Assembly: GCF_024227715.1 (NCBI RefSeq)
Contig: NZ_CP100448.1
Span: 2,253,655 to 2,317,654 of the forward strand
Direction of reading: 5' to 3'
Origin: Halomarina litorea
Lineage (GTDB): Archaea > Halobacteriota > Halobacteria > Halobacteriales > Haloarculaceae
Length of the DNA stretch: 64,000 nucleotides
Within the stretch, counting starts at the first letter, position 1. Each line of letters opens with the position of its first letter. The translations under genes were made by a program, and so were the position numbers. The notes under the pieces are model-generated. The model was not told where the DNA came from and did not search any database. It saw nothing but the letters and a program-made list of their open reading frames with translations. Positions 1 through 64,000 of this stretch are shown here, one piece after another.

Positions 1-284
1 CGCGAGTCAGGTATGGCGTGCGGCGTGAGGTCCCGGCGACACCGCCGAAGTCGTCCTACGACCCTCTCTTCGATCGGGCGGAGATAAGTGTCCGGTAACC
101 GACTTGTGTGTGGGTTACGGGAGGGAATCGGGCTACCGACCGGTTACCCGATTCCGGCGGGTCGACCGTCGGCGCACTCGGCTGGCGCGTTGGATTGGCG
201 TTCTCGGTCACCGCGTCGGTCGACGGGGCAGCGCGGTTAGTCGAGGCGGTCGGTCGGCGCGGTCGGCGCGGTCAACCGGAGGGG

Positions 285-1379
285 TCAGTCGGCGGACTCC
301 GGGACCTCGTGGTCGTTCAGTTCCGCGGTGGGAAGGAGCGTCCGCTCGAAGTCGAAGTCGTCGAGGTCGCGGCCGGCGGCGACGCGGCGCGGCCAGTCGG
401 GGTTGGCGAGCGCCCCCGTACCGAGGGTGACGAGGTCCGCCCCGCTCTCGACGGCGCTCCGGGCGCGGTCGGGGTCTTCCAGCCCCCCATTGGCGACGAC
501 CGGTGCGTCGTGTCGGGCGGCCAGTTTCGCGAGCGTCGGGCCGCCCTCGACGGCTGGGGCCGTGACGTCCTCCTCGGTGACGTGGAGGTAGTCCGCGCCC
601 GCCTCGACCAGCGTCTCGAAGACGACGGCGGCCTCCTCCTCGCCGCCCCAGGCGTGTTCGGGGTCGTTGACCTTCGTCTGGGAGAGGCGGATGCCGACGA
701 CGAAGTCCTCGGGCGTGGCGTCCTGGACGGCGGCGACGACCTCCGCGGGGAACCGCACGCGGTTCTCGACGCTCCCACCGTATTCGTCGTCCCGCCGGTT
801 CGTGTAGTCCGTGATGAACGAATCGAGGAGGTAGCCGTTCGCGCCGTGGACCTCGACGCCGTCGAACCCGGCCTCGACGGCGTTCTCGGCGGCCGCGACG
901 AACGACTCGCGGACCGCCTCGATACCCTCCGTCGAGAGCGCCGTCGGCGTCGCGAACTCGCCGCTGCCGCCGTACAGTTCGAGCTGTTCGCCCTTCGGCT
1001 CGACGGCGGAGGGGCCGACCGTCTCGTCGGTGTAGCGGTTGCCCTGTACGAGCGGGCCGGCGTGCATCAACTGGGCGAAGATGGGTGCCCCGACGTCGTG
1101 GACCCGTTCGGTGACGTCCCGCCACGCGGTGACCTGCTCGTCCGTGGCGAGTCCCGGCTGGTTGTCGTACCCCTGGCTGTGCGCCTCGTCGGTGTGGACG
1201 CCCTCGGTGAGGAGAAACGAGAAGCCACCCTCGGCGAACTTGGTGTAGTACCGGGCCATCTCCTCGGTCGCGCGGCCGTCGTCGGTCGCGCTCGTCCGGG
1301 TCATCGGCGCGAGACCGACGCGGTTGGCGAGCGTGTGACCGTCCAGCGTGACCTCGTCGAACAGCGTGTCCTCTGACAT
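285..1379 (-). CDS. Old Yellow Enzyme family NADH:flavin oxidoreductase
   Basis: A 364-residue TIM-barrel flavoprotein of the Old Yellow Enzyme family, expected to use FMN and NAD(P)H to reduce activated C=C bonds; the substrate cannot be told. The family signature HGANGYLLDSF is at residues 178-188, followed by the YGGSVENR motif at 200-207, and FAQLMHAG at 101-108 fits the strand before it. The length is usual for the short, single-domain form without an Fe-S extension. The ORF is open 36 codons further upstream, but the MSEDTLFDEV start gives the normal N-terminus. It stands alone between the window edge and the orc1/cdc6 gene, transcribed in the same direction. Confidence 0.88.
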   Translation of the reverse strand: MSEDTLFDEVTLDGHTLANRVGLAPMTRTSATDDGRATEEMARYYTKFAEGGFSFLLTEGVHTDEAHSQGYDNQPGLATDEQVTAWRDVTERVHDVGAPIFAQLMHAGPLVQGNRYTDETVGPSAVEPKGEQLELYGGSGEFATPTALSTEGIEAVRESFVAAAENAVEAGFDGVEVHGANGYLLDSFITDYTNRRDDEYGGSVENRVRFPAEVVAAVQDATPEDFVVGIRLSQTKVNDPEHAWGGEEEAAVVFETLVEAGADYLHVTEEDVTAPAVEGGPTLAKLAARHDAPVVANGGLEDPDRARSAVESGADLVTLGTGALANPDWPRRVAAGRDLDDFDFERTLLPTAELNDHEVPESAD

Positions 1380-1524
1380 CGGTGTCGGTCCTTGGAGAGG
1401 GAGACGGAAGAGCCAAAACCGTCCGTGTGATGGCCGCGCAATCCCTCCGAACGACCGTGTTCGATGTCGAGTGCGAACAGTCTTCACGGTGAGGCGCCTT
1501 CACGACCCCGCGAGCGGCGTCGGT

Positions 1525-1588
1525 GTGACGGGTGGGACGAGTGACGGGTGGGACGAGTGACGGATGGGACGGGTGACGGACGGGATGG
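1525..1588. repeat. 16-bp tandem repeat, four units
   Basis: Four adjacent 16-base units of the form GTGACGGGTGGGACGA. The first two are identical and units 3 and 4 have a few substitutions. The block is non-coding and precedes the origin-box-like repeat by about 100 bases. Confidence 0.8.
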
Positions 1589-1688
1589 AGTGACGGCTGG
1601 AATCCGGGAGGTGGGGATAGAATAGCGGTGCGGATAGGAAGGTTGAAATCGGAGGGTCGCTAGTGTGAAATGGACACTGTTCGCCGAT

Positions 1689-1711
1689 ACCACCCCTCTT
1701 GTCCGAATAAT
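1689..1711 (+). repeat. Origin-recognition-box-like repeat, copy C
   Basis: The segment ACCACCCCTCTTGTCCGAAT and its next three bases match copy A upstream of the orc1/cdc6 gene with three mismatches in 23 and lie in the same orientation. The complementary strand shows the run of G (GAGGGGTGG) typical of archaeal origin boxes. Its place just beyond the orc1/cdc6 stop codon means boxes lie on both sides of the gene. Confidence 0.55.
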
Positions 1712-1745
1712 CCGATATTTCTCTGCTATTAGGGTGCAGATAGTT

Positions 1746-2975
1746 CTATATCTTCCCTCTTTTCTCCGCCATCTGTCTAATCTCGTTGGCGATTTCCCAC
1801 ATCGACTCGTCCAGTTCCCCGAGGACGGTGATGGTCGCGTCGAGGTCGGTGTTCAGTTCCGCGGTGTAGTACGTCCCGCCCTGGATGCCGCCGGTCTGCG
1901 TGGTGAGCGTGATCTGACTGTGTAAGTCGAGTTCCTGCAGGTGGTCGCGCATCCGCCGCTGGACGAGCGGTTCTGACCCGACGCTCTCGGCGATGTCGCG
2001 GTAGACGGGGTAGACCTCGCCGGTCCGGGCCGGCGTCTCGTCTCGCACCTCGAGGAGGGTGACGGCCGTCAGCACGTACTTGTTCTGCGGCGTCAGGCCA
2101 CGGATACCCTCCATCACGTGGTTGCGCTTGAGCACCTCGTGGGCCGTCTCGACGTGCGTCGTCGTGACGCTGTCCGCGCCGTCGGTCTGGGCCATCTTGC
2201 TCGCCTTGTACAGGTGGTTGATGGCCTGTCGCGCGGACCCCTCGTCCTTGGCGGCGTAGGCGGCACAGAGTTCGATGACCCCGGGCGCGAGAACGTCGTC
2301 GGCGAGGGCGATGTCGGCCCGGCGGCGGAGGATGTCCTGGAGCTGGGCGGAGTCGTAGGAGGGGAAGTCGATGACGTAGTCGTAGAGGGTGTCCTTGACC
2401 TTCGGCGAGAGGTTGTCCCGGAAGGAGAAGTCGTTGGAGATGCCGATGAACGACACCTTCGCCTCCTCCAGTTTCCCGTTGGAGTGTGCGCGGGGAATCT
2501 GGTAGAGGATCTGGTCGTCGTCGCCGATGGCGTCGATCTCGTCGAAGACGAGGACGATGGTTCCTCCGATCTCCTCTAGTCTAGAGAATAGTCTAGAGTA
2601 GAGGATGTCGGGGGCGTGGCCGTTCGGTCGCTCCGTGACATCGTCGGTGAGTTCGACGAGCAACTGGCCCGTCAACTGGTAGGAGGAACTCAACTCGTTG
2701 CACGAGACGTAGACGGGCGTCAACTCCTCGTCCCGGTCCTCGTCGAAGAACGACCCGAGGTCGTTGAGGGCGTACCGGGTCGCCGCCGTCTTCCCCTGTC
2801 CCGCCTTCCCGTAGAGGAACATGTTGTCCGGGGTGTACCCCCTCGTCGCGGGCGAGAGCGCCTCGTACATCTGCTTGAGTTCCTCCTCCCGTTCGGGGAG
2901 GTCAGCCGGCACCCAGTCCTCCCCGAGTACCTTGTCGTTCTCGATAATGTCCGTCTGCGTTCGGAAAGAGGGCAT
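1746..2975 (-). CDS. Orc1/Cdc6 family replication initiator
   Basis: An AAA+ origin-recognition ATPase of 409 residues, the usual size for archaeal Orc1/Cdc6. Walker A GKAGQGKT is at residues 56-63 and Walker B VLVFDEIDA at 141-149, followed by sensor regions and a C-terminal winged-helix domain (about 300-400) that binds origin DNA. The ORF could start eight codons earlier, but MPSFRTQTDI lies about 26 bases downstream of a TATA box (2999-3004), as expected for a leaderless haloarchaeal transcript. The upstream gap carries inverted origin-box-like repeats, so this protein probably acts at an origin located here. A second, broken orc1/cdc6 gene lies near 35 kb. Confidence 0.95.
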   Translation of the reverse strand: MPSFRTQTDIIENDKVLGEDWVPADLPEREEELKQMYEALSPATRGYTPDNMFLYGKAGQGKTAATRYALNDLGSFFDEDRDEELTPVYVSCNELSSSYQLTGQLLVELTDDVTERPNGHAPDILYSRLFSRLEEIGGTIVLVFDEIDAIGDDDQILYQIPRAHSNGKLEEAKVSFIGISNDFSFRDNLSPKVKDTLYDYVIDFPSYDSAQLQDILRRRADIALADDVLAPGVIELCAAYAAKDEGSARQAINHLYKASKMAQTDGADSVTTTHVETAHEVLKRNHVMEGIRGLTPQNKYVLTAVTLLEVRDETPARTGEVYPVYRDIAESVGSEPLVQRRMRDHLQELDLHSQITLTTQTGGIQGGTYYTAELNTDLDATITVLGELDESMWEIANEIRQMAEKRGKI

Positions 2976-2997
2976 ACCCGGACGATGGGGACCTCGC

Positions 2998-3005
2998 ACA
3001 TATAC
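2998..3005 (-). promoter_or_regulatory. TATA box of orc1/cdc6
   Basis: On the minus strand the sequence reads GGGTATATGT. Its centre is about 26 bases before the ATG at 2975, the spacing of archaeal leaderless promoters, and it decides the start codon in favour of the internal methionine. Confidence 0.6.
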
Positions 3006-3055
3006 CCGACGTCTTCAACGTCTCGAACGTCCTCATCGGGGTCGTGAGGCGGGAG

Positions 3056-3081
3056 GGACCCACCCCTCGTGTCCGCATAAT
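3056..3081 (+). repeat. Origin-recognition-box-like inverted repeat, copy A
   Basis: The sequence runs from GGACCCACCCCTCGTG to CCGCATAAT. Its reverse complement is identical over 23 bases to copy B at 3180-3202 and continues with the same TCC a few bases later. The G-rich core GAGGGGTGGG on the complementary strand resembles the conserved part of haloarchaeal origin boxes. Confidence 0.65.
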
Positions 3082-3179
3082 CGGTTCGCGCCAGTCTAGT
3101 GGGAACTTTACCGGCAAATATTTCCCACACATCGCGGGATTCGGAACCCGGCAGCGCGAACCCCACCCCCTCGACGAGA

Positions 3180-3209
3180 ATTATGCGGACACGAGGGGTG
3201 GGTGGGTCC
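3180..3209 (-). repeat. Origin-recognition-box-like inverted repeat, copy B
   Basis: Reads ATTATGCGGACACGAGGGG then TGGGTGGGTCC on the plus strand. The first 23 bases are the exact reverse complement of copy A, followed by a four-base duplication (TGGG). Together with A it forms a convergent pair 98 bases apart. Confidence 0.65.
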
Positions 3210-3432
3210 GCACGCACGCGCGGCCCACGCCGTCGAACACCTCCATCGACGAACATGTTATGTCGAACGTCCACTCCCCGCCCGCATGCACCCGACCCAC
3301 CCGTTTCTCTTTCCGTCGCCGGGGACGGTGGCCGGCGTCGTCGCACTCCTCGCCCTCAGCCTCGCGGGACTACCATTCGGTGGCGCTTGCTCCTCGCTTT
3401 GCTCACGGTTCACTCCGTTCACCGTTCGCATC

Positions 3433-3453
3433 CGTGGTCGCTCCGCGACCACG
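3433..3453. other. Perfect 9-bp hairpin
   Basis: CGTGGTCGC, loop TCC, GCGACCACG. It lies in a gene-free segment next to tRNA-Val and has no T-run, so it is not a clear terminator. Similar GC hairpins recur in other intergenic gaps here. Confidence 0.5.
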
Positions 3454-3482
3454 CGTCGCTCGTCGCGTTGCGCCACCAGAAG

Positions 3483-3557
3483 TGGGTTGGGGCAGATTTG
3501 AACTGCCGACTTCCTCCGTGTGAAGGAGGTATCATAACCGGACTAGATCACCAACCC
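3483..3557 (-). tRNA. tRNA-Val (CAC)
   Basis: The minus strand folds as a cloverleaf. Acceptor GGGTTGG (5') pairs with CCAACCC (3'), followed by discriminator A. The anticodon stem CCTCC/GGAGG encloses loop TTCACAC, giving anticodon CAC, and the T arm is GGCAG-TTCAAAT-CTGCC. No intron is seen. CCA is not encoded. It sits between the candidate origin and a small conserved gene. Confidence 0.93.
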
Positions 3558-3595
3558 GCAGTTCGAACGAGCGGGCGATTCCACTTAACGGTTCC

Positions 3596-3859
3596 CTATT
3601 TCGCCGCACGGCGCGGGCGATACTCGCCCAACCGGCCCCTGGCGACACCGATTGCCTCGCGCGCCTCACCCTCGGCCCGCCCCTGTATCTCCTTCAGGTC
3701 CGACCGAAACTGGTCGACGCGAGAGGGTTCGGGGTCCTCGCCGCCGACCATCCCCTGCACGCGGCGCTGGATGGGGTCGAGTTCCTCGCGCACGCCCTTC
3801 CGGACGGTCGAACCGGCGCGTCGGAGGTAGTACTGAGCGTCTTCGAAGTGCTTGTTCAT
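3596..3859 (-). CDS. Small conserved haloarchaeal protein (DUF7553-like)
   Basis: An 87-residue charged, helical protein starting MNKHFEDAQYYLRRAG. The N-terminal part resembles a small haloarchaeal family I recall as DUF7553, which has no known function. The middle is rich in E, R and Q, with no cysteines, signal peptide or membrane segment. The start at the third ATG-proximal codon is preferred because a TTATCT box lies about 27 bases upstream; three further codons are open before it. It is separated from tRNA-Val by 38 bases and reads in the same direction. Confidence 0.7.
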   Translation of the reverse strand: MNKHFEDAQYYLRRAGSTVRKGVREELDPIQRRVQGMVGGEDPEPSRVDQFRSDLKEIQGRAEGEAREAIGVARGRLGEYRPRRAAK

Positions 3860-4013
3860 GGCACACATACTCCACTCTGAGATAAGAACACAGCGAAAAG
3901 AAAACCTATAAATACCACTTATCGACGATGGGCCCCTCCTTTCGGAGCGAACCAGACAGAGAGTTCACAGGTTCCGGGACTGAGAGGGAGCCTTCACCGT
4001 GTTTCGACGGCCA

Positions 4014-4967
4014 TCAGCCGTCCGTCGCATGGTAGTCGACGACGATAACGGCGCTCACCAGCACCCAGTCCTTCACCAGGTAAGCACCCTCGAACGAGAG
4101 TCCCACCGGAAACGCCTGAAACACGACGGCGGGGAGTGCGACGATGGGAAGCAGCGAAAGGAAGAGGTAGACGACGACGAGATAGGCAGCGATGTGGGTT
4201 GTCCGATCTGTGACGAGGTAGAGGCCAATCGCCAGTTCGAGCGCCCCGATCAGCGGTTCGAGGAGACCTGGGGAGACGAACACCGCGACGGCTGCGGCCA
4301 TCCAGTCGCCCGGTTCGGCCCGGCCGAGTATCGTCAGTAGCCCCGACCAGAGGAACACCAGCACTAGGCCGGTACGCAGGAGCGGCAGACTTGACCGCTG
4401 AATAGTGGCGAGTGCGGCCCTCCAACGCTCGATCGCCCGACCCGACCACGAGGCGGTCGAGATCCCACTGACGTCCCTGGCCCGCCAGTCGCTGTCGCCG
4501 TAGGAACTGGCCACGACAAGCCCCGCCGTCAGCAACACGAAGTTCTTCACGATGTACAATCCGGGGGTCGTCGGAACGAATAGAGAGGACTGAAACGTTA
4601 TCTCCGGCACTACGAAAAGGGGGACGAAGGTCGCGGCCATCTGTACCATCATGCAGGCGACAGCAGGCTTCACCGTCCGGTAGTGGAGTAAGCCGAGGCC
4701 GACGATCGCCTCCCACCAGCCGAGAGCCGACATGAAGACGGGAAATGAGATCAGAGCCCGCAGTATCGGTGTCGCCTCGAGTGTCTCACTGACCAGCATC
4801 GTGGCCGGAGTCACCCCCAGCGGCTTGATGATGCCGAACCAGAAGAAAACGACTGCGAGCGAGTACCGCAGTGCACCGGTGGCATAGTACTCCTCGAGGG
4901 AGCCGAGTCGCCTGTCGATAGTAGTGGCGGCTCCTCTGAGCCGCTCGATGGGTTGTAGGTGTGCCAC
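4014..4967 (-). CDS. Two-repeat DUF417/DoxX-like integral membrane protein
   Basis: A multi-spanning membrane protein with about eight hydrophobic segments in two similar halves. Each half begins with a pattern like LRYSLAVVFFWFGIIKPLG (first half) and RTGLVLVFLWSGLLTILG (second half) and later contains GLYIVKNFVLL / GAYLVKDWVLV. This fits a duplication of the YkgB/RclC-type (DUF417) or DoxX-like four-helix unit. The family is linked to redox stress in bacteria, but a function here is not shown. The frame is open to 5150, but the upstream part crosses an AT-rich, non-coding-looking stretch. I chose the GTG at 4967 (GTG GCA CAC), about 50 bases after a TATAAAATTATAT box; the start is uncertain. 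Confidence 0.7.
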   Translation of the reverse strand: MAHLQPIERLRGAATTIDRRLGSLEEYYATGALRYSLAVVFFWFGIIKPLGVTPATMLVSETLEATPILRALISFPVFMSALGWWEAIVGLGLLHYRTVKPAVACMMVQMAATFVPLFVVPEITFQSSLFVPTTPGLYIVKNFVLLTAGLVVASSYGDSDWRARDVSGISTASWSGRAIERWRAALATIQRSSLPLLRTGLVLVFLWSGLLTILGRAEPGDWMAAAVAVFVSPGLLEPLIGALELAIGLYLVTDRTTHIAAYLVVVYLFLSLLPIVALPAVVFQAFPVGLSFEGAYLVKDWVLVSAVIVVDYHATDG

Positions 4968-5323
4968 GTTCGTCGAGATGCCTCGGTCGAGGATGCTCTT
5001 GAACCGCGGATATAATTTTATATTCTGGCCGGTGACTGTCCAAAGAATGAAAATAAATACACAAATATCCGGAGATAATCCTGTATTTCGTACGATTCTA
5101 CAGTGGTGTAAGTTCGCCCACCGGTACGTATTCGGCAGCGGTGATGTCACCGGCGTGGAGACGTGGTGCCACCCTACGAGGACTCCGCACGGACGACGGT
5201 GACGTGTCCGGGTGTGCCACTACCCGCTGGCCGACTACTCCCGCCTCTCGGTCGCCGCTGGTGCGGTCTGTCTGGACGCGGAAGCGGATCCGTTCGGGGG
5301 CCCCATCACGACGACTCGCGGCC
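4968..5323. other. Intergenic region with AT-rich promoter zone
   Basis: No gene is supported. The left part (about 5005-5100) is clearly AT-rich with TATA-like stretches and probably holds the promoter of the DUF417-like gene. The rest is GC-rich with no recognisable element. Confidence 0.5.
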
Positions 5324-6193
5324 TCAGCTCTCGTCGTCGGGGCAGTCCGTGTCGGCGAACTGCGCGAGGTACACCGCTTCGATTTCCCCTTTCGTCCGCT
5401 CGCTCAGCGCCTCGAAGTCCCGATTGTAGCGCTCTTGGGCGAGTTCGTCGAGGGTCTGGACGCTTTCGGCTGTGACCCCGTCTGAGAACGGCTGACGGTC
5501 GTAGATGTCCTCGACCTCTCTGGTCGTCTCCTCACTCAATTCGTCGAAGTCGCGGTCATACTTCGCCCGTGCGATGATGTCCCGAGTCACCAACGAGAGG
5601 TCGAACGCGCCGAGGTTCTCTGTGAGGGGGACGACCGCCGCAATGTCGGTCGTTCGGTTCAGCGGCGGGGCGAAGTCGGTGTCGCCGAAGCCGTATGCCT
5701 TGTCCGGGTCCTCTACCGAGTAGAAGTCCCACTCTTCGTTTCCGTTGACGTCTTCGTGGGGAAGCGCGACGAGGACGGTCGCCTCTTGGAGTCGCGACTG
5801 AGTTCCGTCGACGGCTGGAAGCAACTCGTCGACGAATAGCGGAACTTCGACGTTGTGGTACGTCCCCGGTTCGAAGAACGCCGAGTAGCCGATGATGTTC
5901 GTCGGTGGCTCGACCGGTCCCCCGTTGTCGCCGATGAACTCCGCCCCGAGATGGATGGAGACGAACCCCGGTGTCGTGAACCGTACCTTCTCGACGATCA
6001 CGTACGACCCGTCCGTGACCTGATTGCCAAACCGGACAAACGCCTCCCCGTTTTCGTCGCTTTCGTTGTCGACCCCGTCGGTCTCTCCACTAACCGTCGC
6101 ACTCGTGAGCCCCGCTCCCGCCAGCATCGTGCCCGCACCGCCGATAGCCTTCAGAACTGTTCGTCTGCCCGAGTGATTGGTGTGTTCGCTCAT
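5324..6193 (-). CDS. TAT-exported protein with DUF7282-like domain
   Basis: A 289-residue protein starting MSEHTNHSGRRTVLKAIGGAG. It has an RRTVLK twin-arginine motif and an alanine-rich segment, so it is exported folded. Residues about 50-200 (from VRFGNQVTDGSYVIVEKV to TTDIAAVVPL) form a beta-rich domain like the haloarchaeal DUF7282 domain, which is found in surface proteins. The C-terminal 80 residues are helical, with two similar segments, ARAKYDRDFDELSEETTREV and AQERYNRDFEALSERTKGEI, an internal duplication. No catalytic motif is visible, so a role at the cell surface is only inferred from export. Confidence 0.72.
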   Translation of the reverse strand: MSEHTNHSGRRTVLKAIGGAGTMLAGAGLTSATVSGETDGVDNESDENGEAFVRFGNQVTDGSYVIVEKVRFTTPGFVSIHLGAEFIGDNGGPVEPPTNIIGYSAFFEPGTYHNVEVPLFVDELLPAVDGTQSRLQEATVLVALPHEDVNGNEEWDFYSVEDPDKAYGFGDTDFAPPLNRTTDIAAVVPLTENLGAFDLSLVTRDIIARAKYDRDFDELSEETTREVEDIYDRQPFSDGVTAESVQTLDELAQERYNRDFEALSERTKGEIEAVYLAQFADTDCPDDES

Positions 6194-6533
6194 GGTTGTT
6201 GAGTCGCTCGCCCGTGTCCACAGTGGTGAACCGTGGCGAGCGGCGAGCCACCTCGGAAGAACGACGCCGTCAGTATCGCCGAGTCCGAAGTGAATCCGTC
6301 GACTCCACCCCCGCCGCGAGCGACACCTCGCCTCCGAATGGCCCGGGGAAGAAATGCTATTGTCAGATGATAAAGGTTTGCTAGCCGTACTAGCGTACTG
6401 GGTGTTTTTCGGTGAACAAATCGACGCACAGAGGTGTTCGCTCCGTCGCCACTGACTCGCCGTTCGGTCGATCCGGCCGGAGTCCATCGACGGCGGAGTG
6501 GTCGATAGGGGCTGACCGTACCGCCTTCCAGCG
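6194..6533. other. Intergenic region
   Basis: No gene is seen between the TAT-exported protein and the cobalamin adenosyltransferase. A moderately AT-rich patch (about 6355-6420) could hold a promoter for the minus-strand exported protein with a long leader. Confidence 0.4.
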
Positions 6534-7067
6534 TCAGTAGGTGGGCGACTCCTCCGGGACGCCGTCGCGCTGGTTGACCACGCGCGCGAAGACGAACAGC
6601 GCGTCCGAGAGGCGGTTCAGGTAGGCGATGGCGTGCTCGTTGACGGGCTCCTCGCGCGCGAGCGCGACGGCCCGACGCTCGGCGCGGCGGGCGACGGTCC
6701 GGGCGTGGTGGAGGTGCGCGCCCGCGGCGCTCCCGCTGGGGAGAATGAACGACTGGAGCGGTTCGAGTTCGTCGTCGAACCCGTCCATCCACGCCTCCAG
6801 TCGGTCGACCTCCTCCTCGTCGATGCGGGGGGCGTCGCTGTCGTCGTCCGGGTCCGCGAAGTCCGCCTGGATGATGTGGAGGTGGTTCTGGACCTCCCGG
6901 AGGTACTCGTCGACGTCGTCGTACCCCGAGGGGCGGACCATCCCGATGACTGAGTTGGCTTCGTCGACGGTACCGTACGCCTCGATGCGGGCGCTGCTCT
7001 TCGAGACGCGTTCCATGTTCCGGAGGTCCGTCTCGCCGGCGTCACCTCGACCCGTGTAGACCTTCAT
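6534..7067 (-). CDS. Cob(I)alamin adenosyltransferase, PduO type
   Basis: Transfers the adenosyl group of ATP to cob(I)alamin to make coenzyme B12. The 177-residue protein has the PduO-type N-terminus MKVYTGRGDAGET, the GTVDEANSVIG region near residue 33, and the C-terminal helix with YLNRLSDALFVFARVVNQ. The ORF begins three codons earlier, but a GTATAA box (7092-7097, minus strand) lies 27 bases before MKVYTG and supports a leaderless start there. It is divergent from the zinc-ribbon gene at 7145. Haloarchaea use B12 in ribonucleotide reductase and methylmalonyl-CoA mutase. Confidence 0.9.
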   Translation of the reverse strand: MKVYTGRGDAGETDLRNMERVSKSSARIEAYGTVDEANSVIGMVRPSGYDDVDEYLREVQNHLHIIQADFADPDDDSDAPRIDEEEVDRLEAWMDGFDDELEPLQSFILPSGSAAGAHLHHARTVARRAERRAVALAREEPVNEHAIAYLNRLSDALFVFARVVNQRDGVPEESPTY

Positions 7068-7091
7068 ACGCCCCATAGCCCCGCCAGCGAC

Positions 7092-7097
7092 TTATAC
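7092..7097 (-). promoter_or_regulatory. TATA box of cobalamin adenosyltransferase gene
   Basis: GTATAA on the minus strand, about 27 bases before the start codon at 7067. The same AT-rich patch lies about 50 bases before the divergent gene. Confidence 0.55.
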
Positions 7098-7144
7098 ATC
7101 GGCGGGTGGAAAGCGTGAAGTGCCGTCCGCGACCATCGGGTGAC

Positions 7145-7321
7145 ATGAGCCTCGAGACCCAACACTACTGCCCGAGTTGCGGCGAGGAGACCACGTTCTA
7201 CCGCACGGCCAGCACGGAACTCCACCTCGGCCTGAAGACCAAGTGGCGCTGTACCGAGTGCGACTACGGCTTCGTCCGCATCGGCGAGGACATCGAGAGC
7301 GACGCGGACGTCTCGGCCTGA
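7145..7321 (+). CDS. Small zinc-ribbon protein
   Basis: A 58-residue protein beginning MSLETQHYCPSCGEETTFYR. Two CxxC knuckles (CPSC at residues 9-12 and CTEC in the second half) form a single zinc ribbon around a short conserved linker, LHLGLKTKWR. Small haloarchaeal proteins of this pattern are widespread; I recall one as DUF7838, but the role is unknown. An upstream in-frame ATG at 7106 would add 13 unconserved-looking residues. Confidence 0.75.
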   Translation: MSLETQHYCPSCGEETTFYRTASTELHLGLKTKWRCTECDYGFVRIGEDIESDADVSA

Positions 7322-7344
7322 TTCTCCGCCGCGCCGACTCGTTC

Positions 7345-7620
7345 TCACCCCGACGTACTCCCCGAGTCGTCCTCTCGCTCGACGTACGTGACCAGTCCTT
7401 CGCCCACCGCCCGGACCAACATGAGGAACGACCCGACGACGAACGCCCACACGCCGAACGTCTGGAGTCGCCCCTCGAAGAGGAACAGGACGCTCCCCCC
7501 GAAGAACAGCAGGTTCCCGAGGAGTCCGAGGCTCAGGTGGACCCAGCGGTGTTCGTCGAGGTACGCACGTATCGCCTCACCGTCCAGCGACTGCCCGGAG
7601 TAGCTAGTCTGTGTCGCCAT
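7345..7620 (-). CDS. YrhK-like small membrane protein
   Basis: A 91-residue protein starting MATQTSYSGQSLDGEAIRAY. Two hydrophobic segments (WVHLSLGLLGNLLFFGGSVL and the FGVWAFVVGSFLMLVRAVG stretch) are separated by FLFEGRLQTF, matching the YrhK-like domain, a two-helix membrane module of unknown function. The reading frame is open another 63 codons upstream through non-coding-looking sequence; the internal ATG gives the usual N-terminus. It converges with the zinc-ribbon gene at 7321. Confidence 0.7.
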   Translation of the reverse strand: MATQTSYSGQSLDGEAIRAYLDEHRWVHLSLGLLGNLLFFGGSVLFLFEGRLQTFGVWAFVVGSFLMLVRAVGEGLVTYVEREDDSGSTSG

Positions 7621-7828
7621 CGTGGTCACCGAGCCGTCCACGGGGAACGTCGGTTGGGCTTGAACAGTCGTCCCGATTAAGTCCCTTCGCTGCGAGCGGG
7701 TCGTCTCCCGGCTCAACTTCCCGAACGGTGCCCATCGCACGCCGGAGAACCCTCTCGTCGCTCGCTCGGGTGGCGTACCCCCCCGGCACACCCGGACCGT
7801 ACACCGCATGCCACGATAGGAAATCGAC

Positions 7829-8370
7829 TCAGGTCGGTGCGACCCGACGGTCCACGAGGAGGAGGCTCCCGACCAGCAACAGCACCGAGAGGGGGACGAG
7901 GACGCTGAACCCCGAGAGCGCCAGTCCCGACGCCTGAACGCCGAGACGAGCAGGACCGCCGGGCCACAGCAGGCCGGGGAGCGCCGCGAAGACGCCCGAG
8001 GCCGGCGTCAGCCCGCACGCCGCCGGTTCCCTGACCGGCGAGGTACGAGAGCGCGAGGTTCACCCCGACGAGGGCGGCGACGAGCCGAAGACGACGTCGC
8101 TCCCGTTGAGGAACTCGTCGGCGTCCCCGGGGCCGCCGAACGAGGGGTCGTCGATGGAGGGGAGTCGTCCTTCCCGGGCCCGCCGTTGGAGGTGGCCTCC
8201 CGTAGGGTAGCCGCGTCGTAGGCCATCGGGAGTCGCCGGTCCGCGAGGGGCAGGTCGTCCGCCCCGCCCACGACGGACCCCCCGCCGAACCCGAGATACC
8301 CCGAGAGGGCGACGGTCCCGGCCCCGGCGACACCCCCGAGGAAGCTACGTCTCGATACCCGTTCGCTCAT
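7829..8370 (-). pseudogene. Degenerate DUF3179-like TAT-exported protein
   Basis: The start is intact: MSERVSRRSFLGGVAGAG, a twin-arginine signal, then a stretch near residue 70 that should read PSIDDPSFGGPGDADEFLNG, the opening of DUF3179 domains. That part is reached only by changing frame near 8155. A hydrophobic stretch (LVAALVGVNLALSYLAG) appears in a third frame near 8080-8050. The last piece, from ALPGLLWPGG to VDRRVAPT before the stop at 7829, needs a further frame change near 8020. The domain core is absent, so this is a decayed, internally deleted copy rather than a single sequencing slip. It is divergent from the acyl-CoA dehydrogenase gene. Confidence 0.65.
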
Positions 8371-8481
8371 ACCGGGAGGATGGCAGTCCACCGATTAATA
8401 CGAACCCGAACGTGCGACTCGCTCGTACGGGTGCGACACGCCGTCCCAAGAGGTATCACGAATCCCTCGGTACCGTCCCGC

Positions 8482-9612
8482 ATGGACTTCGACCTCACCG
8501 AGTCGCAGTCCGCCCTCCGGGACGAGGTGCGGACGTTCGCCGAGGAGACCATCGAACCGCGGGCGGCGGCCCTCGACGCGAACGAGGAGTACCCCGCCGA
8601 CGTCATGGCCGAACTGGGCGAGCGGCGATTGACCGGCCTCACCCTCCCCGAACGGTTCGGCGGGCGCGACGAGGGCTGGGTCGAACTCGCGGTCGTCGTC
8701 GAGGAACTGTCGGCGGCGATGATGCCCGTCGCGAGCGCACTCGCCCTCCACCACGGCGTCGCGGCCGTACTCGACCGCTTCGGGACCGACGAGCAACGCG
8801 AGCGCTTCCTCCCCGAGATGGCTCGCTTCGAGACGGTGTGTGCCCTCGGGTTGAGCGAGGAGAACGCCGGGAGCGACAAACTGGCGATGGAGACGCGGGC
8901 GGAACACGACGGGAACGAGTGGGTCATCGACGGCCACAAGCGCTGGGTGACGAACTTCCTCGACGCCGACTACGTCCTCACGTACGCGAAGACCGGCCCG
9001 GACGCGGACGCGCCGCACAGCGTCAGCGCCTTTCTCGTCCCGGCCGAGGAGTTCGAGGTGGAGACGGTGTGGGACACCCTCGGGGCGCGCGCCGTGAAGT
9101 CGCCGAAGGTCACCCTCTCGGGCGTCCGTGTCCCCGACGAGGCGATGGTCGGCGAGGAGGGCGAGGCCTACGTCCGGCGCGGCGAGGTTCCCAACGGCGT
9201 GAACCTCCCCGCGCGTGGGGTCGGCATCGCCCGGGCCGCCCTCGCGGAGACGCGCGAGTACGTCCGCGACCGCCGGCAGTTCGGCCAGTCGGTCGGCGAC
9301 TTTCAGGGCGTGCGCTGGCGACTCGCGGAGATGGCCCAGCGGGTGGACGCCGCCCGCCTCTTGACGTTCCGGGCCGCACACCGGGCGGACGAGGGCGGGG
9401 ACGTCGCTCGCGAACTGAGCATGGCGAAGGTGTACGCCACCGAGGCCGCCGTCGACACCGCGAGCGACGCGATGGACCTTCACGGCGGCATCGGCTACAC
9501 CACCGAGCGACCGGTCGAGCGCTACCTCCGGGACGCGAAACTCCTCACCGTCGCGGGCGGGCCGAACGACCTCCACCGGAACACCGTCGGCGAGCGGGTT
9601 CTGGAGGGCTGA
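8482..9612 (+). CDS. Acyl-CoA dehydrogenase family protein
   Basis: A 376-residue FAD protein with the three-part ACAD fold: N-terminal helices (MDFDLTESQSALRDEVRTFA), central beta domain with LGLSEENAGSD and WVIDGHKRWVTN, and C-terminal helices with DRRQFGQSVGDFQ and DLHGGIGYTTERPVERYLRDAK. It would oxidise acyl-CoA thioesters at the alpha-beta bond, passing electrons to ETF. The usual catalytic glutamate before GT(N) near residue 360 is not seen (sequence VAGGPND), nor is the alternative glutamate of the isovaleryl/long-chain type (sequence LPARGVG). It may therefore work differently or pair with another subunit. The frame is open 34 codons upstream. Confidence 0.88.
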   Translation: MDFDLTESQSALRDEVRTFAEETIEPRAAALDANEEYPADVMAELGERRLTGLTLPERFGGRDEGWVELAVVVEELSAAMMPVASALALHHGVAAVLDRFGTDEQRERFLPEMARFETVCALGLSEENAGSDKLAMETRAEHDGNEWVIDGHKRWVTNFLDADYVLTYAKTGPDADAPHSVSAFLVPAEEFEVETVWDTLGARAVKSPKVTLSGVRVPDEAMVGEEGEAYVRRGEVPNGVNLPARGVGIARAALAETREYVRDRRQFGQSVGDFQGVRWRLAEMAQRVDAARLLTFRAAHRADEGGDVARELSMAKVYATEAAVDTASDAMDLHGGIGYTTERPVERYLRDAKLLTVAGGPNDLHRNTVGERVLEG

Positions 9613-9735
9613 GTCGGCGGCCGGCCCCCCGGACCGCTCGCCGCGACGGGGGTCGACGGCACTACAAAGCTTATGCTACTACGTGACATAGTGTCGTGGG
9701 TAGTACTGACAGTAAACTCTAGATAAACTCCCAGA

Positions 9736-9918
9736 ATGAGCACACGAACCTACGACGAGGCGGCTGGCGGGCACGGGACCGACGCGCACGACTGCGTGGC
9801 CCTCGACCTGGAGGACGGACAGGTCATCCTCTACGACCCGGCGGAGACGGGGGCGTGGATTCAGTCCGACGTCCACGTCACTCTCCCGGCGACCGGGAGC
9901 GTCCACACCACCGGGTGA
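9736..9918 (+). CDS. Small conserved haloarchaeal protein (DUF7331-like)
   Basis: A 60-residue protein, MSTRTYDEAAGGHGTDAHDC onward, with the core VALDLEDGQVILYDPAETGAWIQSD. It resembles a small haloarchaeal family that I recall as DUF7331; no function is known. It has no signal peptide or membrane segment and a single cysteine. It stands alone between the acyl-CoA dehydrogenase and the HxlR regulator, with an AT-rich stretch (about 9665-9725) just upstream that could hold its promoter. Confidence 0.65.
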   Translation: MSTRTYDEAAGGHGTDAHDCVALDLEDGQVILYDPAETGAWIQSDVHVTLPATGSVHTTG

Positions 9919-10049
9919 CCTCCCCGCCGGGAGGGACCCTGCACCGACCGCGACCGACTTCTCACGCCGCTTCGACCCGCTAGCACAGCCCTCGAACCGT
10001 GAGGCGGTGCCAACCGGGAGGTGGGGACCGACTGTCCCGAGCGGGGGTA

Positions 10050-10403
10050 TCACTCGGCGGGTGCGGTGAGGTGGTCCTGGCCCCACTCGGCCATCGCCGT
10101 GATGACGGGTTCCAGCGACAGCCCGCGGTCCGTCAGCGAGTAACGCACCCGGATGGGTCGGTCCTCGATGACGGCGCGGTCGACGAGGCCGTACTCGCCG
10201 AGGCGTTCGAGGCTGTCCGAGAGAACCTTGCTCGAGATGCCGTCGACCGCGTGCTTCAGTTCGTTGAACCCACAGGGACCGTGGACGAGCAGGCGGTGGA
10301 CGATGACCGGGTGCCACTTCGGTCCGAGGACGGTGGCCGTCGTGGTGACCGGACACCACTCCTCGCCCGCACACCAGACCTCCAGTCGCTCGGCTTGGCT
10401 CAT
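10050..10403 (-). CDS. HxlR/MarR-like winged-helix transcriptional regulator
   Basis: A 117-residue single-domain regulator of the HxlR family. The family order is clear: cysteine-containing N-terminus (WCAGEEWCP), then LGPKWHPVIVHRLL, GPCGFNELKHAVDGISSKVL (recognition helix), LERLGEYGLVDRAVIEDRP and the wing RVRYSLTDRG. Two cysteines near residues 11 and 17 could serve as a redox or metal switch, as in some HxlR proteins. It is divergent from the flavoprotein disulfide reductase at 10569, 166 bases away, and may control it, though no operator was identified. Confidence 0.88.
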   Translation of the reverse strand: MSQAERLEVWCAGEEWCPVTTTATVLGPKWHPVIVHRLLVHGPCGFNELKHAVDGISSKVLSDSLERLGEYGLVDRAVIEDRPIRVRYSLTDRGLSLEPVITAMAEWGQDHLTAPAE

Positions 10404-10568
10404 ACGTTACTCTCGGTAATCCCCCGGTGATAAGGTGCGCCCGACGATGTGCGGGTCGTGCCGTTCCGGGTCGATGCGCCGTCGTCGTCGGGTTCGACAG
10501 CCGCGCGGGTGGGCGACGACGGCCCACGGCGGGGGAAGGGATAAGCGAGTTCCGGCCGCGTCTCGGGT

Positions 10569-11960
10569 ATGACGCACGTGGCCATCATCGGGGCGTACGG
10601 GAGCGCAGGCGTGGCCGTCGCGGACAAGTTGGCGGACGAAGACGACGTCGAGTTGACACTCGTCGACAATGGCGAACCCGGCGGCGGCCTCTGTATCCTC
10701 CGTGGCTGCATGCCATCGAAGGACGTCTTCTCCGCCGCGGCCCACCGCTTCCAGACGCGACACGACCACCGCGTGGAGGGCACCCCCGAGGTGGACCTCG
10801 ACGCGGTGGTCGCCCAGAAGGACGAACACATCGCGAACTTCGCGGAACACCGCCGGGCGGCCGTCGAGCGCCTCTCGAAGCGCGACAACGTGGAGTTCCT
10901 CCACGGGACGGGCTACTTCGTCGACGACCACACGGTCCGGGTGGGCAACCGTGACATCGAGGCGGACTACGTCGTCGTCGCCACGGGGTCGAAACCGAAC
11001 GTCCCCGACACGCCGGGGCTCGACGAGGTGGAGTACCTGACCAGCGACGACGTCCTCGACGCGACCGAGTTCGGCGACTCGGCCGTCGTGATGGGCTTCG
11101 GGTACATCGGCGTGGAGATGGCCCCCTACCTCGCCGAAGCCGGGGAGATGGACGTCACCGTGGTCGAACACGACGACCGGCCGCTGGACGAGGCCGACGA
11201 CGAGTTCGGCGACGCGCTGATAGACGTCTACCGCGAGCAGTTCGGCATCGACGTCCTGACGAACACCGACGAGACGTCCGTCTCGCCCACCGACGACGGC
11301 AGGGTTCGTCTCACCGCGGAACACGACGGCGAGGAGCACGAAATCGAGGCGGACCAGCTGTTCCTGTTCACGGGCCGCCGCCCCGCGACGGACGGCCTCG
11401 GGCTGGAGAACACGCCGCTGGAGGCCGAGAACGGCTGGGTGGGGGCGACGATGCAGGCCCGCGACGACGACCGGGTGTTCGTCGTCGGCGACGTCAACGG
11501 CCGGGAACCCATCCTGCACGTCGCGAAGGAGCAGGGCCACGTCGCTGCCGAGAACGTCCTCCGTCACCGTCGCGGAGACACCCTCGTGGAGTACGAGAAC
11601 GTCCACCACCACGTCATCTTCTCCGGGTTGGCGGTCTACCCCTACGCCCGGGTCGGCCACTCCGCCACGTCGGCACGGGAGGCCGGCGTCGACCACCACG
11701 TCTTCACGCGCGAGGCGAGTCAGGACGGCGTATTCAAGACGAAGAACCACCCCGAGGGGCTGGCGCGCCTCGTCGTCGGGGCGGACGGCACCGTTCTCGG
11801 CTACCAGGGCTTTCACCTCCACGCCGACGTGATGGCGAAGACGATGCAGGTGCTCGTCGAGAACGCCGTGGACGTGCGGTCGGTCCCCGACCGGGCCTAC
11901 CACCCGACGACGCCCGAGATACTCGATGGCCTGTTCCGGGAGGCAAAAGAGACCCTCTGA
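10569..11960 (+). CDS. Flavoprotein disulfide reductase (dihydrolipoyl dehydrogenase-like)
   Basis: A 463-residue member of the pyridine nucleotide-disulfide reductase class I family. The N-terminal FAD site is IIGAYGSAG. The redox disulfide is C42-ILRG-C47 followed by MPSK (normally a C-x4-C just before a PSK), a second nucleotide site is near VVMGFGYIGVEMA, and the C-terminal interface carries YHPTTPEILDG with the active-site His. The C-terminal and Cys motifs fit dihydrolipoyl dehydrogenase or related mercuric-type reductases. No lipoyl-complex genes adjoin it, so it could be a generic NADPH disulfide reductase rather than the L-protein of the glycine cleavage system encoded elsewhere in the window. 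Confidence 0.82.
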   Translation: MTHVAIIGAYGSAGVAVADKLADEDDVELTLVDNGEPGGGLCILRGCMPSKDVFSAAAHRFQTRHDHRVEGTPEVDLDAVVAQKDEHIANFAEHRRAAVERLSKRDNVEFLHGTGYFVDDHTVRVGNRDIEADYVVVATGSKPNVPDTPGLDEVEYLTSDDVLDATEFGDSAVVMGFGYIGVEMAPYLAEAGEMDVTVVEHDDRPLDEADDEFGDALIDVYREQFGIDVLTNTDETSVSPTDDGRVRLTAEHDGEEHEIEADQLFLFTGRRPATDGLGLENTPLEAENGWVGATMQARDDDRVFVVGDVNGREPILHVAKEQGHVAAENVLRHRRGDTLVEYENVHHHVIFSGLAVYPYARVGHSATSAREAGVDHHVFTREASQDGVFKTKNHPEGLARLVVGADGTVLGYQGFHLHADVMAKTMQVLVENAVDVRSVPDRAYHPTTPEILDGLFREAKETL

Positions 11961-11964
11961 AGGC

Positions 11965-12393
11965 TCAGGGGACGTCGGCGTAGTCGACTCGACGGTCCGC
12001 CCGGCAGGGCGCGAAGTGAATCAGTTCGTCGCCGTCGAACTCCGCCAGCGCGAGCGACGGCAGACGAACCACCTCGTGGCACTCGCCCGTGATGGCCGAC
12101 TCGAGGCGCTCGGAGCGACAGACCTGCGCGATGGACCGTGCGGTCCCCTCGACCCACCGCTCGATGCGGTCGAGTCGGTCGCTCACCGTCCGACCCGCTC
12201 CGGTGTGGGCACCCGCGGACCCCGGACAGAGCGCCCGGCCCCAGACGAGGACGTCGAACCCGTCGATGACGCCGCGTTCCTCGAGGTCGCCGAGCGACTC
12301 GATGACCCGTTCCTGTCGCTGGTGGGCCTCCCGCGGCGCCAGCGACCGGACGTACAGTTCGACAGTCCGTCCCCCTCGGCTGTGCTCTGGCAT
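11965..12393 (-). CDS. Conserved haloarchaeal protein, paralogue 1
   Basis: A 142-residue acidic soluble protein of the same family as the gene at 12623: both share ELYVRSLAP near the start, a central segment around VLVWGRALCP / VFVWGDAICP, and LPSLALAEFDGDELIHFAPC near the end. Haloarchaeal relatives are often labelled HTH-domain proteins, but I see no clear helix-turn-helix, so no function is assigned. Start at MPEHSRGGRT; the frame is open 30 codons upstream. It converges with the flavoprotein gene, with four bases between the stops. Confidence 0.7.
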   Translation of the reverse strand: MPEHSRGGRTVELYVRSLAPREAHQRQERVIESLGDLEERGVIDGFDVLVWGRALCPGSAGAHTGAGRTVSDRLDRIERWVEGTARSIAQVCRSERLESAITGECHEVVRLPSLALAEFDGDELIHFAPCRADRRVDYADVP

Positions 12394-12515
12394 GACGCTC
12401 TCCGTGATGTGTGGTACTCGTGCGCACACAAGTACCTTGTTCAGGCGTGCATTCCAGAGAAATCCGACCGACGACCACGCCAACCGTTATCCCGGGTGAC
12501 GCTGTACGGCCCGGC

Positions 12516-12611
12516 ATGAGCGACACGTTCCGCTGTGAGGCGTGCGGGAAGGAGTTCGAGAGCGAGGAGGAACTCGAAGACCACGTCCACACCGTGGGAC
12601 TGGTCGACTGA
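12516..12611 (+). CDS. Single C2H2-type zinc-finger microprotein
   Basis: Only 31 residues: MSDTFRCEACGKEFESEEEL and then EDHVHTVGLVD. CEAC and the two histidines in DHVH give a classical CxxC...HxH zinc finger with nothing else attached. A TTAT box about 27 bases upstream (12487-12490) supports the leaderless ATG at 12516, not the longer frame from 12411. Haloarchaeal zinc-finger microproteins of this sort have been reported in small-protein surveys. It lies between the two paralogues, divergent from the first. Confidence 0.75.
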   Translation: MSDTFRCEACGKEFESEEELEDHVHTVGLVD

Positions 12612-12622
12612 GCGGGCTGGCC

Positions 12623-13150
12623 TCAGAGCCGCGAGGACTTCTCGGCGACCGGGCGGTCCGCCCCGTCGTCGCCGTCCTCGGAGTCGGTAGCGGCGCGCTT
12701 CCCGAGGGGGGCGCTGGCGAGCGACCCGAGGCGGCGGAGCACGGTGACGTGTTCGCCCGCTGCGAGGCAGGGCGCGAAGTGGACCAGGTCGTCGCCGTCG
12801 AACTCCGCCAGCGCCAGCGACGGCAGGTGGGTCACGGCGCGACACTCCCCGGTGATGGCCGAGCGGTGTTCGTCCGACCGGAGGGCGGCGATGGCCGACC
12901 CGGAGTCGACCGCCCACCGCTCGATACGCTCCACTCTGTCGAGGACCCACCGGCCCGTCGGGGTGTGCGCCCCGGTGCCGTCGGGACAGATGGCGTCGCC
13001 CCAGACGAACACGTCGTACCCCGCGAGTCGTCCCCGCGAGACGAGTTCGTCGAGCAACGAGAGGACGCGCTCCTGTGACTGGAACTCGTAGCTCGGAGCC
13101 AGCGAGCGGACGTACAGTTCGGCGGTGGTGGTCGTATCGCTCCGTGCCAT
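12623..13150 (-). CDS. Conserved haloarchaeal protein, paralogue 2
   Basis: A 175-residue paralogue of the protein at 11965, starting MARSDTTTTAELYVRSLAPS. Shared blocks are the N-terminal ELYVRSLAP, the CP-containing central strand, the region around RSAITGEC and the SLALAEFDGDDLVHFAPCLA end. It then carries a 35-residue acidic tail (TDSEDGDDGADRPV). A CTATATCC box lies 27 bases before the ATG at 13150. The function is unknown; the tandem arrangement suggests a local duplication. Confidence 0.7.
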   Translation of the reverse strand: MARSDTTTTAELYVRSLAPSYEFQSQERVLSLLDELVSRGRLAGYDVFVWGDAICPDGTGAHTPTGRWVLDRVERIERWAVDSGSAIAALRSDEHRSAITGECRAVTHLPSLALAEFDGDDLVHFAPCLAAGEHVTVLRRLGSLASAPLGKRAATDSEDGDDGADRPVAEKSSRL

Positions 13151-13228
13151 CGTGTGCGTGTGAAGAATCCGCACGGATATAGCCGTGTCTGACAGCCCCA
13201 CGACCGGTCGGGCCGCCCGACTGTGTGC

Positions 13229-13909
13229 TCAGGCGAGGTCGTCCGCGAGGTCGTTGAGGGTCTCGACGGTCAGGTCCGGTTCGCCGTCGAACGGCTCCCA
13301 CGGGTCGCCCTTCCGGTCGACTCGGACGCCCTGCATCCCGGCGTGCATCGCGCCCTGCACGTCGAGCCACAGAGCCGCGACGTGCGCTATCTCGTCGATG
13401 GGCGTCCCGGTCCGGGCGGCGGCGTGGCGGTACAGTTCCTTCGAGGGTTTGAACGTCTCCACCTCGTCGGCCGAGATGGTGTCCTCCAAGAGGTCCCCGA
13501 TGTCGGCGTGTTCGACCATCGAGTCGAGCATCTCGGGGTCGCCGTTCGAGACGACGTAGCAGTCGTAGCCCGCCTCGCGGATGCGCTCGATGCCCTCGCG
13601 TACGTCCGGGAACACGTCGAGTTCGTGGTAGACTGAGAGTATCTCGTCGCGCTCCTCCGTGGAGACGTCGGCGTCGTGGGCGTCCAGCGCGTACTGGAGG
13701 GCGTCGCGGTTCATCTCGTAGAACGGCTGGTAGGCGTCGATGTGGTTGGCGACCATCGTGTACTCCAGCGAGCGCGCCCGCCAGACCCGCGAGACGGGTT
13801 CCGGGTCCTCGACGCGTTCGCGCAACGCCTGCTCGGCGGCGTCCACGTCCACCAGCGTGCTGTAGGAGTCGAAGGTCACCGTCGAGACGCGGTCGGGGTC
13901 GAAGCTCAT
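13229..13909 (-). CDS. Haloacid dehalogenase, type II (HAD superfamily)
   Basis: A 226-residue protein like (S)-2-haloacid dehalogenases. Motif I is TFDSYSTLVD with nucleophile Asp14 (the family has D-x-Y/F-G/S-T), motif II SNGDP near residue 120, motif III lysine in KPSKELYRHAA, and the region HVAALWLDVQGAMHAG where the family has HVAAH..D..GA. It would hydrolyse C-halogen or similar bonds of small acids, but the natural substrate is unknown; many HAD proteins of this type act as phosphatases. Start at MSFDPDRVST; the frame is open 87 codons upstream without conserved features. Confidence 0.85.
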   Translation of the reverse strand: MSFDPDRVSTVTFDSYSTLVDVDAAEQALRERVEDPEPVSRVWRARSLEYTMVANHIDAYQPFYEMNRDALQYALDAHDADVSTEERDEILSVYHELDVFPDVREGIERIREAGYDCYVVSNGDPEMLDSMVEHADIGDLLEDTISADEVETFKPSKELYRHAAARTGTPIDEIAHVAALWLDVQGAMHAGMQGVRVDRKGDPWEPFDGEPDLTVETLNDLADDLA

Positions 13910-14014
13910 GCGTCCGGCCACCACTCGCGGGCCCCACATAGGACTACCCCGCGTCCGTGCGCCGCGGACACACCGAGGGTGGGGGTTTTGTCGGTCGGCA
14001 CCCACGCACCGTGC

Positions 14015-14613
14015 ATGAACGTCAGACAGGTCGTCCCGCGCGACGCCATCCCGAGCGTGGACGACCCCGAGTTCGGTCCCGACTACGGTGGCGACCCGGA
14101 CGACGAGGTCGTCGTCCTCACGGTCGGGGAGGAGACGCGGGCGTACCCCGTCCGGTTCCTCCACTACCACAGGTCGTCAACGACCGAATCGGCGACCGCG
14201 CCGTCGCCGTGACGTGGTGTCTGCTCTGCGGAAGCGCCGTCGTCTACGAGACGGTGGTCGGGGGACGCGAGTCCGAACTGGGCGTCTCCGGCAAACTCGC
14301 GGACGACGCCCTCGGCTTCCCGCTCGAACGTGTCGCGGCGGCGGGCGGCGTCGTGCAGACCACCGCCGGCGACGAGTCCGTCGTCGTCTTCGCCGGCGAC
14401 GCGGGCGTCCACGCCTTCAGCGACCCGGGAATCGAATTCTCGCGCGAGGGGCGAGACGGCGAAGAGGAGTTCCGCGCCGACGGGACGACGTGGGACCCGG
14501 CGAGCGGGCGGGCCGCCGACGGCCGCGAACTTGAGCGCCTGCCCGCTCGGCGCCTGTTCGCCTTCGCGTGGCAGGACGACCACGGCCCGGACGCCTTCTG
14601 GACTGCGGGATAG
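14015..14613 (+). pseudogene. Frameshifted DUF3179 domain protein
   Basis: The protein starts MNVRQVVPRDAIPSVDDPEF and continues through ETRAYPVRFLHYH, then loses frame. In the +1 frame it resumes exactly as expected with VVNDRIGDRAVAVTWCLLCG SAVVYE and runs to the stop at 14613, including LFAFAWQDDHGPDAFW. The join lies at about 14155-14172 and one added base would restore a ~198-residue DUF3179 protein. Only one lesion is visible, so a sequencing error or a very recent mutation is possible. The family includes the conserved C-x2-CG motif, here CLLCG; function unknown. Confidence 0.75.
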
Positions 14614-14719
14614 CGGGACCACTCGACTACTAAACCACGCCGAAGGCGTCAGAAACCGCGATACGACGGGAAACCAGAGCGACTATTGCGGGAGACCGAC
14701 TCCTCTGTGAGGGTTCACG

Positions 14720-15751
14720 ATGGACGTCAGGACCGGTCACTCGTACGGCGATGTACTACTCGTTCCACAGCGCTCGGCGGTCGACAGTCGCAGCGACGTC
14801 GACCTCTCGACGCGACTCACCCCCGAGGTGGAACTCGACGTGCCCCTGCTGAGCGCGCCGATGGACACGGTCACCGAGGTGGAGACGGCACTCGCCCTCT
14901 CGCGCGTCGGCGGGTTCGGCACCGTCCACCGGTTCCTGAGCATCGAGGAGCAGGCGGACCAGGTCCGGCAGGTCGTCGCCGAGGGCGAACGCTGCGGGGG
15001 TGCCGTCGGCATCGACGAGGACTACCTCGACCGGACCGGTGCGCTCCTCGACGCGGGCGCGAGCGCCGTCGTCCTCGACGTCGCCCACGGGCACATGGAG
15101 CGGGCGATAGACGCCGTCTCGCGCATCGACCGGGAGTTCGACGCGCCCCTCGTCGCGGGGAACGTCGCCACGGCCGCGGCCACGACTGACCTCGCCGCGG
15201 CGGGCGCGGACTGCGTGAAGGTCGGCATCGGCCCCGGGTCGCACTGCACCACCCGGAAGGTGGCGGGCGCGGGCGTCCCCCAGTTGACGGCGGTGGACGA
15301 CTGCGCGGAGGCGGCCCGCGCCCACGGTGTCCCCGTCGTCGCCGACGGCGGTATCCGCACCTCTGGCGACGCGGTGAAGGCGCTGATGGCCGGCGCGGAC
15401 ACCGTCATGATGGGTGGGTTCTTCGCCGGCACCGAGGAGGCACCCGGCGACGTGGTGGACGTGGGCGACGAGCGATACAAGCGCACGCGCGGGATGGCGA
15501 GTTCCGAGGCCAACGACGCCCGGTCGGACAAGGACCTCACGCCCGACGCCGCCGAGGGCGTGGAGGGGTTGGCCCCCTACAGCGGCCCCCTCGCCGACCA
15601 CGTCGAGGAGTTCCTCGCGGGCATCCGCTCGGGGCTGTCGTACTGCGGCGGGCACACCATCGCGGAGGCCCGGCGCAACGCCGAGTTCGTCGAGGTGGGC
15701 GCGGGGGCGCGCGAACGCGAAGGCGCACACTCCATCAGGACCGACCAGTAG
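14720..15751 (+). CDS. IMP dehydrogenase/GMP reductase family protein without CBS domains
   Basis: A 343-residue TIM-barrel enzyme. The catalytic loop GPGSHCTTRK places the active cysteine at residue 176. Other family blocks are LDVPLLSAPMDTVTE (about 40-54), VVADGGIRTSGD, AGTEEAPGDVV and the flap YKRTRGMAS. The CBS (Bateman) pair that interrupts the barrel in typical IMP dehydrogenases is missing, and the basic residue after the Cys loop (TTRK) recalls GMP reductases. It therefore either oxidises IMP to XMP or reduces GMP to IMP; the sequence alone does not settle it. It stands alone on the plus strand. Confidence 0.83.
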   Translation: MDVRTGHSYGDVLLVPQRSAVDSRSDVDLSTRLTPEVELDVPLLSAPMDTVTEVETALALSRVGGFGTVHRFLSIEEQADQVRQVVAEGERCGGAVGIDEDYLDRTGALLDAGASAVVLDVAHGHMERAIDAVSRIDREFDAPLVAGNVATAAATTDLAAAGADCVKVGIGPGSHCTTRKVAGAGVPQLTAVDDCAEAARAHGVPVVADGGIRTSGDAVKALMAGADTVMMGGFFAGTEEAPGDVVDVGDERYKRTRGMASSEANDARSDKDLTPDAAEGVEGLAPYSGPLADHVEEFLAGIRSGLSYCGGHTIAEARRNAEFVEVGAGAREREGAHSIRTDQ

Positions 15752-15779
15752 CGGACCGGACGACGCGAAAAGGGGTGTT

Positions 15780-15935
15780 TCAGTCGAACTGGGTGACGTT
15801 CCGGTCGCCACAGACCGGACAGCGCAGGGCAGACTCGGCGGTGTCCCCGTCCGGGGTGAATATCTCCTGACAGGCCGAACACCGGTACTTCTGTCTACCG
15901 TCATCGGTCCCCATGACACGTGCGAGCAATCCCAT
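15780..15935 (-). CDS. Small zinc-ribbon protein
   Basis: A 51-residue protein starting MGLLARVMGTDDGRQKYRCS. Two CxxC knuckles, CSAC and CPVC, 20-odd residues apart, form one zinc ribbon, followed by GDRNVTQFD at the end. The function is unknown; it could bind RNA or protein. The frame is open 29 codons upstream; the internal ATG gives a normal N-terminus. Convergent with the IMP dehydrogenase-like gene. Confidence 0.7.
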   Translation of the reverse strand: MGLLARVMGTDDGRQKYRCSACQEIFTPDGDTAESALRCPVCGDRNVTQFD

Positions 15936-16074
15936 AGCGTCTATACTGACGCCATCGAGAAGGATAAGCACCGAACCCCGTTGCCGTAGGTTTCTATCGT
16001 TCTCGACGGTTGCAGGCCGCAACAGACCCGAATCGGGACCTGTCGCCGACCGGGATGCACCCGTCGGCGGACCC

Positions 16075-17508
16075 TTACTCCTCGTCCGCCCCGTCGAGTG
16101 CCTGCCACGAGAGCCGCGGGTTCCGGGCGGCGCTCACCTGGTCGATGCGACCGGCGGCGGTGCGTTCGGGGGCGGCCTCGACAGTGGCCTCGTCCTCCGC
16201 GGCGACGCGGTCGAACGCGGTCGCCAACTGGTCGAGCGAGCGCTTGTTCTCCACTTCGGTCGGTTCGGTCATCAGCGCCTCGGACACCGCCTCCGGCCAC
16301 TTCGTCGTCGGCGGGTGGACGCCGTAGTCGAGCATCCGCTTCGCCACGTCCGCCGCGTCCATGTCGGCGCTCGCGACGAACTCGTGGTGGAACGGGCCGA
16401 ACGGGATGTCGTAGTCGATCTGCGAGGCGAGGTAGTTGGCGTTGAGAACGGCCTTCGCGCTGGCGTCCGACAGGCCGGCGTCGCCGAGACGGGCGATGTA
16501 CGCGTAGGCCTTCACCAGCACCAGCCAGTTGCCCCCGTAGCCGTGGACCTTTCCGACCGACCGTTCGGGCGTGAACAGTTCGAACTTCCCGTTGGTCTTG
16601 CCGACCTGCGGGTCGGGGAGGAACTCGGCCAGTTCCTCGGTGACGCCGACGGGTCCGGCGCCGGGGCCGCCGCCGCCGTGGGGCGTGGCGAACGTCTTGT
16701 GGACGTTGTAGTGCATGATGTCGAAGCCCATGTCGCCGGGGCGCGCCCGGCCCAGCAGGGCGTTCAGGTTCGCGCCGTCGTAGTAGAGCAGTCCGCCCGC
16801 GTCGTGGACCACGTCCGCGATGTGCTCGATGTCGCGTTCGAACAGGCCGAGCGTGTTCGGGTTGGTGAGCATCAGCGCGGCGGTGTCCTCGCCGACGGCG
16901 GCTTCGAGGGCCTCGACGTCGACCCGGCCGTCCTCCGCGCCGGGGAGTTCGACCACGTCGTAGCCCGCGAGGGCGGCGCTGGCGAAGTTCGTCCCGTGCG
17001 CCGAGTCGGGGACGATGACCTCGCTCCGGTCCTCGCCGTTCGCCTCGTGGTAGGCCTTCGCGACGAGGATGCCCGCGAACTCGCCCGCGGCACCGGCCGG
17101 TGGCTGGAGGGTGACGGCGTCCATCCCACCGATGCGTCCGAGGTAGTCCTGCAGGTTGTAGAGCAGTTCGAGGGTACCCTGTACGCTCTCCGTCGAGCGG
17201 TCGGGGTGGACGGCCGCCTTCGGGTGGGCCGCCACGTCCTCGGTGAACTTCGGGTTGTACTTCATCGTACACGACCCGAGCGGGAACGGCCCCGACTCGA
17301 CGCCGTAGTTCATCTGCGAGAGGCGCGTGTAGTGGCGGGCCAGTTCCGGTTCCGAGAGGTCCGGCAGGGTGAGCGAGTCGCGCGTCAGGTCGTCGGGGAG
17401 GGCGGAATCGGCCTCGACCTCCTTCGAGTGCTTCTCGTTCAGGAGCGGTTCGTACACCTCGTCGGAGTCGTCGACCCAGCGTGCCTGGTCGTATATCACG
17501 CGGACCAC
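16075..17508 (-). CDS. gcvPB: Glycine dehydrogenase (decarboxylating) subunit 2
   Basis: The PLP-binding subunit of the split P-protein, 477 residues as usual. P-protein decarboxylates glycine and loads the aminomethyl group onto lipoyl-GcvH. The PLP lysine is K271 in HYNVHKTFATPHGGGGPG, with AHGTNFASA (170-178) and the glycine-rich loop downstream. It follows gcvPA in the same direction after an 82-base gap that contains two GC hairpins. The start is GTG at 17508; GTG at 17499 (VIYDQARW) is an alternative. The T and H subunits are encoded near 32.5-34 kb. Confidence 0.93.
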   Translation of the reverse strand: MVRVIYDQARWVDDSDEVYEPLLNEKHSKEVEADSALPDDLTRDSLTLPDLSEPELARHYTRLSQMNYGVESGPFPLGSCTMKYNPKFTEDVAAHPKAAVHPDRSTESVQGTLELLYNLQDYLGRIGGMDAVTLQPPAGAAGEFAGILVAKAYHEANGEDRSEVIVPDSAHGTNFASAALAGYDVVELPGAEDGRVDVEALEAAVGEDTAALMLTNPNTLGLFERDIEHIADVVHDAGGLLYYDGANLNALLGRARPGDMGFDIMHYNVHKTFATPHGGGGPGAGPVGVTEELAEFLPDPQVGKTNGKFELFTPERSVGKVHGYGGNWLVLVKAYAYIARLGDAGLSDASAKAVLNANYLASQIDYDIPFGPFHHEFVASADMDAADVAKRMLDYGVHPPTTKWPEAVSEALMTEPTEVENKRSLDQLATAFDRVAAEDEATVEAAPERTAAGRIDQVSAARNPRLSWQALDGADEE

Positions 17509-17590
17509 CCCGTGGTCCGCGCGGCGCTACGCGCCGCGTTCCGTGCGAGCGGACTACGTCCGCGAGTACGCGGGAACCGTGTGTTCGCGT

Positions 17591-18928
17591 TCATGCGACT
17601 TCCCCCAGTGCTTCGACCAGCGCATCGCGCCGATGTGCGTTCGTCTCCGTCGTACAGACCTGAATCTCGTGTTCGCCGACCGGCGTCACCGCGAAGCCCT
17701 CCGTCTCCAGGTCCGAGGCGACCGCCGCCGCCGGCTGGTCCGTGTGAGCGACGAACTCCCGGAAGTGGTGGCGGTCGTCGACGGGGGCCTTGATGCCCTT
17801 CACGTCGTCCAGTCGCTCGGCGAGGTCACGCGCACCCGTCACGCAGTCGTTCGCCAGTTCGACGAGGCCGTCGGGGCCGAGGGAGGCGACGTGCATCGCC
17901 GTCCGGAGGGCCACCCACGCCTGGTTCGTACAGATGTTGGAGGTGGCGCGCTCCCGGCGGATGTGCTGTTCGCGCGTCTGGAGCGTGAGGGTGTACGCGC
18001 GTCGCCCCTGTGCGTCCTCGCTCGCCCCGACGAGTCGGCCGGGGACCTGTCGGAGGAACTCCTCGCGGCAGGCGAACAGGCCGAGGCCCATCCCGTAGGC
18101 CGTTCCGAGGCCGAGCGACCCGGCCTCGCCGACGACCACGTCCGCGCCGACGCTCGCGGGTTCCTGCAGGAGCGAGAGCGCGAGGACGTCGGTGCCGAGA
18201 CAGAACATGGCGTCGTGCTCGTCCGCGAGGCCCCCGAGGGCCGAGAGGTTCTCCTCGATGGTCCCGCGGACGGTGGGCGACTCGGCGTACAGCATGACCA
18301 CGTCGTCGTCCATCCGGTCGCGGATGGCCTCGACGTCGGCGTTCGCGGCGTCCATCGGGTACGTCTCCACGTCGAGGTCCGACCCGGCGACGTAGTTCTC
18401 GAGGGTGCCCCGTCGCCCCTCGTGGAGCAGTTCGGGGACGAGGACGACGTTCCCAGAGGCCGAGCGGACGCGGTTCGCGAGCGTCGCCGCCTCCCCGAGG
18501 GCGGTCGCGGCGTCGTACATCGAGCAGTTGGCGACCTCCAGCCCGGTGAGTTCGACGAGCATCGACTGGTACTCGAACAGCGCCTGCAGGAAGCCCTGTG
18601 CCACCTCCGGCTGGTACTGCGTGTAACTCGTCAGGAACTCCGAGCGCTGGGAGAGGTGGTCGACCAGCGACGGGACGTAGTGGTCGTAGTGGCCCCGCCC
18701 GAGGAACGCCGTCAGGTCGGTGTTGCGCTTCAGGAGCGTCTCGAGGTGGGTGCGCGTCGCCCGCTCCCCGCGGGCGTCGATGCCGAACTCGCCGTCGAAC
18801 CGGACGGCGTCCGGGATGTCGAACAGGTCCTCCTCGCTGTCGACGCCGACGGCGTCGAGCATCGCCGCCGTCTCCTCCGGCGTGTGCGGCGCGTAGGGGC
18901 TGCCGACGGGGGTGTCATCACTGCTCAT
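17591..18928 (-). CDS. gcvPA: Glycine dehydrogenase (decarboxylating) subunit 1
   Basis: A 445-residue partner of GcvPB; together they form the archaeal/Firmicute-type heterotetrameric P-protein. The N-terminus [20 protein letters not shown] carries the family's YxPHTPEE motif. Further blocks are [37 protein letters not shown] and [13 protein letters not shown], all typical of GcvPA. The PLP lysine is not expected in this subunit. First gene of a gcvPA-gcvPB unit on the minus strand. Confidence 0.93.
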
Positions 18929-19072
18929 GGATAGGTGAGAGGGGTGTCCGGTGGCTGGACATCGGGTAGTGCTACGTTACGAGAGGCCGCATATCATACC
19001 CTCGATTCGCGCCCCGGGGGAGGGGTTCGACGGCCGCCGAGCCGGGAGAAACCGTGCGCGTGGCGGGGTCGA

Positions 19073-20413
19073 TTACTCGACGTAGCGGTACTTGCGCTCG
19101 CCCATGCGGCCCCAGCCGTCGAAGACGAACTCGTCTTCGGGGTTGGTGAACTCCTCGGCGTCCTCGGCCTGCTTGTCGTGGTTGTGGACGTCGTGGACGC
19201 GCTCGTACTCCTCGAAGGAGATGTCGTAGCGGGCGGCGAGCTGTTCGTCGAGGTCGATGGCGGCTATCTCGTCCTCCCAGCCCTCCTGGACCGTCTCGGC
19301 GTGAATCTCGGCCTGCGCGCCGCTCCCGTAGGAGCCGACGAGCAGTCGCTTGCCCGTGAGGTCGACGTCGTTCTCGTAGGCGTGTTTCAGGCCGCTGGCG
19401 CGGGCGACGTGGACCGATCCGGTGTACCAGTTGCCCACCTGTCGGGCGATGTTCAGGGTGGGGTCGATGGTCTCGGCGTACCACTCGCGGTAGGTGTCGG
19501 TCTCCTTCAGGCGGTCGGTGTACTCGCTGATGGCGTCGAGGAACGCATCGTCGCTGTCGAAGGCCTCGCGACGGGGCTGGCGGCCGATGTCGCCAGCGAG
19601 GTCCTCCTCGACGTTCGTGTCGCGAATCATGTGCCGGAAGCCGAGCAGGCCCGCCTTGCGAACCATGCCCGGGAACGGCGTGTGGAACGGGATGAGTTCG
19701 AAGTCGTCGGGGTGGGTGTCGCCCGCGACGCTCTCGAAGTCCTCCAGCGCCTCGCGCATGCGTGCGAGGTACACCTGGACCGAGCGCTTGCCGTCGACGC
19801 TCGGGAACTGCTGGTTGGGCTTGAGGAAGTCCGTCTCGTCGGCGCTCCCGTATCCCTGTTCGGTCGAGAGTTCGACGAGGTCCGGATCCTCGCTGATGAG
19901 CATGGCGACGGCCCCCGCGCCCTGCGTCGCCTCGCCGGCGTCACCGCGAGCGTAGAGGGCGGTGTCGGTGGCGATGACCAGCGCGCTCCGACCCCGGTTG
20001 CGACCCGCCCGAATCCAGTTGTAGGCGTCGTCGAGGCTCTGCGTGCCGGAGATACAGGCGAACTTCCGTTCGCCCTTGTTGGCGTGGTGGAAGTCGCCGT
20101 CGAACACCTGTTCGAGACAGCCCGCGATGTACGTCGAGACGGGCTTGGAGTTGTCGAAGGCGCTCTCCGTGGCGACGTCGATGCGGCCGATGTCCTGTGG
20201 CGTCAGGTCGCGACGTTCCATCAGCCGTCGGGCCGCGTTCGCGCCCATCGTCACGATGTCCTCGTAGGTGTCGGGGAACGAGGAGTTCTCCAGTCCCAGT
20301 CCCTTCGTGTACTTCTCCGGTTCGTCGCCCTTCGCGGGCGCGAACGTGTTCGCGAGATCCAGTCTGAGCTTCCCGGTGTGTATCTCGATGGCGTCGATGC
20401 CGACTTTCGTCAT
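19073..20413 (-). CDS. Hydroxymethylglutaryl-CoA synthase
   Basis: Condenses acetyl-CoA with acetoacetyl-CoA to HMG-CoA, the step before HMG-CoA reductase in the mevalonate pathway that feeds archaeal isoprenoid lipids and carotenoids. The protein has 446 residues; the N-terminal strand VGIDAIEIHTG and the active cysteine C120 in KFACISGTQSLDDAYNWI are clear. The C-terminal part holds GSYGSGAQAEIH. A CTTATACC box sits 27 bases before the ATG, supporting a leaderless transcript. Single gene, same strand as gcvPA. Confidence 0.92.
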   Translation of the reverse strand: MTKVGIDAIEIHTGKLRLDLANTFAPAKGDEPEKYTKGLGLENSSFPDTYEDIVTMGANAARRLMERRDLTPQDIGRIDVATESAFDNSKPVSTYIAGCLEQVFDGDFHHANKGERKFACISGTQSLDDAYNWIRAGRNRGRSALVIATDTALYARGDAGEATQGAGAVAMLISEDPDLVELSTEQGYGSADETDFLKPNQQFPSVDGKRSVQVYLARMREALEDFESVAGDTHPDDFELIPFHTPFPGMVRKAGLLGFRHMIRDTNVEEDLAGDIGRQPRREAFDSDDAFLDAISEYTDRLKETDTYREWYAETIDPTLNIARQVGNWYTGSVHVARASGLKHAYENDVDLTGKRLLVGSYGSGAQAEIHAETVQEGWEDEIAAIDLDEQLAARYDISFEEYERVHDVHNHDKQAEDAEEFTNPEDEFVFDGWGRMGERKYRYVE

Positions 20414-20476
20414 GGGCGTAGGGTGGTCGGTCGGGTATAAGTGTTTGACGACGATGAGTTCGACGGTCGTCGAAGA

Positions 20477-22105
20477 CTAGCCGTTGCCGTTGTTCCCTCC
20501 CACACCCGTTGCTTTCAGTTCGTGAGTGACGAGATACGTCGACGTCGTCCCGTCCGCGAACCTGAGGGAGAGGATGAAGAATCCCCCTGCGTTGTTGTTG
20601 GAGTCATAGTCGTCACCGGAGAACGTGATGTTGACAGAATCAGAATCCCAAGAATCGACAGAGAACGGTACCGCATCCGCGTATCCACCGCCAATGGTCA
20701 TCGTATCACCGCTAACCAACGGGTCGCCCTTTTCGAGGGTGGCAGTCGTCGGCGCTGTGTTCGTCCCCGATTTATACGCGTAGTAGAAGTTCACGCGAGC
20801 CTCCTCGACGGTTCGGTCGTCGTTCCCGGTGTTCTCGAACGTCATGGTAACCGTCGCATCTGTCGTATTCGTGCTCCGGAGCACGAAGCCGGACAGCGGG
20901 TTGAGGCTACCGCCGTCCCCGCTGGCGCGCGTGAAGGTGAACGTCGTCTTCTTCGGGTTCGGCTCGTCACCAGTCGCCCCGTCGATTGTCGCCGCCACCG
21001 TCCCGGTCTGTTCGGCCTTCCTGAACGTCAGCGTCGCGCGCCCGTCATCGTCGGTGGTCACCGTCACCGGCCCCTCCCCGAGCGAGTTCCCGTCACCGTC
21101 CGTGTAGACGCCGAACCCGTTCGTGTCCTCGAACGTGACATCGACCCCCGACTTCGGGGCATTGTACGTATCGCGCACCTCGACGGTGAGCGTCGCCGGG
21201 TCGCCGATGCCGGCGTTGCTCGTGGACCCGCCGACCGACGTCACGTACTGTGCGGGCTCCTCGTCGGCCCCGCTCCCGAGGTGGACCTCCGACACGCGGA
21301 GTTCGTAGGTCACATCCCCGTCGAGTCGGATGTCGACCGTTCCGGGGTCCGCCCCGCTCTCGACCACCTTCACGTGGCCGTCGGCGTCCATCTCGTCGGC
21401 GAGGATGTCCTTCCATTGCTTGGCGGAGAGCGACGTCGGGAGCGTGAGGACGATGGGCGCGGGGTCACGGTTCTCCACGACGATGGTCCGCGTCGACGTC
21501 GTCGCCGTCCGGAAGTCGAGCGAGACGGCCTCGCTCGTCGTGGTCGAGAGTTCCCCGTCGAGGGTCACCAGGTTGATCCGCCGACCGTCGATGAGGTTCT
21601 GGTCTGTCTTCGGGACGACGGTCCCGTCCGAGAGTCGGTCGAAGAGCACCAAGTGCTCGTAGACGGTCGTCGGCGGCGTCTGGAACTCCGAGTAGTCCGG
21701 CGTGTAGGAGAACCCGCTGGTGGTGAAGGTCCTGTCGTCACCGTTCCAGTAGTCGGCCGTCTCGCCCGTCCCCTCCGCGTTCGTTATCGTCACGGTCCCG
21801 AGTTCGGTCGTCTCCAGTGTCCCGGACGGTGGCGGGGGGTTGACGAACATCGTCCGACTGGGGAACTGCGTCCCGAGGTCGACGGTCACCGGTTGCGAGG
21901 TGCCGGTCGTCGCAGTTCGGAGGAGGGCGTCCCGGCCCTCAAGTAGCTGGTCGCGCACCTGCTGGTTGTGCTTGTACTCCACGTCGGCGTTCTGATCGGG
22001 GACGACCGTCACCTGATAGGTCGCCATCGAGACGACAACCATCCCGAACAGGAGCATCGCCCCGATCTGCATCGACTGTCCGCGCCGGTCGGCCCAGAAG
22101 CTCAT
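20477..22105 (-). CDS. Type IV pilin-like surface protein with invasin/Big-1-like domain
   Basis: A 542-residue protein with a short positively charged N-terminus (MSFWADRRGQSMQIGAMLLF) and one hydrophobic segment. This resembles an archaeal class III signal in which a prepilin peptidase cuts before QS or a nearby residue, leaving the helix to anchor the protein. The rest is Thr/Ser-rich and beta-structured. Residues about 290-385 (LTVEVRDTYNAPKSGVDVTF ... TDDDGRATLTF) match a bacterial Ig-like (Big-1/invasin) fold. The C-terminus has further beta sandwiches. It probably forms an extracellular or pseudoperiplasmic structure; no pilus assembly genes adjoin it. Confidence 0.7.
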   Translation of the reverse strand: MSFWADRRGQSMQIGAMLLFGMVVVSMATYQVTVVPDQNADVEYKHNQQVRDQLLEGRDALLRTATTGTSQPVTVDLGTQFPSRTMFVNPPPPSGTLETTELGTVTITNAEGTGETADYWNGDDRTFTTSGFSYTPDYSEFQTPPTTVYEHLVLFDRLSDGTVVPKTDQNLIDGRRINLVTLDGELSTTTSEAVSLDFRTATTSTRTIVVENRDPAPIVLTLPTSLSAKQWKDILADEMDADGHVKVVESGADPGTVDIRLDGDVTYELRVSEVHLGSGADEEPAQYVTSVGGSTSNAGIGDPATLTVEVRDTYNAPKSGVDVTFEDTNGFGVYTDGDGNSLGEGPVTVTTDDDGRATLTFRKAEQTGTVAATIDGATGDEPNPKKTTFTFTRASGDGGSLNPLSGFVLRSTNTTDATVTMTFENTGNDDRTVEEARVNFYYAYKSGTNTAPTTATLEKGDPLVSGDTMTIGGGYADAVPFSVDSWDSDSVNITFSGDDYDSNNNAGGFFILSLRFADGTTSTYLVTHELKATGVGGNNGNG

Positions 22106-22165
22106 TGCCCCTGGAAAGAGACAGATGGCGAAAAAGTCCCGCGTCTATGTACGTAGTGCCGGGGG

Positions 22166-22756
22166 CTACTCGTCGTCCTCTTCTTCGACGACCTCGGGGT
22201 CGCGCATGGCCTCGTAGAGGCTGTCGAGGCCGTTCACCCACTCCGCGACGAGGCCGTACTCGATGTCCTCGGCGACGGCCATGTCGAGGTCGTGGCCGTC
22301 GATGATGAGGGTACCCGCCTGCGCGCAGTAGCCGAGGGCGGCGTCTAAGTCCTCCTCGTCCTCGGCGTCGACGGCCGCCTCGACGTACGCCTCGACGGTG
22401 CCCTCCTCGACGGGACCGCCCGCGACGTACTCCTCGGCGGCGTAGAAGACGCAGACCAGCGAGGTCTGGACGGCGTCGACGAGCATGACGGTGTCCTCGT
22501 CCTCGAACTGTCCCTCGATGTCCGAGAGGACGATGTCGCGGACGCCCGCCAGTTCCTCGAGGGCCGCCTCCTGTTCGAGGTCGCCCTCCTCGTACCCCGA
22601 GACGATCTTCGCGACCGCGATGACCGCGTCGTCCTGCAGGTTCAGTCGGAGGCGCGCGGAGTCCTCGTCCTCTAAGTCCACGCTCTCCTCGTCGAGCCTG
22701 TCCAGCCAGTTCTGCCAGCGTTCTGCGGTGTAATACTCGCCCTCCGGCGTACTCAT
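22166..22756 (-). CDS. DUF2150 family protein
   Basis: A 196-residue, very acidic soluble protein beginning MSTPEGEYYTAERWQNWLDR, matching the archaeal DUF2150 family in length and in blocks such as EDEDSARLRLNLQDDAVIAV and VLSDIEGQFEDEDTVMLVD. It is all-helical with a few cysteines and an acidic tail. No biochemical function is known. A GCATATCA box lies 27 bases before the ATG. Single gene, minus strand. Confidence 0.82.
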   Translation of the reverse strand: MSTPEGEYYTAERWQNWLDRLDEESVDLEDEDSARLRLNLQDDAVIAVAKIVSGYEEGDLEQEAALEELAGVRDIVLSDIEGQFEDEDTVMLVDAVQTSLVCVFYAAEEYVAGGPVEEGTVEAYVEAAVDAEDEEDLDAALGYCAQAGTLIIDGHDLDMAVAEDIEYGLVAEWVNGLDSLYEAMRDPEVVEEEDDE

Positions 22757-22793
22757 ACCCGAAGGTACGAGCGACCGCTGATATGCCTTTTCG

Positions 22794-23624
22794 TTACTTG
22801 AGAGACGACCGGGTGTCGATACCGTACACCATCCGTGGGGTGGTGACGTGCGCCCGTTCCAGTGCCTCCTCGTAGCCTTCCTCTTCGAGCCAGCGGGTCC
22901 GGCGCGGGACGGTCTTCGGCCCGAGGACGGCCCCCGGCCGGTCCGGGTCGTCGATGTAGTCCGTCTCCAGCATGAACGGGTCGTCGCGTTCGGCGGCCCG
23001 TTTCACCTCGTCCTTGTCGGCGAGGACGCTCGGCGTCGGCCCGACACACCGCCCCGCCGCGTAGTGCTTGACGACGTGTCGGCGCTCCATCCCCGCGTCC
23101 TCCGCCCACTCCGCCACCTCGGTGAAGTCCTCGCCGCCCTCCGTGTGCAACTGGACGGCACACTCCTCGCGCGCGCCCAGTTCGAAGGCGTGGCGCATCA
23201 CCGCGTTCGACGCCTCCCACACCTCGCTGTCGACGTCGTAGTGGGGCCGTCCGGACTTGATGGCGAGGGCGTCGCCCGCGGCGACGTACGCGGCGGCCAC
23301 GTCGAGGCCCGCGCACATCAGGTCGCGGGCCTCCTCGGGCGTGTAGTCACGTTCGACCAGTTTCGAGACGAGCGCCGGGTGGACGCCGAGGACGGGCCAC
23401 GCCCGCCCGGGCAGGACGTCCTGCGAGTCCCGGACCACGTCGAGGGTGTGGTCGTAGGCGACGCGGAAGTCCTCGACGTCCTCGACGTCGACGCCGTAGT
23501 GCCACGAGGGCTTGTTGAGCACGAGCAGGTGAGTGCCGCCCGCGTCGGCGAACTCCTTCGCGGCGTCGACGCCGCGGCCGTTGACCGGGTCGAGGTGGAG
23601 GTGGTCGTCGAGTATCGGTCGCAT
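22794..23624 (-). CDS. TatD-like amidohydrolase family protein
   Basis: A 276-residue metal-dependent hydrolase of the TatD/amidohydrolase fold. The N-terminal metal motif DDHLHLDP (HxH) is at residues 6-13 and the C-terminal part LETDYIDDP supplies the conserved Asp; ALGVHPAL-type sequence appears as VLGVHPALVSK. An archaeal subgroup of the family with unknown substrate is likely (DNase or other hydrolase). The frame is open nine codons before MRPILDDHLH. It is divergent from the zinc-ribbon gene at 23718. Confidence 0.82.
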   Translation of the reverse strand: MRPILDDHLHLDPVNGRGVDAAKEFADAGGTHLLVLNKPSWHYGVDVEDVEDFRVAYDHTLDVVRDSQDVLPGRAWPVLGVHPALVSKLVERDYTPEEARDLMCAGLDVAAAYVAAGDALAIKSGRPHYDVDSEVWEASNAVMRHAFELGAREECAVQLHTEGGEDFTEVAEWAEDAGMERRHVVKHYAAGRCVGPTPSVLADKDEVKRAAERDDPFMLETDYIDDPDRPGAVLGPKTVPRRTRWLEEEGYEEALERAHVTTPRMVYGIDTRSSLK

Positions 23625-23717
23625 AGGTGGGAGTGGGCCGCCACGGGTCAAAAGTCGGTCGCGTCCGACCCGTCGGCCTGCCCAGCGCTTATTGTCGCGG
23701 GGTACGTTAGCACGGCG

Positions 23718-23903
23718 ATGAGTCGATTCGAGGAAGACACCAGCCTCCCCCGGGCCGAGCCACCGGAACCGGGGGCGGGCACGACGATGGAGTGTCGCGC
23801 GTGCGGCGCGCGCTTCCCGCGTCGCGAGGTGGCGTCGCCGGAGAAGGGGACGCTCACCTGCCCGGCGTGCGACTCGACGGAACTCACGACGCTCCCCGAC
23901 TGA
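23718..23903 (+). CDS. Small zinc-ribbon protein
   Basis: A 61-residue protein, MSRFEEDTSLPRAEPPEPGA onward, with an unstructured acidic N-terminus and one ribbon from CRAC to CPAC. A GCTTATTG box about 27 bases upstream supports the ATG at 23718. Its stop directly abuts the stop of the carotenoid oxygenase gene (23904), so the genes converge without a gap. Function unknown. Confidence 0.72.
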   Translation: MSRFEEDTSLPRAEPPEPGAGTTMECRACGARFPRREVASPEKGTLTCPACDSTELTTLPD

Positions 23904-25343
23904 CTACGCCATCGAGCGCGTCGGGTCCGCGAGGTCCCGGACGAACTGGCCGTGGAAGCCGAACGGGAGGGCGTGCGGGAGCGGTGCGCGCGCCAGTCCG
24001 TCCAGCGTCCGTGCGTCGAGGACCAGCAGGAACGACCGCTCGGCGTCGGCATCGAGGACGACCGAGAGCAACGCGCCCGCGTCCTCGGCCGCCCCGTCCG
24101 GGTCGGGGACGAACAGCGCCTCGCCCGGATAACACCCCGACTCGGCCCACGACGCCACCTCCTCGCCCGCCTCGATGTCCACCTTCAGGAGGCGGTCCTG
24201 CGTCGTCGTGGGCGGGCGCTCTCGGTTGCCCGCGAAGTAGGCGTAGCGGTAGGGGCGGGTGTTGTGACCCCGGTAGTCGATGGTCGGGAACTCCACCGGG
24301 CCGGGGTGGAGCGTCTCGCTCTCGACGGTGGCCCCCATCGCGCCGAGCGAGATGCGGTAGCGCCGGAACTCGCCAGCGGGGAGTTCGGCGTCCGGGTCGC
24401 GCAGTCTCGACAGCGAGAGGTCGGAGACGGCGCTCGCGTCCTCGTAGGCCACGAGGTCCACCACGAGCGTGTCGCCCGCCTCGTAGGCGTTGGCGTGGTG
24501 GAAGACGAAGAACGGGTCCGCGACGGGGCGGGCGACGACCCGCCCCGTCTGGCGGTCGAAGACGGTGAACCGGGTCCCGCGCTCGGGGACCCACTCGAAG
24601 GACTCGACGAACGGGCGACCCGCCAGCAACGCGCACGGGGAGAGCACGAGGGGCGGTTCCGCGAGGACGGCGTATCGCTCCGTGAGCGCGAACGAGTGGA
24701 AGTACGCGGGGCGGTCCACACCGACCCGCCCGAGTTCCTCGCGGGTCGCGCTCCCCCGGTCCCGGCGGTGGAGGACGTACTCGCTCCGGGGGCCGTAGCG
24801 CACGCCGACGTTGACCATCTCGTCGCGGACGGGGTCCCAGTGTGGGTGGCCGAGAGTGCCGGTCACGTCGAGGGCGTCGGCGAACGTCCGGGTCCCGCGG
24901 GTGGCGAGCGTCTCGGGGTCGAAGGCGACCTGCCGGGGCGTCTCGGTGACGGCGACGAACTCGCCGCCGACCCAGTCCACCCCGATGGAGGCGTTGTCGG
25001 TCAGCGTCGGTCCCGTCAACCACCCGAGGCGGTCGCGCAGCGACAGATCGGGGTTCGTCCCGAACTGCCCGCGTGCGAGGCGGTTCCGCGAGACGACGTG
25101 CTCGTACTCCTCGCTGCGGAGGAAGCGGTTCGCGTACGCGACGGTGCCGTCCTCGATTTCGAAGCGCCGGAGCATGGCGAGGCCGTCGAACCAGTGGTTC
25201 AGGGCGTCCTCGCCGCCGTCGAAGCGACCGGGACCGTTCACGAACAGCGTCCCCGACAGCCACGGCGGGAGGGACCCCTCGACCGGGAGGGTGGTCGTGA
25301 CCTCCTCGTCGAGGGTGCGGAGTCCGAGGCGGTAGTCGGCCAT
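23904..25343 (-). CDS. Carotenoid oxygenase family protein
   Basis: A 479-residue member of the carotenoid cleavage oxygenase/RPE65 family, a seven-bladed propeller that binds Fe(II) through four histidines. Candidates in order are GHPHWDP, YFHSFALTERYAV, FVFHHANAYE and the C-terminal LPFGFHGQFV, matching the family's His spacing. The N-terminal GPGRFDGGEDALNHWFDGLAML is typical. It would cleave a carotenoid-type polyene with O2; in haloarchaea the product could be retinal for rhodopsins or another apocarotenoid, which is inference. Start MADYRLGLRT; an ACTATCC box is 25 bases upstream. Downstream of the NYN gene on the same strand. Confidence 0.88.
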   Translation of the reverse strand: MADYRLGLRTLDEEVTTTLPVEGSLPPWLSGTLFVNGPGRFDGGEDALNHWFDGLAMLRRFEIEDGTVAYANRFLRSEEYEHVVSRNRLARGQFGTNPDLSLRDRLGWLTGPTLTDNASIGVDWVGGEFVAVTETPRQVAFDPETLATRGTRTFADALDVTGTLGHPHWDPVRDEMVNVGVRYGPRSEYVLHRRDRGSATREELGRVGVDRPAYFHSFALTERYAVLAEPPLVLSPCALLAGRPFVESFEWVPERGTRFTVFDRQTGRVVARPVADPFFVFHHANAYEAGDTLVVDLVAYEDASAVSDLSLSRLRDPDAELPAGEFRRYRISLGAMGATVESETLHPGPVEFPTIDYRGHNTRPYRYAYFAGNRERPPTTTQDRLLKVDIEAGEEVASWAESGCYPGEALFVPDPDGAAEDAGALLSVVLDADAERSFLLVLDARTLDGLARAPLPHALPFGFHGQFVRDLADPTRSMA

Positions 25344-25390
25344 ACGCCCTCCACTCGGGCCAGCGGGATAGTCGCCCGCCCCCCGGCGAC

Positions 25391-25849
25391 TCACTCCCCG
25401 AGGGTGACGGCCTCGTGGGCGACCGACCGGAGGGCGTCCGACCGGCCGTACGTCCCGGGGGCGATGGCGAGGGTCTTGACCCCGTAGCGGGCCGCCGTCT
25501 CCAGGACGGGCTTGAAGTCCATGTCGCGGGAGGCGATGGCGAGGACGTCGATGTCGTCGGCGACGACGGCCTCGGTGGCGTCGACGGCGAGTTTCACGTC
25601 CACGTCCCCGCTGGTGGTGAACACCTCGAAGCCGTGGGCCTCGGCCGCCTGAATCAGGCCCGGCGTGGCGTGCTCGTCGACGTAGAGGCGGACGAGTGCG
25701 GCCTGCCCTCTCGACCGGGCGACCGCGCTGACGTCGTCGAGGTCCACGTCGAACTCCGAGCGGAGGACGTTCGGGCCGTCAACGAACAGGCCCACCCGTG
25801 GTTCCCCCGGGGCGGACCCGCCGACGACGCGCCGCAACAACCCGCGCAT
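25391..25849 (-). CDS. NYN-domain (PIN-like) ribonuclease family protein
   Basis: A 152-residue single-domain protein. The NYN fold carries acidic residues for metal: VGLFVDGPNVLR (N-terminal DGxN), DVKLAVDATEAVV and LAIASRDMDFKPVLETAARYG (DxDF). This is the LabA/TIGR00288 type, probably an RNase acting on structured RNA. It precedes the carotenoid oxygenase gene by 47 bases and both point the same way. The frame is open 21 codons upstream of MRGLLRRVVG. Confidence 0.82.
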   Translation of the reverse strand: MRGLLRRVVGGSAPGEPRVGLFVDGPNVLRSEFDVDLDDVSAVARSRGQAALVRLYVDEHATPGLIQAAEAHGFEVFTTSGDVDVKLAVDATEAVVADDIDVLAIASRDMDFKPVLETAARYGVKTLAIAPGTYGRSDALRSVAHEAVTLGE

Positions 25850-25947
25850 ACCACCACTGACCGACCGACCGGCATAGCCGTGGTGGTTCGCCACGACCGT
25901 TTCGAGACGCATAATAATCTTGATTCAATCATATAAATACTAAGATT

Positions 25948-25955
25948 AAAATATA
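25948..25955 (+). promoter_or_regulatory. TATA box of halolysin gene
   Basis: AAATATAC, centred about 27 bases before the ATG at 25978, within a strongly AT-rich stretch. Fits a leaderless transcript. Confidence 0.55.
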
Positions 25956-25977
25956 CACTCGTGGTGGGTTAATTCGT

Positions 25978-27570
25978 ATGACAGAGAAGGACACGGTCGC
26001 GCGTCGTACGTTCCTCCGACTGGCAGGGGCCACCGGGGCCGCAGGACTCGCCGGAGTCGCGGGGGCGACGCCGGGGCGCACCCCCGGCCCGAAGCCCGAC
26101 GAACTGCTCGTCGGCATCTCGAACGACGGGAAGAAAGTGGAGAAGCGCGCGGTGAAACTGAAGCGGAAACTGGAGAAGAAGTACGACGTCACGGTCGACC
26201 TCCGGCACCGCAACGACATCCTCCGGTACGTCGCAATCGACCTCTCGAACGGGTCGAAGAAGGCCAGACGGAAGGCTCGAAAGCGCATCGACAAGTTCGA
26301 CTTCGTCAAGTACCGCGAGCAGAACGCCACCTTCGAGACCCTCGTCGTCCCGAACGACTCGCGCTACGGCGACCAGTACGCAGACCAGCAGGTGAACGCG
26401 CCGACGGCGTGGGACACGACGTTCGGCGACGCCTCGGTCACCGTCGCCGTCGTCGACGCCGGGGTGAAGTACGACCACCCGGACCTCGACGGGAACGTCC
26501 GGTCGGCCCCCGGCTACGACTTCGTGGACGACGACGCGGACCCGTACCCCGACGTGCTGGCCGACGAGTACCACGGCACCCACGTCGCGGGCATCGCCGC
26601 CGCCGAGACGAACAACGGCGAGGGCGTCTCCGGCATCGGCAACTCCACGCTCCTCGCGGGCCGGGCGCTCTCCGAACAGGGCACCGGGTCCACGAGCGAC
26701 ATCGCCGACGCCATCCAGTGGGCGGCCGACGAGGGCGCGGACGTCATCAACCTCTCGCTGGGCGGTGGCGGCTACACGAACACGATGAAGAACGCCGTCT
26801 CCTACGCGACCAATCAGGGCGCACTCGTCGTCGCCGCCGCGGGCAACGACTACGGCCAGCCGGTCTCCTACCCCGCCGCCTACAGCGAGTGCCTCGCCGT
26901 CTCGGCGCTGGACCCGGACGAGAGCCTCGCCTCGTACTCCAACGTGGGTTCCGAAATCGAACTCGCCGCACCCGGCACGAACGTCCTCTCGACGTGGACC
27001 GACGACGGCTACGACAAGATATCGGGCACCTCGATGGCGACGCCCGTCGTCGCGGGCGTCGCGGGCCTCACCCTCGCGGCGTGGGACCTGACGAACGCGG
27101 AACTGCGCGACCACCTGAAGGCCACGGCGGTCGACGTCGGCCTCGCGAGCGACGAACAGGGGGGCGGCCGCGTCGACGCCGGCAACGCCGTCACCACGCA
27201 ACCCGGAAGCGGGTCGGGCGGTGGCGGCGGCGACGACGGCGGGAGCAGCGAGACCACCACCGGGTCCGTCGACGACTCGCTGTCGGGCTACTGGGACGAG
27301 GACTGCTGGACGTGGGCGTACACCTACGCCTCGCCGAGCAAGGTGGTCGTCGAACTCGACGGGCCGTCGAACGCCGACTTCGACCTCTACGCGAACGAGG
27401 GGACGGAGAGCTGTCCGAGCACGTCGAGCTACGACCACCGGTCGTGGACCACGAACAGTCAGGAGTCCATCACCGTCGACGACCCGGACACGTCGACGGC
27501 CCTCCACCTCCTCGTCGACTCCTACAGCGGGAGCGGGAGCTACACGCTGACGATAACCGAGTACCAGTAG
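25978..27570 (+). CDS. Halolysin-type secreted subtilisin-like serine protease
   Basis: A 530-residue preproprotein. It has a TAT signal (RRTFLRLAG, residues 9-17) and a prodomain to about residue 120 with the inhibitor-like LLVGISNDGKKVEKRAVKLK region. The S8 catalytic domain has Asp160 (VAVVDAGVKYDHPDL), His199 (HGTHVAGI), oxyanion Asn290 (AAAGN) and Ser352 (SGTSMATP). A Gly/Ser/Asp-rich linker (about residues 412-430) leads to a C-terminal pre-peptidase (PPC-like) beta domain. Halolysins are exported by TAT and mature outside the cell, where they degrade protein. Divergent from the NYN gene. Confidence 0.93.
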   Translation: MTEKDTVARRTFLRLAGATGAAGLAGVAGATPGRTPGPKPDELLVGISNDGKKVEKRAVKLKRKLEKKYDVTVDLRHRNDILRYVAIDLSNGSKKARRKARKRIDKFDFVKYREQNATFETLVVPNDSRYGDQYADQQVNAPTAWDTTFGDASVTVAVVDAGVKYDHPDLDGNVRSAPGYDFVDDDADPYPDVLADEYHGTHVAGIAAAETNNGEGVSGIGNSTLLAGRALSEQGTGSTSDIADAIQWAADEGADVINLSLGGGGYTNTMKNAVSYATNQGALVVAAAGNDYGQPVSYPAAYSECLAVSALDPDESLASYSNVGSEIELAAPGTNVLSTWTDDGYDKISGTSMATPVVAGVAGLTLAAWDLTNAELRDHLKATAVDVGLASDEQGGGRVDAGNAVTTQPGSGSGGGGGDDGGSSETTTGSVDDSLSGYWDEDCWTWAYTYASPSKVVVELDGPSNADFDLYANEGTESCPSTSSYDHRSWTTNSQESITVDDPDTSTALHLLVDSYSGSGSYTLTITEYQ

Positions 27571-27679
27571 GTTGACCGCGGCCCGACGGGCGGTCCCGTC
27601 CGAGCCGTCCCGGTTCGCCGGAATGGCCGCCCCGACAGGCAGCGACCACGCTTATCAGGACTCCCTCTGTGGAACCCGT

Positions 27680-29467
27680 ATGACCGGTATCGAGCCCCTT
27701 CTCGCCGACCTCGCGGTCCAGTCGGGCCAGCAGGGGGCCACCATCCAGGAGATCCTGCTCGACCTCCTGCCCATCGCGCTCATCGCGGCGGGCGTCGGCG
27801 TCTTCGTCGCCAAGGTCGGAAAGTTCCCCTACACCATCGCCCTGTTGCTCGCGGGTATCGGCGTCTCCATCATCCGCTTCGCGACGGGCCAGTTCGGTAT
27901 CGAGATAGCGCTCTCACACGACCTCATCCTGCTCGTCTTGCTCCCGCCGTTGCTGTTCGAGGGGGCGGCGACGACCGACCTCGAACGCCTCCGTCGGAAC
28001 CTCGCACCCATCCTCGCGCTGGCCGCCGTGGGGCTGGTGACCTCCGTGGCCGTCGTCGGGTTCGTCGGCAACTGGGCGTTCAGCCTGGTCGGGACTGACT
28101 TCACCATCCTGCTCGCCCTGCTGTTCGCGGCGATGGCGCTCCCGACCGACCCGGTGAGCGTCCTCGCGCTGTTCAAGGAACTCGGCGCGCCCGACCGACT
28201 CTCGGTGCTCGTCGAGGGCGAGAGCCTCGTCAACGACGGCGTCGGCGTCGTCATCTTCACGGCGTTCCTCGGGTTCGTCGCCAGCGAGACCGCCCCGAGC
28301 GAGCTGTTCTCGGCGTCGGGGCTCGGGTCGCTCGCCGTCGAGATACTGGTCGTAAGTGGGGGCGGCCTCCTCGTCGGCCTCGTGGCGGGGTACGCCGTCT
28401 ACAGCGTGATGATTAACCTCGACGAGCACATGACCGAGATCGTCCTCACGCTCATCCTCACCTACGGGAGCTTCCTCCTCGCCGAGCACTACCTGCACGT
28501 CTCGGGGGTCATCGCCACCGTCGTCGCCGGCCTGTTCATCGGCAACCGCGGCACCGAGTACGCGATGAGCCCCCAGACGAAGATATCGGTCTTCAACGCG
28601 CTGGAGACGATGGCGTTTCTCGTCAACACGTTCATCTTCCTGATGATCGGCGTCACGACGCCCATCGACCAGGTGGCCGACAACGCCGAACTCATCGTCG
28701 TCGCCATCGTCCTCGTCCTCCTCGCGCGCGCGGTGGCGGTCTACCCGATCACGGCCGTCGTCAACCGGTTCATCGACCCGGCCATCCCCCGCAAGTACCA
28801 GCACGTCATGTGGTGGGGCGGTCTCCACGGGTCGATTCCGATCGCGCTGGTGCTCGGCCTGCCGCCGACGCTCGAATCGGGCGCCGCCTTCCCCCTCCGC
28901 GAGGAACTGCGCGCGATGGTGTTCGGCGTCGCCGCCTTCTCGCTGGTCGTTCAGGGGCTGACGATGTCGAATCTGATGGACCGCCTGGACATCGTCACGC
29001 GCAGCGACGCCGAGGAACTGTACGAACTGCTCATCGGGCGTCGCCGGGCAGTCGAGGAGGCACTCGACGCCGCCGAACGCCTCAAGCGCCGCGGCGACCT
29101 GCCCCGCGAGGTGTACGAGGACTTCACCGGCGAGTACGAACGCGAGCAGGAGGACCTGCAGGAGGCCATCGCCGCCCTGCTCTCTTCGAACCCCGAACTC
29201 CGTCGCGAGCGACTGCTCGTCGGGGAGCGACAGGTCCTCCAGCAGGAGAAGAGCGCGCTCATGGACGCGATACGGGCCGGCGTCATCACCGACGACGTCG
29301 GCGACCGACTGCTCAACGAGGTGAACCTCAAACTCGAACAGGTCCGGAACGGCGAGACGACGGTCGAACGCGACGAGGAGGGGTACGCCGAGTTCTGGCG
29401 CTCGCAGGCCCAGGAGTTCGGCCTCGACGTGGAAGCGGAGGGCGACCGACGGGCCATGATGGACTAG
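27680..29467 (+). CDS. Na+/H+ antiporter, NhaP/CPA1 type
   Basis: A 595-residue cation/proton antiporter of the CPA1 family. About twelve membrane helices lie in residues 25-435, with the family motif ALPTDPVSVLALFKELGAP and EGESLVNDGVGVVIF (acidic ND site), then a cytoplasmic C-terminal region with a coiled coil (EVYEDFTGEYEREQEDLQEA). It would expel Na+ in exchange for H+, needed in salty surroundings. The start MTGIEPLLAD follows a CTTATC box by 27 bases; 36 codons upstream are open but look non-coding. Separate from the halolysin gene. Confidence 0.92.
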   Translation: MTGIEPLLADLAVQSGQQGATIQEILLDLLPIALIAAGVGVFVAKVGKFPYTIALLLAGIGVSIIRFATGQFGIEIALSHDLILLVLLPPLLFEGAATTDLERLRRNLAPILALAAVGLVTSVAVVGFVGNWAFSLVGTDFTILLALLFAAMALPTDPVSVLALFKELGAPDRLSVLVEGESLVNDGVGVVIFTAFLGFVASETAPSELFSASGLGSLAVEILVVSGGGLLVGLVAGYAVYSVMINLDEHMTEIVLTLILTYGSFLLAEHYLHVSGVIATVVAGLFIGNRGTEYAMSPQTKISVFNALETMAFLVNTFIFLMIGVTTPIDQVADNAELIVVAIVLVLLARAVAVYPITAVVNRFIDPAIPRKYQHVMWWGGLHGSIPIALVLGLPPTLESGAAFPLREELRAMVFGVAAFSLVVQGLTMSNLMDRLDIVTRSDAEELYELLIGRRRAVEEALDAAERLKRRGDLPREVYEDFTGEYEREQEDLQEAIAALLSSNPELRRERLLVGERQVLQQEKSALMDAIRAGVITDDVGDRLLNEVNLKLEQVRNGETTVERDEEGYAEFWRSQAQEFGLDVEAEGDRRAMMD

Positions 29468-29523
29468 CGGTACTTGCCGCTGCCACCACCAGCCATATTG
29501 GGTCGGGTCGAGTACGACGCGAT

Positions 29524-29754
29524 ATGTCCGACGACGACGAACACGGACGGGACGTCGAACTCGCAAAGGAGAAAGACGAGGAGGAGGCCGAGGACATCGA
29601 CGAGGCCGAGGAACTCCAGAACGAGGGCGCCCGCGAGGCCCGCGAGGAGGCCGCCGAGGACGAGGCCGAGCGCAAGTCCGAGATGCGCGAGGAGGAGGCG
29701 GCGGAACAGGAGAACATCGACAACCACCGCGACGACGAACCGTTCCAGAGCTAG
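29524..29754 (+). CDS. Small highly charged coiled-coil protein
   Basis: A 76-residue protein, MSDDDEHGRDVELAKEKDEE then runs of EEAEDIDEAEELQ, RKSEMREEEAAEQE. Almost all residues are E, D, A, R or K; it has no cysteine or hydrophobic segment. The heptad-like pattern suggests a long helix or coiled coil. An ATATT box sits 27 bases before the ATG. Compositional bias makes homology uncertain; no function is assigned. Confidence 0.6.
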   Translation: MSDDDEHGRDVELAKEKDEEEAEDIDEAEELQNEGAREAREEAAEDEAERKSEMREEEAAEQENIDNHRDDEPFQS

Positions 29755-30118
29755 AGCGAAACCGCCCGCGGGCCGTCCGGAGCGTAGCAGGCCGTCCGAG
29801 AGGCCTGCGCCCCACTTCTGTCGAGAGACGCGGGACGGCGAGTCCCCGATAGGCCCCGACGTCGAGGACACCGTACACGGAACGTCGAGTGCGGCCCGAG
29901 GAGACGGCTACCGGGCTGCGCTCGTCGCGAACAGCCGCCCCCGCTCGTGAGGAACTGACGCGACCGACGGTCGGCCGTCTGGAGCCGCTCGCCCTCCCGA
30001 CCACTGTTCCCCACGAAGAGGCGCTGAACCGCCCGAAGAGTCGGTGCGTTCGCGTTTCGGAGTGGCGTTGCGAACGCAGGCTCAGGCGTCAGGTGTGCGC
30101 CCCCCTTCGACTCCGGTA
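29755..30118. other. Intergenic region
   Basis: 364 bases between the charged small protein and the trehalose-6-phosphate synthase. No ORF with protein-like character is seen on either strand. The trehalose gene's promoter is probably in the right part, but no convincing TATA box was identified. Confidence 0.4.
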
Positions 30119-31618
30119 ATGCGAGGACCCGAGGTCGGGGGACGGGAGGCTGAGGCGGCCCGCCCGCCGACGCTCGACGGCCTGACCGTCGTCTCGAACC
30201 GGCAGCCGTACCGACACGACTACGAGGACGGGGAGGGGGAGCGCGACCGCGTCGTCGTCGACCGGCCAGCGGGCGGGCTGACCGCCGGTCTCGATCCCGT
30301 GATGCGGCACGCCGGCGGGACGTGGGTCGCCTGGGGCGACGGCGACGCCGATCGCGAGGTGGTCGACGACGGGGACCGCGTCGGCGTCCCGCCGGAGGAC
30401 CCCGCCTACACGCTCCGGCGACTCTGGCTGACCGACGACGAGGTGGCCGGGTACTACCGCGGCTACGCCAACCAGGCGCTCTGGCCGCTCTGTCACGCCG
30501 CGACGGGGAAGATGACGTTCGACGCCGCCGACTGGCGGGACTACCGGGCGGTCAACCGGACCTTCGCGGACGCCGTCGTCGAGGAGTCCGGGAGCGACCC
30601 GCGCGTGTGGTTTCAGGACTACCACTTCGCGCTCGCGCCCCGGATGGTCCGCGAGCGGCGACCGGACGCCTCCCTCATGCAGTTCTGGCACATCCCGTGG
30701 CCCGCCCCGGACGTGTTCCGTACCTGCCCGCAGCGCCGCGACGTCCTCGCCGGCCTGCTGGCGAACGACCTCCTCGGCTTCCATACCGAGCGCTACCGCG
30801 ACAACTTCCTCGACTGCGTGGACGCGGAACTCGACGACGCCGTCGTCGCCCGCGGGCGCAACCGCGTCCGGTACGACGGCCACGTCACCACCGTCGGCGC
30901 GTTCCCGATGGGCGTCGACGCGGAGGACATCGAACGCCGGGCCGCGGCCGCGACCGGCGAGTTCTGGGAGCGCTTCCGGCGCGAGCACGGCATCGCGCCG
31001 GAGACGACGGTTGCACTCGGCGTGGACCGCCTCGACTACACGAAGGGCATCCCCCGGCGGCTGGCGGGGCTGGAGAAGCTCTGGGAACTGCGCCCGGAGT
31101 GGCGTGGCGAGGTGACCTACGTTCAGAAGGGCTCTGAGAGCCGGTCGTCCATCCCGGCGTACGCCCGCCACCAGGAGGAAGTGTTCGACGCCATCGACCG
31201 CGTCAACGACCGCTTCGGCACCGACGAGTGGACGCCGGTCGTCTACACCGACGAACTGTACTCGGAGGACGAACTCGCCGCGCTCTACCGCCACAGCGAC
31301 GTCGGCCTCGTCACGCCCGTCCGCGACGGGATGAACCTCGTCGCCAAGGAGTACGTCGCCGCTCAGGTGGACGACGACGGCGTCCTCGTCCTCTCGGACC
31401 TCGCGGGCGCGACGGAGGGGTTCGCGGACCGGGGCGTCCTCACCACCACGCCCTTCGACCCCGAGTCGCTGGCGGCGAGCCTCGAGACGGCGCTGACGAT
31501 GCCCGCCGACGAGCGCCGCAGGCGGATGCGCTCGCTGCGCCGCCAGGTGCGCGAACACGACATCTACGACTGGATGGAGTCGTTCCTCGGGGCAGCGGAA
31601 TGTGCGTCCACTTCCTGA
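30119..31618 (+). CDS. Trehalose-6-phosphate synthase (OtsA-like, GT20)
   Basis: A 499-residue glycosyltransferase joining UDP-glucose (or another NDP-glucose) and glucose-6-phosphate. Family blocks are VVSNRQP near residue 22, PAGGLTAGLDPVM, WFQDYHFALAPRMVR, FWHIPWPAPDVFR, ALGVDRLDYTKGIPRRL and TPVRDGMNLVAKEYVAAQ, all of OtsA. Trehalose is a compatible solute, so this gene points to osmotic or stress use. No phosphatase (OtsB) is adjacent. The ATG at 30119 is chosen; the frame is open 25 codons upstream. Confidence 0.92.
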   Translation: MRGPEVGGREAEAARPPTLDGLTVVSNRQPYRHDYEDGEGERDRVVVDRPAGGLTAGLDPVMRHAGGTWVAWGDGDADREVVDDGDRVGVPPEDPAYTLRRLWLTDDEVAGYYRGYANQALWPLCHAATGKMTFDAADWRDYRAVNRTFADAVVEESGSDPRVWFQDYHFALAPRMVRERRPDASLMQFWHIPWPAPDVFRTCPQRRDVLAGLLANDLLGFHTERYRDNFLDCVDAELDDAVVARGRNRVRYDGHVTTVGAFPMGVDAEDIERRAAAATGEFWERFRREHGIAPETTVALGVDRLDYTKGIPRRLAGLEKLWELRPEWRGEVTYVQKGSESRSSIPAYARHQEEVFDAIDRVNDRFGTDEWTPVVYTDELYSEDELAALYRHSDVGLVTPVRDGMNLVAKEYVAAQVDDDGVLVLSDLAGATEGFADRGVLTTTPFDPESLAASLETALTMPADERRRRMRSLRRQVREHDIYDWMESFLGAAECASTS

Positions 31619-31702
31619 GCCGACCCCCGCCCCTGCTCGAACGCCGTCCGTGATACAGGTGGCCGACCGGCCCCCCCGGCCTGAGCCACGCCGAGTCTGC
31701 TA

Positions 31703-32368
31703 ATGCGGTGTGGAGAAGCTCCACGGGTGACCGAGATTCACCCACTCGAAGTCGACGACCGCGACCGACCCGTCGAACAGGTCCCCCCGGAGGACGTCCT
31801 GCGCGAGTGGGTGCGACACGAGCAGTCGGTAGAGGATATCGACGAGGTGGACCTGGACGACCGGTCGGTCGAGGAACTGGCCGAACTGCTCGAGGACCCA
31901 CAGCGACTCGCCGAGTCGGTGTTCCTCGAACGGGACCTCGCGTGGTACCGACTCACGCTCACCGAGGCGGAACTCCGAGGACTGGTGGTCGTCGAGGGCC
32001 CGGACGGGGAGGGGTGGCGCGGCGTCGCAGGCGACAACGACGTCAGGAGCGTCGCCGAACGTATCGCGAGCGCCGACGACGTCGAGTCGCTGAACGAGGA
32101 CGTCCCGAAGGGCGTCACCGACGTCCGCGAACTGGCCGATGGACACGATTTCGGTGACGAGACGGGTGCGTTCGTCGTCGTTCAGGAGTCAACTGACGAC
32201 CCCGCCTACCTCGCGGACAGGAACCATCGGGCGGTAGCGGTCGCCTGTCACTCTCTTCTGGGAGGCGGGTACGAGGCACAGAGCGCGCACGTCGGCGTCT
32301 CCCCGGGAGAGGAGTCGACGTCCCTCGTCGGAGACGATAGGGCCGAGGACCACCCCGCCGACTGGTGA
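31703..32368 (+). CDS. Acidic protein of unknown function
   Basis: A 221-residue acidic protein of which I recognise no family. Notable parts are an N-terminal charged region rich in VDD and EEL, a central strand region GLVVVEGPDGEGWRGVAGDN, and the conserved-looking ADRNHRAVAVACHSLLGGGY near residue 183. The ATG at 31703 is followed by a 6-bp hairpin (31710-31724). A GTG at 31727 (VTEIHPLEVDD) two bases past the hairpin is an alternative start and would have a TAAT-containing box at the right spacing. Stands alone. Confidence 0.6.
   Translation: MRCGEAPRVTEIHPLEVDDRDRPVEQVPPEDVLREWVRHEQSVEDIDEVDLDDRSVEELAELLEDPQRLAESVFLERDLAWYRLTLTEAELRGLVVVEGPDGEGWRGVAGDNDVRSVAERIASADDVESLNEDVPKGVTDVRELADGHDFGDETGAFVVVQESTDDPAYLADRNHRAVAVACHSLLGGGYEAQSAHVGVSPGEESTSLVGDDRAEDHPADW
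31710..31724. other. Short hairpin at the 5' end of an ORF
   Basis: GTGGAG, loop AAG, CTCCAC. It lies between the two possible start codons of the gene above, two bases before the GTG. It could influence translation or be chance. Confidence 0.35.
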
Positions 32369-32518
32369 ATCGAGGAGAGCGGTCGGACCCCGACTCGGTT
32401 CCGCCACCCGCGTCGGGGCACTCCTGATTCTGTATTGCGCCATTCGGTTTATCACCTCGCGCAACCCCCGCACGCGCGAATACCCAATTATTACGTCGTT
32501 CCACCCGAGGGGACGGGT

Positions 32519-33616
32519 ATGGCCCTTCGGAAGCCGCCGTTGCGTGGGACGCACGCGGACCGCGGCGCGAAGTTCACGGAGTTCGGTGGCTGGGACATGC
32601 CGGTGGAGTTCGACTCCATCCGGACCGAGCACGTCGCCGTCCGCGAGGCCGCGGGCATCTTCGACGTCTCGCACATGGGCGAAATCGTCGTCTCCGGCCC
32701 CGACGCGACGCGCCTGATGCAGCGACTCACCACCAACGACGTGACGTGCCTCGCGCCGGGCGACGGACAGTACTCGGCTATCACCAACGAGCGAGGCGTC
32801 GTCCTCGACGACACCGTCGTCTACAGTCTCCCGGCGGACCGGCAACCGGAGGCCGACGACGAGACCGCCTACCTGTTCGTCCCGAACGCGGGCCACGACA
32901 CGGAGATGCACGAGCGCTGGACGACCCACCGCGACGAGTGGGGCCTCGACTGTACCGTCGAGAACGCCACCGAGGACTACGCGATGTTCGCCCTGCAGGG
33001 GCCGGACGCGGAGGACCTCCTCGCGCGCGCGGCGGGCGAAGAGGTCCGCGACGTCGCCCGGTTCGACGTGGCCGAGGCCACCGTCGAGGGGGTCGACCTG
33101 CTCGCCGCCCGCACGGGTTACACCGGCGAGGACGGCTTCGAACTCCTCCTGCCGTGGGACGATGCGGAGACGGTCTGGGACGCGTTCGACTGCCAGCCCT
33201 GTGGGCTGGGCGCGCGCGACACCCTCCGCATCGAGCAGGGGTTCCTCCTCTCGGGACAGGACTTCGACCCCGACGACGAACCCCGGACCCCCTTCGAGGC
33301 CGGCATCGGCTTCGTCGTGAAACTGGACACCGAGTTCGTGGGCCGCGACGCACTCACGGACGCGCGGGACCCCGACGAGCGGTTCGTCGGGTTCGAACTC
33401 ACCGAGCGCGGCGTCCCGCGCCACGGTTACGACATCACGAACGACGAGGGGATGGTCATCGGGGGGGTCACCAGCGGCACGATGAGCCCCACCCTCGACA
33501 AGCCGGTGGGTCTAGGGTACGTCCCCCGCGAGTACACGGACCCGGGGACGGCGATACGCGTCGTCGTCCGCGGCCGGCAGAAGAGCGCCCGAATCACCGA
33601 GACACCGTTCAAATGA
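32519..33616 (+). CDS. gcvT: Glycine cleavage system T protein (aminomethyltransferase)
   Basis: A 365-residue folate/H4-pterin-dependent aminomethyltransferase. It takes the methylene group from aminomethyl-lipoyl-GcvH to tetrahydrofolate and releases ammonia. Typical blocks are [52 protein letters not shown] and [15 protein letters not shown]. The start [10 protein letters not shown] is preceded by an AATTATTA box 27 bases upstream, fitting a leaderless transcript. Its TGA overlaps the gcvH ATG (ATGA), so the two are translationally coupled. Partner of GcvPA/GcvPB encoded 14 kb away on the other strand. Confidence 0.93.
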
Positions 33617-33996
33617 GCTTCGAGATACCCGACGACCTGTACTACCTGGAAACGCACGAGTGGGTCCGTCACGACGACGGGACCGCCCGAATCGGCATCA
33701 GCGACTTCGCACAGGACGAACTGGGCGACGTGGTGTTCGTCGAACTCCCCGACGAGGGCGAGGCCCTCGACCGGGAGGGGCAGTTCGGCGTCATCGAGTC
33801 CATCAAGGCCGTCTCCGACCTCTACTCCCCGGTGTCGGGGACCGTCACGACCGTCAACGAGGCGCTGTTCGACGAACCCGAACTCGTCAACGACGACCCC
33901 TACGGCGACGGCTGGATGCTGGAACTGGAGGACGTGAGCGAGGCCGACCTCGAATCGCTCCTCTCGCCCGACGAGTACCGCGACCAGATCGAGTAG
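33613..33996 (+). CDS. gcvH: Glycine cleavage system H protein
   Basis: The 127-residue lipoyl carrier that shuttles the aminomethyl group between the P and T proteins. The lipoyl lysine is K65 in [16 protein letters not shown]-terminal [20 protein letters not shown] is typical. It overlaps gcvT by four bases. A T-run (34010-34014) follows the stop by about 14 bases and may end the transcript. Confidence 0.94.
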
Positions 33997-34008
33997 GCCG
34001 AACCCGTC

Positions 34009-34016
34009 GTTTTTCG
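34009..34016 (+). terminator. T-rich terminator of gcvT-gcvH
   Basis: CGTTTTTC shortly after the gcvH stop. Archaeal termination often uses U-runs without a hairpin. Position in the gap after the last gene of the unit supports this. Confidence 0.4.
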
Positions 34017-34445
34017 AACTCCTCACCCCGCCAGCGACGCGTCTGGGCGACCAGGCCGACGTGTAATAAACTGCTTATCGCGATATCGAATCCACGACTT
34101 CTGAAGATGGCGATGTAGCGAATAATTGCTTGGATTGGCGTGTTGTGCCCTCACGTCAGAACTACTGAACTGACGACTGCGAAGACACTGACACACAATC
34201 GACTATTCGGGGGACACAATCACGCCGAACGAACTGACGCGCGACATGGTCACTCAGCCACCTACAACGACATGCGAGTGCTCTCACTCGATATAATGGG
34301 GTCAGACAAGCCGAACATCGGCGAGTCGCTCGTTCGCCTCGCGCTTCAACAACTCGGTGGTCGGTCGCTCAGGCCGCCCGTACCGAGTGATTGCGGTGAC
34401 GGGTGAGAGAGACTAGCAAACCGAGGGTGCATGAATTGCCGCTTT

Positions 34446-34470
34446 TGTTAGACAGAGAGCGTGTGTATCA
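34446..34470 (+). repeat. 27-bp repeat family, copy 1 (AGAGCGTG subtype)
   Basis: TGTTAGACAGAGAGCGTG and then TGTATCA (25 bases, two fewer than the other copies). It lies 17 bases beyond the 3' end of the first lipoprotein gene and points towards it. Forms an inverted pair with copy 2. Confidence 0.7.
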
Positions 34471-34487
34471 CGACCACTCGTCTCGGC

Positions 34488-34952
34488 TCAGCCAGAAGTA
34501 GTGGTCGGCGTGACGGCCCGACAGTCTTCCACGTCGCCCATCAGCCAGAGCACTTCGATTTCGTTGCTCTGGTCGGGGTATCCGACACGGACGGAGGCTT
34601 TGACGAGGCCCGACTGGTACCGTCCGTCGTCGAGAGCTGTCTCGACCCACCCATCAGACGACTCATGGCGTGCCCGTACGACGTACGGTCCGGTCGTGTC
34701 GCGCCAGACACAGGGGAGTCCCCCACCGTCGACGACACTCTCGCCAATGGCTTCGGTCTCCAGCGTTCGGTCGAGCACCGTCTCGCCGTCAGCATCGACC
34801 TGCACGGTGATGATGTGTGGCTCATCGTCCCAGTTCCCGACTTCAAGTCCACCGAGGCCGACGTGCTGCTCGCCGCCGAACAGTCCCGAGACGGTCGAAC
34901 AGCCAGCAGTCGCAGTCGTACCGAGCACTGCGAGGAGGGCACGGCGCTTCAT
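34488..34952 (-). CDS. Lipoprotein, paralogue 1
   Basis: A 154-residue exported lipoprotein: MKRRALLAVLGTTATAGCST has the positively charged N-region, hydrophobic core and lipobox (TAGC, Cys18). The beta-rich remainder contains VGNWDDEPHIITVQV and, at residues 88-102, GPYVVRARHESSDGW. The same 15 residues appear in the paralogue at 36249. Short conserved GG and Cys (CVWRD, VEDCRA) positions also match, perhaps a disulfide. The role is unknown; the N-terminal third resembles other haloarchaeal surface lipoproteins. It sits in an inverted-repeat-bounded unit (34446-35031). Confidence 0.72.
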   Translation of the reverse strand: MKRRALLAVLGTTATAGCSTVSGLFGGEQHVGLGGLEVGNWDDEPHIITVQVDADGETVLDRTLETEAIGESVVDGGGLPCVWRDTTGPYVVRARHESSDGWVETALDDGRYQSGLVKASVRVGYPDQSNEIEVLWLMGDVEDCRAVTPTTTSG

Positions 34953-35004
34953 ACAGGGAGTTGTTCACACGTGACAAGTACCTTCTGCTGGCTCCAACCT
35001 ACAG

Positions 35005-35031
35005 TGATACACTCGCGGCACACGTCTAACA
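35005..35031 (-). repeat. 27-bp repeat family, copy 2 (GCCGCGAG subtype)
   Basis: On the minus strand TGTTAGACGTGTGCCGCGAG followed by TGTATCA. It lies 52 bases upstream of the first lipoprotein start. Its outward extension (to about 35069) continues to match copy 3's extension with gaps. Confidence 0.75.
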
Positions 35032-35078
35032 GCTGAATCACGACGAACCGGTATGAAAGAAAGTGGCTGTCATCCCGC

Positions 35079-36076
35079 TCACACGCACTGGTAGCGTCGC
35101 TGCTGGCCACGCCCGGTCGCTGTGACGAGGTTGTACTGGACCATCTTCGCCAGATAGTTGCGGACCATCCGTTCGGACCGGGGGTCGTCGACGCGCCCGC
35201 GGTACGCGTCGTACAGTTCGGCAGGCGCGACTTCCTCTCGCTCGGCGATGATGTCGTAGACGACCCGCTGGTCGTCCGTGAGCGTCTCGACGTTGCGCTG
35301 GCGGACGACCGACTGCGCCTCAGGGACGACCCGGTCGATGACCGCGTTCGATACCGTCTCGTGACCCTCCCGTTCACTCCGTTCGACGGCCATCCGTAGG
35401 ACTTCGAGCCCGACCCGCGCGTCCCCCGCGGCGGCGTCGGCTATCCGTTCGAGTTGCCCATCCGAGACCGCCCCGTCACGCAGTCCCCACAGGACGCGGT
35501 CGGCCAAGATGGAGACGAGTTCATCCACGGTGTAGCGCGCGAATGAATCTGAACTGCCGTGCGGAGGCGACTGGCGAGGCGGTCGTCGAGCGGGTCGAAC
35601 AGTTCTTCGACGCGGTTGGCGATGAGCACCATCGTCACGCCCGACGTCCGGTGGAGTTCGTACAGCACGCGCTTATCGTCGAGCTGGTCGACCTCGTCGA
35701 GGATGACGACGTACGCGTCGGTATGCTCGCGCAGGCGTTCGACCAGTTCGTCCCGTGGTGTCGATTGGCGGTGGATATCGAAGGTCTGGTCGAGCCCTTC
35801 GAGTAGTCGGTAGAGCGTCTTGAAGCGGGTGTAGTCCTCCCAGCAGTTGACGTACTGGACGGTGAGGTCGGGGACGGTCGCCTTCAGCCGCTCTGTGACG
35901 ACGTTCGCGATGCACGTCTTTCCGACGCCGGACGGCCCGTACAGGAACGTCGTTTCGCCTTCGCGGTCGTCGGTGACGGGGTCGAGTGCGGCGGAGAGCG
36001 TCGTCACCTCGTGGTTGCGGTGGACGACGTCCCGTGGGACGAACTCGGGTTGGAGCACCCGTGCGTCGCGTATCAT
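35079..36076 (-). pseudogene. Frameshifted second orc1/cdc6 gene
   Basis: The N-terminal part ([20 protein letters not shown] ...) has Walker [11 protein letters not shown] near residue 48, Walker [12 protein letters not shown] near 125 and sensor-1 region [12 protein letters not shown]. Frame is lost near 35530-35545. The C-terminal frame resumes with [16 protein letters not shown] and runs through the winged-helix part ending YNLVTATGRGQQRRYQC. One added base would restore a typical ~332-residue Orc1/Cdc6. The only visible lesion is this shift, so a recent mutation or a sequence error is possible. It lies between the two inverted lipoprotein units. Confidence 0.8.
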
Positions 36077-36178
36077 GCGCGCGTGGTACGGTGTGTCGTG
36101 CTAAGAGCGTGATGGGGTCGTTTCCGGGTTTCCGATACTTGCCACCTCTTTCTTTCACCGTGACTCGTCTGATTCAAC

Positions 36179-36205
36179 TGTTAGACACGTGCCGCGAGTG
36201 TACCA
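36179..36205 (+). repeat. 27-bp repeat family, copy 3 (GCCGCGAG subtype)
   Basis: TGTTAGACACGTGCCGCGAG followed by TGTACCA. It is 43 bases upstream of the second lipoprotein start, mirroring copy 2. The two also match over the next ~38 bases outward (GATTCA, then CTTTCTTTCA), giving a ~65-bp imperfect inverted repeat around the orc gene. Confidence 0.75.
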
Positions 36206-36248
36206 GTCGTTGCACAACATATTTCGCTGCCAGTACTAACTGAAAGTC

Positions 36249-36755
36249 ATGCCCTCTCGTCGAACCGTCCTTGGAACAATGTGCGCAGTCGCTGCCAGTA
36301 GTTTCGCCGGTTGTTCAGCACTCTCGGATGTTATTGGCGGGGAACGCCATGCGCAACTCGCAGCCCTCACTATCGAGAATCAGGATACGAACCCGCATAC
36401 TGTAACAGCGCAGATAGAAGCAGCAGGAACAGTAGTCACGGAAGAATCCGTCCAGCTTGATGGGCGTGACGAGCAATTTATTGACTCTGAGTCGGTTCCG
36501 TGGTCCTGCCAGAACACGAACGGGCCGTACGTCGTTCGTGCCCGGCACGAGTCGTCCGACGGATGGGCTACAGTCGTCTTTGCAGAGACATTCGAACCGT
36601 CGCGCGTGGTCGAACTCACGGGTCGAGTCGGAGGGTACGACCAAGACGGCGACGAAATCACGTTCCTCCAACGATTGGATGACCCCTCTGGATGTTCGAC
36701 AGCAGAGACCAATTCTACCGAAGACCCCACCGATAACGCCGAGTCAGCACGGTAA
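36249..36755 (+). CDS. Lipoprotein, paralogue 2
   Basis: A 168-residue lipoprotein: MPSRRTVLGTMCAVAASSFA with lipobox FAGC (Cys22) and a TAT-like RRTVLG pattern. The domain layout parallels the gene at 34488: GGERHAQLAALTIENQDTNP versus GGEQHVGLGGLEVGNWDDEP, and an identical GPYVVRARHESSDGW at about residues 97-111. The C-terminus adds an acidic Ser/Thr/Asp tail (STEDPTDNAESAR). An ACATATTT box lies 27 bases before the ATG. Bounded by copies 3 and 5 of the repeat. Confidence 0.72.
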   Translation: MPSRRTVLGTMCAVAASSFAGCSALSDVIGGERHAQLAALTIENQDTNPHTVTAQIEAAGTVVTEESVQLDGRDEQFIDSESVPWSCQNTNGPYVVRARHESSDGWATVVFAETFEPSRVVELTGRVGGYDQDGDEITFLQRLDDPSGCSTAETNSTEDPTDNAESAR

Positions 36756-36760
36756 CAAAC

Positions 36761-36787
36761 TGATAGACCCACACTCTCTGTCAATCA
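36761..36787 (-). repeat. 27-bp repeat family, copy 5 (AGAGCGTG subtype, diverged)
   Basis: On the minus strand TGATTGACAGAGAGTGTGGG then TCTATCA, 21 of 27 identical to copy 4. It starts six bases after the second lipoprotein's stop codon and points back towards copy 3. Confidence 0.6.
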
Positions 36788-36840
36788 TTATCGGCATCGA
36801 CGAGCAAGTGTGATTTCACGCTAATTCGGAGTGACGTAAC

Positions 36841-36867
36841 TGCCTGAGTTGTGCCGCGAGTCCATCG
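36841..36867 (+). repeat. 27-bp repeat family, copy 6 (GCCGCGAG subtype, weak)
   Basis: TGCCTGAGTTGTGCCGCGAG followed by TCCATCG; 17 of 27 match copy 3, including an exact 11-base core GTGCCGCGAGT. It could pair with copy 4 to bound the small membrane-protein gene. Confidence 0.4.
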
Positions 36868-36922
36868 CGGGAACCGTGCCAAAACACAGGTTGAGCGGTC
36901 GTTCCCCACCCAACAGACCAGA

Positions 36923-37261
36923 CTATGTAGCGTTTCTACTTGGCTTCGCGGTCGCGCGGACGCCGAACCGGTATCCGGCGATAGTCAGGACGACGAGGAG
37001 TGCACTCAACATTACGTAGGTGAACGGAACCGTCCACGGATTTGTGACTGCGGCCTCACCTCGAACGATGTGAGTTGCGGCGAAGACCAACTGGCTGGAG
37101 TAGGCGAACGACAATGCTGCCCCAGCTCCGGTGACGAGGGCCGCTCCCAGTGCCCACGGGAGTCGGCTTCTTTCGTCGAGCGATGCCGAATCTCGGTATA
37201 CGAATGCGCCGACAGGCAGTGCGACAAGCAGACCAAACGCGAGCAGGTATGCGAGGTTCAC
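36923..37261 (-). CDS. Small three-helix membrane protein
   Basis: About 112 residues with three hydrophobic segments: LAYLLAFGLLVALPVGAFVY, LGAALVTGAGAALSFAYSS and YVMLSALLVVLTIAGYRFG. I recognise no family. The frame is open to 37357 (ATG), but that start would lie inside repeat copy 4. The GTG at 37261 (VNLAYLLAF) sits just before the first helix and is preferred. The gene lies inside the third repeat-bounded unit (36841-37376). No partner is adjacent. Confidence 0.5.
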   Translation of the reverse strand: MNLAYLLAFGLLVALPVGAFVYRDSASLDERSRLPWALGAALVTGAGAALSFAYSSQLVFAATHIVRGEAAVTNPWTVPFTYVMLSALLVVLTIAGYRFGVRATAKPSRNAT

Positions 37262-37349
37262 ATCACTGAAATTAGAGTTCTTACTTGTAGTCTTTTTCCC
37301 GAGTCTGTATGATGAGACCAACTCAGATTGTCTCAAGGCTACGTGCCAC

Positions 37350-37376
37350 TGATACACCCACGCTCTAAGTCTAACA
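37350..37376 (-). repeat. 27-bp repeat family, copy 4 (AGAGCGTG subtype)
   Basis: On the minus strand TGTTAGACTTAGAGCGTGGG then TGTATCA. This is the rightmost copy; it faces copy 6 across the membrane-protein gene. Confidence 0.7.
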
Positions 37377-37494
37377 ATACCGGCAATCGATGCGGCGGCC
37401 TGTTTCGCCGTTCACCGCGGTAACCCAGCGGCCCGGGCGGAAAAACGGCGACTACACACCTACTCGTATCACGTAGTCCATCTCCTGCTCCGGT

Positions 37495-38142
37495 ATGGGT
37501 GACTTGACTCCCATCGCGTTCGACATCGAAACGTCCGGCCTCGACCCCAGCGCGGTCGTGACCGTCGCGGGCATCGCGCTCCCGCTCGGGTCGTGGCTCG
37601 CACTCAACACCACGGGGCGCGAGGCAGCCTCCGACCGGCTCGAAGCCGACCTCGAACACGCCGCGGACTCCAATGTCCGCGTCGCCGTCTACCACTCAGA
37701 AGCCGACCTACTCCGCGGGCTCGACGCGTTCACCAGTGAGCATCTGAACGGCGACCGCCACTACCTCACGGCGTACAACGGCGAGACGTGGCGCGGCGGG
37801 TTCGACCTCCCGTTCGTCCGCTCGGCATGCGTGCGCCGGGACGTCGACTGGCCATTCCCTGATATGGCGTTCGCCGATACGATGACCATCGTCGACCGGT
37901 TCCACACGGGCGACGTGGGTGACCTCGTCGGGGTGTACGATGCACTCGTGGGTGAGGAGGACTGCGACCCATTCGACGACAGCGGGAGCGCGGTCGCGGC
38001 CCACGACTGCGGTGAGTGGCTCGACCTGCTGTTGCACAACCTCGCGGACATCGAACGCACCCGTGACCTCGCGCTACTGGCGGGGCGGTTCGTCGCGAAG
38101 TCCGACTTCCGTATGAAGAACCTCAGTCCTCCAGACCGGTAG
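37495..38142 (+). CDS. DEDD-family 3'-5' exonuclease-like protein
   Basis: A 215-residue RNase H-like nuclease. ExoI is IAFDIETSGLD (residues about 7-17, with the D-x-E pair), ExoII is LTAYNGETWRGGFDLPFVRSA near 93-112 and ExoIII lies around HNLADIERTRDLALL. This resembles the DnaQ-like/YprB group acting on DNA or RNA ends. It stands upstream of, and convergent with, the winged-helix regulator; the neighbours are a mixed set with no shared pathway. Confidence 0.75.
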   Translation: MGDLTPIAFDIETSGLDPSAVVTVAGIALPLGSWLALNTTGREAASDRLEADLEHAADSNVRVAVYHSEADLLRGLDAFTSEHLNGDRHYLTAYNGETWRGGFDLPFVRSACVRRDVDWPFPDMAFADTMTIVDRFHTGDVGDLVGVYDALVGEEDCDPFDDSGSAVAAHDCGEWLDLLLHNLADIERTRDLALLAGRFVAKSDFRMKNLSPPDR

Positions 38143-38227
38143 GGGGTCGACGCAGCGAAGCGAGACCGCATGCGCTCTCACCGTACCGGTAAGGTTGCGA
38201 GACAAATTGGTCGTGTCGGGCGTTCAC

Positions 38228-38674
38228 TCAGCCGCTCGAATCCTGATTCGTTCCGAAGCCACGGTGGAACTCCACCTCGAAGGAGGTCGTCGGTTCGTCT
38301 GCGACCAGCGGCGTCGTGTCATCGTCGTCACCCTCCAGTTCATCGCGCATGGCTGCGGCCTCATCGAGAAACTGTTGGCGGGCTTTCTTGTACAACTGGT
38401 AACTCGCGGTCAGGCCCCGTTCCTCCCACCAGAGCCGAAGCTTCGCTCCCCGAGGGGTGAGCAAATGCGTGTGTGTCGTCCCACGGTGGCCGCTGATAGC
38501 TTTCCGTTCGAGTAACGACGCGTCGCGCCCTTCTTCCAATCGCCGGGAAAGCGTCTGGTGACTCACAGGCAGTGCGTCATCCAATTCTGAGAACCGGGAC
38601 CCCCCGGGCTTCACTTCGCATAACAGCTCGATAGCACCTTTGCGGTCGAGATACTCAAGAGTAGGGTCGGGCAT
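38228..38674 (-). CDS. Winged-helix transcriptional regulator
   Basis: A 148-residue protein with an N-terminal wHTH: LEYLDRKGAIELLCEVKPGG, then SRFSELDDALPVSHQTLSRRLEEG (recognition helix) and a wing around HTHLLTPRGAKLRLWW. A charged helix (YQLYKKARQQFLDEAAAMRD) follows and may dimerise. It resembles haloarchaeal HxlR/PadR-like regulators. Divergent from the transposase-like gene at 38885; three dyad sites CTCAG-N3-CTGAG-like lie in the gap and are good candidates for its operators. Confidence 0.82.
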   Translation of the reverse strand: MPDPTLEYLDRKGAIELLCEVKPGGSRFSELDDALPVSHQTLSRRLEEGRDASLLERKAISGHRGTTHTHLLTPRGAKLRLWWEERGLTASYQLYKKARQQFLDEAAAMRDELEGDDDDTTPLVADEPTTSFEVEFHRGFGTNQDSSG

Positions 38675-38682
38675 ACGACCCT

Positions 38683-38695
38683 CAGTTTGTCAGCG
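38683..38695 (-). promoter_or_regulatory. Dyad operator-like site 1
   Basis: On the minus strand CTGACAAACTGAG, 11 of 13 identical to the palindromic site 3. It lies between the likely TATA box and the start codon of the regulator gene, where bound protein would block transcription of its own gene. Confidence 0.45.
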
Positions 38696-38717
38696 GCAGG
38701 CATAACTGCTGAGTTGA

Positions 38718-38730
38718 GTCAGGAACTGAG
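38718..38730 (+). promoter_or_regulatory. Dyad operator-like site 2
   Basis: GTCAGGAACTGAG, followed by TATACATTG. With site 3 it forms a 24-base direct repeat (38716-38739 versus 38846-38869, 19 of 24 identical). It lies just upstream of the regulator gene's expected TATA position. Confidence 0.5.
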
Positions 38731-38847
38731 TATACATTGGACCATACGTCACCTCGCCCGAGAGACAGTTCTGACACCCTAGATTCAATAGGGGGACGTT
38801 TGAGTGGTTTTTTGATGGAAACGCGGAAACCAGACGCTGACACTTAA

Positions 38848-38860
38848 CTCAGAAACTGAG
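38848..38860 (+). promoter_or_regulatory. Dyad operator-like site 3
   Basis: CTCAGAAACTGAG, a perfect palindrome with 5-base arms around AAA. It covers the position expected for the transposase-like gene's TATA box (start 38885). Confidence 0.55.
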
Positions 38861-38884
38861 CATAGATTGCTCTAATAACGCGCG

Positions 38885-40909
38885 ATGAGACACGGAGAGT
38901 CAGACCCCCCTCATGAGTCACGCCCTGCGGTCACAGACGAGTCGCAGGCTCGTGAGGAGGCTGAGGTCTGGGCGTACGAGGTGGATGACCACTCGTTCGA
39001 CATCTGCTACGACCTGTACGTGTCGGTGCCACACGAGGACGCACCGTTCTCAGTCAGTCTCTGGTACGACCATCCAGCCGAGGGGACTTCGACGCTTGAA
39101 GACCTCATCGGCGAGCTTGTGTTCAACGACTCGCTGCCCGACGACCGAGCGCCGTGGCATCGCAACACCGGGCCACTCGAACCGATACTGAGAGCACACG
39201 TCCTCCGACTCGCGAAGGGCTGGCGGGAGAAGCGACTCGCGCAGTTCTTCGAAACGAACCCGGAGGTCGCCTACCAGTATGGCTTCGTCGAACCAGCAGA
39301 CGATGGAACGCTCGACGCCGCTCCGATGAAACAGTCGCGACTGTGGGAGCTGTGGAACGAGTCGCTGCCCGAGGTGACGAAAGCGGTCTGCCGTGCGGTC
39401 CTCTCAGAAGTTGTTGTTATCGCGCGTGACCACGGTATCCCCGTGCCTCACGAGGCATTCCAACCCGTCGAACAGACGGGCAGGAAGCAAACGAAAGCGG
39501 AGCTGCATGTCGAGACGCTTGAGAAGGTGTGGGGGCAAGCCAAGCCAATCATCACACAAGAGTTCAGCCTCAACCGCGGTCCGAACTGGCAGATTCACGA
39601 AAATCGGTACTTCGAACAGCATGCGTACATGGGGAGCCGCGAGGACATGTACGCCGAAAGCGGGCACAAATCGTTCCTTGCCGCTACAGACCGGCGGCAC
39701 GAGCGACCCCCGACCGGTTCCTCACACCGTCACCAGATAGGGAAGCTCACTATCGCCGGGATTCGAGCGATGTTTCAGAACACGGCCCGGGAAATCGTAC
39801 GACTCGCGCGCTACGATTCCGAACTCGTCGGCAAGCTCTGGGTCGCTATCGACGTGACAAAAGGGCGCGAATTTTTCGGTGATATCGAGGGGTACGAAGA
39901 CGAGATTCTCGGATACAAGGACCTGAAACGCTACTTCCAGTGGGCGGTCATCAAAATCATCGGATTCGATGTCCCGATTATCCTTGACGTGATTCCCCGG
40001 GTGAAGGGCCAGACGAAAGCCGAAATCGTCGACGAACTTCTCACGACCGCGTTGGACCTCACCGACGGGGTGGAACTCGTGCTGATGGACAGCGAGTTCG
40101 ATTCAGACGGTGTCAAGGATGTCTGCGCGGCACATGGCGTTCACAATCTGAACCCCGCGAAACTCCACGCGAACGGTGAGGAGATGCGAATCATTCGCTG
40201 GATGAAACGCAACAACATCGATATTCACGTTGTTGAACGTGAGACCCCGGAGGGCATGCCCACGCGAAAGCAGATTTTCGTTCCGAAATCGACGGTCGAC
40301 GAGGACGCAGACGAGAACGAGAATGGCGCTGACGACGATTGCGATGGGGACACTGCGCAGTCAGAGCGAGACTCCTCTGCTATCAGAGACGACCTGATGA
40401 ACCGATGGGGCGTCGCTCTTGATGACGATGAGACCTCGGGGCATGACGAGGCGCGTCTTTCGCCGGTCGGTGAGGTTCTCGCAGAGATTTGTGAAGATGA
40501 AGACGAACGGGCGAGTGAGATTGTTGGAACAGCAGAGGAGTCGGATATCGTCGTGTTCGATACGAGTCATCCGGCAGTCACGGAGCAAGGCGAGGGACCG
40601 AACGAGATGGACGGGATGTCGTTCATCCAGATGGCAGCGCGAACGGTCCGCTGGTATCGACATCGGTGGGGCATTGAGAACGGCTTCAAGAAGCTAAAGC
40701 ACTTTATGGTGCAGACGACGTCGAAGCGCCAGCAGTACCGGTTTTTCAACTTCGTGTTCGCGTGTGTGCTGTACAACGTGTGGCGATTGGTCGACCTGTT
40801 GGTGACGCTCGCGTTGAAGGGCGAGTATGCGACGTACGAACCGACGATTGATGCGAACCTGTTCCTCACGGTGACTGACAAGTACTACGGGTGGGACCCC
40901 CCGGACTGA
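38885..40909 (+). CDS. Large DDE transposase-like protein
   Basis: A 674-residue protein with an RNase H-like DDE core in the second half. The first Asp is in LWVAIDVTKGREFFG, the second in LVLMDSEFDSDGVKD, and the Glu in YRHRWGIENGFKKLKHF (IS4-like signature), followed by the helical end VFACVLYNVWRLVDLL. An unusual Asp/Glu-rich insertion (about residues 480-550) lies before the Glu. The N-terminal ~200 residues are not recognisable. No terminal inverted repeats or target duplication were found on either side, so this may be a stranded or adapted transposase rather than an intact insertion sequence. Confidence 0.8.
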   Translation: MRHGESDPPHESRPAVTDESQAREEAEVWAYEVDDHSFDICYDLYVSVPHEDAPFSVSLWYDHPAEGTSTLEDLIGELVFNDSLPDDRAPWHRNTGPLEPILRAHVLRLAKGWREKRLAQFFETNPEVAYQYGFVEPADDGTLDAAPMKQSRLWELWNESLPEVTKAVCRAVLSEVVVIARDHGIPVPHEAFQPVEQTGRKQTKAELHVETLEKVWGQAKPIITQEFSLNRGPNWQIHENRYFEQHAYMGSREDMYAESGHKSFLAATDRRHERPPTGSSHRHQIGKLTIAGIRAMFQNTAREIVRLARYDSELVGKLWVAIDVTKGREFFGDIEGYEDEILGYKDLKRYFQWAVIKIIGFDVPIILDVIPRVKGQTKAEIVDELLTTALDLTDGVELVLMDSEFDSDGVKDVCAAHGVHNLNPAKLHANGEEMRIIRWMKRNNIDIHVVERETPEGMPTRKQIFVPKSTVDEDADENENGADDDCDGDTAQSERDSSAIRDDLMNRWGVALDDDETSGHDEARLSPVGEVLAEICEDEDERASEIVGTAEESDIVVFDTSHPAVTEQGEGPNEMDGMSFIQMAARTVRWYRHRWGIENGFKKLKHFMVQTTSKRQQYRFFNFVFACVLYNVWRLVDLLVTLALKGEYATYEPTIDANLFLTVTDKYYGWDPPD

Positions 40910-41113
40910 CTGAGAGCGGTTCTGTGTGCGTGCAGCGCGGTGAGCAGCGGCTGTGTGTAGCTAGTGTTCTTTTCAGCGGGTGAGCGTTCGATTCTGACAA
41001 CGGAGGACAGCAGCTCGCCATAGGCAGTTGATTTCTCGCTTTTTCACACCGATTCAAACGCAGTGTCAACCGATTATTTTGGCACCTAGCCATCTTCAGC
41101 ACGACGACTCCCC

Positions 41114-41815
41114 TCACGCCACGTCGTGAAGCGCGTCCAGCATCTCGTTCAGGTCGCCGTCGGCGACGGCAAGCGAGTAGCCGTCGGCACGCGCCATCTC
41201 CGGGGCGTACTCCCAGAGGTCGTCCGGACCGAGTCCGTGGAGGACGACGGCGGTGGGCGTCGGCGTGACGACGCGCAGGGCGACCAGCGGGGACTCCCCG
41301 CGGGTGACGCCGGTGAACACCAGCGCGCGGTTCGTCGACTGGCCGTACAGGCGGTAGAACTCCTCGCTGGAGAGGCGCGTGATGGCCTCGATGGAGTTGA
41401 TGACGGTGTGGCCCGCCACCGTCGTGGCACTGCCCGGCGACACCTCCGTCGCGCCGACGACGTCGTACAGTCGCGCGAGGGGGATCCCCGTCGAGTACTC
41501 CTGGAGGTCGTACACCACGTCGCTCTCGAACCCCGCCGAGAGGACGCGCGCGTGCTGACGGATGCGACCGCCGCCGCGTTCCTCGTCGATGTCGAGGAGG
41601 GCGTCGACGGTGCGTCTGACGACGCCGATGCCGGGGTTCTGCCGGCGGCCGCTCTCGTAGTCGGAGACGACCGACGGGGAGACGTCGAGGCGGTCGGCGA
41701 GGGTCGTCTGAGCGACGTCGAAGTCGGTGCGCCACTTGCGGAGCGTCCCGCCGGGGTCGTCGCTCAGGACGACCTCCCCGGCGATCTGTTGGGCGAGCGT
41801 CCGGCGCGGGTCCAT
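41114..41815 (-). CDS. XRE-family helix-turn-helix protein (archaeal type)
   Basis: A 233-residue protein, MDPRRTLAQQIAGEVVLSDD onward. After about 30 residues comes an XRE helix-turn-helix, FDVAQTTLADRLDVSPSVVS then DYESGRRQNPGIGVVRRTVD. The rest (about 100-233) is the archaeal partner domain with FYRLYGQSTNRALVFTGVTR and AVVLHGLGPDDLWEYA. This layout matches a conserved archaeal regulator family. It is divergent from radB, 78 bases away, and could regulate it. The downstream neighbour is the accessory island, so this marks the start of conserved backbone. Confidence 0.85.
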   Translation of the reverse strand: MDPRRTLAQQIAGEVVLSDDPGGTLRKWRTDFDVAQTTLADRLDVSPSVVSDYESGRRQNPGIGVVRRTVDALLDIDEERGGGRIRQHARVLSAGFESDVVYDLQEYSTGIPLARLYDVVGATEVSPGSATTVAGHTVINSIEAITRLSSEEFYRLYGQSTNRALVFTGVTRGESPLVALRVVTPTPTAVVLHGLGPDDLWEYAPEMARADGYSLAVADGDLNEMLDALHDVA

Positions 41816-41863
41816 GTCCCCCCGGAGGGAGCCGACGGTAAATCGGTGGGGTTTCGCGGACGT

Positions 41864-41870
41864 TTTTATC
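41864..41870 (+). promoter_or_regulatory. TATA box of radB
   Basis: TTTTATC, centre 27 bases before the GTG at 41894. It argues against the ATG at 41873, which would lie only a few bases downstream of the box. Confidence 0.5.
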
Positions 41871-41893
41871 CGATGGCGACCGACCCCCCGGTA

Positions 41894-42652
41894 GTGAGCG
41901 ACGCCATCCCAACCGGCTGTGGGCCGGTAGACGACCTCCTCGGCGGCGGGTTCGAGCGCGGTGCCGTCAGTCAGGTGTACGGCCCGCCGGCCTCCGGCAA
42001 GACGAACGTCGCCCTGTCGGCGGCCGTCTCGGTGGCCGCCGCGGGCGGGCAGGCCCTCTACATCGACACCGAGGGGCTGTCGGTCGACCGCTTCCAGCAA
42101 CTCGCGCGCGCGCAGGTCCGGGCCGAGCGCGGCGACGCCGGACGCGACGCCTTCGGCGACGGCGAGGGCGGGGACGACGGGGACGTCGAGGCGGCCGTCG
42201 ACGACCTCGCTTCCCGCCTCATCATCAGCGAGGCGCTGGACTTCGAGGAGCAGGCCGAGGCCGTCAAGGACGCCGAAGGGGTCGCCTCGCAGGTCGACCT
42301 CGTCGTCCTCGACAGCGCCACGGGCTTCTACCGACTGGAACGCGACAACGACGACGAGGGCGCGGCCCTCCGCGACGTGGTCCGGCAGGTGACCCACCTG
42401 CTCTCGCTGGCGCGCCGCCACGACCTCGCCGTCGTCATCACCAATCAGGTGTACTCGGACCCCGACAGCGACCGAACGCGGGGGCTGGGCGGGCACACCC
42501 TCGCCCACTGGTCGGCGGTCGTCCTCCGCCTCGAACGCTTCCGCGGGGGCAACCGCCGGGCGACGCTGGAGAAACACCGCTCGAAGCCCGCGGGCGGGAC
42601 GGTGCGCTTTCGCATCGCCGACGAGGGCCTCGTCGCGAGCGAGGAGCCCTGA
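41894..42652 (+). CDS. radB: RadB recombinase paralogue
   Basis: A 252-residue RecA-fold protein, shorter than RadA because it lacks the N-terminal domain. Walker A GPPASGKT is at about residues 30-37 and Walker B in VDLVVLDSATG. RadB helps homologous recombination, acting with RadA. The start GTG (SDAIPTGCGPVDDLLGGGF) is chosen because the family begins close to this motif and a TTTTATC box fits; the ATG seven codons earlier is an alternative. An acidic insertion of about 25 residues (DAFGDGEGGDDGDVEAAVDD) follows the first third. Followed after 69 bases by the RuvC-fold gene. Confidence 0.9.
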   Translation: MSDAIPTGCGPVDDLLGGGFERGAVSQVYGPPASGKTNVALSAAVSVAAAGGQALYIDTEGLSVDRFQQLARAQVRAERGDAGRDAFGDGEGGDDGDVEAAVDDLASRLIISEALDFEEQAEAVKDAEGVASQVDLVVLDSATGFYRLERDNDDEGAALRDVVRQVTHLLSLARRHDLAVVITNQVYSDPDSDRTRGLGGHTLAHWSAVVLRLERFRGGNRRATLEKHRSKPAGGTVRFRIADEGLVASEEP

Positions 42653-42721
42653 GCCACTCGTCGAGCGCCCCTCCAGCCCGCGGGCGAGACAGCTAAACCG
42701 GACGGCGTGGAAGGGTGTGGT

Positions 42722-43492
42722 GTGATCGTCGTCGCCACCGATGACTTCGAGGTCTACCACGGGGTCGTCAACGAACTGCGAGACCGCGGGGTCGAGTTCA
42801 CGACCCGCGAAGTCGACGACGACCTGCCCGAGGAGACGACGCTCCTCGTCACCGGCGCGGACGACGAAGTCCACGAGGAGCAACTGGCCGTCGACGTGGT
42901 CCGCGCGGACCCGGACGACCCCCGCCGGGCGGTGGAGGCAGCGCTCGCCGTCCTCCGCGGGGAGAGCGGCCGCGTGGTCATCGGCGTCGACCCCGGCGAA
43001 CGGCCCGGCATCGCCGTCCTCTCGGGAGGCGTCGTCGTTGCCGCCTTCCAGGTGCCGCTCTCGGAGGCGGGCGAGGTGGTCCGGCGGGAACTCGCGGACG
43101 CCGTCGACCCGGTGGTCAGAGTCGGTGACGGGGCACGCCTCAACGGCGCGCGCATCATCGACGACCTGTCGGACGTGCCCGTCGAACTCGTTGACGAGAC
43201 GGGGACCACGCCGTACCTCGGCGCCGGGGCACGCGGCATGGGCGACGTGCTCGCGGCGGTCAACATCGCCCGCCAACCCGGCGAGCGCATCGACGGGCGG
43301 ACCATCGAACCCACGGCGGGGGAGATTCAAGTTATCAAGACCCGCTCGCGGGAACGGAGCGACGACAACCGGACGATAAACGAGCGACTGGCCCGCCGCG
43401 TCGCCCGCGGGGAGTTGAGCATCGACGAGGCACTCGACGAACACCGGAACGACGGACCGGTCGATGGAGACATGGCCGAAGACGAGGAGTAG
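42722..43492 (+). CDS. Archaeal RuvC-fold (RNase H-like) conserved protein
   Basis: A 256-residue protein, GTG start at VIVVATDDFEVYHGV. The N-terminal part is a Rossmann-like receiver shape (ELRDRGVEFTTREVDDDL). Residues about 90-190 contain a RuvC/RNase H motif, VVIGVDPGERPGIAVLSGGV, and the conserved GTTPYLGAGARGMGD. The C-terminal region is basic then acidic. Homologues are conserved in haloarchaea without known role. The placement directly after radB hints at DNA repair or Holliday-junction handling, but that is inference. The longer GTG start at 42707 is possible. Confidence 0.7.
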   Translation: MIVVATDDFEVYHGVVNELRDRGVEFTTREVDDDLPEETTLLVTGADDEVHEEQLAVDVVRADPDDPRRAVEAALAVLRGESGRVVIGVDPGERPGIAVLSGGVVVAAFQVPLSEAGEVVRRELADAVDPVVRVGDGARLNGARIIDDLSDVPVELVDETGTTPYLGAGARGMGDVLAAVNIARQPGERIDGRTIEPTAGEIQVIKTRSRERSDDNRTINERLARRVARGELSIDEALDEHRNDGPVDGDMAEDEE

Positions 43493-43521
43493 CTTATCGC
43501 CCTCGCGGTACTATCACCGGT

Positions 43522-44457
43522 ATGTCAGCTCCGGACGCGACTCGCGACGCACCGACGGCGGACGCCCACGGCGACACCTCCTGGGTCGACCGCACCGAGT
43601 ACCCCTTCGAGACGCACTGCGTCGGCCTCTCGGCGGGGAGCGTCCACTACGTCGACGAGAGGCCGGCCGACGGGGGCAGGGAGACGCTCCTCTTCCTCCA
43701 CGGCAACCCGACGTGGTCGTTCCTCTACCGTGAGCCGATTCGCGCGCTCGGTGGGGAGTACCGCTGTGTCGCGCCGGACTACCTCGGGTTCGGCCTGTCG
43801 GAGAAACCCGACCCGAAGGAGTTCCCGTACCGCCCGGAGGACCACGCCGCCGTCCTCGCCGAGTTCGTCGAGGAACTGGGACTGGAGGACCTGATTCTCG
43901 TCGTCCACGACTGGGGCGGCCCCATCGGTCTCTCGTACGCCCTCGACAACCCAGAGAACGTCCGGGCGCTCGTCGTCCAGAACACGTTTGTGTGGCCCGT
44001 GGACGACCGCCTGTGGAGTCGGGCGTTCTCGTGGTTGGCGGGCGGGCCGCTGGGCCGACGGCTCTGTGAGCGCTACGACGCCTTCACGCGCGTCGTGATG
44101 CCACTCGCGTTCGCCGACCGCTCGCGGTTCCCGGAACGCGTCCGAGCGCAGTACCGCCACCCGCACGACGACCCGGCAGACCGAACCGGGACGTGGGTGT
44201 TCCCCCGCGAAATCGTCGGCGAGACGGACTGGCTCGGCTCTCTGTGGGAGCGCCGATGGGCCATCGCCGACCACCCGGCGCTGCTGGTCTGGGGGATGAA
44301 GGACCCCGCGTTCGACGCGGCGGCACTCAGAACGTTCGAGGCGCTCTTTCGTGAGTGCGAGACGGTCGAACTGGACGACGTGGGTCACTACGTCGCCGAG
44401 GAGGCGGGCGACCGCCTGACCGACGCGATGCGGGAGTTCCTCGCCGGACTGGACTAG
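43522..44457 (+). CDS. Haloalkane dehalogenase-like alpha/beta hydrolase
   Basis: A 311-residue alpha/beta hydrolase with an Asp, not Ser, nucleophile: Asp130 in LVVHDWGGPIG, with W131 next to it. Other parts are the oxyanion motif HGNPTWSFLYR (Asn62), acid Asp261 in VWGMKDPAFD and His289 in VGHYVAEE. The HGNPTWSF sequence and acid position fit the haloalkane dehalogenase III subfamily. Such enzymes hydrolyse C-halogen bonds; epoxide or other hydrolase activity cannot be excluded. It ends with TAG shared in part with the oppositely directed larC stop (overlap of 4 bases). Confidence 0.83.
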   Translation: MSAPDATRDAPTADAHGDTSWVDRTEYPFETHCVGLSAGSVHYVDERPADGGRETLLFLHGNPTWSFLYREPIRALGGEYRCVAPDYLGFGLSEKPDPKEFPYRPEDHAAVLAEFVEELGLEDLILVVHDWGGPIGLSYALDNPENVRALVVQNTFVWPVDDRLWSRAFSWLAGGPLGRRLCERYDAFTRVVMPLAFADRSRFPERVRAQYRHPHDDPADRTGTWVFPREIVGETDWLGSLWERRWAIADHPALLVWGMKDPAFDAAALRTFEALFRECETVELDDVGHYVAEEAGDRLTDAMREFLAGLD

Positions 44458-45830
44458 TCCTCGCCGTCGGTCCGGTCCACCTCGGCCTCCGCCCGGCGCA
44501 TCACCTCTCGCACCGGAAGGCCCGTCTCGCGAGCGACGGCGAGGGCGTCGTCGAACTCCGCGCTGGCGTCGAACACCTCTCCAGCGGTGTCGCTCGCGAG
44601 TTTCACCGAGACGTCGTACGACTCGCCGCCGACGTCGACGGTGACCGTCCGGAAGGCGCGGTCCGCGACGAACCGGTGGCGCACGCCCGTCTCGCGCACG
44701 CCGAGGGTGCCCGTCTCCTCGGCGAGGCGCCGGGCGACGTGTTCGGCGTCCTCGGCTCTCACCACCACCTTCACGAGGTGGCCGGGGCGGGACTTCTTCA
44801 TCGTCGTCGGTAGGACCGAGACGTCGCGCGCGCCCGCCTGCGCGAGCGAGTCGTGGAGGTTCCCCAGTACCTCGGGGGCTACGTCGTCCACGTTCGTCTC
44901 CAGTACCCGCACCGACTCGCGGCGCAGACTCCCCTCGGATTCGCCGAGGACCGCACGGAGGACGTTCGGGTGGTCCGGGAAGTCGTATCCGCCCGCACCG
45001 TAGCCGACCCGTTCGACCGAGAGCGTCGGAAGGGTCGGGACGCCCTCCGCGAAGTGCGCGAGAATGGCCGCCCCCGTCGGGGTGAGCAGTTCCGCCTCCA
45101 CCGGCCCGCCGCGGAGGTCCCAGTCGGCCGCCGCCGCCGCGATGTTGAGGACGGCGGGCGCGGGCACCGGGTAGGTTCCGTGGCTCATCGACACCTCCCC
45201 GCCGCCGGTGGCGAGCGGCGTGGTCAGGACCCGTTCGATACCGAGGTCCGCCAGCAGGAGGCAGACGCCGACTACGTCCGCGATGGCGTCGTCCGCGCCC
45301 ACCTCGTGGAAGTGAGTGTCGTCGAGGTCGGTGTCGTGGACCCGGGCCTCCGCCTCGCCGAGGATTCGGAACGTCGCCGTCGCGTCGGCCTCGACCGCCT
45401 CGGGCAGGCCCATCCCCTCCACGAGGTCGACCACCTCGCGGTACGTTCGCTGTGGTCCGTGCCCCTCGGCGTGGTCGTGCGGGTGGCCGTGGTGGTGGTG
45501 GTCGTGGTGGTCGTCGTCGTGCGGGTGGTCGTCGTCGTGCGGGTGGTCGTCGTCGTGCGGGTGGTCGTGGTGGTGGTCCTCGTGGTCGCCGTGGGCGTCC
45601 CCGTGGTCGTGTGATCCGTCGCCGTGCGAACCGTCGTCCCCGTCGGTCAGGCGGACGACCACGCGGGTGGCGCTGATGCCGTTTTTGACCGTCTCGGTCA
45701 CGTCGTAGCGGACCGGCAGGGCGGCCTCGACGGGCGCGAGGGCGTCACGGTCGGCCCCCGCCGCGAGGAGCGCGCCGAGGAGCATGTCCCCGCTTGCGCC
45801 CATCCGGCCGTCGAACGCGAGGGTGTGCAT
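44454..45830 (-). CDS. larC: LarC-like nickel insertion protein with His/Asp-rich insert
   Basis: A 458-residue LarC homologue: MHTLAFDGRMGASGDMLLGA start, the THFHEVGADDAIADVVG motif, MSHGTYPVPAPAVLN, VLETNVDDVAPEVLGNL and TMKKSRPGHLVKVV. In bacteria LarC is the CTP-dependent cyclometallase that puts nickel into the pincer cofactor of lactate racemase, together with LarB and LarE, which are not in this window. An insert at about residues 73-120 is extremely rich in His and Asp (HPHDDD repeated three times, then HHDHHHH) and probably stores or binds nickel. The frame is open 40 codons upstream. Confidence 0.87.
   Translation of the reverse strand: MHTLAFDGRMGASGDMLLGALLAAGADRDALAPVEAALPVRYDVTETVKNGISATRVVVRLTDGDDGSHGDGSHDHGDAHGDHEDHHHDHPHDDDHPHDDDHPHDDDHHDHHHHGHPHDHAEGHGPQRTYREVVDLVEGMGLPEAVEADATATFRILGEAEARVHDTDLDDTHFHEVGADDAIADVVGVCLLLADLGIERVLTTPLATGGGEVSMSHGTYPVPAPAVLNIAAAAADWDLRGGPVEAELLTPTGAAILAHFAEGVPTLPTLSVERVGYGAGGYDFPDHPNVLRAVLGESEGSLRRESVRVLETNVDDVAPEVLGNLHDSLAQAGARDVSVLPTTMKKSRPGHLVKVVVRAEDAEHVARRLAEETGTLGVRETGVRHRFVADRAFRTVTVDVGGESYDVSVKLASDTAGEVFDASAEFDDALAVARETGLPVREVMRRAEAEVDRTDGED
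45510..45563. repeat. 18-bp tandem repeat inside larC
   Basis: Three exact copies of GTCGTCGTCGTGCGGGTG on the plus strand, coding HPHDDD three times on the minus strand. A likely slippage hotspot, so copy number may vary between strains. Confidence 0.9.
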
Positions 45831-45867
45831 GGCAGACGTCGCGTCGCGCCGGCGAAAAGCCGTGCGG

Positions 45868-46185
45868 TTAGAAGAGGTCGAGACCCAGCGCCTCCTCCTG
45901 CAGGCCCTCGCCGGCCCGGACGCGGCAGTCCGAGCGGGGGTAGGAGACACAGAGCAGGGCGTAGCCGTCCTCGCGCTGGTCCGGTTCGAGGGCCATCCCC
46001 TCGCTCTGGTCCACCTCGCCCTCGACGAGTTCGCCGACGCAGGTGGTGCAGTTGCCCTCCCGACAGGAGTACGGGAGGTCGAGGCCCGCCGCCTCGGCGG
46101 CGTCGAGGACGTACTCGTCGTCGTCGACCGCGAGGGCCGCCGTCCCGCCCGTCTCCCAGTCGATAGTGACGTCGTAGGTGGGCAT
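45868..46185 (-). CDS. 2Fe-2S plant-type ferredoxin
   Basis: A 105-residue ferredoxin with the C-x4-C-x2-C pattern C41-REGN-C46-TT-C49 and a final cysteine C79 (ALLCVSYP). It is shorter than the well-known halophilic ferredoxin and lacks its long N-terminal acidic insertion. It follows the small protein at 46192 by six bases and the R2-like oxidase, so it may supply electrons to that enzyme (inference). Confidence 0.9.
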
Positions 46186-46191
46186 CGTGAC

Positions 46192-46479
46192 TCAGAGGCG
46201 CTGGCGGAGTTTGTACATCTTCAGCGCCTCCAGTCGGGGGTCGCCCGTGCTCTCGGTGTCGTCGTCGAGGCCGGCCCCGCTGACCATCTCGTTGAACGAG
46301 GTGCTGACGCCCTCCTCCTCGAACGTCGAGTCGATGATGTACGCGACGTTCTCGCGGACCTCCTCGAAGGACTGGTCGAGTTCGTCGGCGGCCTCCTCGA
46401 TGGCCGCCTCGACTTCCTCCTCCGAGGCGGTGAACGACGCCCCGCGGGAGAGTTCCCGCAGGTCGCGGTCGGCCGTCAT
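46192..46479 (-). CDS. Small acidic protein in the R2-like oxidase operon
   Basis: A 95-residue helical protein, MTADRDLRELSRGASFTASE onward, with an E-rich middle and the sequence ENVAYIIDSTFEEEGVSTSF. It has no cysteine or signal. Its start overlaps the stop of the R2-like oxidase gene (ATGA, 46476-46479), so the two are coupled in translation. The function is unknown; a partner or chaperone of the oxidase is possible. Confidence 0.7.
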   Translation of the reverse strand: MTADRDLRELSRGASFTASEEEVEAAIEEAADELDQSFEEVRENVAYIIDSTFEEEGVSTSFNEMVSGAGLDDDTESTGDPRLEALKMYKLRQRL

Positions 46480-47528
46480 CGGTCCCCCCTCCCGTCGGTC
46501 GCGACGCCGCGACGGCGCCGGTAGTGCGACTCCTCCTCCTCGACGACGTCCTCCAGGTCCCACTCGCGTATCTCCTGATAGCGGTCGTTGACCCGGTCGA
46601 GCATCTCGACGTAGTCGATGTCGAGGCCGAGCGTCTCGTTGTACATCCCGTCGATGAGATGGCCGCCGCGCAGGAGGATGTCGTCGATGTCGAGACCGAG
46701 GGGGTCGCCGACGGCGTCGGTGAACATGTACGCGAAATCCGCCATGTAGGGCACGTCGTGGTGGAGCGTCCGGACGATGCCCCGCTTTACGCCCTGAAAC
46801 TCCGGTTCGCCGGCCTCCTCCTTCGCGACGAGTTCCTTCAGGAGTTCGACGCCGTGGGTGATGTGGCGGCCCTCGTCCGTGCTGACGAACTTGAACCCGT
46901 GGTTCAGCAGGGGCAGGTACGCCTCCTGCGAGAGGCGGTTGATGGCGAACCCGCCGACGCGCGCGAGGATGCCCTCGACGTTGAGGTGGTAGACCGTGGC
47001 GGCCTTTGCGATGTCCACCGGGTCGAGCGTCTGGGCGGCCTTCGCCGTCTGGAGGCCCTGGTTCTCGAACACCTCGCCGAGGCCCGTCGCCTGCACGATG
47101 GGGATGCGCGTCCCGCGTCGCGGGTCGAGTTCGGCGTAGTTGTCCCGGTCGTCCATCACCTCGCGCATGTAGACGTCGATGAACTGGGTGTGCTTGTGCT
47201 CGGTCAGCGTGAGCATGGTCATGTACATCTCCTTCGCCTCGTTGTCCTCGAGGCAGGGCGCACCCATGATGCGCTGGAGGTTCGTCGCGGCGTCGCCGGC
47301 GACCTCGCGTTCCCCGTCGAGAAAGCCCGACAGCAGGTAGCGGATCTGGTCGCGTTCGCGGTCGTCGAGCGACTGCCAGACCTCGCGGTCCTCCTCGAAC
47401 CCGACCTCCTCGAAGAGGCGCTCGACGTTCCACGTCCCCAGTTCGACGCCCTTCTGGAAGAGGTCGTACCACTTGCTCCCGGTGTCGACGCGCTGGCCCC
47501 GAAACTGCGGCGCGCTCGATTGTGACAT
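46476..47528 (-). CDS. R2-like ligand-binding oxidase (ribonucleotide reductase R2 superfamily)
   Basis: A 350-residue di-metal-carboxylate protein. Metal ligands can be placed as E73 (DGEREVAG), E110 and H113 (LTEHKHTQ), E185 (HLNVEG) and E219/H222 (DEGRHITHG). The first ligand is Glu, as in R2lox, not the Asp of class I R2. V76 (E73+3) and Y180 (E185-5) fall where R2lox has its Val-Tyr ether crosslink. Known R2lox proteins have a Mn/Fe or Fe/Fe site and bind a fatty-acid-like ligand. The operon gives a small protein and a ferredoxin. The start MSQSSAPQFR is preferred; four codons more are open. Confidence 0.8.
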   Translation of the reverse strand: MSQSSAPQFRGQRVDTGSKWYDLFQKGVELGTWNVERLFEEVGFEEDREVWQSLDDRERDQIRYLLSGFLDGEREVAGDAATNLQRIMGAPCLEDNEAKEMYMTMLTLTEHKHTQFIDVYMREVMDDRDNYAELDPRRGTRIPIVQATGLGEVFENQGLQTAKAAQTLDPVDIAKAATVYHLNVEGILARVGGFAINRLSQEAYLPLLNHGFKFVSTDEGRHITHGVELLKELVAKEEAGEPEFQGVKRGIVRTLHHDVPYMADFAYMFTDAVGDPLGLDIDDILLRGGHLIDGMYNETLGLDIDYVEMLDRVNDRYQEIREWDLEDVVEEEESHYRRRRGVATDGRGDR

Positions 47529-47585
47529 ACGGGTACACACAGCGTGCTGCGACGGTTGGGGGTTGGGCCGCCGATACGAGGCCGT

Positions 47586-48293
47586 TCAAAACAGCGCCCG
47601 TGTCTCGACGCGCCCGGCCGCGTCGCCCATCGCCTCCGCCGCCCCGGCGTAGGACATGACGGTCGTCACCGACCCGTCGAGCGACAGGTCGTCGCCGAGG
47701 ACCGACTCCAGGACGTCCTCGCCCTCGACGAGCGCCAGCCACTCCTCGTAGGGGCCGGTCAGCGCGAACCCGGGGTCACGGGCCGACGGGGACTCGAGGA
47801 CCTCGACGGCCTCGCAGGTCCCGTCGCGGAGGTCCAGATAGGCGTAGACGGTGTCCCCGTGGACGTACCGGTCGAACTGGTCGAGCAGGGTCCGGACGTC
47901 CTCCGAGAGTTCCGCGCGGAGGGCGGGCCACGTCACGTCCGGGCACTCGGCGAGGGGCGTCGAGAGAAACGCCGCCGCGAGGCGGTCACAGGGGTCGCCC
48001 GAGGCCGCGTCGAGTCGCGCCTCGAAGGCGGGTGGTGCCGACTGACGGAGGGCACGACACCGCGCCTCGGAGAGGCTCTCTAGCGACTCCCGGACGGCGG
48101 CGGAGAGCGCCTCCGGCAGGTCCCCCACCGTCCGCTCCTCGACGGGGAGGTCGGTGATTGCGAAGAGGAAGTCCCCCTCGAAGTCGACGCCCCACCCCTC
48201 GCTCTCCGTCCGGTACGTCTCGTCGTCGTTCAGCGTCTCCCCGTAGGCCTCCAGCCACTCCGCCGACGGGAACCACTCGCCGTGCTCGGACAT
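47586..48293 (-). CDS. SCP2 sterol-binding-like haloarchaeal protein
   Basis: A 235-residue acidic protein starting MSEHGEWFPSAEWLEAYGET. The pattern EGWGVDFEGDFLFAITDLP, a C-terminal charged helix and the DLSLDGSVTTVMSYAGAAEA region are typical of haloarchaeal SCP2-fold proteins, which may bind lipids or polyketide-like molecules. No catalytic residues. The frame is open 15 codons upstream. Directly upstream of the R2-like oxidase operon but with a 57-base gap to its stop. Confidence 0.7.
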   Translation of the reverse strand: MSEHGEWFPSAEWLEAYGETLNDDETYRTESEGWGVDFEGDFLFAITDLPVEERTVGDLPEALSAAVRESLESLSEARCRALRQSAPPAFEARLDAASGDPCDRLAAAFLSTPLAECPDVTWPALRAELSEDVRTLLDQFDRYVHGDTVYAYLDLRDGTCEAVEVLESPSARDPGFALTGPYEEWLALVEGEDVLESVLGDDLSLDGSVTTVMSYAGAAEAMGDAAGRVETRALF

Positions 48294-48566
48294 GCCAACC
48301 CCGTCGGCGGGCGGACGGATGTGGGTTGACGCTCGCATGAACGGTCGTTTAACCCGGCGTCGAGGGAGTTCGATACGAGTCGCGGCCGTCCGTGCCGTCC
48401 GGGGGCGGAGGACCCGAACGTGCGTGCAGTTATCGGGGGGACAGTCTCGTCACACTGGACGTTCGGGTACCGGCGGGAGCCGAGAACGGGCCCGTCGCCG
48501 CGTACGTGTGTCAGACATGAGCAAAAGGGATATGTCCGGCGCCGTCGGAGTCTTAGGCAACCCCGC

Positions 48567-50789
48567 ATGAACGAAGTTCAACTGGAGGTGGCGAAGGCGT
48601 ACCCGAACGACTCGGGCCGCGGTATCGCGCGCCTCGACCCGGACACGCTGTTGCATCTCAAGCTCAGCCCCGGCGACATCATCGAGATAGAGGGCGGCGA
48701 CCGGACCGCGGCGAAGGTCTGGCGCGCCGACCGCCAGGACTGGAACACGGACACCGTCCGTATCGACGGGTTCACGCGCCAGAACGCCGACGTGGGCATC
48801 GGCGAGCGCGTGACCATCCGGAAGGCCGAGGCAACGAAAGCCGAGAAACTCGTCCTCGCGCCGCCCGAGGAGGCGTCGGTCCAGTTCGGCAGCGACGCCG
48901 CGGGCATGGTCAAGCGCCAGATTCTGAAGCGCCCGGTCGTCGAACGCGACATCGTGCCTGTCATGTCGAGTACGAACCACCCGTTCATGCGCTCGCCGGG
49001 ACAGGCCATCCCGCTCATCGCCGTCGAGACGGACCCCGAGGGCGTCGTTCTCGTCACCGAGGACACCGAGGTGGAACTCCGCGAGGAGCCAATCAGCGGG
49101 TTCGAGAAGACCGGCGGCGGCATCACCTACGAGGACATCGGCGGTCTCCAGGGCGAGATTCAGCGCGTCCGCGAGATGGTCGAACTGCCGATGAAGCACC
49201 CCCAGATATTCAAGAAACTGGGCATCGAGCCGCCACAGGGGGTCCTCCTCCACGGCCCACCCGGCACCGGCAAGACCCTCCTCGCCAAGGCCGTGGCCAA
49301 CGAGACGTCCGCGAGTTTCTTCTCCATCGCGGGCCCCGAGATCATCTCGAAGTACTACGGGGAGTCGGAACAACAGCTTCGTGAGATATTCGAGGACGCG
49401 AGCGAGGAGTCGCCGTCTATCATCTTCATCGACGAACTCGACTCCATCGCGCCCAAGCGCGAGGACGTCACCGGCGAGGTCGAACGCCGCGTCGTCGCTC
49501 AGTTGCTGACGATGATGGACGGCCTCGAATCGCGCGGGCAGGTCATCGTCATCGCCGCGACGAACCGCGTCGACAGCGTCGACCCCGCACTCCGCCGTCC
49601 GGGTCGGTTCGACCGCGAGATCGAGATCGGCGTGCCCGACGAGAACGGCCGGAAGGAGGTCCTCCAGATCCACACCCGGGGGATGCCGCTGTCGGACGAT
49701 GTGAGCCTCGACCACCTCGCCGACGAGACCCACGGCTTCGTGGGTGCGGACATCGAGAGTCTCACGAAGGAGGCGGCGATGAAGGCGCTGCGCCGGTACC
49801 TCCCCGAGATCGACCTCGACGAGGAGGACATCCCGCCGAGCCTCATCGACCGGATGATCATCAAGCGTGAGGACTTCCGCGGTGCGCTCAACGAGGTGGA
49901 CCCGAGCGCGATGCGCGAGGTGCTCGTCGAACTCCCGAAGATATCGTGGGACGACGTCGGCGGCCTCGACCACGCCAAACAGCAGGTTCAGGAGTCCGTC
50001 GAGTGGCCGATGAACTCCCCCGAGCGTTTCGAGCGCATGGGCGTCAGCCCGCCCTCCGGGGTGCTGCTCTACGGCCCGCCGGGGACGGGCAAGACCCTGA
50101 TGGCGAAGGCCGTCGCCAACGAGACGAACGCGAACTTCATCTCGGTGCGCGGCCCGCAACTGCTCTCGAAGTGGGTGGGTGAGTCCGAGAAGGCCATCCG
50201 CCAGACGTTCCGCAAGGCCCGGCAGGTCGCCCCGACCGTCATCTTCTTCGACGAGTTGGACTCGCTGGCGCCCGGCCGTGGCGGCGACGTCGGCTCGAAC
50301 GTCTCCGAGCGTGTAGTCAACCAGCTCCTCACCGAACTCGACGGGCTGGAGGAGATGGAGAACGTGATGGTCATCGGCGCGACCAACCGCCCGGACATGA
50401 TCGACCCCGCGCTCATCCGCTCGGGTCGCTTCGACCGGCTAGTCTACATCGGCGAACCCGAACTGGAGGGCCGCGAACAGATCCTCCGCATCCACACGAA
50501 GAAGTCGCCGCTGGCCCCCGACGTGAGCCTGCGCGAACTCGCGGAGGTCACGCAGGGGTACGTCGGTTCGGATCTGGAGTCCATCGCCCGCGAGGCCGCA
50601 ATCGAGGCCCTGCGCGAGGACGAGGAGGCCGACGAGGTCGAGATGCGTCACTTCCGGAGCGCGATGGAGTCGGTCCGCCCGACCATCAACGACGACCTGC
50701 GGTCGTACTACGAGGAGATCGAAGACCAGTTCCGCGGCGGCCAGCGCGGGATGGAACGCCAGTCCAGCGGCCGCATCGGCTTCCAATAG
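48567..50789 (+). CDS. AAA+ ATPase Cdc48/p97 homologue
   Basis: A 740-residue double-ATPase unfoldase. Residues 1-180 form the Cdc48 N-domain ([20 protein letters not shown]). The D1 Walker A is [14 protein letters not shown], with [14 protein letters not shown] as Walker B, and D2 has [14 protein letters not shown] and [13 protein letters not shown]. It ends with a Gly/Arg/Ser tail ([19 protein letters not shown]). It uses ATP to pull proteins apart, working with the proteasome. The downstream gap has two T-runs (50802-50806 and 50816-50820). Confidence 0.95.
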
Positions 50790-50799
50790 ACACCTCCAC

Positions 50800-50822
50800 C
50801 GTTTTTCTGCGCCTCTTTTTCC
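50800..50822 (+). terminator. T-rich terminator of cdc48
   Basis: CGTTTTTCTGCGCCTCTTTT then TCC: two T-runs in 20 bases just past the stop, the usual archaeal U-run pattern. Confidence 0.5.
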
Positions 50823-51013
50823 TGCGGGGCCTCCCTCGATCGGTCGACTCCCTTGCAAAAACGCGCAGAAAAACTGCGCTCCGGTGGGTCTCGCGCTGTC
50901 GCGTCTCGACCCGCCTCCGCGTGAATCGCTCGCTTCGCTCGGGGACGCTGACTGAGCTTCTAGTGGCCTCTGGCTATCGAACACGACTGTCCGCGAGCGG
51001 AGCGAGCGGTTCA

Positions 51014-51055
51014 CCGGTCCTCCGTGCGCTACGCGCACGGAGGACCGGCCTTTTT
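51014..51055 (+). terminator. Intrinsic-terminator-like hairpin with T5 tail
   Basis: CCGGTCCTCCGTGCGC, loop TAC, GCGCACGGAGGACCGG, then CC and TTTTT. The stem is perfect over 16 bp. It lies about 225 bases after cdc48 and could be a secondary terminator; archaea do not usually need hairpins. Confidence 0.4.
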
Positions 51056-51119
51056 GGTCCAGATTTTTCGAGGAGTGGTCGCGCTTCGCGCGACCCGACG
51101 AAGAAAAAGGTGGGGGGTC

Positions 51120-51800
51120 CTAGTAAATGAGTTCGTCGCTGTTCTCGGCCATGTACAGCGTTCGCGCGGCGATGTTGACGGCGTGGTCGCCGACGCGTTC
51201 GAGGTCGCGGATGATGAGCAGGAGGCGCGAGACGTCCTGGAGCATGGCCTCCATGTCGCCCTCCTCGGCCCCGTCGTCGAACTCCGTCTCGATGAGGTCG
51301 CGGACGACGATGCCGGAGGCGCGTTCGCACATGGCGTCGATGTCGTCGTCGCGTTCGGCGATGGCGAAACAGGCCTCTGCGTCCTCCTCGGCGTAGGCGC
51401 TCATCGCGTCCTCCAGCATGGCGAGGGTGGCGTCGCCGATCTCCTGGACGTCGACCTCCGGGAACACGTCCTGGTCGGCCTCCTCGGCGTACCCCCCGAG
51501 GTTCGTCGCGAGGTCGGCCACCCGTTCGAGGTCGGTGATGATCTTGAACGAGGAGGCGATGAACCGCAGGTCGCTGGCGACGGGTTGCTGGAGGGCCAGC
51601 AGGTCGATACAGTCCCCTTCGAGGTCGAGGTACAACTGGTTGACCTCGTCGTCGCCCTCGATGACCTCTCGCGCGAGGTCGTGGTCCTTCTGTTCGAGCG
51701 CCGAGAGCCCCAGACGGAGGCGCTCTGCGACCACCTCGCTCATGTAGAGGACGTTCTCGCGCAGTTCGACCAGCATCTCCTGGTAGCTGTTGCGGGCCAT
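51120..51800 (-). CDS. PhoU-family phosphate regulator
   Basis: A 226-residue PhoU protein with two copies of the three-helix PhoU repeat: the first includes LYLDLEGDCIDLLALQQP and LRFIASSFKIITDLERVADL, the second includes DVSRLLLIIRDLERVGDHAV. The E/DxxxD-x2-R metal-binding motif is in both. It regulates the Pst phosphate transporter and its signalling. The start MARNSYQEML is chosen; a further 18 codons are open. Divergent from the AbrB-PhoU gene at 52095 with 294 bases between. Confidence 0.9.
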   Translation of the reverse strand: MARNSYQEMLVELRENVLYMSEVVAERLRLGLSALEQKDHDLAREVIEGDDEVNQLYLDLEGDCIDLLALQQPVASDLRFIASSFKIITDLERVADLATNLGGYAEEADQDVFPEVDVQEIGDATLAMLEDAMSAYAEEDAEACFAIAERDDDIDAMCERASGIVVRDLIETEFDDGAEEGDMEAMLQDVSRLLLIIRDLERVGDHAVNIAARTLYMAENSDELIY

Positions 51801-52094
51801 CAGCGACCCACCCCACGAATCGAGTGCATACGAGGTGACGGACGGCCGAGACACAAATACCTATCCCCACGCTACTGATTGAGATACGTGACAACGTTCG
51901 TCACAATAGATCGTCGGGAGTTCGGCGAGCCAGCCGGTTCCAACCGGTCGCATCGTCGCCGGCATAGGACCCGCCCACGGACCACCGGAACGCCGGACGG
52001 GAGCGGTGAGGGCTCGGGCCGCGACGGACAGGAGACACCGGCGTAGTATATAGAAATGGGTTCTTTTATTGCCCCGCGATTGCGACCGTCGGTC

Positions 52095-53090
52095 ATGGAA
52101 ACGCGGAAAGTCCAGGTAACCGGCGGCTCGACGTACACGGTGTCGCTGCCCAAGACGTGGGCGACGGACAACGGCATCAGCGCCGGGAGCGTCGTCGAGT
52201 TCTACCCGGAGGAGGACTCGCTGCTGTTGACCCCGCGCAGCGACGAGGACCGGACGGAGGGCACCCTCGACATCACCGACCTCGAGGGTGAGGAGCTGAT
52301 GCGCGCCGTCGTGACGATGTACGTCAGCGGCTTCGACATCATCAACCTGGAGACGGCGCGCGTGACGGCCGCCCAGCGCCGTGCCATCCGGAACGGCGCA
52401 CAGCGCCTCGTCGGTCTGGAGGTCATCGGCGAGACCAGCGAGCACGTCATCCTGCAGGACCTGCTCGACTCCTCGGAACTCTCCATCGTCAACGCCATCA
52501 CGCGCATGCGCCTCGTCGCCCTCTCGATGCTGGAGGACGCTATCACCGCCCTCGTCGAGGACGACGACGACCTCGCGACCGACGTCATCGAGCGCGACGA
52601 CGACGTCGACCGCCTCTGGTACATGACCTCGCGGGTGTTCCGAGGCGTCCTGCGGGACCCCTCGACGGCCACGGAAGTCGGTCTCCCCCGCGAGACGTGT
52701 TTCGACTACCACTCCAGCGCCCGCCAACTGGAGCGCATCGCGGACCACGCGACGAAGGTGGCCGAACTCGCCCTCGAACTCGACGAGATTCCCGAGGGAG
52801 CCGCCGCCGCCCTCGAGGACCTGCTCGAAGAGGCCAAGGACGTCGCCGAGACGGCGATGGACGCCCTCCTCGAGGACGACGCCGACGCCGCCTCCCGACT
52901 CGCGAACCGCGCCCGCGAGCGCGTCGACGTCATCGACGGGCAGGCCCGCGAGGTGGACAAGCAGGTCCGGGAACTCGACCCACAGCAGGCACAGCTACTC
53001 GGGCTGGTCGTCGACTCCCTGTCGCGCAGTGCCGACTACGGCGGCAACATCGCCGAGACGGCGATGCAGAAGGCCGCCCCCAAACCGTAG
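52095..53090 (+). CDS. AbrB/SpoVT-domain PhoU-like regulator
   Basis: A 331-residue archaeal phosphate-linked regulator. The N-terminal SpoVT/AbrB DNA-binding domain (METRKVQVTGGSTYTVSLPK onward, VEFYPEEDSLLL) is joined to PhoU helical repeats with RLVGLEVIGETSEHVILQDL and YHSSARQLERIADHATKVAE. The fusion suggests a direct DNA-binding transducer of phosphate status. A TTTTATT box 27 bases upstream supports the ATG at 52095; an upstream ATG at 52056 would add 13 residues. Opposite to phoU. Confidence 0.87.
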   Translation: METRKVQVTGGSTYTVSLPKTWATDNGISAGSVVEFYPEEDSLLLTPRSDEDRTEGTLDITDLEGEELMRAVVTMYVSGFDIINLETARVTAAQRRAIRNGAQRLVGLEVIGETSEHVILQDLLDSSELSIVNAITRMRLVALSMLEDAITALVEDDDDLATDVIERDDDVDRLWYMTSRVFRGVLRDPSTATEVGLPRETCFDYHSSARQLERIADHATKVAELALELDEIPEGAAAALEDLLEEAKDVAETAMDALLEDDADAASRLANRARERVDVIDGQAREVDKQVRELDPQQAQLLGLVVDSLSRSADYGGNIAETAMQKAAPKP

Positions 53091-53203
53091 CGCGGACTCG
53101 CCTCCGCGGTCACGCTTCGATTCTCGCGGTCGACCCGCCCCCGAGCGACGCGGCCGGCGTGGCAGTCGCTCCGGGTCGGCGTCGAGAGTAGTGGTGAGGT
53201 CGC

Positions 53204-53581
53204 TTACTCGTCGTCGAGGAGGACGGCGTTGACCTGGCCGTCCTGACCGGGGCGCGAGGTGACGCGGGCAGTGCCCTCGCTCGTCTCGATGATGGCACCG
53301 CGCGTGACGATGTTCCGGCGGACGTAGTTCGGGTTGGCGTCGTTCGAGGTGACGCCCTCGATGGTGGCGCTGACGACGCCGTCCGCGGTGGCGACGTTGG
53401 CGGTGTCCTGCTGGATGGCGCGGACCTTCGTGTTGCCGCCCATCGTCTCGACGACCTTCAGCTTCGCGTCACCGACGCGCGTCTCGGTCGCCTGCCGGCC
53501 GAGTTCGTGCTTTCGCTTCTTGCGGATGGGCCGGCGTCGACCGCCGGTGCGCTTCGTGCGGGAGCGTCCCTGGAATTTCAT
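53204..53581 (-). CDS. Ribosomal protein S8e
   Basis: A 125-residue small-subunit protein, MKFQGRSRTKRTGGRRRPIR onward, with the basic start and the S8e blocks RQATETRVGDAKLKVVETMG and VVSATIEGVTSNDANPNYV. It binds 16S rRNA in archaeal ribosomes. The usual N-terminus starts at this ATG; the frame is open 19 codons upstream. Divergent from the DUF2240 gene. Confidence 0.93.
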   Translation of the reverse strand: MKFQGRSRTKRTGGRRRPIRKKRKHELGRQATETRVGDAKLKVVETMGGNTKVRAIQQDTANVATADGVVSATIEGVTSNDANPNYVRRNIVTRGAIIETSEGTARVTSRPGQDGQVNAVLLDDE

Positions 53582-53664
53582 ACGGGTACGTGGCCGCGAG
53601 AAGTACTTGAAAGGCTCGATGCGGTCCGACAGACTCATGCCCCGCGCGCCGCCGCTCCCGGTGG

Positions 53665-54111
53665 ATGAGTCTCCGCAGCGCCGTCGCCGCCCCCTACCGC
53701 GCGAAGGGCCGCGACAGCATCCCCGAGAGCGAGTTCGTCGTCGCGCTGTCGCTCGACCGCGACTGGTTCTCTCCCGACCAGGCGAAGCGCCTCGTCGACG
53801 TGGCGGTGAGCGAGGGCCTCCTCGCGCGCGAGGACGGCGAACTCGCAGTGACCTTCGACCCGGACGACGAGGTGGTCCCCGAGGAGTTCCGGCCCGACGA
53901 GTCGGTCATCCAGACGCGCACCACGTTCCAGCGCGTTCTCGACGCCGTCGTGGAGACCGGAGAGTCGAAACAGGAGACGGTCGCCGGCATCAACGCCCTC
54001 CAGTCGGACCTCGGCGTCACCATCGAGGCGGCCGCCGTCCTCTACGCCCACCGCCGCGGCGTGGACGTGACCGACCACGCGAGACGGGCGCGCGAGGAGC
54101 TCTCGGGGTAG
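53665..54111 (+). CDS. DUF2240 family protein
   Basis: A 148-residue protein, MSLRSAVAAPYRAKGRDSIP onward, with FVVALSLDRDWFSPDQAKRL and EGLLAREDGELAVTFDPDD. These match the archaeal DUF2240 family. The helical C-terminus holds AGINALQSDLGVTIEAAAVL. It may be a winged-helix-like protein; no function is known. Convergent with the NTF2-like gene. Confidence 0.8.
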   Translation: MSLRSAVAAPYRAKGRDSIPESEFVVALSLDRDWFSPDQAKRLVDVAVSEGLLAREDGELAVTFDPDDEVVPEEFRPDESVIQTRTTFQRVLDAVVETGESKQETVAGINALQSDLGVTIEAAAVLYAHRRGVDVTDHARRAREELSG

Positions 54112-54132
54112 GTCGACGGACGAGCGGGGCGG

Positions 54133-54483
54133 CTACTCTCGCGGCGAGACCACCGCGCCGAGCGTCTGGACCTCGATGGTCCCGTCCCTGACGAGGAACG
54201 TGTCGGTGGCGAACTCGTAGTCGTTCTCCGGCGTCCGGGCGTGCCAGGTGATGTACGCGACGTCCCCCTCGATGACCTTGCGGTCGACGGTGAGTTCCGT
54301 CTCGGGGTCGTCGAACTCCTCGAAGAACGCCTCGAACGCGCCCGTTATCTCGTCGATGCCGCGGAAGACGCTGTCGTGGGTGATGAGGACCGAGTCCTCG
54401 TCGTAGTCTTTCAGGTTCTCCTCCATGTCCTGTGCGCCGAACGCCCGCAGGTGGTGGTCGAGTACGGATTCTGTCGAAGTCAT
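54133..54483 (-). CDS. SnoaL/NTF2-like fold protein
   Basis: A 116-residue cone-fold protein: MTSTESVLDHHLRAFGAQDM, then DSVLITHDSVFRGIDEITGAF and YEFATDTFLVRDGTIEVQT. It resembles the DUF4440/SnoaL-like group, which includes ketosteroid-isomerase-like enzymes and binding proteins. Key catalytic residues cannot be assigned. It stands alone. Confidence 0.75.
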   Translation of the reverse strand: MTSTESVLDHHLRAFGAQDMEENLKDYDEDSVLITHDSVFRGIDEITGAFEAFFEEFDDPETELTVDRKVIEGDVAYITWHARTPENDYEFATDTFLVRDGTIEVQTLGAVVSPRE

Positions 54484-54598
54484 GTGGTGTGGCTCCCCCG
54501 CGCGGCGTGAAACCGACGGTCACGGGATCGTGAGTGGGAACCACACACCCAAAACTGTTTACACGACCTGCGGACCGGCGACTCCGAGCGACAGGTCG

Positions 54599-55060
54599 AT
54601 GTGCCGCGACGGGCTACCCGGTCGCGTGACACAGTCGACGCCGGGCGCGGACGGCCGACGCATCGCCGAACTGCTGGCGAGCGAACTCGTCGCTCGCGAG
54701 GACGGCCCGCTCGCACGTTGCTCGTTGCGCGACGTGCGGGACGCCGACACGCTCGAACCGGGTGAGTTCGGCGCGTTCGCCTACGCGGTCCACGCCGGCG
54801 AGGAGGATGGAGACGGGGACGACGAGGCCGAGGGCGGGGGCGACCACCTCGCGGACGTCTACGTCCACGACGACCGGGGCCGCGTCGAGTTCCGGCGCGC
54901 CCAGTCGGTCGCCGCCGAGGCCGGCGGCGAGGCGGACCTGCGCGTCCGCCCGAAGGCGGTCGAACCCCCCCGAACGCTCGTGTTCGTCGAGGACACGGGG
55001 CAAGTCAAGCGCGTCCTCCCGGTCTTCGAGGCGGCGCTGGCGGCACTCGACGCGGCCTGA
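54599..55060 (+). CDS. Haloarchaeal protein of unknown function
   Basis: A 153-residue protein; no recognised domain. RRIAELLASELVAREDGPLA near the start and VYVHDDRGRVEFRRAQSVAA, RPKAVEPPRTLVFVEDTGQV in the second half look like a conserved haloarchaeal family. A Gly/Asp/Glu-rich stretch (about 60-75) separates the two. The start could be the ATG at 54599 or the GTG at 54626 (VTQSTPGAD). Directly upstream of the iron-sulfur flavoprotein gene. Confidence 0.6.
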   Translation: MCRDGLPGRVTQSTPGADGRRIAELLASELVAREDGPLARCSLRDVRDADTLEPGEFGAFAYAVHAGEEDGDGDDEAEGGGDHLADVYVHDDRGRVEFRRAQSVAAEAGGEADLRVRPKAVEPPRTLVFVEDTGQVKRVLPVFEAALAALDAA

Positions 55061-55099
55061 CCGCACACGTATTTACCCGTCCATCTCGTGCCACCCGCA

Positions 55100-56404
55100 A
55101 TGTCGATTGCGCTCGACACCCCCCTCGACGTAGGGGGCCTTCGGGTCCCGAACCGCCTCTATCGCGCCCCGCTGCTGGAATGCGCCGGCGACGGCCCCGA
55201 CGCCGCGGACGCCCTCGTCGACGAACTGGTCCCGACCGTCGCCGCCGGGTGCGGCCTCGTCTTCCAGGGGGCGGCCGTCGTCAGACCTGAGGGTGGCTGT
55301 GTCGCTCCGAACATGACACGCCTCCACGACCGGGAGAGCGCGATGCGTCTCCGCCCGCTCACGGAGGCGGTCCACGACCACGGCGGACGCATCGTCGTCC
55401 AGTTGGACCACGGCGGCCTGCGCAGTCTGGAGACGTGGCACCACGGGTACCGCCGCGAACACCCGGAGCTTCGGCAACTGGCCGTCTCCCGCCCGCCGCG
55501 CACCCTCCGGGCGCTCTCTGCCGCCGGCGTCCTCTCCCTCGACGCGCACGTCCTCTCGACCGACGAGGTGTACGACCTCGCGGCGGACTTCGGGCGCGCC
55601 GCCCACCACGCCGTCGCGGCGGGCTACGACGGCGTCCACCTCGCGGGGGCGAACATGGGTCTCATCCAGCAGTTCTGCTCGCCGTACTACAACCGGCGTG
55701 ACGACGAGTTCGCCGACGGTGCGCGCTTCCTCGAAGTCGTCCACGACGAGGTCCGAAAGCGCGCGGGCGACGTGCCGCTGCTGACGAAGGTGCCCGCGGA
55801 GACCCACCGACCGCCGTTCGTCCGGACGTACCTCTCGCGAGCGGACGGAGTGCGCCTCGCCGAGCGACTGGCCGAGTACGGGTACGACGCGGTGGTGCCC
55901 GTCGAGAGTTCGACGTTCTGGGACGCGAGCATCGTCCGCGGGCGGTTCCCCGACCGGGCGTGGGAGGCCCCCGCGTTCCAGTCGGGGTACGCCGCGGCCT
56001 TCGGCGGGCCGCGCCGGGCGCGCCTCGTCGAGTTCCTCACTCGGGTCGCGACCCGGCGGACGCCCTTCGAGGCGGCGTGGAACGCCGAGTTCTGTCGCGA
56101 GGTGCGCGGACGCGTGGACGTGCCCGTCCTCTGTGAGGGCGGGGTCCGCGGACGGGAGGAGATGGACCGCCTGCTGGGCGAGGCCTGTGACATGGTGGGC
56201 GTCGGACGTCCCTTCTACGCCGAACCGCGCCTGGCGGCCCGGTTGCTCGCCGACCCGGACGCGCGGGCGGCCTGCCGGAACTGCAACAACTGCGTCGTCC
56301 CGCAGGCGGCGGGCGCGGAGGGCGTCTGTCGGACCCCCTCCGTGCTCCGGGAACGGGCCGCCCGCAAGGAGCGGGGGGAGTACGACGCCCCCGGGGACCG
56401 ATAG
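55100..56404 (+). CDS. Fe-S-containing Old Yellow Enzyme/2,4-dienoyl-CoA-reductase-like N-terminal half
   Basis: A 434-residue flavoprotein with the FMN TIM barrel (VQLDHGG near residue 95, GYDGVHLAGANMGLIQQFC and YYNRRDDEF) and, near the C-terminus, a cysteine cluster CRNCNNCVVPQAAGAEGVC that would hold a 4Fe-4S cluster. This is the first part of trimethylamine dehydrogenase/2,4-dienoyl-CoA reductase; the second nucleotide-binding half is absent. An independent electron donor is needed (inference). A TATTTA box is 27 bases before the ATG. Confidence 0.83.
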   Translation: MSIALDTPLDVGGLRVPNRLYRAPLLECAGDGPDAADALVDELVPTVAAGCGLVFQGAAVVRPEGGCVAPNMTRLHDRESAMRLRPLTEAVHDHGGRIVVQLDHGGLRSLETWHHGYRREHPELRQLAVSRPPRTLRALSAAGVLSLDAHVLSTDEVYDLAADFGRAAHHAVAAGYDGVHLAGANMGLIQQFCSPYYNRRDDEFADGARFLEVVHDEVRKRAGDVPLLTKVPAETHRPPFVRTYLSRADGVRLAERLAEYGYDAVVPVESSTFWDASIVRGRFPDRAWEAPAFQSGYAAAFGGPRRARLVEFLTRVATRRTPFEAAWNAEFCREVRGRVDVPVLCEGGVRGREEMDRLLGEACDMVGVGRPFYAEPRLAARLLADPDARAACRNCNNCVVPQAAGAEGVCRTPSVLRERAARKERGEYDAPGDR

Positions 56405-56439
56405 TAACCTTCTAACGGGTAGCGCAATCAGCGACCCCA

Positions 56440-57246
56440 ATGGCCGCCCCCTTCTTCGACCGACTCGCCGAGCGAATCGACGGCGTCGACAGCGTCGTCT
56501 CGGTGGGACTCGACCCGGACCCGAAGCGCATCCCCGACCACCTCGCGGACCACGACCTGCCCCGGTGGGCGTTCAACCGCCGCATCATCGACGCGACCCA
56601 CGAACACGCCGCCTGCTACAAGCCGAACGTGGCCTTCTACGAGGACAGCGACGGCTGGCGCGCCCTGCGCGAGACCGTCGCCTACGCCGAGGGGAAGGGC
56701 GTTCCCGTCTTGCTGGACGCCAAGCGCGGCGACATCGGCAACACGGCCCGGCAGTACGCGAAACTGCTGGACCACGCGGACGCCGTCACGGTCAACCCCT
56801 ACCTCGGGCGGGACTCCCTCGAACCGTTCCTCTCGCGGGCGGACAAGGGCGTGTTCGTCCTCTGTCGCACCTCCAACCCCGGCGGCGCTGACTTCCAGAA
56901 CCTCGAGGTCGGCCCGAACAAGCGCCTGTTCGAGTACGTCGCCCAGCGTGCGGCCGAGTGGAACGAGAACGACAACGTCGGCCTCGTCGTGGGTGCGACG
57001 GCCCCCGACGAACTCGAAGGCGTGCGCGAACTCGTCCCGGACCTGCCCTTCCTCGTTCCCGGCGTGGGCGCACAGGGCGGCGACGCCGAGGCCGCAGTCG
57101 AGTTCGGCCTCGCCGACGGGGTGGGGCTGGTCAACTCCTCGCGGAGCATCATCTTCGCCGGCGAGGGCGAGAGCTTCGACGCCGCCGCGCGACAGGCCGC
57201 GAAGCGACTCAAGGACCGTCTGAACCGCTATCGAGCGGGCGAGTAA
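56440..57246 (+). CDS. pyrF: Orotidine-5'-phosphate decarboxylase
   Basis: The last step of UMP synthesis: decarboxylates OMP. It is 268 residues of the type 2 form, with MAAPFFDRLAERIDGVDSVV, VGLDPDPKRIP and the catalytic DAKRGDIGNT (D93, K95, D98). The C-terminal phosphate site region PGVGAQGGDA is clear. Cytosolic, single gene; the upstream flavoprotein is 35 bases away and may be co-transcribed. Confidence 0.94.
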   Translation: MAAPFFDRLAERIDGVDSVVSVGLDPDPKRIPDHLADHDLPRWAFNRRIIDATHEHAACYKPNVAFYEDSDGWRALRETVAYAEGKGVPVLLDAKRGDIGNTARQYAKLLDHADAVTVNPYLGRDSLEPFLSRADKGVFVLCRTSNPGGADFQNLEVGPNKRLFEYVAQRAAEWNENDNVGLVVGATAPDELEGVRELVPDLPFLVPGVGAQGGDAEAAVEFGLADGVGLVNSSRSIIFAGEGESFDAAARQAAKRLKDRLNRYRAGE

Positions 57247-57271
57247 CGCTCCACCGCCGCCCGCTCACCGC

Positions 57272-57529
57272 TCACTCCTCGCCGTGGGTCGCGAGGTGGT
57301 CGAGGATGGCCGCCTCGGACTCCTCTCTCCGGCCGCAGGCGTCACAGACGTAGGCGTGACACACGACCGTCTCCCGGTACGGTTCGAAGTCGACGACGGT
57401 CACGCCCCCGTCGCCGTCCGGGCGCAGCGTCAGCCGGACGGGTTTGCGACAGCCGCTGAACTCCCCGGAGTTGCCACAGGGGACGAACTCGCTCACCGTC
57501 CGCCGGCCGCCGTCCGTGGTCGGAGCCAT
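57272..57529 (-). CDS. Small zinc-finger protein
   Basis: An 85-residue protein: MAPTTDGGRRTVSEFVPCGN, a beta-rich middle, then YVCDACGRREESEAAILDHLATH, a CxxC...HxxxH zinc-finger-like motif, and two earlier cysteines (CGN, CRK). Function unknown. Convergent with pyrF. Confidence 0.65.
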   Translation of the reverse strand: MAPTTDGGRRTVSEFVPCGNSGEFSGCRKPVRLTLRPDGDGGVTVVDFEPYRETVVCHAYVCDACGRREESEAAILDHLATHGEE

Positions 57530-57586
57530 ACCCGGGCGATGGTGCCGCGGAGATATTTGCCGAAGGGTTGCGACCGCAAGTGGTCG

Positions 57587-57793
57587 TCAGAACTGGTAGG
57601 TGTCCACCCCGTCCGGGCCGTCCGGGTCGCGGCGTCGCTCCTCGCCGCCGGTGCCTTTCACCTCCTGGAGGCACTCCGTACAGAGGCCCGTCTCCTCGTC
57701 GAAGTGCACCTCGCAGGCGAGTCGCCCGCAGCGATCACAGCCGTCGACGACTTCGTTCGTCTGGCAGAGTTCACAGAGTCCCGAGACGCTCAT
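57587..57793 (-). CDS. Small cysteine-rich zinc-binding protein
   Basis: A 68-residue protein starting MSVSGLCELCQTNEVVDGCD. It has CELC, CDRC, CEVH and CTEC, eight possible Cys/His ligands, suggesting a two-zinc crossed-brace or HIT-like finger. The C-terminus is charged. Six upstream codons are also open. Role unknown. Confidence 0.7.
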   Translation of the reverse strand: MSVSGLCELCQTNEVVDGCDRCGRLACEVHFDEETGLCTECLQEVKGTGGEERRRDPDGPDGVDTYQF

Positions 57794-57912
57794 GATGTCA
57801 TCAGATAGCACAGGAGTGCTGTTAAGGACACGGCCTGCACCCGAGGGGTCCGCCGTCGGTGTTCCGTAGTGTACGGCGAGAGGTTTAGGGCGGCGGCACC
57901 ACTAGAACGGGC

Positions 57913-58485
57913 GTGAATCGCTCGCGGCTGGTCGCGATGCTCGGGGCGGTGTTCGGGGCGTTGGCGGCCTTCCTCGCCGTCCTCGGCCTCGTCGTGGAGC
58001 CGTTGCTCCTCCTGTTGGCCGTCCCGTTCGGCGTCGTCACCTACTTCATGTGGTACCAGGCGTCGGGCAGACTCGTCGAACGCGTCTACGCCAGCGTCGA
58101 GGGGGCCGCCCGCGTGGACGACACGACTCGCGCCCGCGCGCGGACGAACGGCGGCGGGCGCGGCGGGTTCGGTGCGGGCCCCCGCGAGGAGTGGGACCCG
58201 GCGAGCGAGTGGGCGCGTCGGGAGCGCGTGGGCGGACCCGAGGGCCGGCGCCGCACCGGGCGCGCCGGAGCGAGCGGGCAGCGGGATCGCCGGAAACCGC
58301 AGACCGCGAGCGGGCCGACCCGACTGGAGGCGTACGACATCCTCGGGCTGGACCCGCAGGCAGACCAGAGGGCGGTCAAGCGCGCCTACCGCGAGCGGGT
58401 GAAGACGGCCCACCCGGACACGCCCGAGGGGAGCGAAGAGGAGTTCAAGCGGGTCAACGCAGCCTACGAGCGCCTGAGCGAGTGA
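57913..58485 (+). CDS. Membrane-anchored J-domain protein
   Basis: A 190-residue protein with two N-terminal hydrophobic segments (AMLGAVFGALAAFLAVLGLV and LLLLLAVPFGVVTYFMW), a Gly/Arg-rich linker (about 70-130) and a C-terminal J domain: LEAYDILGLDPQADQRAVKR, AYRERVKTAHPDTPEGSEEE. HPD marks interaction with DnaK/Hsp70. A tethered J protein could recruit DnaK to the membrane. The start is GTG, with a GTTTAGGG box 27 bases upstream. Confidence 0.8.
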   Translation: MNRSRLVAMLGAVFGALAAFLAVLGLVVEPLLLLLAVPFGVVTYFMWYQASGRLVERVYASVEGAARVDDTTRARARTNGGGRGGFGAGPREEWDPASEWARRERVGGPEGRRRTGRAGASGQRDRRKPQTASGPTRLEAYDILGLDPQADQRAVKRAYRERVKTAHPDTPEGSEEEFKRVNAAYERLSE

Positions 58486-58539
58486 GCCAACGGGTCGAAA
58501 ACGGGTGGCTTGAAGCGCCCGGCGCGTGGAGTCCACACC

Positions 58540-59217
58540 ATGACCCCGCCACTCGCCGTCGACATCGACGGGACGCTCACGGACTCGAATCGGGCGCTCG
58601 ACCCGCGCGTCCTCGACCCCATCCGCGAGTGGCCCGAACCCGTCGTCGTCGCCACCGGGAAGGCCCTGCCGTACCCCGTCGGCCTCTGTGAGTTCCTCGG
58701 CATCCCGGTCCGCGTCATCGCGGAGAACGGCGGCGCGGTGTACCTCGCGGACGACGACGAACTGGAGTTCCACGGCGACCGGGAGGCCGCACAGCGAGTC
58801 GTCGAGGAGTACCGCGAACTGGGCCACGAGGTGGGGTACGGGAAGGTGGATTTCACGAACCGCTGGCGCGAGACGGAGCTGGCGGTCAACTTGGACCAGC
58901 CGCTCGAACCGCTGAAGGAACTCGCCGCCGCCCACGGGATGCACGTCTTCGACACGGGCTACGCCTACCACGTCACCAGCCCCGGCGTCGACAAGGGCGA
59001 GGGCCTGCGGGCGGTGTGCGACCGTCTCGGCGTCGGTATCGAGGAGTTCGCCGTCGTCGGTGACTCCGAGAACGACGCCGCGGCGTTCGAACTCGCGGGG
59101 ACGGCCGTCGCGGTGGCGAACGCGGACGAGACGGCGAAGGCCGCCGCCGACCACGTCACCGAGGGGAGCTACGGCGACGGGTTCCTCGAGGCCCTCGACT
59201 CCCTCCGGGATGCGTGA
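58540..59217 (+). CDS. Phosphoglycolate phosphatase (archaeal HAD type)
   Basis: A 225-residue HAD phosphatase with Asp8 and Asp10 in AVDIDGTLTDSNRALD, motif II VATGK and motif IV VVGDSENDAAAFELAG, like the archaeal TA0175/phosphoglycolate phosphatase group with a C2-type cap. It would remove phosphate from 2-phosphoglycolate or a similar small substrate. The frame is open ten codons before. Its stop overlaps the start of the EamA transporter gene by eight bases. Confidence 0.87.
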   Translation: MTPPLAVDIDGTLTDSNRALDPRVLDPIREWPEPVVVATGKALPYPVGLCEFLGIPVRVIAENGGAVYLADDDELEFHGDREAAQRVVEEYRELGHEVGYGKVDFTNRWRETELAVNLDQPLEPLKELAAAHGMHVFDTGYAYHVTSPGVDKGEGLRAVCDRLGVGIEEFAVVGDSENDAAAFELAGTAVAVANADETAKAAADHVTEGSYGDGFLEALDSLRDA

Positions 59218-60130
59218 GCGCGTCGCCGCCCTCGCCCCCCTGCTGGCGGCGGTGCTGTGGGGCGGTCTCTACGTCGTCAGCGCGTGGGGGTTCGAGGCCG
59301 TCCCGCCGCTGACGCTCGCGTTCTTCCGGATGGTCGTCGCGAGCGCCGTCCTGTACGCGGTGGTCCGGGCGACCAAGCCCCGGCGGTCGTTCTCCCGGCG
59401 CGAATGGGTGTCGTTCGCCGCGCTCGGGGGATGGGTCGCCGTCTCCCTCGCCACGCAGTACCTGGGGACTGCGCTTACCTCCGCGGGGCAGGGCTCGCTC
59501 GTGACCATCCTGACGCCGGTGGCGACGCTGGCGCTGGGGGTGACCGTCCTCGGCGAGTCGCTATCGGTGCGCGGCGCGGCGGGGATGGCGCTCGCGACGG
59601 TCGGGACGTTCGCGCTCGTCCTCGCGCGCTCGGGCGCGGACGCCGGCGGGAGCCTCCTCGGGTCCGGCATGCTCGTGGTGGCGAGTCTCACGTTCGCGGT
59701 CTACACCGTCTACGGGAAGCCGCTGATACGGCGCTACTCGGCGCTGGAAGCCGCGACGTACGCGACGCTGTGCTCGATGCCGCTGTTCGCCCTGTTCGCC
59801 CTCGGCGAGGTCCTGTTTCTCCCCGGGGCGTTCGACGTGCGGGTCACGCTCCCACTCGTGGCGGCGGTGGGCTACCTCGGCGTGTTCGGGACGGCGGCGG
59901 CGTGGTACCTCTGGTACAAGGGCATGGAGTACACCGACGCGGGCACCATCGCGGTGTTCTTCTTCGCCCAACCGGTCGTCGGGGTGGCGCTGGGGGCACT
60001 CCTGCTCGGCGAGCAGGTCGGCTGGGAGTTCCTCGCTAGCGGCGGCGTGATGCTCGTCGGCATCTACCTCGCGAGCACGGCGGAGTCCCCGGAGTCCGCC
60101 GAACCGACCGAGGGACCGAACACCGACTGA
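59210..60130 (+). CDS. EamA/DMT-family transporter
   Basis: A 306-residue membrane protein with ten predicted helices in two repeats of five, typical of the drug/metabolite transporter superfamily (the repeats include ALAPLLAAVLWGGLYVVSAW and GSGMLVVASLTFAVYTVYG). The substrate is unknown. It overlaps the phosphatase gene upstream by eight bases, so the two are likely in one transcript. Confidence 0.88.
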   Translation: MRERVAALAPLLAAVLWGGLYVVSAWGFEAVPPLTLAFFRMVVASAVLYAVVRATKPRRSFSRREWVSFAALGGWVAVSLATQYLGTALTSAGQGSLVTILTPVATLALGVTVLGESLSVRGAAGMALATVGTFALVLARSGADAGGSLLGSGMLVVASLTFAVYTVYGKPLIRRYSALEAATYATLCSMPLFALFALGEVLFLPGAFDVRVTLPLVAAVGYLGVFGTAAAWYLWYKGMEYTDAGTIAVFFFAQPVVGVALGALLLGEQVGWEFLASGGVMLVGIYLASTAESPESAEPTEGPNTD

Positions 60131-60196
60131 CCCTAGCGTGTCAATAGTGCTCACGGTCGGGAATCCTTTTACGGGGTGGCCTGCTACCGAGTCCCA

Positions 60197-61819
60197 ATGA
60201 GCCCTGACCGGGCCGTGTTGGAGCGCGCGCTCGAACGCGGCGAGCAGGAGGGTGGCAGCGTGGAGTTCAAGGAACGACTCACGCGCGACCTCCACCTCGC
60301 GGACGGTCGTCTCGAGAGCCTCGCGGCGCAACTGCGCCACCGCGTCCTCTCGGGCGACGGGGAGGCGACCTACGTCGTGGGCGTCACCGACGACGGCGGC
60401 CTCGCCGGTATCCCCCCCGCGGAGTTCTCCGAGTCCATGGACGTGCTCTCTCTGCTCGCAGAGGAGGCCGGCGCGCACATCGAGGACGTCCAGACGTGGG
60501 GCGTCCCCGGTCGTGACGGCGGGGCGGACCGGGGTATCGTCGGCGTCGCTACGGTCCGCGAGGGGGCGATGCTCGACGTGGACGACCAGCACATCGTCGT
60601 CGGCACGGCGGGCCACGTCGACCACGGCAAGTCCACGCTCGTCGGGTCGCTCGTCACCGGCCAACCAGACGACGGCGAAGGGGGCACTCGCGGCTTCCTC
60701 GACGTGCAACCCCACGAGGTCGAACGCGGCCTCTCGGCGGACCTCTCCTACGGGGTGTACGGCTTCGACGAGGACGGCCCGGTCCACACGCTCAACCCCC
60801 ACCGGAAGCAGGACCGCGCACGGGTCGTCGAGGAGGCCGACCGCCTCGTCTCGTTCGTCGACACCGTGGGCCACGAACCGTGGCTCCGCACCACCATCAG
60901 AGGGCTGGTCGGCCAGAAACTCGACTACGGACTCCTCGTGGTCGCGGCCGACGACGGCCCGACGAAGACCACTCGCGAGCACCTCGGCATCCTGCTCGCG
61001 ACGGACCTCCCCACCATCGTCGCCATCACGAAGGCGGACATGGTCGAGGAAGAGCGCCTGCTGGAAGTCGAGCGGGAGGTCGAGCGCCTCCTCAGGAACG
61101 CCGACCGCACCCCCCTCAGAATCGAGCGCCACGGCGTCGATACGGCCATCGAGGAGATATCGGAACAGGTCGTCCCCATCGTGACGACCAGCGCCGTGAC
61201 GATGGAGGGCCTCGACGTCCTCGACCAGTTGTTCGAGCGTCTGCCGAAGACCGCGGACGGCGCGGGGGCGTTCTCGATGTACATCGACCGCACCTACTCC
61301 GTGACGGGAGTGGGCGCGGTGGCTTCGGGAACGATTCGGTCGGGCACCGTCGCCGCGGGCGACGAACTGCTCGTCGGGCCGATGGCGGACGGCGGGTTCC
61401 GCGAGGTGGAGGTGCGGAGCATCGAGATGCACTACCACCGGGTCGACGAGGCCCGCGCGGGCCGCATCGTCGGCATCGCCCTGAAGGGGGTCCGCGAGGC
61501 CGACCTCCAGCGCGGGATGGTCCTGCTTCCGCGGGACGCCGACCCGAGCGCTGTCTGGGAGTTCGAGGCCGAGGTGATGGTGCTCAACCACCCGACGCGC
61601 ATCGGCGAGGGGTACGAACCCGTCGTCCACGTCGAGACGGTGAGCGAGGCGGCGGCCGTCTACCCCGAGGAGGGCCACCTCCTGCCCGGCGACACGGGCC
61701 GTGCCCGGGTTCGCTTCAAGTTCCGCCCGTACCACGTCGAGGCGGGCCAGCGCTTCGTCTTCCGCGAGGGACAGTCGAAGGGCGTGGGCACCATCACGAA
61801 GGTCCTGCCGGGCGACTAG
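60197..61819 (+). CDS. GTPBP1-like translational GTPase
   Basis: A 540-residue GTPase of the translation-factor family. The N-terminal ~120 residues precede a G domain with P-loop VVGTAGHVDHGKSTLVGSLV, G3 FVDTVGHEPWLR (Val in place of the usual Pro) and G4 AITKADMVEEE. They are followed by EF-Tu-like domains II and III: YSVTGVGAVASGTIRSGTV and RFKFRPYHVEAGQRFVFREG. Archaeal homologues are annotated GTPBP1; the eukaryotic one is linked to mRNA decay and tRNA handling. The TTTTACG box 27 bases upstream supports the ATG at 60197. Confidence 0.88.
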   Translation: MSPDRAVLERALERGEQEGGSVEFKERLTRDLHLADGRLESLAAQLRHRVLSGDGEATYVVGVTDDGGLAGIPPAEFSESMDVLSLLAEEAGAHIEDVQTWGVPGRDGGADRGIVGVATVREGAMLDVDDQHIVVGTAGHVDHGKSTLVGSLVTGQPDDGEGGTRGFLDVQPHEVERGLSADLSYGVYGFDEDGPVHTLNPHRKQDRARVVEEADRLVSFVDTVGHEPWLRTTIRGLVGQKLDYGLLVVAADDGPTKTTREHLGILLATDLPTIVAITKADMVEEERLLEVEREVERLLRNADRTPLRIERHGVDTAIEEISEQVVPIVTTSAVTMEGLDVLDQLFERLPKTADGAGAFSMYIDRTYSVTGVGAVASGTIRSGTVAAGDELLVGPMADGGFREVEVRSIEMHYHRVDEARAGRIVGIALKGVREADLQRGMVLLPRDADPSAVWEFEAEVMVLNHPTRIGEGYEPVVHVETVSEAAAVYPEEGHLLPGDTGRARVRFKFRPYHVEAGQRFVFREGQSKGVGTITKVLPGD

Positions 61820-61945
61820 TCGTCGGGGCGGACGGTTATTCGACGGGGAATACTCGACCCCCCTCGACGCTCGGCTTTGTGGGGAGCTACCGTTGCACAA
61901 AATCGCAACACGACGGTTTAATACGTCGAACTCCTAAGGGGGACC

Positions 61946-62182
61946 ATGGTACTGTCGAACGTCTCGGAACAGGTCATGGACCTGAACAGGAACCTCTCGG
62001 ACAAGACGAAGGTCGGCGGCGGGAGCCTCCTGTTGCTCCTCGGCACCGTCCTCATCGCCGTCCTCGCGTTCGTCTTGATGGCCACGGCCGCACAGGTCGT
62101 CGTCGGCCTCCTCGGGACGCTCCTCATCGTCGTCGGGACGCTGTCCGTCGGCACCTCCGGCATCAACGGCCGGGCGGTCTGA
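61946..62182 (+). CDS. Small two-helix membrane protein
   Basis: A 78-residue protein with a helical N-terminus (MVLSNVSEQVMDLNRNLSDK) and two hydrophobic segments, SLLLLLGTVLIAVLAFVLM and VVVGLLGTLLIVVGTLSVG. This is a common haloarchaeal shape, perhaps DUF7470-like, but I am not sure. The GTTTAATAC box 27 bases upstream supports the start. No function known. Confidence 0.7.
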   Translation: MVLSNVSEQVMDLNRNLSDKTKVGGGSLLLLLGTVLIAVLAFVLMATAAQVVVGLLGTLLIVVGTLSVGTSGINGRAV

Positions 62183-62206
62183 GACCGGACGCCCGAGACA
62201 CGCCGT

Positions 62207-62875
62207 TCAGGACCAGCACGCTGGTATCGCGTCGAGCAAGTCGACGCGGTCGGTCGGCGTCGGTCCCCCCTCGAACGGGTCGCCCACGAGCACCGAGCGG
62301 ACGCCGGCGCGGTTCGCGCCCGTGACGTCCGCCGCGCTGTCGCCCACGTGGGCCGCCTCGCCCGCGGCCACGGAGAGCGCCGACAGCGCCCGTTCGAACG
62401 GTTCGACGGCCGGTTTGGCCGGTATCTCCCCGCCCGCACAGACGACCACCTCGAAGGCGTCCGACAGTCCGACCCCCTCGATTTTCGCCCGCTGTGCGTC
62501 CGTCGGCCCGTTCGTCACCACGCCGAGTCGGTACGCTCCCTCCAACCGTTCGACCACCTCGCGCGCGCCCGGGAGTGCGACCACGTCCCGGTGGTCGCGT
62601 TCGGCGGCGAACGCGCGCGCCACCGCCGCACCCGTCTCCGAGTCGTAGCCGCGTTCGGCCGCGAGCGCCCGGAAACACCGCTCGCGCAGGTCGGCCATCC
62701 CGTTGGCCCGTTCGGCGAACTCGTCGAAGCGCTCGTAGTACGCCTCGACGGGGAACAGGGGGTCGACCCCGACCCGGTCGAAGGCGACGGCGAGGACCTC
62801 GCCGGGGCTCCGGCAGTAGGTACAGAGCGTGCCGTCGAGGTCGAACGTGACCGCGCGGACGGGTGAGTCAGACAT
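62207..62875 (-). CDS. HAD-superfamily hydrolase
   Basis: A 222-residue HAD phosphatase with Asp12 and Asp14 in AVTFDLDGTLCTYCRSPGEV, motif II VVTNGPTDAQ, motif III lysine in GGEIPAKPAVEPFE and motif IV AAHVGDSAADVTGANRAGV. A helical cap lies in between. The substrate is unknown. Its start overlaps the previous gene on the same strand by eight bases. Confidence 0.87.
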   Translation of the reverse strand: MSDSPVRAVTFDLDGTLCTYCRSPGEVLAVAFDRVGVDPLFPVEAYYERFDEFAERANGMADLRERCFRALAAERGYDSETGAAVARAFAAERDHRDVVALPGAREVVERLEGAYRLGVVTNGPTDAQRAKIEGVGLSDAFEVVVCAGGEIPAKPAVEPFERALSALSVAAGEAAHVGDSAADVTGANRAGVRSVLVGDPFEGGPTPTDRVDLLDAIPACWS

Positions 62876-63371
62876 CCTCGACCGGTCGGTAGTGTGCCTC
62901 CTCGTCCCCGCCGACGCGTTCGGCGAGGCCGAAGGTGACCGCCCACTCCAGCACTCGTTCGACCCGTTCGCGCCACACGTCCGTCCAGTCGGTGCGCCGC
63001 GAGCGCTCCCACTGTGGGACCTCCTCGACGACGCGGTCGAACACCGCCTCGGCGTCGAGGGGGTCGTCCGCGCCGTCGAGGACGGTGAGGACCGCCTCGA
63101 CGGGGTGGACGCGTTCGCGGAACGCGCGCGCGAGGTCCACGTCCTCGGGGGCCTCGCCGGTCTGGTAGTACTGGCCGTCGGTCTCCGCGACGAGGCCGAG
63201 CGCCTGCATGAACGTTATCCACTCGCGGGCGGCGTCCCGGGAGGCGAGGTCCGTGTCCGCCACGAGGCGGGCACAGCAGTCGTCCTCGCTGCCGGGGACG
63301 AGCGGCATCGCCAGTCGTGCCCGTCCGAGGAACGACAGCGGGCGCGGTTCGGGGACGACCTTGAACCTCAT
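62868..63371 (-). CDS. Haloarchaeal protein of unknown function
   Basis: A 167-residue protein, MRFKVVPEPRPLSFLGRARL onward. Helical with W/Y-rich parts (AREWITFMQALGLVAETDGQ, WERSRRTDWTDVWRERVERV, VTFGLAERVGGDEEAHYRPV). It may contain a winged-helix-like region but no family was recognised. Operon with the HAD hydrolase (8-base overlap) and probably downstream of mch (gap of 10 bases). Confidence 0.6.
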   Translation of the reverse strand: MRFKVVPEPRPLSFLGRARLAMPLVPGSEDDCCARLVADTDLASRDAAREWITFMQALGLVAETDGQYYQTGEAPEDVDLARAFRERVHPVEAVLTVLDGADDPLDAEAVFDRVVEEVPQWERSRRTDWTDVWRERVERVLEWAVTFGLAERVGGDEEAHYRPVEDV

Positions 63372-63381
63372 CGCTCCCCCA

Positions 63382-64000
63382 CTACCGCAGGCCGAAGGAG
63401 TCGGCCAACATCTCCTCGTCTACCGCCCCGAGGGTGTAGGTGTCCCCGCCGGCCACGTCGATAGTGACCTGCGCGGGGGCGAAGACGCTCTCGGGCACGT
63501 CGTAGAAGTCCCAGTCGGCCTGCTCGAACAGGTCGGCGAACGGCGTGCCGTACTCGTCGCGTGCGGTCGAGGGCACCTCGTCGAAGCGGTCGAACTCGCT
63601 GTCGACGACGAGGTGGACCTCCCCGCCGTAGGCGAGGGCGTCGTTCGTCCGGGCCATCGCGCCCTCCTCGCTGGCGGCGACGGGCGCGACGGGCGCGGCG
63701 GCGCTCACCGAGAGGACGTCGAGGGGGTCGTAGCCCAGTTCCGAGAGGCGGAAGGCGGCGAGTTCGCCCGCGCGAGCGGCCGTCGCCACGCTCCCCGTGA
63801 TGCTCGCCGTCGAGTAGGTGGGCAGGAAGACGCTCCCCACGTCGACGCCCGCGTAGTCGGCGACGTGTTCGGCCGTCGCCTCGGTGGGCAGTTCGTCCGA
63901 CTCTAAGGCGAGGACGGCGAAGTCGAACTCGTCGGCGTAGCCGATGCGGGCGAACTCCTCCTCCTCGGCGACGAGGGCGCGCGCCGGACCGCTCCCCAGT
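63382..64000 (-). CDS. mch: Methenyltetrahydromethanopterin cyclohydrolase (partial, 5' end outside window)
   Basis: The 206 residues seen are the C-terminal two-thirds. Mch motifs are present: AVLALESDELP, AGVDVGSVFLPTYSTASITG, AAAPVAPVAASEEGAMARTN DAL, YGTPFADLFEQADWDFYDV and PESVFAPAQVTIDVAGGDTY. In methanogens it interconverts methenyl- and formyl-H4MPT; in haloarchaea it serves C1 carrier metabolism. The frame is open to the window edge without a start codon. First gene of a unit with the following hypothetical and HAD genes. Confidence 0.88.
   Translation of the reverse strand, partial: LGSGPARALVAEEEEFARIGYADEFDFAVLALESDELPTEATAEHVADYAGVDVGSVFLPTYSTASITGSVATAARAGELAAFRLSELGYDPLDVLSVSAAAPVAPVAASEEGAMARTNDALAYGGEVHLVVDSEFDRFDEVPSTARDEYGTPFADLFEQADWDFYDVPESVFAPAQVTIDVAGGDTYTLGAVDEEMLADSFGLR

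What the first reader, a model, noticed from the sequence alone, without database searches (positions are those of the whole stretch)
34446..37376. Three small cassettes bounded by a two-subtype 27-bp inverted repeat
Copies of TGTTAGAC-N8-N4-TGTATCA at 34446(+), 35005(-), 36179(+), 36761(-), 36841(+, weak) and 37350(-) form three inverted pairs. Each pair encloses one gene of 0.34-0.51 kb in a unit of 586, 609 or 536 bases: lipoprotein 1, lipoprotein 2 and a small membrane protein. Each unit has one GCCGCGAG-type end and one AGAGCGTG-type end, as if the units had defined left and right ends. No transposase is inside them. This could be a family of mobile cargo cassettes, or the repeats could be origin boxes of the adjacent orc gene, or both.
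Basis: partly seen in the sequence, partly recalled or inferred. Interest (0 to 1): 0.8.

Follow-up and report, generated by a model that had tools for sequence, protein, structure and literature searches.

The report
Haloarchaeal two-site gene-cassette exchange system
The three small units in the window belong to a large family of swappable gene cassettes in salt-loving archaea, each bordered by two different recombination sites, which look like a natural gene-capture system (similar in effect to integrons but built from other parts) run by a relative of a virus DNA-inverting enzyme.

Summary
The genome is a Halomarina (haloarchaeon). Both 27-bp repeat types recur across its replicons and form long one-way arrays in sister species. 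Among 338 sites examined, neighbouring sites form 130 inward-facing pairs, every one with one AGA-type and one GCC-type end, never two alike. Each site is an imperfect palindrome around one of only two 8-bp cores (AGAGCGTG or GTGCCGCG). Loci with the same flanks but different cassettes, and cassettes shared between loci, place the exchange inside that core: the signature of tyrosine recombination between heterospecific lox-like sites. Window cassette 3 lies alone elsewhere in H. oriensis; the orthologous orc locus in H. rubra holds unrelated cassettes. A short tyrosine recombinase related to phiCh1 Int1 sits between two arrays in sister species, exactly where orc sits here. Halobium salinum, of another family, has the same layout with different arms. 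The origin-box reading fails: 31 of 40 own-genome sites lie more than 3 kb from any orc. It works like integrons or Acinetobacter dif modules but is a member of neither. The enzyme-to-site link is inferred, nothing was tested at the bench, and this genome lacks the enzyme.

The parts
34446..34470 (+). AGA-type site (core AGAGCGTG), 2-bp-short copy; outer end of cassette 1
34488..34952 (-). cassette 1 gene, 154-aa TAT-type lipoprotein
   Evidence: no Pfam family
35005..35031 (-). GCC-type site (core GTGCCGCG), orc-proximal end of cassette 1
35032..35064 (-). P arm (TTTCTTTCA...GTGATTCAGC), conserved outer arm of hub-proximal GCC sites
35079..36076 (-). orc1/cdc6-type gene in the hub position between two GCC sites; frameshifted by a 1-bp deletion near 35548
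36146..36178 (+). P arm, second copy, inverted relative to the first
36179..36205 (+). GCC-type site, hub-proximal end of cassette 2
36249..36755 (+). cassette 2 gene, 168-aa TAT-type lipoprotein, same protein family as cassette 1
36761..36787 (-). AGA-type site, outer end of cassette 2
36788..36840 (+). 53-bp Q+P spacer of the composite junction between cassettes 2 and 3
36841..36867 (+). GCC-type site (degenerate arm), inner end of cassette 3
36923..37357 (-). cassette 3 gene, small membrane protein with weak DUF2231 similarity; the cassette is 86% identical to L118 in H. oriensis
37350..37376 (-). AGA-type site, outer end of cassette 3
37377..37400 (-). Q arm (ATACCGGCAATCGATGC), outer arm of the AGA end

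Best explanation
The units are mobile gene cassettes of a haloarchaeal site-specific recombination system. Each cassette has one AGA site and one GCC site, facing each other. Each site is a complete lox-like site: two inverted 8-bp recombinase arms around an 8-bp asymmetric overlap, and the overlap differs between the two types. Recombination is expected only AGA x AGA or GCC x GCC. From this follow (inferred) the moves: between two molecules, a pair of crossovers swaps one cassette for another and leaves the flanks intact (natural recombinase-mediated cassette exchange); in arrays, direct repeats of one site type release or take up circles carrying a cassette and its composite AGA-spacer-GCC junction; and two inverted GCC sites flip the hub between arrays. 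The likely enzyme is the short phiCh1-Int1-type tyrosine recombinase found at the hub in sister species. Shown: site architecture, pairing rule, arrays, precise exchange of cassettes, crossover zone, recombinase position. Inferred: that this enzyme acts on these sites, the circular intermediate, and double-crossover exchange. In this genome the enzyme is absent, so its cassettes are at present immobile or moved in trans.
For: Pairing: 130 inward heterotypic pairs, 0 inward homotypic. Only two cores: of 253 sites defined by arms alone, 152 AGA, 98 GCC, 3 other (3 expected by shuffle); core positions 91-100% conserved while positions 9-10 and 19 vary. Crossover: 4 of 4 same-flank pairs (94-100% flank identity) match at positions 1-18 and differ at 19; same-cassette pairs (85-100%) match 93% at 19-27 but share the dinucleotide at 9-10 in only 4 of 10. 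Exchange at fixed loci: L042/L047 and L115/L137 (both flanks), window/L038 and L051/L052 carry cassette proteins with no blastp hit; at the ferredoxin-aRF1 gap G000, G001 and G007 hold three different cassettes. Window cassette 3 matches L118 (86%), identity ending inside the sites. Arrays run one way, up to 30 sites in 12 kb. Recombinase hub AGA-GCC-int-GCC-AGA in G001, G006, G007 and Halobium, catalytic R K H R W Y invariant in 16 relatives, tyrosine-recombinase fold. The three genomes with an intact or near-intact enzyme have 40-48 GCC sites; those without have 13 or fewer. Halobium has the same cores and pairing with different arms and 93-95-bp junctions.
Against: No recombination was observed; the link from enzyme to sites rests on position and co-occurrence. 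The window's genome and G005 have sites but no such enzyme. Some isolated units are flipped relative to the P and Q outer arms, which core-only recombination does not explain, and no joined empty P/Q site was found. The crossover mapping rests on few high-identity pairs. Cross-species exchange could partly reflect very old replacement.
Confidence: 0.87

Rival explanations
1. The units are non-autonomous transposons (MITE-like) with 27-bp terminal inverted repeats, moved in trans by a DDE or similar transposase.
For: Inverted ends, no transposase inside, dispersed copies.
Against: Two ends with different fixed cores and never two alike; exchange point inside the site, not at its outer edge; different cassettes between identical flanks; discrete composite junctions; no consistent target duplication was seen by eye in the flanks.
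Confidence: 0.05
2. The repeats are origin recognition boxes of the adjacent orc gene.
For: Two orc copies here and one in H. rubra are flanked by inverted GCC sites.
Against: 31 of 40 own-genome sites are more than 3 kb from any orc; only 2 of 12 orc hits have sites; hundreds of sites bound cassettes in sister species; no G-string; the same hub position holds a recombinase elsewhere.
Confidence: 0.02
3. It is a true integron: IntI with attC and attI sites.
For: One-way cassette arrays, mostly one gene per cassette; the outer arm GTTAGAC/GTCTAAC fits the integron core GTTRRRY/RYYYAAC (recalled, not a test).
Against: The recombinase has no hit to an integron-integrase model and only a weak XerA/XerC-like match; sites are strongly conserved in sequence with two fixed cores; core order is inside-out relative to attC; the hub feeds arrays on both sides.
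Confidence: 0.03
4. Cassette turnover is ordinary homologous recombination between repeated flanks, with the 27-mers merely transcription or structural signals of lipoprotein genes.
For: Many cassettes carry lipoprotein genes, and some flanks are repeats.
Against: Identity between shared cassettes stops inside the 27-mer, too short for homologous recombination; cassette genes read in both directions relative to AGA/GCC (77 vs 53); cargo is diverse.
Confidence: 0.03

Closest known systems
phiCh1/phiH1 Int1 tail-fibre invertible segment (haloviruses)
   Same: Homologous short tyrosine recombinase (42-50% identity by tblastn to phiCh1, ChaoS9 and HCTV-5 copies), central gene between inverted repeats with paired modules on both sides (PMC6210493).
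   Different: There one segment flips between two tail-fibre genes; here two site types, many exchangeable cassettes, arrays on chromosomes and plasmids.
Acinetobacter dif (pdif) modules
   Same: Small gene modules bounded by inverted ~28-bp tyrosine-recombinase sites, no enzyme inside, modules shuffled between sites with like spacers; a replication module can itself be bounded by sites (PMC13141974).
   Different: Those use host XerCD, 6-bp spacers of many sequences and alternating C and D modules; here two fixed 8-bp cores define left and right ends, junctions have conserved spacers, and a dedicated recombinase sits at the hub.
Integrons, including those reported in archaeal MAGs
   Same: Tandem one-way arrays of short cassettes next to a tyrosine recombinase gene (PMC9668308).
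   Different: Different recombinase family without an IntI match, sequence-conserved two-core sites instead of folded attC, arrays on both sides of the hub.
Engineered Cre/lox cassette exchange with heterospecific sites
   Same: Inverted arms around an 8-bp overlap; two incompatible overlaps bound each cassette (own knowledge).
   Different: Engineered versus natural; the enzyme here has no recognisable N-terminal domain and only distant fold similarity to Cre.

Membership tests
Integron | IntI-type integrase | tested here: not met
   NCBIfam: only weak XerA_Arch/XerC/XerD matches far below cut-off and no integron-integrase hit; Pfam PF00589 only
Integron | attC sites (structure-conserved, folded single strand) | tested here: inconclusive
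   Sites are sequence-conserved with two cores; no Rfam match in arrays; folding of composite sites and an attC model were not run
Integron | tandem one-way cassette arrays beside the recombinase gene | tested here: met
dif module | XerC/XerD 11-6-11 sites acted on by host Xer | tested here: not met
   27-bp sites with 8-bp cores and a different arm layout; a dedicated non-Xer recombinase at hubs
dif module | modules bounded by inverted sites without internal enzyme | tested here: met
phiCh1 Int1 recombinase family | homologous short tyrosine recombinase with catalytic R, K, H, R, W, Y | tested here: met
phiCh1 Int1 invertible segment | recombinase gene between inverted sites | tested here: met
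   G001, G006, G007 and Halobium; the hub is inverted relative to a 99.9% identical flank between L051 and L052
phiCh1 Int1 invertible segment | inversion carried out by the enzyme | not testable with these tools
   needs a bench test
IS/MITE transposon | matching terminal repeats with target duplication | tested here: not met
   Ends differ by fixed cores; no consistent duplication seen by eye in flanks
Haloarchaeal replication origin (ORB) | boxes adjacent to orc with a G-string | tested here: not met

The most novel reading that the evidence does not exclude
A naturally evolved recombinase-mediated cassette exchange platform: two incompatible 8-bp overlaps give every cassette a defined left and right end, so a phage-type invertase has become a third, archaeal gene-capture system independent of integrons and dif modules, including hub modules in which a replication initiator takes the place of the recombinase.
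Probability: 0.55. Interest if true: 0.92.

Novelty: new variant of a known kind. Interest (0 to 1): 0.86.

Why it matters
It would be a gene-capture system in cultured haloarchaea that integron searches would not see, because it uses neither an IntI-like enzyme nor attC-type sites. It shows how a simple virus invertase could evolve into a cassette platform, gives a testable mechanism for rapid turnover of secreted and membrane proteins (many cassettes are lipoproteins), and offers a candidate salt-tolerant pair of orthogonal recombination sites for archaeal genetics.

Tried and rejected
Origin boxes: rejected by distribution. tRNA targets: one tRNA near 17 own-genome loci. Expression signals: cassette genes read in either direction. 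Empty P/Q target: pattern search across the genus gave no convincing site; at the ferredoxin-aRF1 gap the genomes without sites have diverged intergenic DNA, so no clean empty site could be read. Target duplications: looked for by eye in flanks, none consistent. Arrays around distant Int1 relatives in other genera: single inverted repeats flank some of them but no arrays with Halomarina-type sites were seen. Defence function of eight cassette proteins: no PADLOC hit. Rfam scan of three arrays: none. Literature was searched only in the open-access library; no description of such arrays was found.
Full report
CHECK OF THE OBSERVATION. In the window's own genome (3.88 Mb, window = C1:2253655-2317654) the loose pattern TGTTAGACN12TGTATCA with up to 3 mismatches hits 64 times and its reversed control 5 times.

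WHAT THE SITES ARE. With weight matrices I collected 338 sites in fetched loci of five Halomarina genomes and the int locus of Halobium salinum. Adjacent sites at least 130 bp apart form 130 inward pairs; all 130 have one AGA and one GCC end, and none has two alike. Unit length is 252-4885 bp, median 633. Outward pairs of two GCC sites occur 9 times; those examined include the hubs described below. A further 64 close pairs are composite junctions AGA-spacer-GCC between tandem units. Their spacing is discrete and depends on the lineage: mostly 36-39 or 25 bp in G006, 80-82 bp in G001, G005 and G007. The window junction at 36761-36867 has spacing 80.

Per-position conservation shows the anatomy: arms TGTTAGAC and GT(C/G)TATCA, a variable dinucleotide at 9-10, an 8-bp core at 11-18 conserved at 91-100%, and a variable base at 19. 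Searching by arms alone gave 253 sites: 152 with core AGAGCGTG, 98 with GTGCCGCG and 3 others, when shuffled sequence gives 3. An asymmetric 8-bp core between inverted arms is the layout of a tyrosine-recombinase site such as lox (established knowledge of that family).

CROSSOVER POINT. In four pairs of loci with 94-100% identical flanks but different cassettes, site positions 1-18 are identical and position 19 always differs. In same-cassette pairs (85-100% identity) at different loci, positions 19-27 agree at 93%, while the dinucleotide at 9-10 agrees in only 4 of 10. The switch from flank-linked to cassette-linked sequence therefore lies within or at the edge of the core. The number of such close pairs is small.

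CASSETTES MOVE. Alignments between loci stop at the sites. L042 and L047 share both flanks (83-86%) but not their contents; L115 and L137 likewise (83-89%). The protein sequences of these contents have no blastp hit at 1e-3, so they were most likely replaced, not merely diverged. L115, L137 and the own-genome unit L002 all sit between a ferredoxin gene and the aRF1 gene, with three different cassettes. For the window itself: L038 in H. rubra is the orthologous locus (orc hub 89-90%, right flank 87%) with unrelated cassettes; and window cassette 3 recurs in H. oriensis at another place, 86% identical over the unit only, identity fading inside the sites. Long arrays keep one direction: 30 of 30 sites in L032, and arrays running away from the hub on either side in L034.

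CARGO. Of 130 cassettes, roughly a third carry a lipobox-type signal (44 by a simple pattern) and many others small membrane proteins. Larger ones carry a bile-acid-type symporter, Na+/H+ antiporter, aminotransferase, 5'-nucleotidase, oxidoreductases, an alpha/beta hydrolase and a beta-lactamase-family protein. Genes read in both directions (77 with GCC upstream, 53 the other way), although the single best reading frame per unit was chosen by a rough score. At the 1e-5 level 79 of the cassette proteins are singletons.

RECOMBINASE. A short tyrosine recombinase (about 230-290 aa) lies between two outward arrays as AGA-cassette-GCC-int-GCC-cassette-AGA in G006 (L034), G001 (L052) and G007 (L051; that copy carries one stop codon). 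The distances from site to gene (97 and 41 bp in L051) resemble those of orc in the window (102 and 47 bp). Damaged copies flank other arrays (L043, L038, L048). Sequence: PF00589 only, weak Xer similarity, no integron-integrase match. Relatives occur in many haloarchaea and haloviruses; those of phiCh1, ChaoS9 and HCTV-5 are 42-50% identical. In phiCh1 and phiH1 the homologue Int1 is the central gene of a tail-fibre invertible segment flanked by inverted repeats (PMC6210493). Six catalytic-type residues are invariant in 16 relatives. The predicted model (mean pLDDT 75, most of the catalytic part above 80) matches solved tyrosine recombinases, among them Tn1549 integrase and XerA, with no ordered N-terminal domain. 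Genomes with an intact or near-intact enzyme have 40-48 GCC sites; G000 has 13, G005 has 7, G002 has 4, G003 and G004 have none.

A SECOND FAMILY. Among 391 class members only Halomarina and G277 have repeated AGA cores. G277 corresponds to Halobium salinum (contig of 428036 bp in both), which carries a 75-76% identical enzyme. It has the same cores, the same inward pairing, arrays with 93-95 bp junctions, and different arms (TCCTAGAG). Arms that change while the cores and plan stay is what a recombinase and its sites evolving together would give.

THE ORC QUESTION. orc is a hub module flanked by GCC sites and P arms, like int. The window copy is frameshifted; the C1:437 copy is intact. 31 of 40 own-genome sites lie more than 3 kb from any orc, and haloarchaeal ORBs are described with a G-string that these sites lack (PMC3528665). 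In Acinetobacter dif modules the replication backbone is itself a module (PMC13141974); an orc hub could be the equivalent, which is untested.

OPEN POINTS. Terminal sites carry conserved outer arms: P next to GCC and Q next to AGA, but a subset of isolated units is flipped. This is not explained by core-specific recombination. No joined empty P/Q site was found. Which enzyme acts in the window's genome is unknown; it has no Int1-type gene. All mechanism beyond the sequence patterns is inference.

KNOWN OR NEW. It works like integrons and dif modules, but tested defining features of both (IntI type; Xer-type sites) are not met. The enzyme belongs to a known family with a known inversion role. 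I found no description of such arrays in the open-access library, which does not include most subscription journals. I therefore rate it a new variant of a known kind, with a substantial chance that the two-core exchange principle is new.

Noticed in passing
window 37347-39654 and C1:3123623-3125933 (L009): The flank right of cassette 3 (RNase-H-like gene, HxlR-type regulator) is duplicated at 86% beside the other orc hub at the C1 contig start; the cassettes between hub and flank differ.
   Followed up: partly
window 38885-40909: A 674-aa DDE_Tnp_1-type transposase ORF lies close to the cassette block but outside it.
   Followed up: no
L115, L120, L122, L126, L132, L137, L140, L142, L146, L147, L002: Isolated units inserted in the opposite orientation relative to the P and Q outer arms, often in intergenic repeats of the type GGTGAACCGCGCTCG..CGCGGATGC.
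   Followed up: partly
L161 2310-2417: A single AGA site with a Q arm on both sides next to a P-GCC site, like the product of recombination between two AGA sites.
   Followed up: no
L037 4028-4281: A hub with two GCC sites and P arms but only about 200 bp between them; it looks like an int hub that lost its gene, still next to a 21-site array.
   Followed up: partly
L010 1721-5339 (own genome C2): A 3.6-kb cassette with an SBF-type transporter, an HxlR-like regulator and a TnpB-like ORF.
   Followed up: partly
L070, L082, L090, L108, L111 around the int gene: Int1-type genes in other haloarchaea are flanked by single inverted palindromes such as TGCTGAAT-N11-ATTCAGCA, possibly minimal invertible elements.
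   Followed up: partly
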